A DNA stretch of 64,000 bases from Rhizodiscina lignyota. Taxonomy: Eukaryota > Ascomycota > Dothideomycetes > Aulographales > Rhizodiscinaceae. Shown one piece after another: positions 1 to 64,000 of this stretch. The position numbers and the translations under genes are program-made. Location: positions 1,302,001-1,366,000 of the forward strand of contig ML978128.1 of NCBI GenBank assembly GCA_010015805.1. The letters run 5' to 3'. The first letter of the stretch is position 1. Every line of letters starts with the position of its first letter. The notes under the pieces are model-generated. The model was not told the origin of the DNA. It searched no databases and was given only the letters and a program-made list of their open reading frames with translations.

Positions 1-794
1 AGGTCAGCAATTTCGGACTGTCGGTAGTCGTTCAAGAATTCGTAGTTCTTCGCAACTTTGTCTTGTGTGGGCTTTGGTCCTGTTATAGGCATGAACCGTG
101 GATCCCGTGGGCGAGAGGAAGCTGGTCTATCCGAAGACACGACACTGCGCTTGCGTGAGACTGCCTTATTTGAAGGCATTGCCATGGGTGCATGCTTGGA
201 CCGTTTCGCGAACTGAGACGTTGGAGCGGCGTCTGGCTCTGAATCGGACTCAGAATCCTCGGAGCTTGTCTCTGAATCTTGCCCAAGACGTGATTGACCG
301 ACATTTTTAGAGAATCCTTCCTCTTTCTTGTCCAAGGTCTTGGGGACTCTTTGAGCTGGGACTTCATCATGGCCACGCTTTGTCCCACGCAGCTCCCTCA
401 ACCGCTCTCGCAGGGCCTCCAGCTTTGCTTCTGTGTCCCCTGAAGTGAGATCGCCTCGTTTGCGCTTCCTACTCGCCTCCTCGTCCCTCTCGATTTTGGT
501 TTGTGCCTTTGCCAATGCGCCAAAAGGCACTTTCCTCAATTGTGCTTGGATGTCGTCGCCTTTACTGCCATCCACCCCCGAGTTGTCCGACTCATCAGAG
601 GAATTGTCTTCTCCTCCTGTATCCTCTTGGCCTTCTGCTTCCTCCAACTCTTCATCTGACTCCTCAATGGCATCGGCATCACCAGTGTCGAGGATGGAGG
701 GCGATGAGCCTTCTAGCTCATCAGAGTACGGGTCTGAGGCCGAGTCATCATCTCGTGCGCGCAGATAGCGTGAAAGTGTTTTTAGAAGCGGCAT
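1..794 (-). CDS. RRP36: Rrp36, 40S ribosome assembly factor (3' end beyond window)
   Basis: Rrp36 is a nucleolar SSU-processome protein needed for early pre-rRNA cleavages that release the 18S precursor. The frame is continuous from the ATG at 792-794 to the window edge, about 264 residues with no intron. Residues 1-95 are acidic and low in complexity. The middle holds a charged helix (KLEALRERLRELRG). The last visible part carries the family signature RDPRFMPITG followed by KNYEFLNDYRQSEI, which is the beginning of the conserved core; the basic C terminus lies outside the window. The start was chosen because MPLLKTLSRYLRARDDD resembles N termini of fungal homologues and no upstream in-frame ATG is evident. 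CSE1 lies 355 bp upstream on the same strand. Function is from family knowledge; identity rests on the core motif. Confidence 0.85.
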   Translation of the reverse strand, partial: MPLLKTLSRYLRARDDDSASDPYSDELEGSSPSILDTGDADAIEESDEELEEAEGQEDTGGEDNSSDESDNSGVDGSKGDDIQAQLRKVPFGALAKAQTKIERDEEASRKRKRGDLTSGDTEAKLEALRERLRELRGTKRGHDEVPAQRVPKTLDKKEEGFSKNVGQSRLGQDSETSSEDSESDSEPDAAPTSQFAKRSKHAPMAMPSNKAVSRKRSVVSSDRPASSRPRDPRFMPITGPKPTQDKVAKNYEFLNDYRQSEIAD

Positions 795-1149
795 ATTCGG
801 TAAGAATTATCTCTGGCTCGTTGTGTTCACTGTTGTGGAATGGTAGGTTAAATATTCATTGCCAAGATTTCGAAGTTCCCCACTCGCCAGGTTCTACAGC
901 GGAGATTTCCGCTCCGCCCCAGGAAAGGGTGATGCGACGCTAGGTCGGATAGCACACGGAAGGCGAGTTTATTCTCTTGTTCAAGTATGATACAAGTCTA
1001 TTCTCCTATTGACGTGTTTTTCGCCTACCTAGCACTCATCTAAACGACGCTTTTGCCCTCCAGTATGCATTGGAAATGCCGAAAAGTGGTATCAAGTTAC
1101 ATCCCCGGCTTGTCCTCAAACCCCTAAAGAACAAGAAAAGACCGCCGAA
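795..1149. other. Intergenic, RRP36 promoter and CSE1 3' region
   Basis: Both flanking genes read on the minus strand. No coding signal, repeat or RNA gene was recognised in these 355 bases. Confidence 0.6.
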
Positions 1150-4100
1150 TCAACCCTGTAGAACCAGTTGCAGCGCGGATTTCGCCTCATCACTCAGCCT
1201 CTCTTGGACGTAGTTCGTGATCTTGCCGCTGTGACGGCTATCCGCCTCCCGAAGATACTGGCCCACCCAAACCTTCACATCCGGGATCTGAGGGAAAGGA
1301 TCTTTCACGACCGGCTTGATGGACTGCAGCTGCGTGAAAGTTACGCCGAAGCCCACGTCATCCGTGTCGTCGTTAACCAGGATGTCGTCGTGTTGCGCGG
1401 TTGTGAGCTGGGGCGGGTTGATGAGGAGCTTGAGCAGGGCCTGACAAGTGAGCGCCCATCCCTTCTTGTAGCGCTCGATGAAGGCTTCGCTATCCGCGAG
1501 AATCTTGGTGAATGACACGACGGCGATTTTGCGATCCGAAGGTCGGGTTAGCTTCTGTGTGTCCGGAAGGATGATGCTCGTGTAGATCGGGCGAAAGACG
1601 CTACGTAATTATGTCAGCTTGACGCTTCATTCACCTTCAGGGAACTTACTCGTTCTGAATCTGATCCGTAGTTTTGATGAAGAAGTCGCAACCTAGGCCC
1701 TGTTCATCCCTCGCAGACACGAAATGGAAAAAGCGCGCGAAGCGTAGACTGAAGTTCTCAGTCTTCATCTTTGGATCAGACAGCCTCGTCAACATGATTT
1801 GCAGGATCGAAACGAAGTACGGCTGCAGTGCTGAAACTGGGACAGCTTGAATCAGAGCCTCGAGTAGATCGAATCCTTGATTCTCGCTGATTTTGCTTGA
1901 CGCAAGCTTTTGGAACACACCCAAGATCGGCTCGATTTGACCGTTCTTGACGACAACTTCGGCTCCTCGAGGCATGATTGAGGAGAGGAGACGGACCAAT
2001 GCTGGCCGATTGCCTTTTGACTCCCACAATACTGGATGGAGAATGGGCTGGATGAGTCTCTCGTAGAACTCAGGCAATGAGCCAGATGGGTTTGCCTCAA
2101 GGAGGGCGGCGAATAGCTGGAATACGTATGGAGTGAACTCGGCAACGTCGGCCTCTAGAATATTAGAGAATGGCTCATAGAGAGACTTCTCCAACAACTC
2201 GGCTCGAGAAGGTCCGGCATATCGTATCAAAGCGCCGATTGCCTCGAAATGGAAGTAATAGAATTTGGGGTTGCTGGGGTTGTGGCGGATGACCATGGTA
2301 ATGCTGATGAAACTCTTCAATACCATGTCCGTAATGGGAAGTACACCGTCTTTGATGACAAGGAGGACTCTCATGACACACTTCATGAGATACTCATTCT
2401 CCTGAATCTTTTCGGGTGCTTTGTCCCTCGTCATGAGCGAGAATAAGTGTTGCAGGAGGTCCTTAGAGAGCCCCGTTACAGTTTCTGTTGGTATCACAGG
2501 TGTTCGGTCATCGCCATGCATGGTAAGCACTCGCTCGACGGCAATGGAGGCGTATGTGTAGATGACATAGTTGGAGGATCCCAGGTGCTTTACCAGGAGT
2601 GGGAATGCTGCGGACCAGAGCTGTGGAGTAAGTTGGCTCCGAAACACGTATGTGAACTTGATCGCATCAACAATCAAAATGGGGTTGAGTGAGTCGTTGG
2701 TGAGGTCGCTGGCAATATTTTGCTGGAAGAAGTCGAGGATATTTACATGCCTGTAGGAGAATGCGTCAGCGCCATGCCTAGAATAGCTCATCTTCTTCGG
2801 AAGAACTTACGTGTTAACGTCTCTCACCCCATGCGCAGTAGTTGTCGAACCTTTCGCTGCGATAGACGAGAAGAGATAAACCGCTGTGTCTTTGGATTTC
2901 CAGTTCTGAGCCGGGTTCGATGCGTAGTCTTGGAGATAGTGATCGATATACTTGGTGACCACGGAGCTCACAAGTTGTTCGAACTGCTCCATGAGCTGAC
3001 GCAAGAAATCCGTAGCTGCACGCCGCCTAGTATCACTATCTGAGCCTTCCAGGTCTCTCCTGATGAACTCGATAGGCTCGTCTTCGAAGAGTTCCACGTC
3101 AGACTCACGCAATGACAGGTTCGGTAGGATGACTTTCTCGACTACCTGCCCGAGAGTTTGGTCATTGTTGAACGCTTCCGCATGTTGCCTGATGTGTGTA
3201 ACAGACGTGAGGAACTGAAGCGCTTTGCTGACAAGGATGTCATATTTCGTTTCTGGCCCAACCTTTGTCAAGAACTCCCAAGAGCTGTTGACAAACTGGC
3301 CCAGATGCGCTCCAAAGGCGTCTTCATACTTCTGCACGTAAAGCACGAGAACTTCAAAGATTCCTGCCTTCACATACTCAAGGATACCAGACTCTGCCTC
3401 ATCGTCCGTGTGAAGTAACGGATTATCGTACACGAGATACTTGTGGAGAAGGGTCGTGATGGCCGCGAGGTTGTCTTCAAACGCTGGGGGGAGATCTTGA
3501 CAGGAGAGGTCGTAGAAGAGCTTCATCATCAGGTTCATGGTCTGGAAATATTGTGACAATGCCTCCTTGTTGTTTTGCGACTGGCCAATCATGGCGTCTG
3601 TTCGTTCGAGGAGGGTGAGGAATGGGGTGCTGAATTTTGATAGCACATGATTGATCTCGGTGAAGAGTTCGTCGGAGCGGAAAAGAGGGCGCCATCGCTT
3701 GAAAATTGAATGCGCGACTTGGAGCACGCCGTTGTTGACGACTGCATTATCAGGCGTGAGGCGTGACACAAGATCGTCGACAAGCGAATCCCATCGATCC
3801 CAAAAGTCACTGTCTGCAATCTCGCTGATCGCCTCTCCTAGCTGAGACTGTATCGAGGGTGGCACGGAGATCATAAGCCCGATGAGCTCCTTCTTTATTG
3901 CCGTCACCTCATCTTCCGGAAGCTTGTGGACACCATTCTCATCCTGTGGGCGGTCAGCCGCTACTCAGTTCACACACAGAATCATACTGACTGTCCAGTT
4001 CCTCCTGATGAAGTTCTTGAAGAACAGCGCGCTTGCGAGTCGGGTGTTGGGAGGGAAGCTGTCGGAGGCAACGATGTGCAGGAGGGCGACTGAAAACTGG

Positions 4101-4335
4101 GGCTGCTTTTCGGACTCTTGTAGAGCCTTCTCCGCTGTGAAGTACGTAAAGTCAGCACTGCAACTTTAGAGCACGTAAGTGCCCACAGGTTTTGAGTTAT
4201 CAAGGTCGCTGTGAGCCGAACACAGTGTGCTGCTCACACTAGACCACCGAATGTAAACACACCTTGCTTGTTCTGTGCGGGATCGAGACTGGCCTGGAGA
4301 AGCTGGGCAATAGCTTGCAGATCTGCTGCAGCCAT
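1150..4335 (-). CDS. CSE1: Cse1/CAS exportin-2, importin-alpha re-exporter
   Basis: Cse1 is the karyopherin that returns importin-alpha to the cytoplasm with Ran-GTP. Five exons were read on the minus strand: 4335-4263, 4134-3992, 3943-2811, 2750-1650 and 1600-1150. They give 966 residues, close to the ~960 of the yeast protein. All four introns have GT-AG ends and keep the frame. Recognisable blocks include NTRLASALFFKNFIRRNW (importin-beta N-terminal domain, ~residues 55-72), DSDFWDRWDSLVDDL, VNILDFFQQNIASDL, and YVIYTYASIAVERVLTM in the central HEAT repeats. The start MAAADLQAIAQLLQASLDP fits the family. The gene is divergent to TSC2 with about 0.7 kb between the two starts. Identity is secure; the last intron is inferred from frame and splice consensus. 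Confidence 0.93.
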
Positions 4336-5039
4336 GTTTGCGCAGGCTCGGAGGGCAGAGAGGGTGGATGGAGGAAGGGAAGTTGGGTGCTTGCAGTGGG
4401 TAGGATTTGTAGCGGGAGCTCAGCAACACAAAAACATCGCAGTGTTCGCGGGAGTGACGCTAGGTGCGCGGCACGAGCCACTTCTTGGCGGAAACGCCCA
4501 GCAGGGTCAGGGCCACGCGCGCCTGCTGGAAACGAGCCGGGGCGCTTTACCCCAGAAAAACTGAGGGTGATCTGCCTCCATCCCATCCACCCTACTGACC
4601 TCTGCACCGAAAACCCTCCACCACCTGACCACATGCCCTCGTGGCTGACGTCCGCCATCAGCAACGCTCTCTGCCACACCATGAGCTTGCTGCTGCTCTC
4701 CACGCCGTCTTTCTAGCACACGCCGCCTCTCCCCCCTTCCTTTTGGCGCCCGCACCCGCTGGATGGTTTAAACGTCGCCCACCTCCGAACTCCGCACCTG
4801 CTGTCGCCAGAACCTCCACACTCTTTCCACCTCCCTTTCTTCCATCACACATGTCTGCTACCTTCCATTTGCGGGTACGTCAAACCATGTCGCTTCCTTC
4901 TTGACCATGAAGTTCCAAAAGCGCTTAGTCTCGGTTTTGAGCGGCCTTAATTTCACTCGTGAAAAGCCTCAGAAAGCTAACTTGTCTCGTCGCGTTAGGA
5001 GCCCTCTACAACCCGTCCGTCTCCATAGCTGCGGGCCAC
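4336..5039. promoter_or_regulatory. Divergent CSE1/TSC2 promoter with a TSC2 5'-leader intron and uORF
   Basis: This 704-bp gap must hold both promoters. On the plus strand a plausible leader intron runs 4875-4998: donor GTACGT, branch GCTAAC, acceptor GTTAG. An ATG at 4851 before it would open a short upstream ORF (MSATFHLR, then a few residues after splicing) that ends before the main TSC2 ATG. The stretch is CT-rich just before the leader. The intron and uORF are inferred from consensus sequence only. Confidence 0.45.
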
Positions 5040-8000
5040 ATGTCTCCATCTTCTGGCAATGGCACGCCGAAGACGCCTGAACGCAAAACCTCCGGATCGA
5101 TCCTGACCGCATGGCGGAACCTCACAGGCTCGAGGTCCAAGATCTCCGAGCTGTCGTCCTCTCCTGCAACCACCATGACCCCTACGCAAGCGATGTTCTT
5201 GTCTCAAGATCTATCGAGCAACGTCGGCCTGCCGCAGAACTTCACCCGTCTGGACAGTTTCGCTGCCATCGAAGCGGGAGCGTATACAAAGCTTGAGAGT
5301 CAAGATACTGACCTGGATCATGTAACTGGAGGCCCGAAAGAGCTTGGTGATCTGTTATGGAAGCTTCGCCCGGAACGTGCGATATCAGAACGTGTTACAG
5401 CGGCACGGAAGATTGGCGACATCATCAGCCAGTATCCAGTCTCGAATATTCTCGCGGTTTGGCATGCTGCAAAGGATCTCTTGGACGAGACGGAAAATGA
5501 TGCTTCGTGCGCTGGATTCTCGCTTCTCCTTCGCTGTGTACGCCCAGACAATCTTTCGCCTGTGGAACGCAAGGTCTTCTTTGAGTCCATAAACGATATC
5601 CGCAGTACCAATCACTTGTATAGTCGCTTTGAGGTACTTGTCGCCCTCACTAAAAATGGTCGCAACGTTGAAGCACTGGAATCAGAGCTCCCTCCTTTCC
5701 TCACCTTCTTGCTGCAAGCAAGCTTTGATGCTGTCTTGAGAGCCAGGCGAAAAGAAAAGAAACTGAAGACCGATGCTAGCGCTCAGGAAGAGAAGCTCTT
5801 TGCTGATGTTCTTCGCTATCTCGCAGACGTTGCGAAGTACAACTCTAAAATCGTCAGCGACAATGAGTTTGAGTCGCTCTTTGCGAAGATCATCCACGTC
5901 TGCAAGAAAACGAACAGTCCGTCTGATGTTAGCGGTTCCCTCGAGCTCATCAATGCTCTTATTACATACACGCACGTCCCTGTCACCGGCATCCCGCCCT
6001 GCGTTCAACTCTTGTCCGACATCTATCGACAGATTGAATCGCTGAGGAAGCCAGTGTGGGCGACATTGAAGGACCTTTTTGGGTCCCACCTCGCTCAGGC
6101 AACTGTCGCTGCTCTACTGGATACTATGCGGGGACCTGAACATGGACGAACAACATATCCATCTGCTAGGGGTGCGTTCCAGATCCTGGCCAAAGTAATA
6201 CGCAGAGGCCATAAGAAGGGAATTCCTTCTGTGTCCCTTAACCTCTTTGTGCAAGCGTGCAAAAGTTCTCTGGTCGTGAACTTCCCTGACTACTTTGAAG
6301 AGATCATACTCTTCTATTCGGATGCATTATTGGCAGAGGATATGTCCCAGCAACTTCTGGATGATGTCGATTGGACCGAGCTCCTCGATCTTATCTTGCG
6401 ATGTGGGAGTGTCTCGAAGATCTTTGCGGACACAGCAGAGGCTCCAAGTACAGAGCAGCCTTATCTTCTCACCCTCAATCGGAGTAACAGCCACCAGGAA
6501 TGGGAGAGAGATGGTCTTGCGGATGCTCTCATCATCTTCACTCAGAGACTCACTTTGCTCTTCGATCGAATGGACTTCGTGCCCAGAGCTTCCGCCATTG
6601 ACTTCTTCCTTCACCTCGAACCATTGATTAGCACTTCCACAGTCCAAACGATTGTAAACTATTACGAAAACGAGCGACTCCTGTGGCTCTCCAATCCAGA
6701 TTGGCTTGAAGCATGCCGCTTCTTCGTCGAAAGACTGTTCAAGGACCCAACTAGGCCATCTGAAATGCGAGTGCGCATGGTTAGGATGCTGCGACAAGTC
6801 TATGATACCGCAATGTGCGTCGTAGGAGACGTTAAAGTAGGAAAGCTGTCTCTGCTCATCCTAGAGTGCATACCAGACGAAGATGACCCTATGGTCCTCG
6901 ATGAGTTGGGCGGTTTCGCAGTGGAAATCGTTCAATCGGGGTCAAAAGATCTCTTCGGATCAAAGGACCTCTTTCCACGGGTACTGGAGTTCATCAGATC
7001 TGCCATTCTCAAGCATGAGAATACCACTCTTCCCGTCATACCCACAGTTGTAGATCGTCTCTCTACTTCGTCGGCATCATCGCCAGTGTTAGGCTCCCCT
7101 AGCAATGTCCTCACCAGAGCAGTAGTACGCATGTTTCTACAGAACGTGGGTCTGCGCGCGTGGGAGACAGAGCAGTTCTATGATATTCTTCTTGAAGTCG
7201 CTGGAAGACAAAGCTCCCCATCCGACGCACGAATCAGCGCGCTCAAACTTCTGTTTAGACTTCGGAGTGACGCGAACTTTGCGGTATTTGTAAACAGCGT
7301 TTCAGAAAGTGAAGACATTGCAGGCTTGTTATCACGCACGACAGAAACTGCTACGTCGAAACTCGCCACTACAGACACGCCTCAATCGAGTCACACTCGC
7401 TCCGACCGCGACTCCCCTCTGCCGGAGCAGAGGACTGTTTCAGGCGGCAGCTCGCAACCGTCCCTTGTTCGGCATAAAAGCACCAGAGTACTTGCGCCGG
7501 TATCACCATTGTGGATGTATCCTGGTCCACGAGGACTTCCGGAAGAGCCTTGCAGCCAGCCCAGCAGTGTTCTTTTCTCCACCTTTATCTTGAATGAAGA
7601 TACTGATCTCGATGACAATGTTGTGCTCGACGTTGGGAGGTGGCTTGAGCTCGTAATATCGATTCTGAAGCAAGACGTCGACTGGGAAGTCTACAGCTAC
7701 ACCCTCGTCCACCTTGGGGCTCAATTGGCGAACGGGACTATCTTCGCGGCAACGAAGCCTCAAATTCAAGCATTGAGAAGCCTCTTGTGCGAGCAAGTCA
7801 AGAATTCATCCTTCCAGGAACCCCCGTCTTACACATCACTGCGAAAGTCGGATGTTGCCGTTTGCATATACTACATCCTCACAATACTTATCAGCTATCA
7901 TGATAATTTCTCGAAAGCTGAAGAGGATGAACTTGTACGAGCGTTCCTACATGGGATTGGAACTTGGGAGTCCACTTCCAACTGGTGCATTCACGCTCTC

Positions 8001-10064
8001 ACTGTCTCTTGCCACGAACTCGCGCCTTCGGTTGGGAAATCTTTGGACAGCATCTTGCACAAGATGTCTCAGATCATCACGCAGAGCCGAGTCCAGATGC
8101 ACGTCTTGGAGTTCTTGGCGGCGCTGTCACGCTTGCCCGAGCTGTACAAAAACTTCAGAGAGGACGATTACAAGCTAGTCTTCGGGATTTGTTTCAGGTT
8201 CTTGCAGTCATCTAGAGATGATAGGGACAAGAAGAAGACGACAAGCCCACCTCCAAACAGGACCGCATCGGGCACATTAAGGCATAGTGCAGGATCGCGC
8301 GATTTAAATGCCCTCTCAGAGAGCACTGCGAGAGGCTGGCAAACATTTACCACAAGCAGTGATCTCCCTCAATACGTGTACGCCCTTGCGCACCACGTCA
8401 TCTCGTTCTGGTTCTTCTGCCTCAAGCTGGATGATCGTCCCAAGTATGTCCCTTGGATTACGAGGAATCTTACATATACCGAGAGCACTGGCTCCAGCGA
8501 AAAGGAAATGATCGAAGAGCAAGGCTTGGTGACAATCGACATGATGCAGCGGACTGCGTACACAGATCGTGATGAGACGACGCGTGACGGCAATTTTGCA
8601 AAGCCAAGTGATGGCCAGGTGTTAAAGAAGTCGTGGATTGTTGGAACGAGTATATTGACGATTGAGACTGCGGGGCGTACTGGTATCTCTCAAGTCACCT
8701 TTCGCCGACCGGTAAGTGTGAAACCATCATCTTGTGCATACAATACTAACTTACCCAAGTCTTCAACTAGATACTCGGTCCTTCGACCTCAGCTTTCGCT
8801 ACCGCCTCGTCATCAAATACCTTTGACCACTGGCCTCAACGCGGAATACTTCTACACGCCGTCGTACATTGGCGTCCTTCCTGACGACATCTTCCAGGAA
8901 TTTTACTCACCTTACTCAATCTCTCGGCTTCCAAATACGCCCTCAGAACCCCCAATACTTCTTCCAGATGATGAGGCCACCAAACGCGCAATCAGTACTT
9001 TTGATCGCAACACCACAGTCGATAGCCACAAAGTTGGAGTGATCTATATCGCTGATGGTCAACAAGCCGAACCGGAGATTTTCGCTAATGTCACGGGCAC
9101 AGCGGACTATACATCATTCATCACCTCCCTAGGCAAACTGACGCGCCTTAAGGGTGCGACTTTCAATACCCAAGGTCTTGATCGCGAGTTCGATACGGAT
9201 GGCGAATTCACAATTGCCTGGAGAGATCGTGTGACAGAACTAGTGTTTCATGTCACGACAATGATGCCGTCGGATCTAGAACAAGACCCTGCTGGTACAG
9301 CAAAGAAGAGGCACACTGGAAACGACTATGTCAACATCATCTGGAACAATTCCGGTTCACCTTTCAAGTTCGATACTTTCCCATCGGCCTTCAACTTTGT
9401 CTACATTGTTGTCACGCCTACTTCTCACTCGTCTTTTATCGAAACACGTACGAAGCTCCCGGAAGATGACGCTGCAAGTGTAGATGTGAAATCAATCACC
9501 AGCTCCACCGCACCGACTACATCGGATGAAGGCGCGGCAAGTCTTGCTGGTCAACGCACCGGCACAAAGTCACTGCAGAATCGCTTCTATCAGGTGCAGG
9601 TGCTTTCCGCACCCGGATTCCCGAACATCTCTCCCGCATCCAGTCCGAAGATCATCAGTGGCAAAGCTCTTCCGGATTTCATCCGTTGCGTGGCACTCAA
9701 TGCGTCTGTCTTTTGTCTCGTTTGGGCGAATCGTGAAGGTGGCGAGCATATTTCATCATGGCGTAATCGGTTGCGCGAGATCAGGAGACTCAAGGAAAAG
9801 CATGCGAACCGACAGCAAACGCAATCGCAGTTAGAGTCGGGATCACGTCCACCATCTACTCCACTTTCTACTGGCGGCGAACGAAACAGTGTCATCGGAG
9901 CTGTTAGCGGATTGATTGGCATTGGCGGAGACAGGCGCCCAACACCTTCCATGCGCGACAGCGGAACAGCGTTCAAGCGCTCAAGTAACATAACCTTCAT
10001 GAGCGAGGACAACGCGAGCAGAAGCAGCTTGACGAGCCACGACGAGCGGCAAGGGAGCCAATAA
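5040..10064 (+). CDS. TSC2: Tuberin (Tsc2) homologue, RheB GTPase-activating protein
   Basis: Tsc2 is the RapGAP-type GTPase activator that switches off Rheb upstream of TORC1 and controls amino-acid uptake. The protein is about 1658 residues. The N-terminal part (from ~residue 75: LGDLLWKLRPERAISERV) matches the tuberin N-terminal helical domain. The central block near LDVGRWLELVISILKQDV is tuberin-like, and the C-terminal RapGAP domain starts near LLPDDEATKRAISTFDR. The catalytic Asn thumb is the N of HTGNDYVNI, near residue 1412. One intron was placed at 8712-8759 (48 nt, GT...AAG, branch ACTAAC). It is a multiple of three and stop-free, so the frame stays open if it is retained. The nearest in-frame upstream ATG (4959) falls inside a probable leader intron, so ATG 5040 is preferred. 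Confidence 0.9.
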   Translation: MSPSSGNGTPKTPERKTSGSILTAWRNLTGSRSKISELSSSPATTMTPTQAMFLSQDLSSNVGLPQNFTRLDSFAAIEAGAYTKLESQDTDLDHVTGGPKELGDLLWKLRPERAISERVTAARKIGDIISQYPVSNILAVWHAAKDLLDETENDASCAGFSLLLRCVRPDNLSPVERKVFFESINDIRSTNHLYSRFEVLVALTKNGRNVEALESELPPFLTFLLQASFDAVLRARRKEKKLKTDASAQEEKLFADVLRYLADVAKYNSKIVSDNEFESLFAKIIHVCKKTNSPSDVSGSLELINALITYTHVPVTGIPPCVQLLSDIYRQIESLRKPVWATLKDLFGSHLAQATVAALLDTMRGPEHGRTTYPSARGAFQILAKVIRRGHKKGIPSVSLNLFVQACKSSLVVNFPDYFEEIILFYSDALLAEDMSQQLLDDVDWTELLDLILRCGSVSKIFADTAEAPSTEQPYLLTLNRSNSHQEWERDGLADALIIFTQRLTLLFDRMDFVPRASAIDFFLHLEPLISTSTVQTIVNYYENERLLWLSNPDWLEACRFFVERLFKDPTRPSEMRVRMVRMLRQVYDTAMCVVGDVKVGKLSLLILECIPDEDDPMVLDELGGFAVEIVQSGSKDLFGSKDLFPRVLEFIRSAILKHENTTLPVIPTVVDRLSTSSASSPVLGSPSNVLTRAVVRMFLQNVGLRAWETEQFYDILLEVAGRQSSPSDARISALKLLFRLRSDANFAVFVNSVSESEDIAGLLSRTTETATSKLATTDTPQSSHTRSDRDSPLPEQRTVSGGSSQPSLVRHKSTRVLAPVSPLWMYPGPRGLPEEPCSQPSSVLFSTFILNEDTDLDDNVVLDVGRWLELVISILKQDVDWEVYSYTLVHLGAQLANGTIFAATKPQIQALRSLLCEQVKNSSFQEPPSYTSLRKSDVAVCIYYILTILISYHDNFSKAEEDELVRAFLHGIGTWESTSNWCIHALTVSCHELAPSVGKSLDSILHKMSQIITQSRVQMHVLEFLAALSRLPELYKNFREDDYKLVFGICFRFLQSSRDDRDKKKTTSPPPNRTASGTLRHSAGSRDLNALSESTARGWQTFTTSSDLPQYVYALAHHVISFWFFCLKLDDRPKYVPWITRNLTYTESTGSSEKEMIEEQGLVTIDMMQRTAYTDRDETTRDGNFAKPSDGQVLKKSWIVGTSILTIETAGRTGISQVTFRRPVSVKPSSCAYNTNLPKSSTRYSVLRPQLSLPPRHQIPLTTGLNAEYFYTPSYIGVLPDDIFQEFYSPYSISRLPNTPSEPPILLPDDEATKRAISTFDRNTTVDSHKVGVIYIADGQQAEPEIFANVTGTADYTSFITSLGKLTRLKGATFNTQGLDREFDTDGEFTIAWRDRVTELVFHVTTMMPSDLEQDPAGTAKKRHTGNDYVNIIWNNSGSPFKFDTFPSAFNFVYIVVTPTSHSSFIETRTKLPEDDAASVDVKSITSSTAPTTSDEGAASLAGQRTGTKSLQNRFYQVQVLSAPGFPNISPASSPKIISGKALPDFIRCVALNASVFCLVWANREGGEHISSWRNRLREIRRLKEKHANRQQTQSQLESGSRPPSTPLSTGGERNSVIGAVSGLIGIGGDRRPTPSMRDSGTAFKRSSNITFMSEDNASRSSLTSHDERQGSQ
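8712..8759 (+). other. 48-nt in-frame intron of TSC2
   Basis: The intron has donor GTAAGT, branch ACTAAC at 8745-8750 and acceptor CCCAAG. Removal joins ...TFRRP to SSTRYSVLRPQ. The alternative acceptor CAACTAG (59 nt) breaks the frame within 40 codons, so the shorter form is preferred. Confidence 0.6.
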
Positions 10065-10694
10065 CTGCATTCGGAGTACGAGAAGATCGATGTGCAACAA
10101 CAAAAGTGCTTTCAACGGAGTTTCAGGAGTTTCAAGGGGGAAAAATTATAGAACGAAGGATGCTAGCGATGCACTCCTAGGAATGGCATGGCGTAGGATG
10201 GGAAGTCTTTGACCAATGTATACCCCCTTCTTTCTGGCACTTGGCGTTTCCTTGGTGCCAGCAATGGAAGGTGGGTTTGAGCGTGTATCTACCATTCAAG
10301 CGCCCGAACTTTTGCATTTTGGATGGTATCGCACTGAACCAGGGACTGACATAACAAAAAGTGACTTTCTTGTATACTTAGCTTGCTCTTTTCACTGGAT
10401 AACTTCTCCAAACGAAGGATTGAATGCTTCATCAATGTGGCCGTCAAACTTTCCACGTCTCCGGTGAGGTCAAGCTGAAGGCATTCGGGGCAAGGACGAA
10501 AAAAAATTTCTTTCTCGTCACCTCTATTGGCATCATTTTCTAAGATTCATAAGTTAAAAGCGTTACCTTACGGCACCTACTTCGGATAACCCGAGCATCT
10601 CTACCAAAGTTTCGAGAAACTCCCGCAGCGCCCTTCTCCCAAACGCCCGCCAATGCCAAAACCTCATGCCAGTAATATATACAGAGTCGTTTCG
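10065..10694. other. Intergenic between convergent TSC2 and transporter genes
   Basis: This 630-bp stretch lies between two 3' ends and includes an A-run near 10499-10506. No gene or repeat was recognised. Confidence 0.6.
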
Positions 10695-12427
10695 TCACAT
10701 TGCCGTAATCACCTGATTCTTCAGGGACCTGGTGTCCTGTGGGGTCCAAGTCTGCTCTTGCTTTGTGCCCGGCGGCAACCACACTCCCGCCGTATTTATC
10801 CTGGGTCTGCCGGGCCCGTTCGCATCCTGCTTCTTGTCTTCGCCAATGTGGCCATTGGCGCTCCCATTGGCGCTCCCACTGACACTCCCATTGCCACCGA
10901 CGAACTGTGCCGCGATACCGCCCCCAGGCGGCGTGAAGTTCTGCGGAGACTCGGCCACGTTCTCCGCCACTAAGGGGAGGATGGTGTCGCGGTCTTTCAA
11001 CTGTGCGGCGCGGGCCTTGCGGTCGGCCTTCGCGGCGTCGCTGACGCGGTCGTACAAGTAGAGACCGAGGAATGTGAGGGTGATGCCGACGGCTTGGATC
11101 GAGGTCATTCTGTTGCCGAACCAGATGATTGCGAAGACGATGACGAAGACGCGCTTGATGAGGCTCGCGACGGAGTATGTGACGGGTGATATCATGGAGA
11201 GGAGGATGAAGGCCACCATGCTTTGGCCGAAGTGGAAGGTGCCATTGAAAATGTACTCGAGTATTAGGCGTGCGTGGTCGACGCTGCCGGGTTTGTTCGT
11301 AAGGTCCAATGATCCGTCGTGGAGGAAGTCGTTCAGTAGCCCAAAACCTTCTGAGAACAGCCAAATAGGTGCAGTGAATAGGAACGCAAGACCAGAAGAG
11401 TAGCAAAGCAAATTGAGCTTGTCCGGCTTCTTCGTTCTGTGCAGTCCTTCTTGCTCTGCGAGTGCTGCTTCATTGAAGATCTTTTTGGACACGATGTTCT
11501 GCGTGACGAAAAGCAACGCACTTGCGAGGGCCGTCATTATTCCAATGAAGTTTCCTGAAAGATCCGCCGAGCAAGCCATTGCCACACCAAACGAGAGTGG
11601 TATCAGAGAGAGGTATGTCGGCCATGAGTATCGGATGTTGAAGACGAAGCGGTATGCGAGAACTGTGAAGAGGGGGGATAGTCCCTTGATTGTGTGTACG
11701 AGGGATACGGGTATTCGAGACGTTGCATCGGAGCTGAGGATGTGGCCTCCGATTTGGAAGAAGGTTAATGGGAGAGTTGTGAGAATGATGTCTTTCGTTG
11801 GAGGGCGTACGCCGTTCTTCAATGCTGGCATGGCGGTTCGTAACCAGGGGTATACTCTGGCCATCCATCCCAAGAACAGGCACCAGGAGCAGACAAAGGC
11901 GAATTGGATGAGGGTGAGCGTGACGGGTTTCGGGAATGCAGTTAGAATCGTTTTCGAGGAGGTGTTGGACATGATCGATGTCATGTACCAGAAAGCGCAG
12001 AGACCCTGAGGTTACTGGTGTTATAAGAAGTGACCCATATCGGAGCTTAATGATGCTGAGAACTCACTATTAGCTTAGGAGAGACCGGCGCTTTCAACGC
12101 CTCCGCAAGCTCCTGTGCATTGGCACTCATACTGCCATGCCGTCCACGTATTGTTCGAATAGCCTCACTCAAGCTCTTTTGTCGGCCGTGCCGTGTGCCC
12201 CCAGTATGTACGGTGGCCCCAGTATGTACGGTGCCATTGCCCCATACAGGTTCCCGCCGGGGAGTCCATCGCTCTCCCGTGCCCGAGCCAGGGTATCCGT
12301 CAGCGTATAAGCCGTTCGGCGAGGTGGAGGAGGTCCGGCCGGCGCGTTCATCGAAGGGCGGGAATTGCTCAGAGTGCAGCGGAGGGAACTTGTATGTTCC
12401 TGTCTGCGCGGGCGAGGCGTCCGCCAT
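10695..12427 (-). CDS. Sly41-like triose-phosphate/nucleotide-sugar transporter family protein
   Basis: This is a drug/metabolite-transporter superfamily member of the TPT branch (yeast Sly41, SLC35E type), expected in Golgi or ER membrane. Two exons, 12427-12068 and 12005-10695, give 556 residues; the intron is GT-AG with phase 0. Residues 1-115 are a hydrophilic cytosolic leader. The join reads KLI|GLCAFWYMTSIMSNTSSK, leading into a run of about ten hydrophobic segments. Typical TPT motifs are SNTSSKTILTAFPKPVTLTL, SLVHTIKGLSPLFTVL, TQNIVSKKIF and SVASLIKRVFVIV. The C-terminal ~110 residues are a hydrophilic tail rich in Gly, Asn and Ser. It shares a 500-bp divergent promoter with the alpha/beta-hydrolase gene. 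The substrate cannot be told from sequence. Confidence 0.88.
12200..12233. repeat. Short direct repeat in transporter exon 1
   Basis: A 16-bp unit, CCCAGTATGTACGGTG, occurs twice with two bases between. It encodes the repeated TVHTGA/TVHTGG in the N-terminal cytosolic leader. Confidence 0.7.
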
Positions 12428-12927
12428 CTCTTATTTTCGTTGGTGCCTTCCTCCGTCTTCTGCCTCCCCTAGACGGCTGTGATTGAGTGTCTCGTGGCTG
12501 CTTGGTCCATGCGGGTCGCGTCCTTGGGTCTTTAGCTTATTGCGTGGCCTTTCGCGTCCAAGGTGTACGCTGACGTAGGGGGGATATCGAACGGGGAAGG
12601 ATGCGCCGTGCCAGAGACTGTGCAACGAGTGTGAGAGACACTGAGTCTGGATTTGATATACAATCACAACTATTCCCACAATGTACTCGTGACAGCTGAG
12701 GCAGCTGAAATGGCGTTGCGCTTCTTTTGTAGGACGAGTGTCACTTCGGAGGTTGCTCAGAAAAAGCGCGCTAACCAAGTTGTGCCCCCACGGCTCCGAT
12801 AGGATTCACAGGGCACTTGCTGCATGCGGCATCATTCTTTCGTTTCATCAACTAGGCATACAGAATTTGAATCTATTAGTTTTCAAAGGCTGCTCAATGG
12901 ACATTATAACATGCGTGGTTTGCGATC
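12428..12927. promoter_or_regulatory. Divergent promoter, transporter and alpha/beta-hydrolase genes
   Basis: These 500 bp lie between two divergent starts. No specific operator was recognised. Confidence 0.5.
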
Positions 12928-15732
12928 ATGCATCTCTGGCAGTACCTGAGCAACTGCTTGCCCCTTCTCCAGCGTGCCGTGTCGTCCGGTTCGGAACTCG
13001 TACTGCAACCGTTCACAGGATATAATTCTCCCCCTATTGCATTTTCACGCTCATGGCAAGTCTTGGGGCCGTTCTCTATTGGCACACGAGGCACGATAAC
13101 ATCTCTCGACTTTCGTCGTCTGTACTTACGTTAATGGCTTTCTAGAAGCCCCGTGGGGTGCAGATCCGCTGGAGTATGAAGGGGGATTCAGGGCGCTCCA
13201 TTACAATCCAGACGCCTGGTTTCGAGGATCTCTAGTCCCTGGAGCCGACGTGCCGTGGACTGTTTTCAATGCCAAGAGCATAAGTCACACCGGCCATGGC
13301 TCGGAAGTCACGCTTCAGATCCAGTTTGGTGAAGTGGACTGGCAGTTCCTGCAAAAGGTGTACGGCTGGTCCGCTCTGCAATACCAGGCGTGGGCCAGGG
13401 GCCATATCGATGTTGCTGGAGATACAGCAGAAGACGTTGTACTCTACACAGAAAGCATCCTAGAGTTCTGGCTTGATGGCGTACCGCATTTTGGAGGAGA
13501 CTTTTACGGCTATCGACGGGCGCCACTTGTCCTCCATTTGGATCCGGGACGTCACCAGCTGGATGTTCGCCTCGTCCGCGATGTTAGAGCTATGGGCGGA
13601 GCTGCTCTGCCTAGTATTGAAGTCCACCTGGAAGTTCGTCGTGCTGCTGAACCGTTGGAGTTCAGCGATTCCGGGCTTCTCATCTCAGACGTCGTTGAAG
13701 GCCGCTTAGCCGGCTCTCTCGGTTCTGCGACGCTCCGCAACAATGGAAAGGCCACATTGGAGATTGTTTCTATACGAGAGCTAAATGTTAGTACTAGGTT
13801 TATGTGCTTGAAGAGTGAGTGCTTATGGATTTCAGGACGCTGCGAAGTTTACTCTCCGCAAGGCTGCGAGGCTTGTCTCTGGCCAGACCAGACCTGTTGC
13901 CTTCGAGGTTGAACTGCAGAAGTCGAAGGTGTCTTCCTTGGACATCGTAATCGAGTATCGAGCAGTTGGTGAAGTAGGTTTCCTCTTCTCGCTCCATACC
14001 TCTGCGAAAGTTCGCCATCGCTCAATATACGAACCTCACATGACCACTTTTCTGCATCCCGGGGGCATTGTATCTTACGCAATGCTCCGGCCACCTGCAT
14101 GGAACGCATCGTGTCCGCAACATATCAGCGATGCCCCAATTCTCTTGCAACTCCATGGCGCTGGAGTAGAAGCCAGTGGTGACATGCTCACCCATTCGTT
14201 GGACGCTGTGCCACCATTGTGCGCATGGACGCTGTTTCCCACAGGTACTACTACTTGGAGCGGTGATGATTGGCATACTTGGGGCTTTGCCGACGTTGAA
14301 GCAGCCATCGAACATATCCCCGCTTGGATGAAGGCGACCGGCTGGAAAGGTGTCGGTGTCGACCCAAGCCGCTGGCTCGTTGCCGGGCATTCGAACGGCG
14401 GCCAAGGGACATGGTATGCACTTACGCATCGTCCAGATAAGATCATTGGGGCCGCGCCAGTATCGGGTTACTCTTCGATCCAGAATTACGTCCCGTATCA
14501 GCTATGGCAAACAGCCGATCCTAGCAAGACGGCTGTGCTGCAAGCTAGTCTGAATAGCTTCCGGCACGAGATGCTAGTGGATAACGCAAAGGGGATCCCT
14601 ATTTTGCAACAGCACGGCGTTTATGATGATAATGTGCCCACGTACCATTCCAGGCTCATGCATGCGTTGCTTTATAGAGCTGGCATTAACACCACGTACT
14701 CCGAAGTTTTCAAGGGACACTGGTTTGATGAGGTGATGGAAACGTATGCACTTCAAGAGTTTTATCGGACTCACCTCCACCGAATTCAGAGTGGCCCTCA
14801 TGTCCTGGCGAATTTCACAGTTGTCGTTGCTAACCCGGCCGACATGGGACCAAAGGAAGGCTTGAGAGTTCTCCATCTTGTGGACCCTGGGCAATATGGT
14901 AGGATTGAGACCTCAACGGAACCTTTGAGGGAGAGCTGCCATTTCAAGACGTCAAATATCATGGCTTTTGAAACCAATATGCGGTACGCAGCATGTCAGG
15001 TCATCAAGATAGATGGGAAAACAATTCCATCTGGTTGGGCGCCTCGATTCTCCAGAGACTACACTGGCGAGTGGAAGGTACGTACATGGCTTCGCCTGTC
15101 ACTTCGCCTGTACTGAGATGCTATAGGGATATCAGCATGCAGATGTAGCTCTGCCTCATGTTCGCAGGAAAGGGCCACAGCTTGGAAACATTGATGCCAT
15201 TCTGAGGACAGTCGGCAAATTTGCTATCTGTCACAGCGGCTCCAATGCATCTAATGTTGCGCTTCAGGTCTCACGAAATCTTGTACAGTACTACGCAGCA
15301 GATGCGGAAATCCTTGAAGAAAACGAACTCGCAGAGGCATTTGGAGGGAGTGAAGGAAATCGTATCTCAATCTTCACAGGAGTGAATGTTCCAGAGCCGG
15401 AGGAGGAAAACTATCCTCTGCAAGTGAATGAAAGAGGAGACGTATGGATTAGAGACGACAGTGGGAACAGGAGGTCATACGGGCAAGAAGAAGCAGGGGC
15501 TGCGATTTTTGTTCGCCCACTTCACTCCGAGAGATTGGAGCTTGTAATTTGGGGAGCCAACGCAGACAGCACAGCTATGGCAGCGAGATTGATGCCAACG
15601 CTCACAGGAGTTGGGCAGCCAGACTTCGTGATATTGAGCAAGAGCTGTAGGTGGAAAGGGGTTGATGGAGTGGTTGCTATGGGCTTCTTCGATGCCCAAT
15701 GGAACGTAACGCGTAGCTCTTTCTTTTCGTAA
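12928..15732 (+). CDS. Large alpha/beta-hydrolase (S9/PHB-depolymerase-like), function unknown
   Basis: Four exons are proposed: 12928-13090, 13146-13786, 13836-15077 and 15127-15732, giving 883 residues. The first intron would be GC-AG; the other two are GT-AG. The N-terminal ~260 residues form a beta-rich domain (GPFSIGTRE|APWGADPLE). The middle holds the hydrolase core with LLQLHGAGVEASGD as oxyanion loop and the nucleophile elbow AGHSNGGQG (Ser ~454). GHWFDEVM could carry the His. The C-terminal third is a further domain found with fungal homologues of this type. The first ~20 residues are only weakly hydrophobic, so secretion is uncertain and a start further upstream is possible. The substrate is not known; peptidase or esterase activity is plausible. 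Confidence 0.75.
13091..13145 (+). other. Probable GC-AG intron of the alpha/beta-hydrolase gene
   Basis: No GT donor restores the frame here. Using GAG|GC...CTTTCTAG|AA (55 nt) joins GTR-E-APWGADPLE without gap. A non-canonical donor is inferred. Confidence 0.5.
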
Positions 15733-16401
15733 TTAAGAGAGGGAAGCGTGTGTTTAGCGCGAGAACGTGCGCACACGTCGTGACTTCATTTCAAGTTGTT
15801 GTTGTGTTGCGGTTAACCCGCCACCTCTATTCCACCTTGCTCTTCGCTCCACTTCACACTTCTTCCACACAACAACCTCTTCTACCCGCCACCAACTCTC
15901 CTCAACTCTCTCCTCTTCTGCTTCTTCTCGCCTTTTTCGACGCCCCTTCCATCCTGCTGGAATGGTGACGTCTTGAAAAGCATCTGCGATCAAAATCACG
16001 CAGTTTTGAAGGAGCACTCTTCACTCGACGCTCATTCAGGCAGCCGCGCCTCACCGCAGATTAGACTCTTGAGTCTGCACTCCACACGCACCTTCCCCAG
16101 TCTCTCTCCCGCAGCGAGATCCTCAGATCCTCCTCCCTCTTCTCCGATCACCTGGCCACCTCTTGTTTTCCTCTCCTCTCATCTGGGCTTTGTCCATTTG
16201 AGTTCCGATCTAAACACCCTCTTGTACCAATTACGCGCTCTCAACTGCGTCAGCACGTCCGCAAACCTCAATTTCGAAGGGGCATAACTCCTCTTCGATC
16301 ACATCTTCCGGCAACCTAGCCGCATTCGCACGCTCCAAGTCTGTATCGAAAAGTTATCGCACAAAACTTCAACCACAGTCCAAAAGAGTCGGAACACCAC
16401 C
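15733..16401 (+). promoter_or_regulatory. PUF gene promoter and long pyrimidine-rich leader
   Basis: From about 15830 to 16380 the plus strand is dominated by C and T runs. This is typical of filamentous-fungus promoters and 5' leaders near the transcription start. No upstream gene was seen. Confidence 0.5.
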
Positions 16402-19186
16402 ATGTCTTCCGCATTCTCCAACCACAGTTCTAAGGCGAGCGCTAGCGGTGGCTCTCAGCAGCAGCCGACTACTGCAAGTGTGAGTCGTATGTTCCTTACT
16501 CTGGACATTAATACTTTACAGAGCATGAAGCGTGGAAGCTCCGATCTGGGCGATGGCCCTGCTCGTCCTCCGTTGTCGACATTGACGACATCCAAACACT
16601 TGAATCAAGGACCATCTACCATTGGTCACAGTATGTCATACAAGGTTTGTGCGCTCCACGTCTTCACTTGAAAGTAAGAATGGCTTATGTTAAACGCAGC
16701 AGAAACAGAAAGTTCCCTGTGCCCCACAGCCTTCAGATAACACTATGATCGATGGTCTTCTTGCCAGGCTCGCCGAGCAGCAGGCGTTGATGCAGAAGCA
16801 AAAGCAAGCCCTCGCAGGCCCCGAGCCTGAGGCCTTCCGTACTCGCAAGGAAGTGGATGTGTACTCTAGCAGTTCCGGTCCAGCGCCAGCCAGCGACAAG
16901 TTCGACATCACCACAAGTGGCCCAGCCTCTGACGTCAACGACGGCTCGTCCGGCCGTGTGCCAGACGCCGCTGAGTTCCTGAAGCTCCAGCAGCAACTTG
17001 CTCTGGCCCAGGAGCAGATTGCCAATATGGGACAAGAGTTGAGCCAGCAACGCCACATCGCTAGTACCTTGGAGCATGCCATGGGACCTCCATCTGAGAT
17101 GGACTTCCCGATCCGTGGTGGTGATATCCGTTACGCCGTCCCTGAGATCGCACCACAGACCATCAGCAATCTTCAAGGTGTTGGCAACACAAACTCGCGT
17201 CCTGGAACTGCTCGTCAAGATTCATGGCTCCGCCACGAAGATACTCGCTCTGATGGAAGTGACCCACTCTCCACTGGAGGTAACGCGCGCGGCGCGAATA
17301 TCTGGGCTAATGCGTCCCGTAATACGCATACCCCGGATACTATGACAAGCATTGACCATCAGCTCGGTCTCTCAAGCAATACAACTTGGAATGGAAGCAC
17401 TACTCACCAGTTCCACAACAATCCTCCCGTGCCCTCTGTGGGTCCCGCTCAGCCATTCGCTTTGAATGCATTCAACACTGCAGCTTCTCGATATGGCGCT
17501 GGCCCCCGCGTTGACACAAGCCGTGGCTTCAATGGCTTCAATGGCTTCAACGGTTTCAACGGCTTCAACGGCTTCAACAATGATACCACTCAGTTCCAGG
17601 CATCTGAGTTTGGCATGCGTCGCAACAACCCGCCAAGCCGTCCCAGTTCCGCCTTTGACCCTCGCATGAACGCCATGAATGCGTACGCGGCTAGTCTCCC
17701 ATCCGCCGACATTCGTGGAGTTAGTCCTCCAATAACGCCAATGCCGTTCCAGCCAATGACGGGTAACATGTTCCCGCCGCCAGCACCATACCAGCCACGA
17801 CCGGTTGGCACACGTCTGTCTCCAACTGCCGCAGAGTTCCATGGCGAGCCTGTGGCCAACCCCTGGAACTCTCAGGTGAGATTTGGTTTTATTGGGTTTG
17901 GTAAGCCTTGTGACAAAGCTGATTCGTTCCAGCCATCGAGTGAGCCGACAGTTTCTACTTACATTCCACCAGTTGAGCCTCTGAACTATCGTCGCTTGCT
18001 AGACCGCAATGCTAGCTGCAACTGGGCCTACATCGTCGAGAAGATCACCCACAACAATGACCAGCAGGCATCTATTTTCCTTCAGCAGAAGCTCAAGAGC
18101 ACAACTCCAGACCAGAAGTTCGAGATTGTCGAGGCCATCATCGCAAAGGCATTCCCTCTCATGGTCAACCGTTTCGGCAACTTCTTGGTTCAGCGCTGCT
18201 TCGAACATGGTACGCCTGAGCAAGTCATCTCAATCGCCAATGCGATTCGCGGCAATACTCTTCAGCTCAGTATGGATGCGTTCGGCTGCCACGTCATTCA
18301 GAAGGCCTTCGATGCGGTTCCAGAGGAGTACAAAGCGATCATGGTCCATGAGCTGCTCCGCCGCATCCCAGAGACTGTTGTGCACCGTTATGCTTGCCAC
18401 GTCTGGCAGAAGCTCTTTGAGCTTCGCTGGAGTGATTCGCCTCCCCAGATCATGAAGTACGTCAACGAGTCCTTGAGGGGCATGTGGCATGAAGTTGCTA
18501 TGGGTGAGACTGGAAGCTTGGTGGTCCAGAACATCTTCGAGAACTGCCTTGAGGAAGACAAGGTAAGCTTCATCGGGATCCGTGCTTTTGTTCCAGCGAA
18601 AACTAATTTGCATCAACAGCGTCCCTGCATCGGCGAAGTCCTCGCGAGCATCGATGCCATCTCCCATGGCCAGTTCGGTAACTGGTGCATCCAGCACATT
18701 TGCGAGCATGGCGCTCCCGCTGATCGCAGCCGTGCCATCGACCACATCCTTCGCTGTGCCACAGAATACAGTATGGACCAATACGCCTCCAAGGTCATCG
18801 AGAAGTGCCTCAAGATTGGAGGCAATGACTTCATGGACCGCTACCTGGATCGTGTCTGCGAGGGTCGCCCAGACCGTCCTCGCATGCCGCTTATCGACAT
18901 TGCCGGCGATCAGTTTGGCAACTACCTCATTCAGTGGATTCTCACCAATGCCAATCCTCACCATCGCGAAGCCGTGGCCACTCATGTCCGCAAGCATATG
19001 GTCTCCCTTCGTGGCTCCAAGTACGGCTCTCGCGTCGCGATGCTCTGCTGCAACCCTATGTCGGCGACTCGTCCCGGTCCTCCATCCGGTATGCAACTCA
19101 CCCGCTACAATAGCAATGGCGGCAACAGCGGTAATGGCATGGGCAACATGGGAGGACGCCCGCCATACGGAGGAGCTTATCGCTAA
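16402..19186 (+). CDS. Pumilio/PUF-family RNA-binding protein
   Basis: PUF proteins bind 3'-UTR sequence elements and repress or localise mRNAs. Five exons, 16402-16479, 16522-16644, 16700-17875, 17933-18562 and 18620-19186, give 857 residues. The N-terminal 470 residues are disordered and rich in Gln, Ser and Asn, with a heptad-like segment LKLQQQLALAQEQIANMGQE. The Pumilio homology domain fills ~residues 475-840, with repeat cores such as NRFGNFLVQRCFEHG, DAFGCHVIQKAFD, HGQFGNWCIQHICEHG and DQYASKVIEKCLK, and the last one GDQFGNYLIQWIL. Three of four introns (42, 57 and 57 nt) are stop-free multiples of three, so their retention would lengthen the protein without breaking the frame. Which PUF subfamily it belongs to was not decided. 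Confidence 0.92.
17525..17578 (+). repeat. 9-bp coding minisatellite (Phe-Asn-Gly)6
   Basis: Six tandem copies of GGYTTCAAY encode alternating Gly-Phe-Asn in the disordered N-terminal half of the PUF protein. Copies differ only at third positions. Confidence 0.9.
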
Positions 19187-20169
19187 TTGTATTATCGGCG
19201 ATTAGCACGATGACTACAGTTTCGCATTACACGATCACACGGACATCGACGACTTATGCAGTATTTGTTACCCCTTTCACAGGGTTATCAAGCAAATTTC
19301 TGTCTCCAATATCGGCTTCAAAATTGCGCTTGCACATCGAACATTTGCATCCCCAAAACCAAAACCACCAAAAAAAGACCTTGGCTCGCCTCACTTTGGC
19401 CACTGTCGCATCAGTTGGTCAAGTTTGGCTGGCCGTAGTTGCTCTGCTTGCCTCATCTTCTGTTCTGCTTTTTCTTCAACAACAAGGACCCATCGAAGGC
19501 ATATACCCTGTCATCAAAGTGGCATTTTGAGGGACTTTGTCGCCTTCTACGGATGGTTCTAGCGTGTTGCTCACGCCTTTTGGATTCCTCACATTCGGCA
19601 GCTGGCTCCAACTCACTCGGATCAATCGCTGTCGCAAGTTGGACCGGAGGAAATGTGTCCATATGTGCCAGGTGCAAGCTTGGGTTATCGAGGAAATCCT
19701 TTCTTTTGTTTTACCCCCCATACGATCACTATTGAATTTTACAATCCTCCATTGACTCCATTGCCTATTCCCCATTTCCTTTGTTTTTCCTTTTCTCCAC
19801 ACTCTTTTCTTCGACTCCTACACAGCAGATGACTAGGCAGAGTCAAAAAGTGCTTTTTAGCCACGGCAGTAATGCAGACGAGGAGTGTGGCTTGGATTCT
19901 GTGAAGGCGACTTTTTTGCAGTAGCATATATGCTTGTCGACGAGCGGCAAGTGGACATACAGTTACGAAGAATGTAGCACTCGTTGGCATAAAATGACTC
20001 TGCTCTGATCCAATTATCCTACGTGATGTTCCAACTCCCGCAGCTATGCTGAGCGCGAGCAACAAATTGTATTTGATCGCATTTGCGATTGCCTTATACA
20101 TTGGGATGTCCACCATACGTCCTCGCCGGAACTCAATACCTCGATCTCTCCTACTTCGATATTGTACAC
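19187..20169. other. Intergenic between convergent PUF and VPS55 genes
   Basis: This 983-bp stretch lies between two 3' ends. Only short open frames without recognisable protein features are present. Confidence 0.6.
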
Positions 20170-20727
20170 TCAGAAGTCTTGTTCCTCTTGGAAGAACATT
20201 GTGAAGCTGATGATCGTGCCGTAGATCAACAAGCCGCCAAAAATCGACATGACCATAGCCTGGAAGACGATGATGCCGCAATGCGCCAGGAGCGCGGGTA
20301 ATGCTGAAGCAATCAACAGTTAGCCTCTCCCAATGGATATATAGTGCGACAGCCGTGACATCGTGTGCCCCCTTCCCTCTGCTGTAGAGACTCACCAATG
20401 CCCATAACCACGAGAAAGCCGGTGAAGAATCGCCCAAAGTCCACAATGCCGTTCCCAGAGCTCTCCATGAAGTCGTCATGGCTGGCGGCGCGGCTGCAGA
20501 TCCAGTTCGGCAGAGGGGCAATGACATATGTTGCGGCAACGAGGAGCGGGAAGTAGTTCTGCCACAGGGCGGAGGAGAGGATGATCAGGAGGAAGCCTAT
20601 GGCGAGGACCTGCACGTTTGAAATCGGGGTTAGTGGCTGGGTGGAGATATGCGTGCCTGAGTGGTGATTGGAAGGGGGCAGTACGTACGAAGGAGAGGGC
20701 GATGATGGTCTTCAGGCCTGCCGTCAT
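20170..20727 (-). CDS. VPS55: Vps55, endosomal sorting membrane protein
   Basis: Vps55 (OB-RGRP/LEPROT family) works with Vps68 in transport from late endosome to vacuole. Three exons, 20727-20689, 20609-20396 and 20303-20170, give 128 residues; yeast Vps55 has 140. Four membrane segments are visible: around VLAIGFLLIILSSALW, LLVAATYVIAPLPNWI, RFFTGFLVVMGI and MVMSIFGGLLIYGTIISFTM. The join GIA-LPALLAHCGIIVFQA reproduces the conserved ALP..L.HC motif. The gene starts 293 bp from the divergent proteasome gene PRE5. The partner gene VPS68 lies just beyond PRE5. Confidence 0.93.
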
Positions 20728-21020
20728 GGCGGCGGTGGAGTCTGGCTTGTGTATTTGTGTATGCAGACTCGTTTGGTGGAGTTGGTAGAAGAGCAGTTGC
20801 TCAAGTGACGTCTCGTGCCTCCGGAAGCGCTGGCACCTGAGGCTGAGGCGCAATTGGATCCCTGTCCGCAGCTCTCTTTCGCGCTTTGCCGTAAGAGGGA
20901 ATCGAGCTCGCCGCGTCTTCAACTACAGCCTGACTTTTACAGACGACACTTAACCCCACGACACGCTTTTGAGCCCTTAAAAGCGTATTCAACCTCAGAA
21001 GCTACTTCTCATGCGTCACA

Positions 21021-21924
21021 ATGTTCCGCAATAATTACGACAACGACTCTGTCACTTTGTAAGGCGTCCTCTTCCCCCTTCTTTTCTAATGATTTGAGCT
21101 AATGTGCTTCTTATAGCTCTCCTCAAGGCCGCATCTTCCAGGTTGAATACGCACAAGAAGCAGTCAAGCAAGGATCAGTAGTAGTCGGCATCGTCAGCAA
21201 GAAGTATGCTGTCCTCGCTGCGTTAAAAGTACGTCGACAGCTCACATCAAACACCGCCAAATAGAACTCAATACAACTTCTGGCAGCTCAAGCTAACATG
21301 TCCGCACAGCGAAACGCGGAAGACCTCTCCTCCTACCAAAAGAAGATCATCCCCATCGACACACACTATGGCATCGCGCTCGCCGGCCTCGCCAGCGACG
21401 CCCGCGTCCTCAGCAACTTCATGAAGCAGCAGTCCCTCGCCTCGCGCCTCACCTACGACCGCGCCATCCCGCTCGCCGAGATCACCGCGCGCATCGGCGA
21501 CCGCGCGCAGACCAACACGCAGCACTACGGCAAGCGGCCTTACGGCGTCGGCCTGCTGATCGCGGGCGTCGACGCAAACGGCCCGCATCTGTTCGAGTTC
21601 CAGCCGAGCGGCGTCACGCAGGAGATGCTGGCGTGCGCAATCGGCGCGAGGAGCCAGATGGCACGGACATACCTCGAGCGGAACCTGGATGAGTTTGAGG
21701 GTGCGACGAGGGAGGAGCTGATCAAGCATGCACTGCGGGGGCTGAAGGAGAGTCTGGCGCAGGACAAGGAGCTTACGGTGGACAATACGAGTGTTGGTGT
21801 GGGCGGGATGGACGAGCCGTTCAAGCTCTACGAGGGACAGGAGATAACGAATTGGCTGGAGACGACGTTTGAGAATCGGGAGGGCGGTGCAGAGGGTGGT
21901 GAGAGCATGGAGGTTGACTCGTGA
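21021..21924 (+). CDS. PRE5: 20S proteasome subunit alpha-6
   Basis: This is a structural subunit of the outer alpha ring of the 20S core particle. Exons 21021-21058, 21117-21228 and 21310-21924 give 254 residues. The alpha-subunit N-terminal signature is split by the first intron: [30 protein letters not shown]. Downstream motifs are [28 protein letters not shown] and [14 protein letters not shown], with an acidic C-terminal tail. All are diagnostic of the alpha-6/PSMA1 type. The third exon is markedly GC-rich at third positions compared with neighbouring genes. Its promoter is shared with VPS55. Confidence 0.95.
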
Positions 21925-22211
21925 TGGAGATGATGGCAGCATGGTGTATGGCACACACGCATCGGAAGGGTCACATAGAGATATCCAGGGCGTTTAGCGT
22001 TTAGCTTGAATGCTGATTTAATCTCATGCCTTTGCGGCGCAGGTATTTAACTGAACTGACAGTATCTGCCCCAAAAGACTCCAGGAGACTCGCTGCTATC
22101 ACAAATATACAAGTACAAAATGCTCCGTGCTCCATTCAACGCCCTGTGCTGTTCTTTACAACTCAGATGTGGTCTTGCCACGCAATGCAAGGTATCTACG
22201 TTCTTGGACGT

Positions 22212-22921
22212 TCAAAGCGCCAAGTTATAGGTATATTCGTCTTCCATATTCTGTGCCACCCAGAGAACAGCAGAACTGCGCTGTGTCAGCATCAAGTCAT
22301 TTCCGACTGGAATATTTGCACATACCTAAGCATTATCATAGCATTTGCAACGACGTTCGCGACGCCGAACCACAGCGTTGGGAAGGGATAGTCCGGAACA
22401 ATGTATTTCAGAACCATGACAGTCTGATTCATTGTCAGTCAGCTGTTCGTCATGCAACCTTCCATATCTTCCGCAGATTGGGGCGACCTACCACACTGCC
22501 CGCAAGTCCTCCAGCCATGAGCGCGAACCCCAGGAACAGCACCAACCTCGCCTTCCAAGCAACGCCATTGCCACTATAGCTGAAGCTGTCCCCGTTCAGA
22601 CGGTTCTTATCGATCGAATTGATCACCAGCATGCCCAGCGCCGAGCAGATGCCGGGTATCCAGTCGACGAAGTTGATGTGGATGGGCGGGTCGGAGCCAT
22701 TCTTGGGGGACTTGCTGAACGCCGCGGCGTCGATGAAGGCGAAGAAGCCGAGGGAGAACTAGAGGTTGTAACACAGTGTTAGCGAGAAAGGATGTGGAAT
22801 GAGAGCACACGAGCTGGGGCCAGCATACGAGAGCGCCGGCAGTGTAGACGCCTGCGGTGCGGGTGTTGGCGCTGTTTAGCCACGCAGGCTTGGGGAAGCG
22901 GAAGAGCCTGTGGCCGGACAT
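22212..22921 (-). CDS. VPS68: Vps68 (UPF0220/TMEM50 family), Vps55 partner
   Basis: Vps68 forms a complex with Vps55 that acts in late-endosome to vacuole traffic. Four exons, 22921-22829, 22758-22492, 22423-22326 and 22275-22212, give 173 residues. Four membrane segments can be read. Family motifs are FSLGFFAFIDAA, INFVDWIPGICSALGMLVIN followed by SIDKNRL, WKARLVLFLGFALMAGGLAG, and the C terminus VLWVAQNMEDEYTYNLAL, which is close to the fungal consensus. The last acceptor was chosen as CGCAG because only it gives this ending. It converges on PRE5 with 287 bp between stops. Confidence 0.92.
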
Positions 22922-23822
22922 TCTGAGAGTTGGAGACTGCGAAAAGAGCACACAGGAGGTGTGAGGTCTGAATTCGACTTTGACGATGAGATGCCGAGAG
23001 CTCACACGACGCGAGGCTGGCAGCTGCGTCAAAGGCTTGGCGGGCGGCATCACTGGTTGCGATTGCGCTATTCCATTTTAGGAAGAGATATAGATCACCA
23101 AGTCACTTCTCCAAGAGAGTCTTAACGTCTAAGCTCCTCCGACTTGCCTCCATGTTCAAATGATTGGCGGCAGATGCGGATATCCACCGCTCACTTATGC
23201 TTCTGGCCTTCTAGAGGTTCTGTCTCCCATCACGGTCCAATCTCGAAATTAGATGCATTGTATCAAGTGTGGTTTTGCCTGCTCTCTCCTTCATCTCGGT
23301 GCTTTCCTTCGCAACCAGTGGGTAGTTTTACTGTAGGTCATCAATATCATACTACTCTAGTTGTGCCGCGAGCCATGTTAATGAGCTTGGAAGAGGGTAG
23401 TACTTTTGCTGACCCTCTTCCATGTGAATGTTGCTCTCCTTGGACGAAATATCGTTTAAAAAGTGCCATTGTGACATCATTTTCTTGTATCTGTTCAGTC
23501 CATTCTGCATTTTTGGATGCCATCTCTGTCACTGCTTTCTCACAAATACAGATGGAAGCGAATCCTTTCCGTTATCGTTATCGTGAAAGAGATCACATTT
23601 AGTGTTATTTGCAGAGGCAATACAAGCAAGAGAGAGAGAGTATAGATTTCTGATGAGAGAAGCAATTGTACAGCAGATTGTCTCGTCAGATCATGATTTT
23701 TTGGAACTCCAGTGCGGTTGCCGACCGCATCGTCAACCCACGACTTCAACCATGGCCTCAATGTTGTCCGCCGCAGATGCACAGCTCCACATGGATAGCT
23801 TTCTGTGAAAAATCCGCCACCT
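22922..23822. other. Intergenic, VPS68 promoter
   Basis: In this 901-bp stretch a GAGA run lies at 23630-23640. No supportable gene. Confidence 0.55.
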
Positions 23823-24356
23823 CTACGTACCAGGAGCTCTCTTGCAGGTCGAAATACCGTAGAGCTCGATGTCCTCGCCACTGCCTGTCGTACCAGGGAT
23901 TTGCCAATATAGGCAGCACCAAGCACTGGTCAAGCCCACGGCACAGGTGCCTTCATTGCAGACACCCCTGGGGCAGCTGGGAGAGCCTGAGTCTGGTTAG
24001 CCACGCCATCACGTATCCAATGGGAGCCACAACTTACAGTAGTCTCGAACATCCCAACCGGGCTTCGGAGTCGTCGCGGGAGCCGGGTTATCCTCGTTGA
24101 TGCAGCACCAGAGCGTGTAGGCAAGCGGGCACTTGATGTGCTGCTGGGCAATGCCAGGCGGAGTGAATTCGGGAGGATTGTTGTTAGGATCCAACTGTCT
24201 GGCATAGACGGACGTCGGAGCAAGAATCGGAGATGGACCCGGAGTAATGCTTTGGTTGACGAGCGGGTCGACTACAATGACACCAGGTGCAGCGCCCTCG
24301 GGAAGAGCGAGGCCCAGAGGAGCAAGAGAAGCGAGGAGAAGAAGAAGAAGCTTCAT
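23823..24356 (-). CDS. Small secreted cysteine-rich protein (effector-like)
   Basis: Two exons, 24356-24038 and 23986-23823, encode 160 residues. The start MKLLLLLLASLAPLGLALPEG is a clear signal peptide. About 60 residues of Pro/Asn-rich sequence follow, and then ten cysteines: KC...WCCINED in exon 1 and YCSPSCPRGVCNEGTC...WCCLYW...TCKRAPGT in exon 2. Two CC pairs and an even number of cysteines suggest five disulfides in a compact extracellular domain. An upstream in-frame codon exists but would bury the signal peptide, so this Met is preferred. It is not a recognisable hydrophobin (no eight-Cys pattern). The function is unknown; candidate effector or cell-wall protein. Confidence 0.78.
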
Positions 24357-25461
24357 GTTTAAGACCTGTTGCTTGTGTGTCTTTGATTGCAGAAGATGAC
24401 TTGCAGGAATGGTCGATGATGTTGTTGTTGTTAGAGGCACAGGATTTGGATTCCGAAGCAGAATGCAGAATCCGAAAATTCCTCGAAGTTGAGCTTCTTT
24501 TATACATTGAAGGACACTTCTAACGCGCCTGGGAACGGAGGTATGCCAATGGTAACCTTGATGCTTTGGAAGGGAAGAAGGTTTGGCATTAAAGCTTCTT
24601 GCGTGAGAATGAGCAATTTTATTGACCTATGCAGCAGCGCCATCGAATCTCAAATTCGCCTGTACGCTGAATCAACATCTATAGCCGATGCTGTGACAGA
24701 TCCGATCTTAGGAGTTGTATCAAAGCCTATTTCTGGCGTTAAGCTTCGTCCCGCTTAGACTTGTTGTGAGCAAGATACCATGTGATGCAAAAACAAGTCA
24801 CTCTCCCGGTTCGTACTGTTCTCATTGAGCTTGAACCAGATGTTCTCCACATGCGAACGCCATACTACATCGATCATTCAAAGTGCTGTTGCGTCATTGT
24901 CACTACTTCAACAGTGCAGTAGCCAGACGCTCATAGTTGGGCCAAATCGACACCATGTCCCGCATCACCGGGTATGACTTGTAGAAGCTGGAGACTAATG
25001 CGCTTGCAGAGAGCCCTGGATCGCTGGCAAATAGATCTTTCGTTGTCCAAGATAGTCATTGTATTTGTCTTGCTGCACGGTGAACGCACGACATAATGTC
25101 TGTTCAGTCTGAATCTGGGGAGATGGGAATCATAATGCCCTTCGTAGATGGCACGTCACTGATTCTCACTCTGCCTTAGGGTTAGCGACGAGTAGGACGT
25201 AGTAAGGCATCGAGAATAATCAAATCCAAGATGCTGACAGAATGTAATAGATTGCTCGTTGCCGACGCGGTCATAGGATTATCTGATCTCTGAAATATGA
25301 ACATATCACCACGAAGCCATACCCCTTCCGTCCTCAAACGCCCAGTACTCTATACAGTTGTCAAAAAGTTTTGTCGTAGCCGTATTACCCGACCAGCGGT
25401 TGCGAGGATAACCGGAGAACTTGATCACCACCGGGGGCACCTGCCGACTCCAGGCTCGACA
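24357..25461. other. Long intergenic stretch without a recognised gene
   Basis: These 1.1 kb lie between the secreted-protein start and the F-box-like gene end. Frames are short and show no protein-like composition. Confidence 0.55.
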
Positions 25462-26238
25462 TTAGCACACACTCCCAATGAATGCCATCTCGAGACACAC
25501 CCGTTCCTTGAAGTCGCCGTCTTCACCATCCTTGACAAAGCGGATCTCGTTCTTATTCGACGAGCCCGTGCCCGTCGTGCGCACGATCCGGTGCTCCTGC
25601 AGCTTCTGCAGCTTCTCCTTGCCCAAGGTGGATTCGTTGAAGAGGATGCGCAGCTCGCGCACGCCGGTGACGTAGGAGAGCAGGGCCTCGATGCACACTA
25701 GCCACGAAAAGGTGAGGTCTTGCACCTTCATGAATAGCAGGAAGCCGGGAGTACCTATATCGTTCTCGACCGGAGACCACGTGTTCAGCGCGATCTCGCC
25801 GAATCTGATCCGCTCCAGCACGGGCTGCGGCACCGAGTTCATGCTCTTGAAGCTGTCCACCCCGCGACAGTCCCAGGCGTCCAGCATGGTTGCGCGCGTC
25901 TCGCGGAAGACGGTATCGAGCACTTCCTCTCGGACTTGTCGGTTTACCCTCAGGAGGGCAGGGAACGGCAGGGATTCGAAGAGGACGTGGGTGAAGACAT
26001 GTGGCTCGACAAGGACAATTGTCGTGTGCGTTGATGTTGCGAATGAGTAGATGTTGTCCCGGATCTCCCGAGGTAGGCTGAGAAGCTTTGAAGAGAATTG
26101 CTTCCACTCGGATTCAGCCATTACCGGCTCCTCTGGAACGCTGTTCCACGTGGTTGTGACAGGATCCTGCTTCAAGTCCAGACGAAAGTGTGGAGCAAGA
26201 CTGTCCTCACAGCAAGTGATGGTAGAGGTAGTGGACAT
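25462..26238 (-). CDS. Fungal F-box-like (LPxEIR) protein of unknown function
   Basis: A single exon of 258 residues runs from the Met at 26238. The same frame continues upstream to a Met at 26391, which would add 51 residues with a hydrophobic stretch (VAVYLSCFYFFLFLVTV). That stretch looks like leader sequence by chance, so the downstream start is preferred. Near residue 45 it has LLSLPREIRDNIYSFA, and then LLRVNRQVREEVLDTVFRE. This pairing is typical of a large, expanded family of fungal proteins with an F-box-like or related N-terminal helix motif and a rapidly evolving remainder. No catalytic motif is visible. It may act as an adaptor for ubiquitin ligases, which is inference only. Confidence 0.65.
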   Translation of the reverse strand: MSTTSTITCCEDSLAPHFRLDLKQDPVTTTWNSVPEEPVMAESEWKQFSSKLLSLPREIRDNIYSFATSTHTTIVLVEPHVFTHVLFESLPFPALLRVNRQVREEVLDTVFRETRATMLDAWDCRGVDSFKSMNSVPQPVLERIRFGEIALNTWSPVENDIGTPGFLLFMKVQDLTFSWLVCIEALLSYVTGVRELRILFNESTLGKEKLQKLQEHRIVRTTGTGSSNKNEIRFVKDGEDGDFKERVCLEMAFIGSVC

Positions 26239-26853
26239 CTTTCGAACAAAATTTGTAACAGTGACCAGAAACAGAAAAAAGTAGAAACAAGAAAGGTAGA
26301 CGGCTACGAGAAAGTTCCGAAAGATATAAGCATATAGGGGAATGGAGCGATTTTCGAACATACTACCTTGCGAGCGCTCGGAAGCTCCCAAGCTTACAAG
26401 GTTCCTAAAAAATGCCGTCTTTGGCCCCCCTCGCGAATCTAAGCACTATCGGCTTTGAGGAAAGGAAAACCATGGTTATGAGCAGTTTGGACGTAAGATT
26501 GGTTGCAGTGCAACAATCTCAGGCGAGTGTCGGCCGAATGTAAGACAGGTGAAGGACGGTGAGAGGCGGCGACGGCGGCCGTTCGGCCTGACTCAGCCAC
26601 TGTAATACCCGATTGATTCGTTCGCCTCAGCCCTACGACCTTACTTCCTGAACCGGAGTCGCAGTGGCATCCTAATCAGGATCTACCAAGCCCTGCGGCA
26701 TCATAGCTCCGCAGAACGACAATGGATGGCAGCAGGAATCGAGGAGGCCAAGCTCGCAATCCCACTCACGATGAGCGGAGACGGGGTAATCACTCGCACT
26801 CGTTCCTGTAATGGGATTCCTCGCAGATTGTTTGCTCACTCCCATCAGTACCA
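26239..26853. promoter_or_regulatory. Divergent promoter, F-box-like gene and TRAPPC12
   Basis: These 615 bp lie between divergent starts. No RNA gene or repeat was recognised. Confidence 0.5.
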
Positions 26854-28276
26854 ATGCCGCGCCGAACGACGAGAGGGCCTCTCGATGGCGATATAGACGA
26901 GTAAGCTCCATCGAACAAGCCTCGAAGAGCTACAGAGCTGATCATACAGCCCTCTAGCTGAACCACCATCCCCACTCCCAGAACGAACCTCCACATCCTC
27001 CCCCGCAACACGCTACCACCCCCGAACGGCGTCTCCAGCACCATCAACCTCCTCCTCGATCAAATCCCCAACGACCAAGCCACCCTCCCACCTCCAGCAC
27101 CAACAATCCCTCTCCGCAGACCTGCACGACCTCCCCGCAAAAGAGTACTCCTACCTCCTCTCCCCGACAAACTTCCACCCGCTGCCCACCTCGACCGTCC
27201 CGCCGCCCTTCCTCTCCTCCGCGCACCAGCCGCCCTCAAACACCCCCATCCACAACCTCCTCGCACACGGCCACTTCCGGCAAGCCGCCGTGTCGGCCGC
27301 GCTCGCGCTCTCTACCGCCACAAACGCGGAGGATGAGGAGCGCGTGTTCGCGCTGTGGTACGTGCGGCTGGCGTGCCTGACGCTGTGCGGGCAGCACGGG
27401 CTCGCGGCGCAGGAGAGCAAGTGCCTGGGCGACCTGAGCAGCAGCTTCTACCGGCACCCCGTCAGCGGGGCGCACGTGGTGTCGTGGGAGCTGCGCGTGC
27501 TGGCGGTGCGCCTGCAGGCGCTGGGCTTTGGCGAGTGGAGGAGGGGCGTGATGGGGTACTATGAGCTGGCGAAGGAGGCGCGGCAGGGTGTTGTGGAGGC
27601 ACGGCGGAAGAGGGGGGAGGGCGGGGACGAGAGGGACTCGGTGGAGGAGGAGGGAGACGAGCAGGATGTCAGGATGTGGGAGGCGAGATTGAGGGAGTTG
27701 GGAGTTAGGATTGCGGATACGATGGTCGAGATGGGTGACTTTGAGCTCGCTGGAGAGCATCTGAGGTCCTTGCGGACAACTCGCTCTCCAGCAAGCCAGC
27801 ATGAGGATGACGAGAGGCTGAAGCTGATGGAGGCGCTCGTCTGGCTGCGTGTAGGCGACCTCAGCAGTGCGCGGCGCTGTCTCTCCTCGATTCCAACACC
27901 GGATGCAGAGTCGGAATCAAAGGCCACCGGCGTTTTGCAGGCTCTGCTCAAGACCGCAGAAGGCGATTTCACCGCCGCTACCGACGCGTGGAACGCTCTG
28001 CACGAGTCGTATGAGGACGACGCGCTTATCACGCAGAATTTTGCGGTGTGTCTGATTTATACGGGGCAGATGCAGGAGGCAAGAAGAGTACTGGCGGAGC
28101 TACATGACAACGAAGACGAAAAGCCGTTCCAGGCGCTGACGTTCAATCTGGCGACGCTATACGAATTATGCACGGAGCGGAACCGTGAGAAGAAGTTGTC
28201 CATGGCTGCAAAAGACGCAGACAGGGCGCCGAGAGAGGACGGATGGGAAGGCGTAAATGTCGATTACAAGCTCTGA
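26854..28276 (+). CDS. TRAPPC12/TTC15-like TPR protein
   Basis: This is a probable TRAPP-complex TPR subunit (TRAPPC12 type) acting in ER-Golgi and Golgi traffic. Two exons, 26854-26900 and 26950-28276, give 457 residues. The short first exon reads MPRRTTRGPLDGDID and joins to DPLAEPPSPLPERTS, a disordered Pro/Ser-rich leader. The body is helical TPR: HGHFRQAAVSAALALS, ALWYVRLACLTLCGQHGLAA, VRIADTMVEMGDFELAGEHL, LVWLRVGDLSSARRCL and AVCLIYTGQMQEARRVLAEL. The order and length fit fungal TRAPPC12 homologues. Codon use from 27050 to 27600 is strongly GC-biased. It converges on HMG-CoA synthase. Confidence 0.8.
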
Positions 28277-28692
28277 AGATATACCCAAACGGACATTTGC
28301 GATTTAGGCTCAACAAACGAGATTGAGCTCTTGCTCTGGTATTATTACTCTATATGGTCAGTGACAGCGATATCTAATTCGCCGCACGAATGCTGGAAGT
28401 GAGTCTGAGCCAAAAAGTTGAAAAATCAAAAGCAGCAGCTCAGCTGCTGGCGGTATCATCCCAACCACTCCAAATTACCATGCTATGCTTGCGTTATCAT
28501 CTCGGCGGACACGGGACGGAATAGTTAGTTCCGCAGCCTCGAGCCCTTGTGTATCCGTCTTTTCGGAAGCTGGAGCCATGGAGCAGCATAAAGTGAGATG
28601 CTGCCGCTGAAGAAAGCGTTACTCCAAACTGATGCTGTATTATCACCCTCGTCTTGCTCTTGCTATCGCTCTCACTCAAGATACGTCAGAAG
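28277..28692. other. Intergenic between convergent TRAPPC12 and ERG13
   Basis: These 416 bp lie between two stops; nothing recognised. Confidence 0.6.
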
Positions 28693-30255
28693 CTACTGCT
28701 TGATGGCGTACTTGCGTCGGAACATGTCGTCGATTTCGGTCAGGTAGTAAGTACCTGGGAAGAGCGTGTCCGGGTTGCCAGCCGGAGTGTAGCTCTTCTT
28801 GAGATGGGCGCGCTCACGGAGATTGCACATCTGTTCGCATGATCAGCACATCTATCCAGAAGCCAGTACCTTTTCTAAGAATCATATGACTTACCTCATC
28901 AAACACGGCTGGCTCGACGGTCCTTCTCGCCGCCAGCCTGGCCTTGACATCCATCTTCTCGGCAATCTCCTTTGTGCTGCCCCTGATCCTCAGCGAGAAG
29001 AAGCTGCTCGCCAAGCCACTGCCGTAGCTGAAGATGGCGACTCTCTTGCCCTGCAGCTCCTCGCTGGGGACGTTCATCAATAAGCTGCAGAAGCTCGAGT
29101 ACACGCTCGCGCAGTACATGTTGCCGCACATGGTGGGCACTTCGACGGATGGCTGGACGCGCTGAGCGAATCGCTTCTTCGCGAGCGCCATAAAGGTCTT
29201 CTCGACGGACTTGTCGGATATTGATGCTTCGTAGGTGATGTCCTTGATCTCGGCGGGGACTTCAGCGAAGAGTGGGTTGCTTGGATCGACGAGGTAGTCG
29301 TTGTACAGGAGGCGTGCGTAGGACTTGGAGACGAGCTTGCAGGTTGGGGCATGGAAGCAGATGTGGTCGAAACGGTCGAGTGGGACATCCTTCTCGACAT
29401 GTCCATTGGCCGCACTGCCATTGGCCAACTTGGCGAGTTTTGCTTCGCGCTCGTTGTACCTCTTGTAGCAATTGTCGACGGCTTCGGTGTAGCACTTGAT
29501 GGAGTAGTGGCCATCGACGTATGGGTACTCGCTGGTGAGATCTGGCTTATAGAAGTCGTATGCGTGCTTGATATACGTCCCTCTCATGCCAGGTTCGAAG
29601 ACAATTGGTGCGTCGGGGCCAATGAGGAAGGCAACGCAACCAGCACCACCAGTGGGGCGAGCATTGCCCTTCTTGTAGAGCGCGATATCGCCAGCAATGA
29701 CAATGGCGTCACGACCGTCCCAAGCGGACGACTCAATCCAGTTGATGGAGTTGAAAATGGCGTTGGTGCCACCGTAGCATGCGTTCACCGTATCGACACC
29801 CTCCACATCGTAGTTGCCCGACTCTTCGAACAGCTGCATGAGCACAGACTTGACCGACTTTGACTTGTCGAGCATTGTCTCTGTGCCAACCTCGAGTCTG
29901 CCAATGCCCTTGGGGTCGATGGAGTATTTCTTGAAGAGCGAGGAGAGTGCCGTGAGAGCGAGCGAGTAGATGTCTGAAGAACTCGTTAGACTTCTGTAGG
30001 TGTCAGGATAGAGGCAGCAATTCAATTACCTTCTCTGTCATCGCAGAAGCTCATCTTGGTCTGGCCGAGACCAATCGTGTACTTGCCCTGACTGACGCCA
30101 TCGAATTTCTCAAGCTCGGCTTGGTCGACACACTGCAGCTCGCGTCAGTGTTTCGACTTCTTCGCGCCGAGAACTTTTACACAGAATTGACGTACCTGGC
30201 TAGGGAAGTAAAGCTCTAAGGCCTTGATGCCGATATTGGATGGACGAGATGCCAT
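28693..30255 (-). CDS. ERG13: Hydroxymethylglutaryl-CoA synthase
   Basis: This enzyme condenses acetyl-CoA with acetoacetyl-CoA to HMG-CoA in the mevalonate/ergosterol pathway, in the cytosol. Four exons, 30255-30196, 30132-30030, 29973-28895 and 28830-28693, give 459 residues, which is normal for fungi. The catalytic set is present: Glu of [18 protein letters not shown] (~86), nucleophile Cys of [11 protein letters not shown] (~120) and His of [14 protein letters not shown]. Other family blocks are [15 protein letters not shown] and [13 protein letters not shown]. The C terminus [18 protein letters not shown] lies in a small last exon. The start [20 protein letters not shown] is typical. Confidence 0.96.
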
Positions 30256-32022
30256 GATTGTGAAGCGCTCCAGAGATTTGATATGGTTTCAGGCTGTCAA
30301 TTGCTTTCACGAGTGCTTCGAGAGAGCTTTTATGGAGCGAAAGGGGGGGAACGGATGGCAGAGGTGATAGGCAGCAATTTCGAGGCACACGAGGGCCGTG
30401 TGGGTTCACGGTTGTTTTTGACGACGAGGCGCAGTAGCTACGTAGATGCGCGCCAAAGTCGTACGATACGCCGTCGAATGCGAAGATCGCGGAGAGAATG
30501 TAGCGGGTGGTAGTGGCAATTGAAGCAGCGAATTGAGGGTGCGACTGGCGAAGGCGATCAAGGACAACGGTTGTGCGTGATTCCGGGGAAGGGAGAAGAG
30601 AGGATGTGTGGCTCGTGGCACGATCAGAGTCTGCTTCCCGTTCGACAATTTGCGCACGACGAAATTCGCGTCGTCTGGCGAGCAGGGAATACTTCGTAAG
30701 GGAAGCTCCACGCCACACCGCCTATGCTTGGTCCCTGACGCTAGTCCGCTTCCAGCGCGCAGGCAAAGGAGGCGCGTCTTGGCGCATGTCGCCTTCACCG
30801 TTGGCTGTTATCGATAACTGCGACTACAGTCCATCTCGTCGATATCATGCTGCTGCGAGTGTGGCGTAGGACGGGCCGGAGTGCAGGCTTAAACGGACGC
30901 TTGTTTCGTCGTCTCGTCGCAAGCCTCTGAAACATCTCACATGAGCGCTCCATCCTGCCATACGGCAACCACACCAGCCGAAAGCACCTTTGATTGCGAC
31001 TCGGCTTGTCGACCTTTTCTTCCCATCTCCACAGTCCTTCCTTTCCATTGTTGACAGACGTTCGTTGGCGAGAGTCCGGGGCACAGGACGTAACGGTCAT
31101 CTTGAAGTCGATGTTGTTTATATTGCAGGTGGGACCGATCTGGCCACGTGAATTCCATGAAACTGCTGCTCTCGCGACCATAATATGCGCACATACTCCA
31201 CGATACAAGATGAGACTGTTTGTCATGCAGCCTTCAATCATGACGGGACCTTGTCGCCACACTTCTCTCCTGCCAACAATTACATATACATGGTACCCAG
31301 CTGTAAGATGGATTAAGCGCCCGTCCTGCCTATCCCCGAGATATTATCGACTCTCGGCGGGGTCTTGGCCTGGAAAGGTGAAGCTGTCGTAAGGGCGGAC
31401 CTGAGGCTCCCAGTGCATACCCAATCCGTCCAGATACAACCCTTTTGCTTGGCTGAAGCGCAAAGGGGAGTGGCTGACGAAGCGGACGTCATCAGTTGAG
31501 GTCCACCGTTCGCCTTTCATTCCGACGTGACGGCGATAGACGGTCCACGGGAAAATAGGGAAAATAGGTTGTCTGCATATGTGACGTCTTCCACGCGCGA
31601 ACGGGCGTGGAAGCTTAGATAGACTGCAGAAGGCACTCGGAAGCGCTCTGAACGCTTCGCGATGCTGGACGAGTGCACGCCTGACAGAATATTGCGCTGT
31701 ATTATTGGCCGGTCGGCGGCATTTGCTGCAAGACTTTGAAACAGCTAAGGCCAGGCTTGAGACGGTGCGTACAACGGACTAAGGAAGGCCTCCCCCGTCA
31801 CCAGCCCCAAGGGCCTCCATCACGCTCGCTTCTCTGTCAACAATCACTCAACCACCACTTCGAACCGCCTTTCCCCCTTCTATCCGCCTCAATTCGACTC
31901 CAGATTAAGCGCTACTTCGATCAAACGCTGGCACGACTTGACCGAGCACCGCTTTGCAGCCGTACTGGTGTATGTGCAGCGAGGGCCGTCCTCCGTGACA
32001 GCAGCCCTTCCTGGGGGCCGCG
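30256..32022. promoter_or_regulatory. Long divergent region, ERG13 and membrane-protein gene
   Basis: These 1.77 kb lie between divergent starts. The part next to 32022 (about 31790-32020) is C/T-rich, like a leader. I saw no convincing sterol-response element, RNA gene or coding unit. Confidence 0.5.
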
Positions 32023-34536
32023 ATGGATCGACAACGATCAGAGAACGACCTCGACAGGACTGTCACTGCCCGATCAGATAACCCAAACGTCTTTGACGAC
32101 GAATATGCCGTTGATACCCCGACAAGCGCAGACTTCGAGGTTGGGAATGGCTTCAGCACCGCCGCAGAGCGAGGGGCCGATTCACAACCACGCCGAACGT
32201 CGAGAAACCCCTCTGTCAGGGCAAGCAGTTCGATAGATGCAAAGGTCGCGCCCATGCCGTCACGGAGCAGTATACAGAAACCTCGAGACGCTTTAGGCGC
32301 ACCTTCCCCCTCCACCGACCGTTCATCGACCCCAGTTTCAACCCCTCCCGCGAATGCAGTTGCGACGCCGTTGGCAGACCTTCCCCGACGGTCAAGTAGT
32401 AGAGCCTCTTCAGCATATGCGACAACAGAGAGGGCATCAAGTCCGCAACAAGCATCAGGCCCGAGTTTCCCATATAGCCTCTACCAACAGAGCAGCACAG
32501 GCGTTGGACGGAGTCCAAGCCTAGCAACAACATCTACCGCACGACCCTCGACACTCTCTTCAACAGCACAGCGACCAACGCATCCATACGCTCTCTATTC
32601 TCAGAATGGCTTGGACGAAGGCGCGGAAACCCCCACAGTACAGCAATCAATACCACTGGGCTTCCCTGGTCGAGCCGATGCCTTTCATCGACAAATTGGC
32701 CCCGATGGTGAAGAGCAGGATATTGTAGGGCCGGATGGACACACCGAACAACTTCCACCCTACTCGAGATACCCAGAGGAAGGAGCCGCAAAAGTGGCAG
32801 TGACCGCGACAGCCCCGTCGCAGGAGACATTATCACGAGACACGACACAAACACCGCTGCAGACCAATCCGTCATCATCTGCTTCAAGAACTTTGATAGT
32901 AGAAGACGGTAATAATGAGTCGGGAGAAGTATCAGAAAAGACTTGGCATGAGAAGACCTGGAAGGAGAGGCGGAGGACGAAAGTATGCGGTGGCCGATTA
33001 CCATGTTGGATCGTGACGTTTATGGTCGTCACTGCAATAATAATAGTAGGCCTTGTCGCAGGCCTGGCAGGGGGCTTAGTGGCCGCAGAAAAGAAATCCA
33101 AGTATGTACACAGTATGACAGCGTTAGTTCGGCTGGCTAACACGTCTCGCAACAGTGCTCAAGTTGTAACAACAACACTATTTGATGCTTCACCCATCGC
33201 AGCACCAACAGGAATTCCAGGCCCTCCGGCTGGCACCTGGGCTCTTCCTCTAGGCATTCCTGAGGAGCAGCAGAACGGCTGCATCACTGATACATCGCAG
33301 CAGAAAGCGTGGACGTGTTCGCAATACGGCCCTCCTCTCCTTTTCAACATAAGTGCCGCTGCTGGCGGCCAACGTGTCGTCGGCACCGCCCAGTTAGGCG
33401 ACATCAACCCAAGCAACTCTGGTTTCAACTACGGCACTCAGCCTCCCGTCATGCAAGTCAGCGCTCTTGAGTGGGTCGTTGATCTCGACGATCCTCATCA
33501 GGGGCCGGCATTGCACTTCCAGGCAATGTACGATAAAGTCGTCATTGTATCTGAAAATGACTTCGACCCCGACGACAGTCCTTCGCGACTGCTTCGTCGA
33601 GGCGGTGGAAACAATGGTCTATCATTTGGGCCAGGCGATGAATTTCACAACAAGAAGGGAAAGGTCAACAACGGCGATCAGCCTTGGCTCTGCTACTGGA
33701 ATCAAACATTCATCGAAGGCTTCATTTACATGGAGCAAAATAGCTCCGACGCGGCGTCGCAGTCGTCGGCGTTCGCGTCGTACACGTCGAAGGCTTCTGC
33801 TCACTCTGCAGCAGTTGCCTCGTCAGCTTCCACAACCCCATCCAGTACTTCACCAAGTATGAATGCATTTATCCCGCCATCTGGCTGGTCCCACTTCACA
33901 CCACCAGCTAGTATGCCGTCGTCGGATTGGGCGTCTTGGTACTCCTCGCTCTCTGAAGCATCAGCCTCATCCTCGTCTTCAGCCGCGGCCGCGGAAGCAA
34001 ATGCAGACGCAGGTGCCGATGCCTCCGCCGACGCTTCCGCTTCCGCCGGAGGGTACAGGAAGCGCAGCGAGGACCACGACTCTCAATCAGCCATCACCAT
34101 CCCAACCACAACAACCCCTGCTCCCTCCGTTTATACGATCGCGATGTCCGGAAGCGGCACCATCTCGTCTACCTCCTTCACCGTGCCCACCTTCATCCCA
34201 TTATTCCCGCACATCGTCAAGATCGAAGAGCGCCGCATGGGCATGTCAGACAACAAGGCTGTCTGCACGCAGATGCAGCTCGAGCCCGGAAACCAGCTCG
34301 TCCCTGTCCTCGGCCCGGATAATGGACAGATCACCATCACGCTGAGCGAGTCGGATCCGAGCGATAGCGACTTCGAGCAGGATAAGGATGAGGAGGGGCA
34401 GAGTAAGAGGAGGGCGATGACGAGGAGGCGGTATCGAAGGATGTGGGATCGTCAGGTTGTCGGGTATGACGTGCAGCTCAGGAGGAGGGATAACGAGCCA
34501 GTGGATAGCTGCCATTGTCAGTGGAAGAACACATGA
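32023..34536 (+). CDS. Single-pass membrane protein with Ser-rich ectodomain, unknown function
   Basis: One intron (33102-33155, 54 nt, branch GGCTAAC, in frame) leaves 819 residues. The N-terminal ~325 residues are cytosolic-type disordered sequence rich in Ser, Thr and Pro. A cluster of basic residues and Trp (WHEKTWKERRRTKVCGGR) precedes one membrane span (VTFMVVTAIIIVGLVAGLAG). Outside it lies a folded domain with Cys and Trp landmarks (NGCITDTSQQKAWTCS, PPLLFNISAAAGG, QPWLCYWNQTF). A long Ser/Ala-rich stretch and a basic C-terminal tail with further Cys (DSCHCQWK) follow. The topology suggests a type II plasma-membrane or wall-sensing protein, but no function can be assigned. Start MDRQRSENDLDRTV is the first ATG of the frame. 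Confidence 0.75.
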   Translation: MDRQRSENDLDRTVTARSDNPNVFDDEYAVDTPTSADFEVGNGFSTAAERGADSQPRRTSRNPSVRASSSIDAKVAPMPSRSSIQKPRDALGAPSPSTDRSSTPVSTPPANAVATPLADLPRRSSSRASSAYATTERASSPQQASGPSFPYSLYQQSSTGVGRSPSLATTSTARPSTLSSTAQRPTHPYALYSQNGLDEGAETPTVQQSIPLGFPGRADAFHRQIGPDGEEQDIVGPDGHTEQLPPYSRYPEEGAAKVAVTATAPSQETLSRDTTQTPLQTNPSSSASRTLIVEDGNNESGEVSEKTWHEKTWKERRRTKVCGGRLPCWIVTFMVVTAIIIVGLVAGLAGGLVAAEKKSKYVHSMTALVRLANTSRNSAQVVTTTLFDASPIAAPTGIPGPPAGTWALPLGIPEEQQNGCITDTSQQKAWTCSQYGPPLLFNISAAAGGQRVVGTAQLGDINPSNSGFNYGTQPPVMQVSALEWVVDLDDPHQGPALHFQAMYDKVVIVSENDFDPDDSPSRLLRRGGGNNGLSFGPGDEFHNKKGKVNNGDQPWLCYWNQTFIEGFIYMEQNSSDAASQSSAFASYTSKASAHSAAVASSASTTPSSTSPSMNAFIPPSGWSHFTPPASMPSSDWASWYSSLSEASASSSSSAAAAEANADAGADASADASASAGGYRKRSEDHDSQSAITIPTTTTPAPSVYTIAMSGSGTISSTSFTVPTFIPLFPHIVKIEERRMGMSDNKAVCTQMQLEPGNQLVPVLGPDNGQITITLSESDPSDSDFEQDKDEEGQSKRRAMTRRRYRRMWDRQVVGYDVQLRRRDNEPVDSCHCQWKNT

Positions 34537-35746
34537 TGTGAGTCGGTTGGGGTGTCGGCGTTTTCTGATTTTCCTTTTTCATGCATCTTACGGGTGTCAC
34601 GGTGCTCTTTGTCTTTTCTCGCTCGGATATTTGGAGCCTTTTCTCGTATGTTTTGATATCATGCTACTTTGGGAAGGGCAATGCGGGAGCGAACGAATAC
34701 ATGACGGATCCACGGCGTATTTTGCGTGGCAGCATCGCGAGGATTCACGGAACAGTCCTTACTTTGTCTGCGATACGATGGGGGAAATGCTGGGCGCGGC
34801 ATCGAGTATATATAGCGTATGGCGGTCTTGATCGGTGTTTGGTTGGGCCCCCGTTGTAGTATAGGCTACCGCAATGAGGATTGAGAATTCATCACTGTGA
34901 TTATACTGGCAACTCTGCTGAGAGTGAGACGTGGAAGCCTGCAGTCAACGAACAGTTGATGAACGCCATTTCGAATGCCCAATGTCGAGAATCTAAACTG
35001 TATTCAATGTGCTATTCTGTACTAGTTCAACTTGAAGGAAAGGCTCTTCGATGCTGGTGGCCTTAGGCTCTGAGGTAGTATTAGATCTGAACCTATACTA
35101 CCATGCCGGTAGGCTTTAACGTCAACCGAGCATCGATTCCGCTTTATACAGCACCCGCTCATGCGTTATTAACCTATTCATCTGGGAGCGGTTCGGTATT
35201 CATTAAGAGCTGTCTGTCTGATCGTGTCTATCCATATGAAGAAGCCCCTAACAAATCTTGCTGTGAGCATCACTGACTGTAGACAGACGATGGACTTATA
35301 GCATTACCGCAGAACATAGAAAAGACCACACATATAAACCGCCGGTATCCACGCGAAAACGGTAAGCTAGATCCCAAGTCGCACGGGCCATGTGGAGACA
35401 CCCGACCCAATTTCCCGTGATATTCGCCACCATTACAACGTCGGTAAAACCGTTCTTCTACCCCTTCGTCTGTATGGCCAGACGCTCTATTAGACCTACC
35501 TGTATCCGACGAAGTCACAACGCAGCACAGGCACTCAAGCATCAATAGGATTAGTCACGGGATCTCGTTATGTAAGCAGTCAACGACTTGTGATCTCTCA
35601 CTTCATTCAGCTATCACCGTTTTTGTGCCGGTGTTCTCTACCGGCCAAGTTCAGGTGCGGCCTGCCGCAAGCATCTCGCGGAGATGCGACTCCGCTCACT
35701 CCCTCATCACCTCCATCATGCCCTCTCCGCCGTCCGCAGCACCCCC
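34537..35746. other. Intergenic between convergent genes, no gene recognised
   Basis: This 1.2-kb stretch holds only short frames. The segment 34870-35560 is AT-richer than its neighbours. No repeat family was recognised. Confidence 0.55.
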
Positions 35747-37001
35747 CTACACCTCCAGCATCCTCTTCCACACCTTCTCCAGCACCACCACGCACTCCGC
35801 CCCCTCCCTGGTCACCTCGCCCTTCGCCACCTTCTCGGCCTCCTCCTCCATGTGGCGCACCGCCACCGGAACGCTCTCGTAGATACTGTCGCATGCTGGG
35901 CAGTAGTACTCCACCACAGGCTCGCGGGCCTGTGTGGCAGCGTCGTCGTCGTCCTCTGTGCGCACGGCCGCGTCGCCGGCGACGGTCTCCCAGGGAAACC
36001 AGGAGCTGACCAGCTCACGTGCCTCGGCGGCAGTGGGGCCCGATGGGCAGTCTCCGGCTAAGAGGTGGGTGAGTGCCGCTGAGAGGCAGGTGTGTCGAGC
36101 CGGGCAGTAGGAGCACTTCGTGCCCGTCGTCTGCTCGCCGGTGCTCCTCCCAGGTCTCGCAGTGCGCGTGGCAGCGCCGACATCCCTTGACACCCAGGAG
36201 GTGCAAGTCTCGCTCGGTCTTCAGGTGGAAGCCGAGGTCGCAGCCGTTGCAGGCCCAGCCTTCTCCACTGCTCTTCAGGTGACGCTGTAGCTCCCTTTTG
36301 CTTCTTGCGTCGTAGCCACAGTCACGTGGGCACACGTTGTGCTTGCCCGAAGCGGCGATGTGGAAGCGCATCTCCACGTCGGAAGGGAGGAAGATGTCGC
36401 AGCGGTAGCACATGGCGCCGGTGTCAGGAGGAGAAGAGATGGGCGCCGCGGAAGGCTGAGGACTCGCCAGCTGCTCTTGCTTCTCTCGGTCAGCCATGAG
36501 CTCTTCACTTGATGCTCCGATCTCTTCGTGCGAGGCCTCGACCGATCCGTGTGAAGCTTCGATCTCCTCGTGCGGGTCATCGATGTTGTCGCTTCCCTCT
36601 TCTTCTTCTTCTTCTTCTTCTTCTTCTTCTTCTTCTTCTTCTTCTTCTTCTTCTTCTTCTTCTTCTTCTTCTTCTTCTTCTTCTTCTTCTTCTTCGTCGT
36701 CACAGTCGCTTGCCTCTTCCTCGCCGCCGGACTGGCGTGGAGAGAGGCGACCGAAGTCTGGTGATTGGTGACTTCCGTCGTTATCGTTCGCATGTGGCCT
36801 CGAGCTATAGCGCCATGGCAGGCGCGGCGTTGTGGGTGATGCTTGTGAACCTCGAGCTCGAGGGAGGTAATACCGCGTTCCTCTCAAAGGCGTGCGTAGC
36901 CACTTACTTCTGGTCAACTCCTCATCCGTGGGGCGGTTTGGGGAAGGATCTCGGTGGCCACCGCCACGGCTTCGCCAACCTCCGCGACCACGCGTAAACA
37001 T
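35747..37001 (-). CDS. C2H2-type zinc-finger protein with poly-Glu tract; apparent frame break
   Basis: The upstream frame starts MFTRGRGGWRSRGGGHRD at 37001 and runs to a stop at 36015. It carries a 30-plus Glu run and then spaced Cys/His pairs: MCYRCDIFLPSDVEMRFHI, VCPRDCGYDARSKRELQRH, ACNGCDLGFHLK and CRRCHAHCETWEEH. A second minus-strand frame, open from 36193 to a stop at 35747, continues in the same style (KCSYCPARHTCLSAALTH, YYCPACDSIYESVPVAVRHM). The switch falls near 36111-36125. No GT-AG intron that changes frame fits between them, so a +1 shift or a base error is likely. Total length would be about 417 residues. Probably nucleic-acid binding; target unknown. Confidence 0.6.
36600..36695 (-). 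repeat. (TTC)32 microsatellite coding poly-glutamate
   Basis: 32 perfect TTC units on the plus strand read as GAA (Glu) in the zinc-finger gene. GTC/GAC codons and Asp residues border it. Confidence 0.95.
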
Positions 37002-37681
37002 GGCGGCAGGAACTGAAGGAATGCTGGAAAGCTTGTCAAGAAGAGAAGATGTTTGCTAGAGCTTGAGAAGGCTCGCGTTGGAATGGGTGGATGTTGTTGT
37101 GGTGAGAGAAAGAAGAGTGTGGGCGAGCGCGAAGGTGTTGAAGTAAAGGAAGGGGAGCAGCGATAGCGGAGGTAAACAAACACCAGCAAAAAGGGAAGGC
37201 ACCGGAGATTAAGAGAGGGCCTCAGTCTTCTGCCTACCTTCAAGGCCTACCTCACCGGCGTAGAGCGCATCTAACCGCCTCGAAGCGCCGCAATTACGGC
37301 ACCACTTTCTGCCTGGAAGTCCTCTTCCCGTGCTCTTTTGAATCAAACGATAGCCAATGTTTAGATATACCTACACAGGATACGGGTATTCGTTCACTCT
37401 TCATCGAGACCAAACTTTTCATTTTTCTATTGAGCGCGACACTCAATGTCGACCAGGCTAGCTACAAATACAGTGCATGTTATTCCTTTTTTGCCTACTC
37501 ATGAAAGCTTCACTCCCTTCACCCAATCAGATGGGTATACGAGAGTCGAGAGCGAGGAGGCCGTCCCTCATACCACCAAACACCGAGTCCCTCGAACGCA
37601 ACTGTCATACGCCGTTCGTCGCGATCGCAATGATCCTATGCAAGTTCCATGTAAGCAAAGTTGAAAGCAAGAGACAAGCCT
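37002..37681. other. Intergenic, zinc-finger gene promoter and SCD6 3' region
   Basis: These 680 bp show no recognised feature beyond the expected promoter. Confidence 0.55.
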
Positions 37682-39728
37682 TTATCCACTTGTTGCCTCA
37701 GTGGTACCAGCGCCACCTCGTCCGCGCATGCCACCCCTTCCTCGTCCATAGCCCCTACCACCTCCTCTACCATAGCCTCTACCGCGTCCACGGCCGCGGT
37801 AACCGCCTCGGTATCCATCGACACTGCCTTGTCCGAATGTCTCGAGATTCTTCTTCCGCTCCTCGGTCCTGAACTCGCGGCCCCCAAGCTTTGCTCCAGT
37901 GTTGACCGCATCTTCCCTATCCCTCAGCTCGCTGCTGAGATTGTCGAAGAAGCTGGTGCTCTTGTTGTAGACCGGCGCAGAAGCCGGTGGAATTGTCACG
38001 TCATCCGCTTTGTTCTCGCCTGAACCGTTCGTATCTGCATGCTCCTGGAAATGGCCATTCAATGCACTTGCGCCTTCACTAGGAGAGGCCAGAGGGGAGC
38101 CAGAAGCGATTGCCTCCTTCACCAAGTCCTGCTTGTTGAATTTCTTGTTTGCCGACTCGAAGTCGTAGTCCTCCTCTGGTACCTCGACCTTCGGTCGCTG
38201 ACCGTGACCGAATTCTCTGCCACTTCCTCTTCCTCCACGACCTCCACGACCTCCGCGCTGGCCTGTGGCATAACCTCCTGTACCCTGTGCATTTCCACGA
38301 CGGATGCGATCGTCTGTTCGCATCTCTTGAACCTTTCTGGTGAGATTTTCCACGCTATCGTTAACTGGAGCCGGAACCCCATGCTTTGGTTGGCCTGGCA
38401 TGGGTGGGAGCTTGGCCATCGCCGCAGCAACTGCGGCGGTAGCTGCGTGAGTCGCGTTCTCATATTGTTGTGCGCTAGCCAGTGGAGTAGGGGCCGCAGC
38501 TTTTGGCGCTGCAGCTTGTGCACCAACATTTCCAGCGCCTGGCAAGGGCACTGCAGGCACGATTCGTCCAGCTTTGGGGCCAGTGGGAGCCAATTTGGGA
38601 GGTGTTCCAGCACCAGATGGTGCAAGAGCGGCGGCAACAGGAGGTTTGCTCTCCATCGGGGGAGGCGGACCTTTGGCGGCTGGTCCTGCAGGTATCGGAG
38701 TAACGGTCTTGCTTGCCGGTCTCGCATCGTTCGCAGTCGAAGGCTTTGGCTGATCTGCAGAGAGCTCTTGCTTCTCGGTTGGAACTGCTGCCTTCGGTGC
38801 ACTAGGCGTCTGCTGATTGGGAGGGCCTATAGGACCTTGCGGAGGAGAGAACGGTCCAGGTGGCTGGTTGGGGAAACCTTGGCCTGGCGGTGGATACCAG
38901 CCCGGAGGTGCGCCATATGGACCTGGATAAGGAGGGAACGCATTTGGGGCTCCAGGACCGCCAGGACCGCCAGGGAAGCCGCCAGGTGGGCCTCCTGGCG
39001 GACCGAAGCGCTGTCCCTGGAATGGTGGTGGGTATTGACCATACGGAGGAAAGGGTGGTTGCTGGGGGATATTCGGTGGCTGCTGCGGGCGTTGTTGGTT
39101 TCCAGTATTCTGCGATTGAGGACGAGCAGACTGTTGTTATGAGGCTCATTAGCAATGAACTTCTGATACGTTTTCAAGAGCTATTGCAGTTGTGTAAAGA
39201 GTCAGAAGGAAGGCAACGGAAATGTCCACAGCGTTTTGCGCTTTCGGTTATACTGAAAAGTTTCATCCGTATTGCTATCATCACCCGAACGACAAATATG
39301 CAAAATATGGTATTCGACTCACGCCGAGGATTGCAGGATCATTTGGGACTTGTGGAGGTGGAGGAGGTTTGGTCTCCTTCGCTGGCTCCTCAATCCTCAG
39401 ATCCTTCACATCGCTGCCACGAAAGACTATGTATTCGTAAATGGAGTCGGAAGGTGCGATCTCCTCCGCGGGATTGGCTTTGCGTCCTTCCGTGCCGAAC
39501 GAGGTCACATTTTCGAGTGCGACTGTGGAGTTTTCCGAGCTGATTTCGTGGAGGGTGCCAACGTAGCTGCCGTGTATTAGTCCAATGCACATGAACAATA
39601 ATTTTCGAGTGACGTACCGGATGTCGCTTTTGGAGATGAGAGATATGCGCGCCCTATTGGTTCTGTTTAGTGAAACGTGGATCGAATAGCTGGAGCTCTG
39701 GGGTCACATACCCGATGTATTCAGACAT
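37682..39728 (-). CDS. SCD6: Scd6/LSM14 (RAP55) mRNA decapping and translation repressor
   Basis: Scd6 binds eIF4G through its RGG region and helps store and decap mRNAs in P-bodies. Four exons, 39728-39712, 39653-39618, 39566-39323 and 39130-37682, give 581 residues. The LSm14 domain covers ~1-95 (SEYIG|ARISLISKSDIR|YVGTLHEI). A Pro/Gly/Gln-rich linker follows. The DFDF box is near 418-432 (EEDYDFESANKKFNKQDL), the FFD box near 485-498 (VYNKSTSFFDNLSSE) and the TFG box near 518-536 (FRTEERKKNLETFGQGS). RGG repeats lie both before the DFDF box and at the C terminus. The first two exons are very small (17 and 36 nt), and intron 3 (192 nt) is long for this window. It is divergent to the PEX39-like gene with 297 bp between starts. 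Confidence 0.94.
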
Positions 39729-40025
39729 CGCGCACAGTGGTGAGGAGGTTCAGAGTAATGGAAATGAGTAAAGCGGCCCAAAAGAGCCAATGAAGGCTGG
39801 AGCGCAGAGCGGATTCGAGATTTCGAGGGATGTTGTGGAGTCGAGGTGGAAAGAAGACGAAGTGTGGGACGGTGTGAGGCCAAGCTCGACCAGCCACAAT
39901 TGCACTTTTTGGTCACGTGCACCCTCACTGCCTTACCTAGTTGACTTGCAGCTTCCTCGCCGGCTTCAGTTACTTCAAACAAGAGACTCATCATCATAGT
40001 AATTTCCGAATTCTAATTGCTCATT

Positions 40026-40639
40026 ATGGCTAGTGCACCAGAACTCGCCAGTGGCGTAGATGCTCAACAAGCCCTGTTCGAGCGTCTGGAAAGCTACGAT
40101 TGGGATAACGACGCTGAATTCAACCAAGGGTTGAATGCCATCTTAGCATCGAATCCACCGCCAGAACAGGCAGCAGAGATCATTTTGAGGGCACGGTGCT
40201 TTTACTTTGCGAGGTGGGACATGGACATGTTCCCTCCGTGACACCCAACTTACTGAGCAACACCAGGAAAATCAATGCCTCGATCGACTTTGATGCGTAC
40301 AAGGCATGGCACGCGACTTCCCAGCAATCTCAGCGGGCTTCTACTGTTACGAATGGCAGCAGTTTTGCCACAAGCGCCGAAAATCCGTCTGAGCATGGAG
40401 CGTCTTCAGCTCCGGTTCAGAGTGTAGCGCAAACTCCGCAAGGAGATGCACCTTACCCGACGTCCTTTGCACAGATTGTTGAGCTTATCACCTCAGGCCA
40501 GCCTATTCCGGGCATCAAGGATATCCCGAATACTGTCTTGGAAGGCCAGCAGTCCGAGAGCAACAAGCCGAAAAGACGGAAGCCTTGGGAGAAAGACGAG
40601 TCTGCTGTCCTCCAAGAGACTCCGCTATCTACTTCGTAA
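40026..40639 (+). CDS. PEX39-like KPWE-domain protein (peroxisomal import co-factor)
   Basis: Two exons, 40026-40213 and 40267-40639, give 186 residues. The C-terminal half carries the conserved block PYPTSFAQIVELITSGQPIP followed by GIKDIP (~125-150) and a basic KPWE motif (KRRKPWEKD, ~165-173). This pairing defines the family of yeast Yjr012c, human C6orf226 and plant PEX14-associated domains, recently described as Pex39, which assists Pex7-dependent (PTS2) import. The N-terminal ~70 residues (LFERLESYDWDNDAEFNQGL...ARCFYFARKI) look like a separate helical region found in fungal versions. No signal peptide or membrane span. The name is from memory of the KPWE family; identity of the motif is clear. 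Confidence 0.75.
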
Positions 40640-41502
40640 TGATTGAAGGGATCGTTGGAGGAACCTGTGGAATTACGCCTGGCGTTGCCTTCACGGTCAT
40701 ATCATTTGTCCTTGACGGCCTTGTGTGGTGTGGCTGAATGACTATCCCTGCACAGGAATGAGATGACTTAGAGAAGGAACTGGCCGCTGGCGCTGCATGA
40801 CTGAATGTCAAGAGACCTTTCACTCGAGCACAAAATTCATCCTTGCTTTCAATCAAGAGATGATGGTAAAAGGTGTTCCGGCAAGGTGAACGCCTTCGCA
40901 GTTGGACGCCTTTCTATGCAACCTGGCAATGTTGGTGAGGAGAAGTAGAATTAGCCAAGGATGTAATCAAGGACGTCTTTGAAGAATTGAATAAAGCCCT
41001 GCCGCAAAGTAAATGCAGCAGCAGGAACGATTTCAAGCTTGAGAGGAGCTTTCTCGAACAAAGCGAAAGCTATGTCCGACGGTCTTAGAGAGTCTTCCGA
41101 CTCAGCCTCCACAGCCCAACATTCAAGTATTTCCTTACATGATAGTATCTTACATTACTGGGCCAGGTGAGGTGGAGAGAGAAGAAGGACGGAAACACTA
41201 CCCGGCAACACTCGGAAATAGAGCATTTGTAACAAGTGCGAATAGTATTACAGCAATTGATTCTTGCCGTCATTCGCAGAAGTTGCTATTGATCACAGAA
41301 CACTCTGTCTGTTATGCTTAGCGAAATCCATAAAGCGAAGATACTTCTCAGATGAAGCATCCCCATTCGATATCCCACTTGGGTATATGCCGCCAGAATG
41401 CCATTGCGCCAGAACAATGCAGTGAACGCTTCCATCAACCAACCAGCACAAGCCAGTCAAACATATGATATGCCAAAATCATCACACAGGTCCCATCACA
41501 TG
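40640..41502. other. Intergenic between convergent PEX39-like and MAU2 genes
   Basis: This 863-bp stretch contains no coding unit or repeat that I could support. Confidence 0.6.
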
Positions 41503-44070
41503 TCAGTTCACGCCGTTAGTGCAAAGATCTCTTAGCGGGGAGGGTAAACTGCCAACGCCCTTTTCTGCCTCACTTCTCACTCTCGCGGCCTCCTCGCCTT
41601 TGCCACACCGCGCGAGAGTGTCGGCCAACATGCCATTCGCGGCGCACGTCCACAGCTGGCTCTTGCCTCTCTTCGCAAGGTGTAACCCTGTCCTCGCGCT
41701 TTTCTCCGCTTGGTCTCCGGCAAGGTCTTTAAAGAAGAAGGCGGTCATGAAATTCAGAGAGATGTAAAGTAGCTGGCTGTTATTAATTGCCTTGGCGTCC
41801 TTGAGAGCAAGTTGGAGATGCTGTTTCATCTTCAATATTGTACTTTCGTCGGTGCGAGGAGATATTGCGCGCATGAGGTAGAACGCAGAATGTATTGATT
41901 TATTTGCATGCTGAATGCAAAACGGTTCGAGTCGAGCGAGAAGATCTGGGAAGAGCGTGTGTCGATTATGCATCGGGGAACGGATAACGAGGAGAGTATT
42001 GAGAGCGGCAAGTATACACAAGTCTGTCTGAGCATCGTTCATCCGGTTCTTATTTGTCGGAAGCGCGAAAATCGGCGACAGGAAGATTTCCACGGCGGTA
42101 GTTGTATCGCCAATTGCCTGCGAGATGGTAGCTTCTACGTAACGTAGCCACCTGCTGATATCATCTGTAAGCTTGAAAGCCGGGTCTTTGACTTCTGTCT
42201 CAAGTCTATCAAGATGGGATCGTGCGGATGTCCAGTCTGCTCGTTGGCAAGCTATTAATGCCAACTGTAAGCGCATGAACCAAGATGACATGGCATGCCA
42301 TTCATATCTTTGTGAAGCTGTCGTGACTGTAGAATGGTCGGTGCTTGGTGACTTAAGAAGTTCTGCAGTCAATTTAGTGTCTCACCGTGAACGAGTCATT
42401 GTTCTCAAGACGCACCTTTAGCCATCCTCAATCCCTCAAGTAGGTAATTGTTAGCTTTGTCGTCTGTGATGGATTTGGATTGGATAGCTGTGATTCCACT
42501 GAGGTAGTAACCCAGCATATACAGGTCCCGCTGAGGCAGCCAATGGAACGAGAGCGAAACCTGTCCTTTGCTTTCGAAATTGAGTATGTCGCCTGTATTC
42601 CCAATCAAATTGGGGTCCACAATATGATTGAGACAAACTGTGAAGGAGCCATCCGAGTTCCATGCTAATTTGGGGTTTGCCTCGTCCATAAGGTGTTGCA
42701 TAGCATTCATCTTCATATTAGCCTGCTCAGGGTTCTGAGAGTGCTTCAGACTACATGCCAAGTCAACAATATCCAGGATAGCCCAGACTTGAGACAGCTC
42801 AGTCGACGGTAACTGCAGCTGATAACTCCGAGCTGATGCGATTGCCCGCTGCGCTTGTTCAATGCTCTCTGGACCACCACTCTTGAGATGAATCATGGCT
42901 TCGAATGCAGCAGACGTGATGAATATTTCAACGTCACCAAAGGACTCTGCGGTTGCGGAGATGCTGCGGAGATGCTGCAATGCAACCAGGCTTTCCTGAT
43001 GAGACTCCATTTGGGACGAGAGAGTTACGCGGAGAAACCGTAACGCATATGTCCAAGCAGTATGTTGGAATCTATATTTGTCAGTGCTGTCCAGATATGA
43101 ATAACTTGAAATCCTCACGTCTCGACATCCGGGATAAGCTTATCGAGGCTCTTCAAAGCTGCCTTTGGCTTTGTGCGGAATAAGACTCGGGCCTGAAGAT
43201 GTTGCATGCTGTATTTGAGGTCCAAAAGGCGATTCTAAATCCATTAGCTGGGCCAAATCGATGGTCGTCGGGGACTTGCCCTTTCGCAAAGCATTATCTG
43301 CGTCACGTGAGCGCGCGTTCGAGCGTGATTATACGTGTCTCATGTACTTACGCCTTTATTCAGCACCTCTTCCGCATCTAGATTATTATTCGTCTCTTCA
43401 AAGAGCAGTGTCGCGTATCGGAGTCTTAAGGAAGCTTCTGCACGCGGCTCTAACCTATACTTCTACTCTGCACGTTAGCGAACGCGAAAGAAGAGCGATG
43501 TACTAAGCATACCCTCAAAACCGCGTCCATACAGCGCATACCCATCGCTATGAGCTTATAGTATTCCTGGAGCCTTGTGTCCTGCTTCATCAACGCGACC
43601 ATTGGTCCCATACCTCTCGCCGTGGAGATGTACTCATCCGCGAGTGACAAGAGAAGCTGCTGAAGGTCGACAGGAGGGGACGCAGGCTTCGGGGGTTGCG
43701 GCGGCAGTTGAGGTATCACCTCAGGTTTTCTTGAAGTCGGTGTAGAAAGCATTTGGTCATGTTGATGTGCCCGGGGTTGCGGACGTGGCTGCTTCGGTTG
43801 ACGAGGTTGCTGTTGCATATGTTCGCGATAATCTGAGAGGTCTTGAAATTGGCTAAGATAATCGGGTGGGCGTTGTGGTATAATGACCATTGAGGCTGCG
43901 TTGTACTGATGAGCCGCTTGAGGCGGCGGTGGTGGAGGTATTGAATGAGGTTGCTGTTGCGCATGCGGCAGGTACGGCGGAGGGTAGTTGATGGGCCGAT
44001 TAGGCTGCCCCGAGGAGGCATACGCTCCATTAGGATGGGACCCGTAAGGGTTAAACATCTGCCAGTCCAT
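41503..44070 (-). CDS. MAU2: Mau2/Scc4 cohesin-loading factor
   Basis: Mau2 pairs with Scc2 to load cohesin onto chromatin. Six exons, 44070-43513, 43462-43352, 43297-43280, 43234-43119, 43071-42416 and 42362-41503, give 772 residues. The N-terminal ~130 residues are Pro/Gln-rich and variable. The TPR-like superhelix begins near LQQLLLSLADEYISTARGMG and includes VLRKYRLEPRAEASLRLRYA, YSMQHLQARVLFRTKPKAAL, QHTAWTYALRFLRVTLSSQ and YLLEGLRMAKELLKSPS. Exon 3 is only 18 nt (IMLCER) and is followed by a GC-AG intron with donor AGG|GCAAGT. With these two choices the frame is continuous and reproduces the family order. Confidence 0.88.
43235..43279 (-). other. GC-AG intron of MAU2 after an 18-nt exon
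   Basis: 45 nt with donor AGG|GCAAGT, branch GCTAAT and acceptor TTTAG. GCAAGT is the standard GC-AG donor. Any other join hits an in-frame stop or loses the conserved NRLLDLKYSMQHLQAR. Confidence 0.7.
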
Positions 44071-44411
44071 GATGGTGGGCCAAAAGCCCGTTCAGGGCCC
44101 GTCAAACCGAATTCCAGGGTTCGTCAAGCCTGCGTTCGTCAAATGAACAAGCCGTGAGGTTGCGTAGATAGCCGCATTCGGTGGGTGAAGAAAGCGTCTA
44201 TTGGCCAATATAAGCGCAAACGGCTCAACACGCTGTGACGCGGCCGTGTCACTGCGCTTAGGCGAGCCGAGGCACCCTGCTCGTTATCGATAGCACCTTC
44301 CAAGTGCATTTTCGAACATTGCGGCGGTAGAAATTGACCCACTTTCCAATTTCTGCACTTCACCTTGACAGATCAAGGTATCTTACTTTCACTCAGTTCT
44401 TCCAGGCTGCA
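44071..44411. promoter_or_regulatory. Divergent promoter, MAU2 and esterase gene
   Basis: 341 bp between divergent starts. No specific site was recognised. Confidence 0.5.
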
Positions 44412-45809
44412 ATGTGGTTCTCGTGGCTTTTTGGCTACGCGAAGGTGGCCTTCTACGGCGCCAAAAACACAATCATTCTCACGGCTAAGGATGGATCTGA
44501 AAAGTCACTCGTAGACATCTGCAAATCAGCCACTCCAACATGTCGCCTGCACCCTCTCCTATTTAATGGACACCTGCAGACTATGTACACGGCCATTGGT
44601 AAACAAAGTATACCGATCATTTACAAACGCAAAGTCTTCGAATCGGACGATCCAGAGGTCGCAGGCTCATTTGTAGTTGACTTTGTGGTACATGAGCCGA
44701 GTGAAGTGGACAAGACTCTACCTCCACGCACGACTTACTATTCTGAGGACGAACTAGCGAATATCGGATCACTCGACATCAAGCCAATGCTCATCACACT
44801 CCATGGACTCAGTGGAGGATCACATGAAGACTACTTACGACATGTCTTCGCTCCCTTGTGCACTGAGGAAGGTGGGTGGGAAGCATGCGTTGTGACTTCT
44901 CGCGGCTGTGCCATGTCCAAAATCACTACAGAAGTGCTTTACAATGCGCGAGCTACTTGGGACTTTCGACAGGTAGTCAACTGGTGCCGAAAGACATTTC
45001 CAAATAGGCCGCTCTTCGGCATTGGTTATTCACTGGGAGCCAACATTTTGACCAATGTAAGTAAAGCTTGTCTATATTTCTGCTTAGGCCTTACGAATGG
45101 TAGTATCTCGGTGAAGAGGGCAATAAGTGTCCACTAAAAGCGGCTGTCGTTGTAGCCAACCCGTGGAACCTCGAAATCGGCAATGTGGGCCTCAACAGCA
45201 CCTGGTTGGGTCGAGAGGTCTACTCCAAGACCCTGGGAACAGCGATGAAAAGGCTCTTCATGGGACATGTCGATCAAATTTCAAAGAACCCGAGAATCAA
45301 CGTTGAGAATGTCATGAACGTGAAATATCTTTTCGAATTCGATAGAGAGCTGCAAGGGCCGACTTGGGGCTATCCCACCGAAAATGCGTACTACCGAGAC
45401 GCCTCCTCTTCCGACTCACTACTCGCCATTCGGATTCCAGTCTTCGCGGTAAGTGCCGAAGATGATCCTATTGCAACAAAGCTTGCCCTTCCATACGAGG
45501 AGATCAAGAAGAACCCATTCGCATGCCTTTGCGTGACCTCCACTGGCGGACATCTTGCCTGGTTTGAGCTAGGCGGTGGAAGGTGGTTTGTCAAGCCAGT
45601 GAGTAACGTCCATGTGGGAGCGCTGCCAAATGCTCAATAATTTCTAGATTGTGGGTTTCTTGCAAACCATGGCGAGAGACATCGATCATGTAAAGTCCAG
45701 CAAGAAGCTCGATGATATGATCCAGGCAATGATACAGCCCAGTCATGCTGATGCAGGCTTCCGGCCGATGCGTCGCAAACTCCGGTATCATCATGACCCT
45801 GATGATTGA
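44412..45809 (+). CDS. Eht1/Eeb1-type alpha/beta-hydrolase (acyltransferase/esterase, YheT family)
   Basis: This family makes or cleaves medium-chain fatty-acid ethyl esters and related acyl esters, often at lipid droplets or mitochondria. Exons 44412-45056, 45104-45598 and 45648-45809 give 433 residues. Landmarks are HPLLFNGHLQTMY, the oxyanion loop LITLHGLSGGSHEDYL, the nucleophile elbow GIGYSLGANIL (Ser ~207), Asp of AVSAEDDPIA and His of TSTGGHLAWFE (~365). The first 20 residues (MWFSWLFGYAKVAFYGAK) are hydrophobic and may anchor it to a membrane. Its stop lies only 31 bp from the convergent LOC1 stop. The exact substrate is not deducible. Confidence 0.88.
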
Positions 45810-45840
45810 AAAACGGGGAGGAGATCTTTGCCTGAGGTGC

Positions 45841-46789
45841 TCAACCGAAAGACACTCGTTTCTTGTTCTTTTTCGGTGCGGAAGTTTGAGCGTTTGCATC
45901 TGTCGCATTCAAGGCGTCGCCGTCGCTCTTGCGCTTTCTATGTTTACGGAGCGAGTTTTTGGTTTCTTCCTGCAAGCATATATTAGAACATGGCTGGAGT
46001 TTCTTCGCGCGGATTCCGCGCGATTTGCTTTTACAACTGCTGCAAGCCGGCAGGGTAGGGTGTGCTAAGGGAAGTACATGAATCATGGAGGTACTTTCTT
46101 GTCCTACTAGCTCTAAGAGGTCAAACAAGACAAAATGTGCCTTGCTCTCCGCTCCCAGAATCGAACTAGGGACCTTTCGGTGGCAGATATGAGCAATTAC
46201 AGCCGAACGTGATAAACCAACTACACCAAGCGGAGTAACCAAGCTGAGCATGGGCTTGTGGGGGTTTGGAAGTAAAAATTTCTTCCCAGCGACTGTCACG
46301 GAATGGTGAATTGCAACTCACCAGCTTTGATTTCTTGTCCACTTGCCTCATCTCCGCCTCCTTCCTCCTAGCCTCCCTTATTTCCTCCATTTGTCTCGCC
46401 TTCATCATCTTGCTCTCAATCTGGCCCTCCTTGTCCGCATTGACCATTGCCAAAATCGTCATCATGCTCTGTTGATCGTCGACGAAGACCTTGCCCTTCT
46501 TCTTCCCCTTCGGCTTCTGTACGCCCGCCGGTGTGATCATATTCAGCTTTGGAATTCCAAGCTCTTTCTCAGTGTATGTTCGCCGTTTCTTCTTCGTAGA
46601 AGGAGCATCGGCGCGCTTGGTCTTGATTTGGTCTTTTGGCTTCGGTACGCTGCGCTTCTTCGCGCTGGAGGACGATTTGCTCGATGGTTTGCTCGATGGT
46701 TTGCTCGACGGTCTGCTCGAGGGTTTGGAAGCAGAAGAACTAGATTTGAATTTAGAGCCTGAGCCTTTGGATGGCGGCTTTGGCGCCAT
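45841..46789 (-). CDS. LOC1: Loc1, 60S ribosome assembly/export factor
   Basis: Loc1 is a nucleolar RNA-binding protein needed for 60S biogenesis and, in yeast, for ASH1 mRNA localisation. Exons 46789-46322 and 45969-45841 give 198 residues. The Ser/Lys-rich N terminus ([18 protein letters not shown]) is followed by the core [32 protein letters not shown] and [20 protein letters not shown]. Splicing joins KKSKL to [15 protein letters not shown] and the end reads [10 protein letters not shown], the usual C-terminal form. The intron (45970-46321, 352 nt) is about six times longer than most in this window because it contains a tRNA-Tyr gene on the same strand. Confidence 0.92.
46146..46235 (-). 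tRNA. tRNA-Tyr (GUA) with a 15-nt intron, inside LOC1 intron
   Basis: The cloverleaf is complete. The acceptor stem is CTCCGCT/AGCGGAG with the C1-G72 pair typical of eukaryotic tRNA-Tyr. The D stem is GTG/CAC, the anticodon stem TTCGG/CCGAA, and the T arm CCTAG-TTCGATT-CTGGG. The loop reads CT-GTA-A, then a 15-nt intron, then A, placing the intron after position 37 as usual. Downstream only a T4 run follows before LOC1 exon 2, a weak Pol III terminator. Confidence 0.93.
46236..46266 (-). repeat. Flank shared with the second tRNA-Tyr copy
   Basis: About 31 bp immediately upstream of this tRNA match the upstream flank of the plus-strand copy (46998-47028) with two mismatches. This marks an inverted duplication of ~120 bp. 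Confidence 0.8.
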
Positions 46790-47028
46790 AATTTCAAAAG
46801 GCTGTTGCCCTTAAATCAAATTATCGTGTTGTTGATGATGATGTGTGCGCAGATGTGCACTGGGCTTGTGACTTTTTGCCCGCAAAATGCGACAAAGTGG
46901 GTCCTTGAACGGCGAAGGCTTCCTTAGGCTTAGCGCACAACCGGCTCACTTTCGTAAATCAATTACGCTACCTATATATTTTATTTTTATTTTCCAGAAC
47001 CCCCACAAGCCCAGGCTTAGCTTGGTTA
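46790..47028. promoter_or_regulatory. LOC1 promoter and tRNA-Tyr upstream flank
   Basis: An AT-rich run (TATATATTTTATTTTTATTT, around 46974-46993) precedes the duplicated tRNA flank. It could serve as an upstream TATA-like element for Pol III. Confidence 0.4.
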
Positions 47029-47118
47029 CTCCGCTTGGTGTAGTTGGTTTATCACGTTCGGCTGTAATTGCTCATATCTGCCACCGAAAGGTCCCTAGTT
47101 CGATTCTGGGAGCGGAGA
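47029..47118 (+). tRNA. tRNA-Tyr (GUA) with a 15-nt intron, second copy
   Basis: The sequence is identical to the LOC1-intron copy over all 90 nt, including the 15-nt intron, and lies in the opposite orientation. A ten-base T run follows at once, a strong Pol III terminator. Confidence 0.95.
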
Positions 47119-47128
47119 TTTTTTTTTT
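47119..47128 (+). terminator. Pol III T-tract terminator
   Basis: Ten consecutive T directly after the discriminator base of the second tRNA-Tyr. Confidence 0.9.
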
Positions 47129-47299
47129 CTCTTTTGTGCGCGCAATTAGTTCACCTTTTGGCTTTTTGTTCTTCCATTCGACTTCATTTTTGAGATTTTC
47201 GGTGGCAAGAGATCATTATGTAAGCAGGTCGTGCTTTCCAGTCTGGCAATCACGTCTCGAGGGAGGTCTCCCCTTTTCCCACACCACATCTACCAGTCG

Positions 47300-47329
47300 C
47301 ACTCACCTGCCACTTGCTGCAGGTGAGTG
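47300..47329. repeat. Inverted repeat at the left edge of the fossil
   Basis: CACTCACCTGC and GCAGGTGAGTG form a perfect 11-bp inverted repeat around an 8-nt loop. Confidence 0.85.
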
Positions 47330-47860
47330 TCCTGCCTTAATGGAAGCAAAAGTCGTCACGCAATGTACGTCACCATGGTCAGCCGCGACAAAATTCCCTC
47401 TGAAGTCAAATGGATCTCTGCACATCTACTGCCCGATCAACGACGCGACCATCAAGGATGGGTACCCGATGAGACGTATAGAGCCAATCCTCAATGAGCT
47501 CAGTCAGCCTCATTTATAGTATATGTTCCAAGCTGATGCAGTAAACGGGTACTGGGCTGTTCCGATTGCGCCTGAACATGCATACAAAACTGCCTTCTCC
47601 ACAATCTTCGGACAGATATGTTATCTCCGAATGGGGTAAGGTCTTATTGGGGCTCCAGCAACATACTCAAAACTCAGACATCGCGATGGGATATATCCCG
47701 ATACCCAACTCCGAACTCCCACTCTCAGAGGTGATGAAGGAGCATGTCTCCTTTGAGTATTTCGTCGATGATGATCTGGGCGGGGCGGACACCTTCACTA
47801 ATTTGATTCGCTTCTTGCACGAATTCTACTTCACCTGCAGCAAGCTGCAGGTGAGTGGGA
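47317..47860 (+). mobile_element. Fossil Ty3/gypsy retrotransposon fragment (reverse transcriptase part)
   Basis: Only an internal piece of a Ty3/gypsy-type pol gene remains: the finger-palm region of reverse transcriptase, recognisable from short matches such as GYWAVPIAPEHAYKTAFST and the YFVDDD-type active-site box. It is broken, with a few interruptions, and lacks gag, protease, RNase H, integrase and LTRs as far as I can see. It appears old. It is bounded on both sides by the same 14-bp direct repeat (GCTGCAGGTGAGTG), each within a short hairpin. It lies 0.2 kb downstream of a tRNA gene, a common landing zone for such elements. Confidence 0.75.
47831..47857. repeat. Inverted repeat at the right edge of the fossil
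   Basis: TCACCTGCAGC and GCTGCAGGTGA form a perfect 11-bp inverted repeat with a 2-nt loop. The right arm repeats the sequence found at the left edge. Confidence 0.85.
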
Positions 47861-49199
47861 AGTACATAACAGAGAGCGGGTCGAGGGTGAGAAGAAGGCT
47901 GATTCAGAGCTACAAGATAGTGCACCACCGTAATGTATATGATCTTTAATTAATTGAGGTTATGCTCGAGAAAGCTGTGGATGTTTAATAAGTATTGTCA
48001 GATGTATGTCAAACCATCCCTTCAGAGACGCTCTTGCTTGCGTTGAAGAGTAATACTTATTTATACTCTCCTTGTCCGACTTATCCAGCTCAACCAGTTT
48101 GTTGCCCTCAAGTGCGAATCTCTTCGCTTTTTCTGTTATGTAATTTCTTAATTCTTCGCGTTCAAGACTGCAGAGAAAAGCAGACACATGGCGACTCTGC
48201 TACCAAAGAATCTTCAAGGTAGAAGGAGATATGACTGGACTGGTCTTGCGCCCAGGAAGGAGCATTGAAGCCACGCCAAAGGCAGAATTTACAGGCCGGA
48301 TATATCTTCCTCCACCTCAAGCATATGCGCAGGCACTTCCTTCTGGATCCTCGACCTCTTCAACCTCATCCTCCACCACCTCTACTTCCGCGGCCCCAAC
48401 CTCCTCAACCTCCTCAACATAACCTCCCCAGCTCGACCTCCTCAACCCCCCAACCTCAACCTCCACTATCACTCCCTCCTCTTCCCACAAGCGAAAAGTC
48501 GATGTCAACGATACGATATCGACGGAGCCAACGTGAAAAGGCAGCGAAGTGAGTGGCTACTACGAATGTACCGTGAATGTCTGCTCCCTAGTCATAAGGA
48601 GGACGCCGAAAATGGCTATATCCGACCGGAATTTGAGGCGGACAGACAGTACATCGAGTATTGACTGGTTACGGGTACGCACACCCAACGGCTCTCAGCA
48701 GCGGAGGGATGGCCTAAAAGGTACTGTGGTTCGGAATTACTGTCCGTGACACAACAAGCCAACATGCCTCTCGGAGCCATCAAAACTTCCCTGCTTCTCT
48801 TTCTTCTTCCCTTGGACGGCGTGCGGGATTAAGCCACACGGCCTTCTTGCAAGTTGCACCTGGGTGCGGACGGTCTGGCAAACCTCCGTACTCCAGCATG
48901 GGTCCCGCTTTTTCGAAGCGCTGGAGATAAAGGATACGGTAATTTCGCGAAAAGCCCAGTCAAGAAATAGATATTTGAGGTGTGGAATGTCACTTTCGAG
49001 GCATGATTTGGAGGCGGTGTTAGGCCACAAAACAAAAGGAACGCTTGCCTATTATAGTAAGGTTACTTAGGGCACTTGGGGGATATCCTGCTGGCAGACA
49101 CGCTCGAGGGTATTTCATAACTGCATCCAGAGGGAAAAACTAGTGGAATCCTTTGAAGCTGCGAAGACCCATAGTTCTTGCAAATTAACTATAGCTGTT
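47861..49199. other. Gene-poor stretch with low-complexity CT repeats
   Basis: This stretch of 1.3 kb holds CCTC/CAAC-rich low-complexity sequence (48310-48480) and a 68-codon frame at 48864-49070 ending LGHKTKGTLAYYSKVT. No intact gene is supported. It probably contains decayed repeat material. Confidence 0.5.
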
Positions 49200-51414
49200 T
49201 CACGCAAACCCTTCGAACTTTCTCGCGATTTCCAAAAGCTCTGCATCCATCCTACTGCCGCTCACAAAAGTCACTCCAAACGGGAGTGTCCCGTCATCCT
49301 TCTCATTTCCGGACAGCTCCTTTACCGGATATGTGCCAGCCGGCGTTGCAACAGCACACAAGTCCAAAACATTCGCAAAGTGCGTAAACTCGCCCAAGAA
49401 GCTGTTCTTCTTGATCGGGTCGGCATTGACTTGCTCAATTGTCCAATGCGTAGGTGCTGTGGGAACCATTACCACATCTACGCCGCTCGCCGCGTACGCA
49501 AAGACCTTCTCCACCTGACGTGTGTAAAGGGCTTTGGCCTGCAAGTCGCGATAAGCCTGGATAGCTGTGCTGTTTCGCGCAACAACCGCATCGAACAGCT
49601 GCACAGTGACGGGATGTAGATGTTGCCGATTCTGTTCAAGCCAGCCGTCGGGAAGTCCTGCGAGACGCTCAGAAACGAAAGTTCCGTCGTAAAGCAGCTT
49701 CCCAGCCTTGTCAAAAGGCGCCCAATCGATCGATACGAGCGTGCCACCGATGCTCTGAAGACGCTGAACAGCTTCGTCGAACATTCGTCGGTACACTGGG
49801 GTACATATCTCAAGGGCTTCAGGCGGCGGAATCCCAAACTTGAAGGCCTTAGCTTGAGGGCCTATTGCGTTGATATGTCGTTCAAAACCAATCGATGGCT
49901 TTGCGTAGCGGTCATTCTCGTCGTAGCCTTCCGTCAGTTGCCACACTAGCCTGGCATCGTCAATGTTCTTAGCAATGATGGCCATGCAATCTAGTGAGAG
50001 GCAAGCTGGCGTGACACCAACAGCAGATATGAGGCCTCTCGTGGGCTTGTATCCAACTACACCGTTGAAGAGTGCAGGTACGCGACCTGAGCCTGCGGTA
50101 TCAGTTCCGACAGAGAAAGAGCAAAGGCCCACTCCAACACTGACGCTGCTGCCAGAGGAGGAGCCGCCAGAAATGTATTCCTTGTGGAAAGCAGAGTGAG
50201 GTTGACCGTACGGGCTCCTGCAGCCTGTGAGACCCGTTGCGAATTGGTCGAGGTTGGCCTTGCCGATGAGGAGCCCACCTTCGGCTATAAGCTTCTCATA
50301 CATCGGTGCAGAAACGGTCGGGGTGAATGCCAAAGGCGGGCAGGCTGTGGTTGTCGGCAAACCGGCGACGTCTACGCTGTCCTTGACACTGAAGGGAATG
50401 CCGTAAAGCGGTGGGAGCGCAGATTTGTCTGGATACTTGGCGGCGAGTGCTTTTGCTTTCTCCACGACCACGTCTTTGCTCTCGAGATGGATCCATACGC
50501 CTTCGTGCTCCTGTCCGTAAGCTTCGATGATTTTGTATAGACCCTCAGCGACGGTGACAGGCGAAAGACCAGCTTTATATGCTTTCGATAAACCAGCAAT
50601 AGACAGATCACCGTCCCATTCAGGAGTAGTCTCGGGCGTTGATGAGGCTACCGTGCTGAGTGCATCCAGAAGAGGTTGTAATGATGCAACAAAGCTGAAA
50701 AGACCTTGTGACCAGTACAATACGTCGAGAGTTTGATATTTGAATTCGACATTATAGCCAGCAGTCGCTTCGGAGATTCCGCCTAACACAGTCAGTGATT
50801 GGGTTATTTCAACTCCATTGCGTTCTAACATCCCACGTACAGCATTCAAATCCCCGATCGTTCGCTTCCCGAATCGACGTTGCAAAGCAGCATTCTGTAG
50901 TGACACCAGCTACAATTATATGAGTGATGCCACGTGCTTTCAATTTATGCATAATTGTCGTATTCCAAAATGACCCCTTTCCGGGCTTGTCAATGACAAC
51001 CTCGCCAGGTAGTGGCTTTAATTCATCGACCAGATCATGGCCGTACTCTCCTCTCGTGAGCAGTCTTCCTAGCGGTCCTTTGTCTCCAATTACGAGCTTG
51101 TGCTGCTTATTTCCTGGAGAAGCAGCCTGCCTTACCAGTTTCGAGGATGGGCAGTCCGACATGTCTGGTTTTTGCCCTTCTCTGGTGTGGAAAATCGCCA
51201 GTCCTGCACTTCTGCAGGCATCAAGTAGCTTTCTCGTCGGGGCAATCGACTCTTGGACCGGCTCCAGATTCCCTCCCTGTATTTGCCCAAAGCCACCTGG
51301 GAGGAGAAAGTCCCTTTGCATGTCAATCACCAATAGAGCCGTGTGCTTGAGGGGAAAGGTGTATGCATATGGCTTGGCATCGATGGTGAGAGTGTCTATC
51401 TTTCCCTTACCCAT
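49200..51414 (-). CDS. Bifunctional isochorismatase-like hydrolase / allophanate-hydrolase amidase (probable biuret degradation)
   Basis: Two exons, 51414-50841 and 50782-49200, give 718 residues. Residues ~1-233 are an isochorismatase-fold cysteine hydrolase with triad Asp31 (LLVIDMQRDF), Lys143 (VIDKPGKGSF) and Cys176 (GVTTECCFAT). The blocks HTREGQKPD and LLTRGEYGHDL resemble biuret hydrolase BiuH. Residues ~248-718 are an amidase-signature domain closest to allophanate hydrolase AtzF: WIHLESKD, PLYGIPFSVKD (Lys325), GGSSSGSS (Ser399) and GTDTAGSGR (Ser423). The K-S-S spacing (74, 24) equals that of AtzF. The C-terminal domain of AtzF is missing. The intron removes the only frame change, and joins FEC|C-GISEATAGYNVEFKY. 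BiuH makes allophanate and AtzF consumes it, so one polypeptide could do both steps. ATG 51414 is preferred over the in-frame 51555. Confidence 0.82.
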
Positions 51415-52442
51415 TTTTACACCGTGATCAGTCTTCTGATCAGTTGTTGCTGGCCAAACTAAATCCTTCTTGCCGGTTGTTGAGCTAAAATGCAATAAAT
51501 ATCTTTTGCTGTCGGGAGAAAAGATAAGTTGTCTGTTGGAGAGAATTGAATTCAAAAGAATGGGTTCCTAAATGAAATGCAAACTGGGTGAAGAACGAGA
51601 ACGGTTTCAAATCTATTATATGTAAATGCTCGTTTTGATGACCAGAAGAAAGATTACACCCTACAGATACCTCAAGAATTACGTTCCGACGCCGTCTTTC
51701 GGCTGTGATGCAGTCGATTGCCGTCGGCGCGCTCGCCGTTATCAAACGGAACAGTTTTGTGGAGCAATGGCGCTAGACTCAACTGGGGACAAGTATGTTT
51801 GGAAGGCACCTCCTAGTGGCTTGAAGGAGCTGCCCCCCAAAAGTCAAGTCGTAGCATATAAGGTATATTGGAAAGGCCTGCTTGAAACAGCTAGTGACCC
51901 CTACGACTAGTGAAATGAAATTTTTTGAGGAAATTTCGACAGAACATGAGCCCGCCGCCATATAGGCAAAGCGAGCACGCGTCTGTCAAATGGACTTGTC
52001 CTCAGCTCTATCTAAAATCAATATGTGGATCTCGGGATATCCACAATCGTGAAGTGAGTGTTTAGGACGACTTATTGTGGACCCGCAATATTGAGTGTTA
52101 AGATAACACAAACAGGGATATTTTCATCTCGGGCTTGCAACACCCTTACACCAGAACGTTCCTCAGGAGAGCTTGTTGGAGCTCCACCTGGCCTGGTTTC
52201 AAATTGCTATTGCCCATCGAAATGAACAGCTTTCGAAAGTTTGCCAAAGGCCAATTATAATTGAGCGTACTCATCTGCGGGCTCAAGCAAGCGATCAATG
52301 AGAGAATATTTTCATTATTACAATATATACTGAGTGTGTTTCGATACAACCTGATTGTTTCCAGGATTCCCTTTCTATTCGAAAGCAGGCACGTTCGTTT
52401 GTTCGTTTCTATGTGCGTGCAACGCTGGAACGCTATCAACAG
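51415..52442. other. Intergenic, promoter of the fused hydrolase gene
   Basis: This 1-kb stretch is AT-rich between 52010 and 52440. A 94-codon plus-strand frame at 51626-51910 has no recognisable features. Confidence 0.55.
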
Positions 52443-54367
<1,925 letters not shown>

Positions 54368-55429
54368 CTTTTTTTCAAATGGACAAGAGGTCGACGAGAC
54401 GAACGCTCCAGGCGGCGGTCCTGCATACATATACCGACATTGAGGGCGGCGAACTCGGCCACTGACTATCGTTCACGTCGGTTCGCTTAGCTCCCGTGCC
54501 TGGGCCCGGAGCCGCCTTGTCGCCATTTTGCCTCCATAACCATGGCATCCTCAATATAGATACGACGGATTTGGAAGAGCATTGAGAGATTCATGAACGC
54601 TCATGGGTGTGCGTGGGCGGTGCGGAACGCCTCGACAAGCTCGACCGTCAGTCGACGCCGACTGTCTGCTTCCGACCTGCTCGTATTGATCTAGCACGCG
54701 CCGGGCCGGAAGCGCATTGAAAATTGAAACAGGCTTGCTGGCAAACCGGGCAGAGCAGCCGGAAGGGGAATCAAGCCTACTGAACGACTCAATGCCTTGC
54801 TGCAGGAACAACCTGACTCTGTACCACACCATGTCGTCTCTTAGCAAGGTCAACGAATCATTGTCTGACTCGCGCAACCGGGACGGGAGTGATTTTACGC
54901 AATTCGTCCGCCCGGCCGTAGAATCAAAGTGCTTACGGCCTCCATTCTCACCGTTGATGAGATATCTCTAATAGCTCCAGTTCGGGACACTGGGGAAAGA
55001 TGCAGCGGGAGGATTCAGAGATTGAAGACAACCACACTTTTCGCTGGCGGCGGGATAGTAGTGTTCTCTCGGTATCTTCAAAACCTTAATTCATGCCCTA
55101 AAAGCTCGCCACGCTGCGCCCTCCCACGCCGTCGTCTTTTAGATCGTCATTACTCGCGTCAAGCGAGCGCTCGACCCCGTCCGCACCAATCCCTTGTATG
55201 TCCCAAACGCTTTGTGGTTTCTCCTACATTCTCTCCCTTCAATCGGGCCTTTTAGCGATACGGAAGCGACAGGCTTCGTCAAGACCCTGGCTTTCCGTCG
55301 CTTCCAGGTCCAACCACCGGTTCTGTAGTATGGAGTACAAAGTCAGTCCACTCCTCCTCCTTTGCTTCGGGATGCCGCCTTGAACATACGTCCGTCCATC
55401 TACCGGATGTTTCCCACCCAAATCTCACA
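54368..55429. promoter_or_regulatory. Divergent region, carboxylesterase and Pth11-like genes
   Basis: 1.06 kb between divergent starts. No gene, RNA or repeat was recognised. Confidence 0.5.
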
Positions 55430-57382
55430 ATGGCGCCTTCAGTTGGTCTCGGGACGGAAGGCCCGGTGCAGCGCGGATGGGACCTCTGGATTGTCAGCGT
55501 CGTCATGGTCATTGTGGCTGGCATTTTCGTAATCGCCAGGTTTTTGGAAAGAGCACGGCGGCAAGGCCTTGGAGTCGACGATTACGTGATTCTTGCTGCT
55601 TTGGTACGAATAGTCTTAACTCCCGAACTGGATCATTGAAAGAGTGTGCTAATTATGAAAAGATATCATCCGTCTTGCTCTCTGTCACTGAGATCGAAGG
55701 TTGTACCCGCATCCGCACATTTCGGATTCAATGCTGACCTGGTTCCGCAGCTGTGGTTCATGGTTATGGAAGACACTCTGCTACATTACCGCACGCGCAA
55801 GTTATTATTGGGTTAAAATGGTCAGTCAATTGCAAGATCATGCTCCTCGAGAGGGTGGTGCTCACAGTGTAGCATAGGTTCTTTGCTGCGCAAGTTGTGT
55901 ACAAACTCGTCATCACGCTCGACAAGGTTGCCATCCTGTGCATGTACTACCGCATCTTCCAAGTCAACCAGGGTTTCCGGATTGCAGCGCATTGCGTGAA
56001 TGCGTTTATCATTCTCTCCGGTATAGCATATATCCTCGCTACCATCTTCCAATGCACCCCTGTCTCAGGAACATGGAATAAAACCATCAACCCGAAGTGT
56101 ATCAATAGCGAAGCTTTCTGGATCTCCTACGCGACGATCAATATCTTCACCGATCTCGTACTCCTCATCCTGCCAGTGCGACAGGTTATGCGCTTGAAGC
56201 TCTCGCGACTGGAAAAGCTTGGACTGTGCCTGGTATTCTGCACTGGATGCTTGTGAGTAGCCCTCGTTCTCTTTTATCCGCAGGTCTTCTTCTTGCTCGA
56301 TCCGAAGCCACGGAGCCACATCGAGACCGACATGCCCTACCCAAATCTCCGATGCTTGATTCATCTATTCGAGTACCCAATCGGAGCATTCAGCTCAGTT
56401 TCATATTGTACCACGTTCAGGGCTCTATCCCTTCAGTCTATCTTCGACATTGTTTTGCAGTACCACCCATCCGGGACCAATAAGCCATTCAAAACGCTGA
56501 TCATGACTCGCACTCAGTGCAACAGTAACTTCCATCGTCCGCACCACCACCTTGGCATCGTCTGCCCACGACAAAGATCCAACATGGGGCCCACTGCCAG
56601 CAACGGTGTGGTCCGTTATCGAGGCCAATGCAGGTATCATTGCAGCATGTCTGCCCACACTGCGGCATCCTTTTGCTTTGGTGTTTGGTCCACTTGTCCC
56701 TCAAAGGTTCCGCCCGTCGGCACAAGGCTCCGGTGGTCAATACAATCGCAGCGGCGGTAATGGCAGTAACCATAGATCAGGCAGAAGCGGAAGAAACAGT
56801 GGACTTCAACAGCTGTCTGACAACACTGCCGTTGAGGGCAGCAGAGGAAGCTTTCCCACAAAGTCCGGAGACAAGACCTTCGAGCCCTACGCATATGGCT
56901 ATGAACTCGATGGCCACAGTAGCATGGAGGAGCAGAATGCGCCATCTGACAGCGATAGCGGCCCCATTGTGCTGCAGCACCCCGAAGATCACAAGATGGT
57001 CGACATCAGGCCAGGACAGGCATACACGACACCGTATTCGCATCGCACCCGCAACGCGCCGCAGCAGCAGGAGCACCTGAACCCGCCGTTGGGGAAGCAA
57101 GGCGAGATATACGTGGAGAGCGACGTCAACATAAGCGTGTCGCATACCTCTGATGAACGGCTGGACAGGATGACCAGCGAGGGCAGAGGATATTATTCCT
57201 ATTCGGGCAGCGGGCTACGGAGTGGCGCCGGCCGACAATACTCGATTTCAGCCTCGAGGACGACGAGTAGAGATCGCGAGAGGGTGGAAAGGGAAGCGGA
57301 GAGACAGCGGTCCGCTGGCCGCGCAGAGCCCATGCCAGAGAGAGATCTTGGGAAGGAGTACTACTTGAGAGACATCATGTAA
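55430..57382 (+). CDS. Pth11-like seven-helix membrane protein (fungal rhodopsin-fold domain)
   Basis: Five exons, 55430-55603, 55663-55699, 55751-55820, 55878-56252 and 56518-57382, give 506 residues. The N-terminal ~300 residues form a seven-helix membrane domain: WIVSVVMVIVAGIFVIARF, the RQGLGVDDYVI motif, HGYGRH, YKLVITLDKVAILCMYYRIF, AFIILSGIAYILATIFQCTP with the conserved PV...W segment, ISYATINIFTDLVLLILPV and TVWSVIEANAGIIAACLPTL. The C-terminal ~200 residues are a disordered cytosolic tail rich in Ser, Gly and Arg. This architecture is that of the large fungal family that includes the Magnaporthe surface sensor Pth11, but this protein lacks an obvious CFEM domain. The last intron (265 nt) is long but unique in restoring frame (CF-ATVTSIVRTTTLA). 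Confidence 0.85.
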
Positions 57383-58456
57383 GGGCGGTTTTATGACTTT
57401 GAGTGAACATTTTGGGGCGGGTACTGTCCTTTTTTTATACCCTGCTTGAGCATGTTGGCGTTTAGATGGGAGAGTGACGAAGACAACGTCGCCCACGCTG
57501 GGTTGTGATGTAAGATACCATTCTTTTTTGATTGTACATAGTACATGTACTATGAAAAGCTATGAATATATCGACAGAGTGGGATCTTATTCTCGCTCTC
57601 TTAGGATAGACCCAAATTAAAAGCTGAAAATGAGTCCTGTTTGGTGGTTTCCATATCCTCTCCCTTCATGATGCACAAATCACGTCAATGTCTTCAACAG
57701 ATTTACTACATAAAAGGAATGACTGGAGTTGCCCGCTTTCATTTTCAACTTCATCGCAGCAGTACTTTGCAGCGACTCGGCGAGTGGAGTCCCTCTGGAT
57801 ATGGAAGTTCTCGTGTAACCCTCGGCGGCAGAGCTGATCCTAGGGGAAGGATCCAATCACCTGGCTTCACTACAATGCCAGCAGAACCCTAAATAGCATT
57901 ATGTGGCTATGGCGCCGTTGTTTCAGTGCGAGTGAAACGCCATCAGCAAACGCAGAACATCATTAAGACAGCTTATGATGCTTACAAGACCTCAAAAGCA
58001 GGCATATTGTTGTGTGAAATGCATTACTAGCCACCCCGTGGCATACGCAAGAAAACTCCAATTGGAATGTACCTCCACGTGCCTGCTGGCATCCGAGCCT
58101 TCAGCCGCGAATGACGCACATCGCACATCGCGCTTCCCCGGCTCCGTCAGAGTGGGTGAAGCTTGCCTGCCTGGGTTCGTTGCGTGCTGGGTCCGCAGCG
58201 AAGGCGCGCCCTGACCTCCCGCCATCTCCATTACCAACTTCACTCCAGCCTCTCCACACTCCTCCATCCCACATTCATCACAATCGCATCGCTACTTCAC
58301 TGCTCCAGCTCGGTCGCGCACTTCACGCGATCTTGAAGCTATATCTCACTCCGCTCCTTCAATTTGCGCCAAAAGGGGCCGGTCTTGGCGCTTTGGTGCT
58401 GCTCATTGCTGCTGACGCTACTGCGCTTGAGGACATTTCCTTAACCTCTTACGAAG
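57383..58456. other. Intergenic between tandem genes
   Basis: 1.07 kb. It contains a palindrome (listed separately) and, from 58110 to 58450, a CT-rich promoter/leader of the next gene. Confidence 0.55.
57537..57554. repeat. Perfect 18-bp palindrome
   Basis: CATAGTACATGTACTATG is its own reverse complement. It lies about 155 bp after the Pth11-like stop and could form a 3'-end hairpin. Confidence 0.9.
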
Positions 58457-59253
58457 ATGGCGGATCAGAGCGTTGAGAAGGGCGATCAGGGTGAGTCCGT
58501 TCTTCCTGTCAGCTTTCAACCTCTCCTGTGCTCCTGGGAGTGCGCAATTGCGCCCCGAGCCGGCTGCATTTACCCGTTCCGGTCGAGCTGCGCTGAAGAA
58601 GCTATCAATCATGTCACTGTCTTTGCCAACTTTATGTTCTCGCGTTATACTAGTCATTTCAAAGTGCGGCATCGCTGATTAGACGCTATGCGCCAGTCTC
58701 CGGGCAATTGGGTTCCGACGCTCCGTCAGGTACCGTCCCCGAAGTCAACAAGGGAGGCGAAGTAGCAATTGAGTCGGACAAAGGCAATGCGGAGCCCGAA
58801 AAACCCGCTCTACCCGTCGAGGAGAAGGCGGATGGCAACACAGGTACTGAGGAGAAGAAGGACGAGGAACCTGCGACAGGCGAGACAGGCGACCAGGACG
58901 AGGAGTTGAAGGGGAAAGAAGAGGACACGAAGGCCGGCGCAGAGAAGGACAAGGATGAGGAGGCGAAGGAGGCGAATGGCGAGGAGAAGCAGACTGGTGA
59001 GAAGAGATCTAAAGAAGACCAAGAGAACGGCGAGAAGCAAGCAGAGGCCAATGGCGATGACAAGAAGGAAGCAGAGGCAGAGCCTGCAGCTAAGAAGCAG
59101 AAGAAAGATGAAGGAGAGGCAAATGGTGCCGGAAAGAAGAAGGCTGGCCGACCGAAGAGGAGTGATGGTCCACCAAAGCCAAAGAGGGAGCCTAAGAAGG
59201 CGGCAACGGAGACTGGAGAGCCAAGGAGGAGCTCCAGACACAAGTCTTCCTAA
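58457..59253 (+). CDS. Acidic Lys/Glu-rich AT-hook protein
   Basis: Two exons, 58457-58490 and 58697-59253, give 196 residues; the intron (206 nt) joins MADQSVEKGDQ to VSGQLGSDAPSG. Residues 20-150 are almost entirely Glu, Lys, Asp, Gly and Ala (EEKKDEEPATGETGDQDEE), strongly acidic and disordered. The last 45 residues are basic with an AT-hook core (KKKAGRPKRSDGPPKPKRE) and end RRSSRHKSS. This charge layout is typical of HMG-A/nucleosome-binding-like chromatin proteins and histone chaperone tails. It likely binds AT-rich DNA in the nucleus; the partner is unknown. The acceptor was chosen by frame (GCCAG). Confidence 0.75.
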
Positions 59254-59572
59254 GTCTCTTTATACACAGGAAATTGTCATCACCGGAAGGAGAGATGTCA
59301 ACATAACAGTTGACTAAAGCCACTGCCAACGGGAAACGGTACACGAGCAGGGCTTTGGATGAATGACGACGGGCACCGGGGCTTGGATGGTTGTCTTCTA
59401 TTTCTCTATGCATGGATCTGGGGGCCTTTTCAACGGGAGGAGGGGTTGTTCTGACATTATTATGCGTTCCAGGACTTCCGTTTCTATTCTTCTGCTTGAA
59501 AAGTAACTGCGTAGCAAAAAGTAGTCATTGTTGTAAGATACAGCAGCAACAACGCACAATCTTTTCCTCTGA
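59254..59572. other. Intergenic between convergent genes
   Basis: 319 bp between two stops; nothing recognised. Confidence 0.6.
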
Positions 59573-60980
59573 TCAGTCTGAGTTCGATGCTTGTGCGTTG
59601 CCCATCATGCGTCTTAGCATGAGAACCTCGTGCTTCGTAATGAAGATGCTCGCTTTTGGGGAACTGCTGATGTCTGTCGTCCTACGATCGTCGTCGCCGC
59701 AGCAATCATTTGCGACGCCCTCGCCAAAGTCTAAAGCGTCAGTAAGATCGCGGACTTTCTGGCCCTCCCACTCGCCGCAATCATTAGTCCAGAAGACGCG
59801 CTTGATGCCGACTGAATGCATGTACTGTATACATCTGTAGCACGGACGTGAGGCATGCACAGATCTTATATCGTTACTTGACTCTAGTTCAGGTGATATA
59901 CCAGGACGGGTCCGAGGCCATGGATTGACCAGTTCATCATGCAGTGAGCCAGTCGCGACCAGTGTAGCTTGTCGAGCATCGGACAGATTGCTCCGCTCTG
60001 CTTTTCGACAGTTTGCCTTGACCGTTGGGACGGGTGGCATGTTGCCGAGTCTTGCGACATAGAGGTCTGCGCCAACAAGACGAGGATGCTTCGTTCGATC
60101 AACGACATGTTTCGTAGCGTTACTTGCAAGACTAGTTGGAACGAGTAAGGGCGATGATCTAGGATTGGACTGGGTCGACGAAGAGCGTGTTTGCTTTTGG
60201 CCAAGAGAGGAAGTAGAGGGGCGGTCGTCCAGCTTATGATACTGATATTGATCTCGATACTCGTCTCTGCCGTGATGACGCTGCTTGCCTTTCTTTGCCC
60301 TGTGAAACCCGCCACCCCGGTCCTTGTGTTCTCTCCGAACGTCCTGTTTCTTCTCGTTCTCGCTCTCCACCTTCAGGTACTCCGAGGTCTGGTTGAGATG
60401 TAGCGCCTTCAAAATACCACTGTTTATCTTGGACCTTGCTCGAGCGCTGCTTTGCGCCAGCCTGCTGTTCGGCAGCGGCGCTGCAGACCCGCTGGACATA
60501 CGACTGGAGACATTCCCGTCGTAGTCGCGCTTTTCGTTTAGAATGACCCGATAGTTTAAAGCACGGTTTTTGAGACAACATCTCTGTGGAAGCCGACGTG
60601 CTACAGGCTGCGAGGGCAGACTGGATTGCCATCATTTCGGAGTGCATTGAAAGTGGCACGTTTGCAAGGTGGGAACCGCCGCCTGTGTTCATGCCCTCAA
60701 ATGGAACAAATGTCGAAACCGATGAATTGGCGGTATGGGCAGCCTTCATATCAGCCTTGTCCTTACACTTTTTCTTCAGTTTTGCCAGTGCAGGTCCATC
60801 GAGGGAACCAGACGTGAGACGGCCGGATTTGAGAGCACCGCCATTAAAGCCAGGGCGATAATCATTGTAGCCACGGCCTATCACCTTACCACCACGCACA
60901 ATAATGCAGCCATGGCGATAGTGGAGAGGCGAGAGCGATGCCTGCTCAAGGCACAAGTTCAGGTAGTTATCAGTCTTCAT
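59573..60980 (-). CDS. Zinc-dependent CMP/dCMP-type deaminase family protein
   Basis: The start MKTDNYLNLCLEQASLSPLH followed by YRHGCIIVRGGKVIGRGYND matches fungal deaminases of the cytidine/dCMP or DRAP type. The zinc site is split: His113 and Glu115 in LSMHSEMMAIQ, and the PC..C pair near the C terminus (SRPCYRCIQYMHSVGIKRVF). Between them lies a long basic, disordered insert. The frame used at the start (open to ~60234) differs from that of the second half (open from ~60500 to the stop at 59573), so a splice or shift must fall between about 60480 and 60290. A weak GT-AG pair there (58 nt, GTACCT...CACAAG) would fix it, but its branch site is poor. Expected length is near 450 residues. The substrate is not deducible. 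Confidence 0.7.
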
Positions 60981-62101
60981 GTTGATTGTCGGAGCGAGTT
61001 CGTAATGAACAGTCTGATTGCTTGATCGTTTGAGTTAATCTGGAATGTAGAGCTGTATATCACAAGCGAAATGGTGAGCTGGTTGGTGTTTTTGGCGCAA
61101 GATACTGAGTGAAGTTAACGGCAGCGTTTGGACATGAATGACTGTTCAAGGGCAGAGGTTGAAGTTGACTTCGACTGTGCACGGGCCACTATGCCTCCCT
61201 GATCCATTCAAAACTTTCATTTGGTCTCGCAGCACATCGCCATCAGCCAGGTTCAGGTATCTGCCTATGCTGCTAATTCTTCAAGAAACTTTTGACTCTT
61301 AACTTTCATTCCCTCCGCTTTGACCATCAACAAAGACGCCGAGAAGTGCTGAAGATTCGGATCTGTACCGCCGGGGCGAGAGAGAATTCTCAGACAAAGA
61401 GACCAATCCTGCCCCTTTCTTTTTTATTTAACCACATTCTCCTAAGAGCATGTCAGACGTCGGCTTCTTTGGTTCTACCTGTCGAATTTATGACAAGTCA
61501 TGAGAGCGCAGCCACCATTGCGGTTTGGTGTCACGATCTTTCCCAAAGCACGGTCTCGGAGGTCCCAGGCCGCTCAAGAAAAGTTTATAACACGCCAGTT
61601 CCCATCAATTGGCCATGGCTCAATAGCACGACCAATTTGGTCTCGTCGATTATCTGTGTTGGTCGCTCCCGGAAACCAACATGGAGCGGAGACTAGCAAT
61701 ACACAGACCGATCCAGAAACCACCCATATCGCTTCAACTGCTTCTGTTCCAATTCGCTCGTGCATCGGACGAAGTCGTCCAATTCGACCAAGGTCTATTC
61801 GCAGTCGACTGGAACCGACACATGCCAGGTATGTCTTGTTTTCGTCAGCATATGCCAAAGCGGACGCGAAAAGCATCTCGCGGACGCCTTTCAATGTTAC
61901 TGTGAACTATATGGTGCAATTCAGTCTATTTAGGCTCAAGGCATCCTGATCCAGAGCTTCGATACCTACATCAGGTATCATGGACCGTCAGATCTGCAGA
62001 CATTGCAGTCTGGTCCTTATAATTACATACATTCCACCTTATTAGTCTTGGAAGTTATCGGAGAGTTTGAGTAAATGCTAAGTAGAGAAACAGGCCCCGT
62101 T
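60981..62101. other. Intergenic and possible 5' exon of the next gene
   Basis: 1.1 kb. An open frame around 61690-61825 ends at a CCAG|GTATGT donor whose phase matches the acceptor at 62101, so an upstream exon of the next gene may lie here. This is not proven. Confidence 0.4.
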
Positions 62102-64000
62102 TCAGTCTGTTATTTAAAGGCGCCAACACAAGATCGCGGGGCACCCCTAAACTGCGCTCGTCGCCTGGCCTGCGAAAGAAAAAGATACCGCATCTAATAT
62201 CTCCGCTCGAGGCGACCGATGCGCCGGAAGAAGTGGGTGATGAGGTTGACGTTGACACTGATGTCAAGTTTACCGTGCCCGGTTATCGGTATAGAACTCA
62301 CGACCCTAGTACGGGCATCTCACTCTATGGCACTGGTGAGGGGACATACCCCGTTTCGGCGTTCCTATCCATGGGCATTCCTGTGTACTACCTGACAACG
62401 AACTTCATACTTGATACTCATCAGCAGATTAGACACGAAGTTCGTGTGCTTGATGCATTCATTAAGGATTTTTGGCGCAAATATCCTGAGCAAGAAACTC
62501 ATGCTGTCATTGTCAGGTTCGTCAAAGATGAGCGTTCTCGTATCGCATATCTGTAACACCATTTAGGACACCTCACCATAAAGGTCGCCGCCCAAGTCAG
62601 GGAGCCCATATTACAGCCAAAATTTATAGCCGCGACTCCTGGTTGGGAAGGCCAGGAGCCGCCGTGACAGTACATGTTTATTCGGTCGATGAAAATCCTC
62701 GGAAAGGTTATTCAGGGTTCCGCATAATCTACAGATCCGCGAGGACTGGTCTCCTGGCCCTTAGCGAAATGGAGAATCGTCTCCATCTCGCTGCGGCAAA
62801 TTGTCTCTTCCATTTTATGGACGTTACAACCTTGGCTCCTGCGTCTGAGCTCGCACGGAAAAGGGCGATCGACAGCTTGCCACCGTTCGGCGCGAACTTC
62901 GTAATGAGCGAAGATAACGTTGCTTCACTAGTTCTGGCTTCAATAACTGCCAATACTGATATTGACCCATTGTTGAAACCCTGGTTGTACCGTCTAAACC
63001 CACACTTACGGAGAAGTCTTGAAGATTTCGAGGCTTTTGTCAAAAACCGACGGAAATCGGTGAAACTTGAGCAGAGTTCTCTTGGTGTGCAGGCGATCGA
63101 CAAGGATGTGCAAAGTTTCCAGATACTCAGAATGGACTTCGACAGACACAAATATGAGAACGGGCTTGCGAAGAGGACGCTGTACGACCGGATAACCAAG
63201 GTTGAACAACACGTCACAGACAATTCCAATCCGTTCGCAGAGGGTGCACTATGGAGACAGGTGCAGAAGCTTCAACAGCGTCTCACATCACACATTTCTA
63301 GCAGTACATCATGGAGACAGGAAGGCGTAGCGGAAGCCAAGAAACTGCAAAAGCTCAAAACCGACTTTGAAGAGCAGAAGAAAGACTTCAATTCATCGCG
63401 AATAGAACTTTGGGACAAGATTAGTGCGATCGGAAGCCACGCCACGGATAACTCTCTTGAATTGTCGCAGACATCATTATCGGATCGAGTCGACAAGCTT
63501 GAGAAGCGGTTTGAAGCATTGGCTAGAGATAACACTGCAAGTTCCAGGCACGTGTTAAACGGAGCCAATGTTCCCATGATCCACACTGGCATCTTAGAGC
63601 GCTTGTTTGCTCTGGAAGACGAGATGAGGAAGCTGAAGAATGCGAACGAAATGCCTTCCTTGGACGATCATCCTCCGATTTCGCCGCCTCCAGAGCATGT
63701 CCAGCAGCCACAGACTATAGAACAAGAGAAGGATTCGTCCGAACTTGCCACGGCCTTCCAGACTTTGTCGGATGCAGTTTTATCTCGATTTGAGCCGAGT
63801 GACATATCAAATAGCCAGGATAATGAGAGCAGCTCTCAGGCTGGAGATGGAACATTGGATGATGAAACAGCAACGTCTCCAGCTCACTCGGCACCAGCAC
63901 AATCAGACTCCGGCCTCGATGCTCTCATATCTGCCTCTGAGAACCAGCGAAAGCGCAGACGCTCTCGTTCCTCATCGCCGTTCAGGTTGGATTACTCAAG
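62102..64000 (+). CDS. Unknown coiled-coil protein (5' exon uncertain, 3' end beyond window)
   Basis: The first supported exon begins after the acceptor GTTTCAG at 62101 and runs to 62552. A 44-nt intron (62553-62596, GTAACA...CCCAAG) joins RIAYL to QGAHITAKIYSRDSW, and the frame then stays open to the window edge, about 618 residues visible. No in-frame ATG opens this exon, so an upstream exon is expected. The first ~300 residues look folded (VPGYRYRTHDPSTGISLYG, AVTVHVYSVDENPRKGYSGF). Residues ~300-480 are heptad-like coiled coil (ALWRQVQKLQQRLTSH, DRVDKLEKRFEALARD, LFALEDEMRKLKNA). An acidic Ser-rich part and a basic KRRRSRSSSP stretch (possible nuclear signal) follow. I do not recognise the family. 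Confidence 0.65.

Follow-up and report, generated by a model that had tools for sequence, protein, structure and literature searches.

The window, a 64,000-nucleotide stretch of the genome of the dothideomycete Rhizodiscina lignyota, carries on its reverse strand a gene (positions 49200–51414) that joins an isochorismatase-fold domain to an amidase domain. The reading frame starts at the ATG at 51414–51412 and ends at the stop codon at 49202–49200, and splicing exon 1 to exon 2 yields a stop-free product of 718 residues. Exon 1 (50841–51414) runs through residue 191 into codon 192, of which it supplies the first base, and covers most of the isochorismatase-fold domain, and exon 2 (49200–50782) encodes the end of that domain, a linker, and the entire amidase domain in one frame. 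The 58-nt intron between them (50783–50840, GTACGT...TGTTAG) falls at codon 192, within the isochorismatase-fold domain, and carries a CTGAC branch-like motif; its removal brings exon 2 back into frame and rebuilds the conserved family motif in the region of ECCGI.EATAGY. A database protein from R. lignyota, P0001, is 100% identical over all 718 residues, indicating that the record's own annotation used the same splice, which we adopt on the basis of homology and annotation. Pfam detects Isochorismatase (E 3.1e-35) and Amidase (E 4.2e-73) in the spliced protein and no other domain. The original prediction of one two-domain gene with a 58-nt intron, a GTACGT donor, and a GTTAG acceptor is confirmed by the splice, P0001, and Pfam.

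The isochorismatase-fold domain (PF00857; residues 9–236) spans 50649–51390, intron included, and contains the triad codons of Asp31 (51324–51322), Lys143 (50988–50986), and Cys176 (50889–50887). It is followed by a short linker (50610–50648; residues 237–249), placed by the domain limits and by a variable stretch in the alignment, and by the amidase domain (PF01425; 49209–50609; residues 250–716), with its triad codons for Lys325 (50384–50382), Ser399 (50162–50160), and Ser423 (50090–50088). All six residues are as first predicted and are conserved among the listed fusions, with Cys176, Lys325, Ser399, and Ser423 present in 120/120 and Asp31 and Lys143 in 118/120 (the remaining two have gaps). 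Because exon 2 carries the whole junction between the domains in a single frame, the join holds regardless of the intron. The possibility that chance or a splicing error produced the fusion is ruled out by the identical annotated protein, the location of the junction in exon 2, and the fused state of every listed match.

The homologue search gave 7756 matches, with scoring limited to the 7998 candidates sharing the most words, and the best 120 of these matches (P0001 included) all contain both domains in proteins of 680–825 residues. Named carriers include many Dothideomycetes, the black yeasts Exophiala and Cladophialophora, lichen-forming fungi, Ilyonectria, Mariannaea, and Hygrophoropsis aurantiaca, the last being the single basidiomycete among the named sources within the best 120 of 7756. 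Some database entries for these proteins are labeled "allophanate hydrolase" and others "glutamyl-tRNA amidotransferase subunit A," for instance, and a label that names the amidase alone misses half the enzyme. Work by Robinson in 2018 is said to concern biuret hydrolases in some fungi. In the literature searched, we found no description of a fusion between a TrtA-side enzyme and an allophanate hydrolase; the available text of PMC7948467 notes trtA-like genes in some fungi and does not contain the words fusion or fused.

The second half of the protein is an allophanate-hydrolase amidase domain, as the original prediction had it. Two NCBIfam allophanate-hydrolase models score 465.5 bits (NF006043; cut-off 487) and 436.8 bits (cut-off 511.05), values below the cut-offs as expected for a shortened form: the alignment covers positions 7–445 of the 600 in NF006043 and ends at position 410 of 563 in the other model, and the C-terminal domain of full-length allophanate hydrolases is absent from the fusion. 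A PDB search with this half returned AtzF (4cp8) and the Granulibacter enzyme GbAH (4gyr) as the best matches, and the first PDB matches to an AlphaFold model of the fusion (pLDDT 78.2, pTM 0.84) are likewise allophanate hydrolases. In a 53-row tree the second half lies inside the allophanate-hydrolase clade with 100/100 support, while seven AtzE-like and other amidases fall outside it; its nearest neighbors are two rhizobial AtzF proteins, at a weak 93/89. An AtzE-type second half is ruled out by this separate clade and by the model scores, with AtzE models reaching only 139 and 133 bits, below their own cut-offs. AtzE, a 1-carboxybiuret hydrolase, shares the amidase-signature fold but lacks the Tyr/Arg motif discussed below.

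The fusion has in common with AtzF and GbAH (4CP8, 4GYR) a full-length amidase domain, a Lys–Ser–Ser triad whose columns align with those of AtzF, and the Tyr and Arg of the motif Tyr556...Phe560...Arg564 (49665–49691). Arg564 occurs in 120/120 fusions and Tyr556 in 119/120. These two residues are reported, in the structure paper on GbAH, to be substrate anchors of allophanate hydrolases; Lin and St Maurice reportedly treated Tyr299 and Arg307 of GbAH in 2013. Between the anchors the fusions have changed. The motif reads YDGTFVSER here and YxGPWVAER in allophanate hydrolases, most of which have GPWVAER where the fusion has GTFVSER, such that the Pro302 column holds Thr or Ser and the Trp303 column holds Phe (residue 560: Phe in 119/120 fusions versus Trp in 32/33 non-fused allophanate hydrolases). 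The fusion differs from AtzF also in its N-terminal partner and in the missing C-terminal domain, and a long C-terminal tail is absent as well from 11 of 30 fetched prokaryotic allophanate hydrolases. According to the available part of PMC3944691, AtzF truncated after residue 467 keeps amidase activity, and the compound left by amidase cleavage is reported to be inherently unstable (PMC6219798, seen in part). In yeast urea amidolyase the C domain is said to catalyze the second step (accessible text of PMC5770610), and so its absence here could mean a slower or a different reaction. We predict activity on allophanate for this half of the protein.

The first half was placed with the help of standalone prokaryotic relatives. 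These were drawn from contigs and plasmids because separate searches with each half, for which the best 120 matches were listed, apparently filled with pieces of the same fungal fusions. The prokaryotic set comprises the best 80 of 573 relatives from a genome-contig scan, and the plasmid set comprises five loci taken from 30 listed of 1355 records. From these loci 128 isochorismatase-fold sequences were extracted, of which 82 are TrtA-type (Phe35, Asn41), 39 are BiuH-type (Tyr35, Tyr41), and seven are neither; positions 35 and 41 are two of those named as discriminating in the portion of the TrtA paper at hand (PMC7948467).

A PDB search with the first half ranks TrtA (6xix, 206 bits) above BiuH from Rhodococcus (6xjm, 176 bits) and Rhizobium (6azo, 165 bits), the assignment of these chains to TrtA and BiuH sources following the available text of PMC7948467. 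The TrtA-type profile (n = 82) outscores the BiuH-type profile (n = 39) in 120/120 fusions, by 48–80 bits with a median of 65, and the sequences of TrtA and of two BiuH structures, used as controls, each favor the profile of their own type. A branch uniting TrtA and the fusions against the rest has support of 99/93 in a 67-row tree with one mis-spliced row, 98/91 in a 66-row tree, and 100/99 in a 61-row tree with an unsettled bootstrap. The trees differ in how firmly they place the fusions within TrtA or beside it (97/92 with 67 rows, 83/89 with 61 rows), and the stem branch of the fusions is long (1.15 changes per column in the 67-row tree and 1.7 in the 61-row tree). The fusion scores 210.2 bits with the NCBIfam BiuH model NF050097, below the cut-off of 370, and TrtA itself scores 255.9. 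A RutB, or ureidoacrylate-type, first half was considered and rejected, with 92.8 bits for the RutB model versus 210.2 for the BiuH model and 96 bits for the RutB structure versus 206 for TrtA. By these alignments and trees the first half belongs on the TrtA side and is not of the BiuH type, with the caveat that in AU tests a grouping of the fusions with BiuH stays above the 0.05 rejection level (p 0.072 in the 66-row tree and 0.069 in the 61-row tree). Of the original prediction, the allophanate-hydrolase-like second half is supported; a biuret-hydrolase-like first half is not supported by the profiles, the trees, or the Ser found in a key Gln column.

A census of the first active site shows how far the fusions resemble TrtA. 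TrtA, which acts on triuret and not on biuret, is distinguished by Phe35, Asn41, Ala134, Glu160, Tyr187, and Ile205, and at these six positions the fusions give a mixed picture. With TrtA from Herbaspirillum sp. BH-1 (6XIX, 6XJE; PMC7948467, available in part) the R. lignyota protein has the fold, the Asp–Lys–Cys triad, and 49% identity in common, together with TrtA states Phe29, Phe35, Glu72, Lys132, Glu160, and Tyr187; across the family Phe35 and Glu160 are kept in 120/120 fusions and Tyr187 in 119/120. With BiuH (6AZO, 6AZQ, 6XJM) it shares the fold, the triad, an equivalent of Lys145, and 42% identity, but the BiuH states Tyr35, Tyr41, Asp160, Thr187, Val205 (TrtA numbering), and Gln215 (BiuH numbering) occur in none of the 120 fusions. 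At position 134, Ser, the BiuH consensus, is found in 87/120 fusions, Ala in 26, and Thr in 6, and this position varies among TrtA-type sequences too. Apart from the fused amidase, the fusions differ from TrtA at several pocket columns: Asn41 is replaced by Gly in 113/120, Val161 by Cys in 120/120, Ile205 by Leu in 120/120, and Gln202 by Ser in 119/120 (Asp in one). The last of these changes lies at Ser216–Gln217 (50706–50711), where TrtA (Gln202) and BiuH (Gln215) have Gln–Gly. The column census found Gln there in 82/82 TrtA-type and 39/39 BiuH-type prokaryotic sequences (121/121). The following residue, 217, is Gln in 107 fusions, Glu in 12, and Gly in one. Gly48, Cys175–Cys176, and Trp215–Ser216–Gln/Glu217–Gly–Leu219 make up a fixed fungal pocket signature.

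The key Gln is well studied in BiuH. As described in the accessible text of PMC5806882, it is supplied by a neighboring subunit and binds the far amide of the substrate; its replacement by Ala or Glu lowers kcat/KM on biuret by ~400- and ~1300-fold, respectively, and Gln215Ala raises KM more than 25-fold. In TrtA the Gln sits 2.7 Å further out and is proposed to set the choice of triuret versus biuret (PMC7948467, available portion). With Ser in this column, the contact that senses the distal end of the substrate would be gone or displaced in the fungal enzyme. A typical biuret hydrolase is therefore unlikely, and triuret is a plausible though uncertain substrate. The inter-subunit contact at Ser216–Gln217 is not visible in the AlphaFold model because that model is a monomer. 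By its sequence, the first half is not a standard TrtA either, and the combination of Ser for Gln, Gly for Asn41, and Ser at 134 suggests that the substrate may be neither triuret nor biuret.

In bacteria, triuret is converted by TrtA to carboxybiuret, which gives biuret; BiuH makes allophanate from biuret, and AtzF releases ammonia from allophanate, with operons that hold trtA, biuH, and atzF (available text of PMC7948467). One plasmid locus (L095) has a BiuH-type gene, a TrtA-type gene, a cupin gene, and atzF together. Among the 82 TrtA-type loci, many of which end at contig ends, an allophanate hydrolase is present in 27, a BiuH-type gene in 38, both in 13, at least one of these partners in 52, in line with this route, and neither in 30, which counts against it. 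At some bacterial loci it is instead an AtzE-type gene that comes after the TrtA-type gene, as at L020, where it (695 bits to AtzE) lies 203 bp downstream. A related pair occurs on a plasmid of the haloarchaeon Natronorubrum daqingense (L094), where a BiuH-type gene directly precedes a short atzF (459 residues) in the same reading frame; there, however, the genes are two and the first partner is BiuH-type. The fungal DUR1,2 protein (Kluyveromyces lactis; 4ISS, 5I8I) is likewise a fusion with an allophanate-hydrolase amidase domain, but its partner is a biotin-dependent urea carboxylase at the other end, its amidase half is not sister to ours in the tree, and its biotin carboxylase and carboxyltransferase domains are absent from the fusion, which has two Pfam domains only. 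A synthetic construct of biuret hydrolase and allophanate hydrolase has been made for plants (PMC13155557, part of text).

The surroundings of the gene offer no support for a pathway. Ten open frames around it in the window were scanned and none fits a pathway gene, so that a gene cluster was dismissed; the neighbors are a carboxylesterase, a cohesin loader, and a rhodopsin-like gene. Nitrogen-type GATA sites number four in the 800 bp upstream and are not clearly enriched, with 8.7% of window stretches having as many. Elsewhere in the genome, a gene at C9 (L099, 3233–4251; two introns, 248 residues) is of the BiuH type by its residues and profiles. It scores 310.6 bits with the BiuH-type profile versus 257.2 with the TrtA-type profile, and 301.5 bits with the NCBIfam BiuH model (cut-off 370). 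The encoded protein has the BiuH-like states Tyr35, Tyr41, Asp160, and Val205, but Ala187 and a Glu in the key Gln column. The genome also encodes a urease alpha subunit, uricase at two loci, and, at C25, a urea-carboxylase-like multi-exon gene. The original prediction had described the fusion as a self-contained biuret-to-ammonia enzyme, and this is not supported given the TrtA-type first half, the separate BiuH-like gene, urease, and the urea-carboxylase-like gene. That last gene makes the premise of an allophanate hydrolase without biotin carboxylase unsafe as well. A triazine source of nitrogen likewise goes unsupported: no genome match to cyanuric acid hydrolase was found in a search that lacked a working positive control and so is not evidence of absence.

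We tentatively favor a reading of the fusion as a two-site nitrogen scavenger, with substrates suggested by homology, that would release ammonia in two steps, the first on a triuret-like ureide and the second on allophanate. At Cys176, triuret or a closely related ureide would yield carboxybiuret and ammonia, and carboxybiuret would decay to biuret. The BiuH-like protein from another locus of the genome would then convert biuret to allophanate, and allophanate would give ammonia and CO2 at Ser423, where spontaneous breakdown of the carboxylated amidase product would stand in for the missing C-terminal domain. The scheme would be the bacterial trtA–biuH–atzF route, except that trtA is joined to atzF while biuH stays apart. 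Its middle step is made doubtful by the Glu in the key column of the C9 protein, given the ~1300-fold cost of the Gln-to-Glu change in BiuH (PMC5806882, in part). The order of steps and any benefit of fusion are our conjecture, and channeling is likely not needed, because in the urea amidolyase fusion, where channeling was tested and argued against, allophanate moves by diffusion (accessible text of PMC5770610).

Other readings of the two sites have to be weighed against this one. The first half could have a third specificity, for another ureide or amide, with allophanate or a related compound as its product or co-metabolite, and we regard this as rather doubtful. The fixed fungal pocket signature on a long stem branch, the family-wide Trp-to-Phe change at the second site, and the use of guanylurea by relatives of the same isochorismatase-like fold (PMC9800807, available portion) all point this way, but the proposal lacks a candidate substrate, and Gln/Glu217 could replace the lost Gln contact. 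A bolder version, which we think unlikely, makes the fusion a fungus-specific third class, in which site one would produce 1-carboxybiuret or another carboxylated ureide of that kind and site two, widened by the Trp-to-Phe change, would take this unstable product before CO2 is lost and then finish allophanate. If that were true, one polypeptide would mineralize triuret or a similar ureide from oxidized uric acid.

That the first half is a biuret hydrolase after all, and that the protein alone turns biuret into ammonia, strikes us as improbable. BiuH does share the fold, the triad, and much of the pocket with the fusion, it is the second-best matched characterized enzyme with AU values above 0.05, and biuret leads directly to allophanate, on which the second half probably acts. 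These points are outweighed in our judgment by the uniform preference of the profiles for TrtA, the missing BiuH states, the Ser in the biuret-contacting Gln column, and the presence of a separate BiuH-type gene. It is more improbable still that the main role of the second half is to work with a stand-alone urea (or guanidine-type) carboxylase, the first half contributing a side activity. The urea carboxylase model was best in 5/5 carboxylase pieces scanned from the C25 gene, and no second allophanate hydrolase was found among 31 genome matches, the next amidase scoring 93 bits where the yeast enzyme, as a yardstick, scores about 246 against the second half of the fusion. However, the five C25 pieces, which represent part of the exons, total ~841 bits against a whole-protein cut-off of 1303.85, the gene adjoins a PxpA-like gene, suggesting oxoproline-type chemistry, and with urease present urea needs no such route.

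Overall, both enzyme types are known; the altered sites mark their fusion as a widespread variant of them, and there is a genuine possibility that its substrate is new. The authors of the TrtA paper suggest roles for triuret in eukaryotes and plant-associated sources from the oxidation of uric acid (PMC7948467, available text). Many filamentous and lichen-forming fungi carry this conserved fusion of the TrtA lineage, with fixed changes at both active sites. If the enzyme is active on triuret, ureide mineralization would be a common fungal trait; if it is inactive on triuret, it would point to an unrecognized fungal nitrogen metabolite.

The basidiomycete fusion P0107, from Hygrophoropsis aurantiaca, sits inside the ascomycete fusions in both the first-half and second-half trees, a placement that may reflect either inter-phylum transfer or contamination. 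The first half of P0117, from Neofusicoccum ribis, branches outside the other 15 fusions in the 67-row tree, and its alignment reads Asp-Gly at the key Gln column and Val in the Glu72 column. The second half is nested among the other fusions in the second-half tree, and P0117 is a divergent copy of the fusion.

Prokaryotic loci offer several arrangements of related genes. On a Natronorubrum daqingense plasmid (L094 5791-8034), a short atzF (459 aa) starts straight after the end of a BiuH-type gene and shares its frame, so that tblastn shows a single piece; this pair is an archaeal near-fusion. Operons on two Rhizobium plasmids (L097 5265-8443 and L098 5064-8191) combine two isochorismatase-fold genes with an allophanate hydrolase that is a weak sister of the fungal fusion second half in the 53-row tree. 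One of the isochorismatase-fold enzymes is of a third type, with Cys-Cys and with Phe in the key Gln column, and the second lacks the triad Asp, Lys, and Cys in the alignment. At another locus, a small cupin (ChrR-like) gene (L095 8650-8982) lies between a TrtA-type gene and atzF and is a candidate carboxybiuret decarboxylase.

The Rhizodiscina lignyota genome holds a BiuH-type isochorismatase gene apart from the fusion (contig C9, L099 3233-4251), which has two introns and encodes Glu in the column of the BiuH substrate-binding Gln. A multi-exon urea-carboxylase-like gene (contig C25, L109 2153-9464) is adjoined by a PxpA-like gene, and this group is possibly another allophanate source or an oxoprolinase-type cluster. 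A further open frame at this locus appears solute:sodium symporter-like by eye and has no NCBIfam match. The same-strand neighbors of the fusion gene encode pieces of a cohesin loading factor, along with a carboxylesterase (window 41506-44091 and 52590-53501); a scan of ten open frames showed no link of these neighbors to ureide metabolism.

The BiuH model of NCBIfam gives two TrtA sequences 256 and 257 bits, below its cut-off of 370, and neither sequence matches a TrtA model in that library. Triuret hydrolases may therefore carry no label in annotation.
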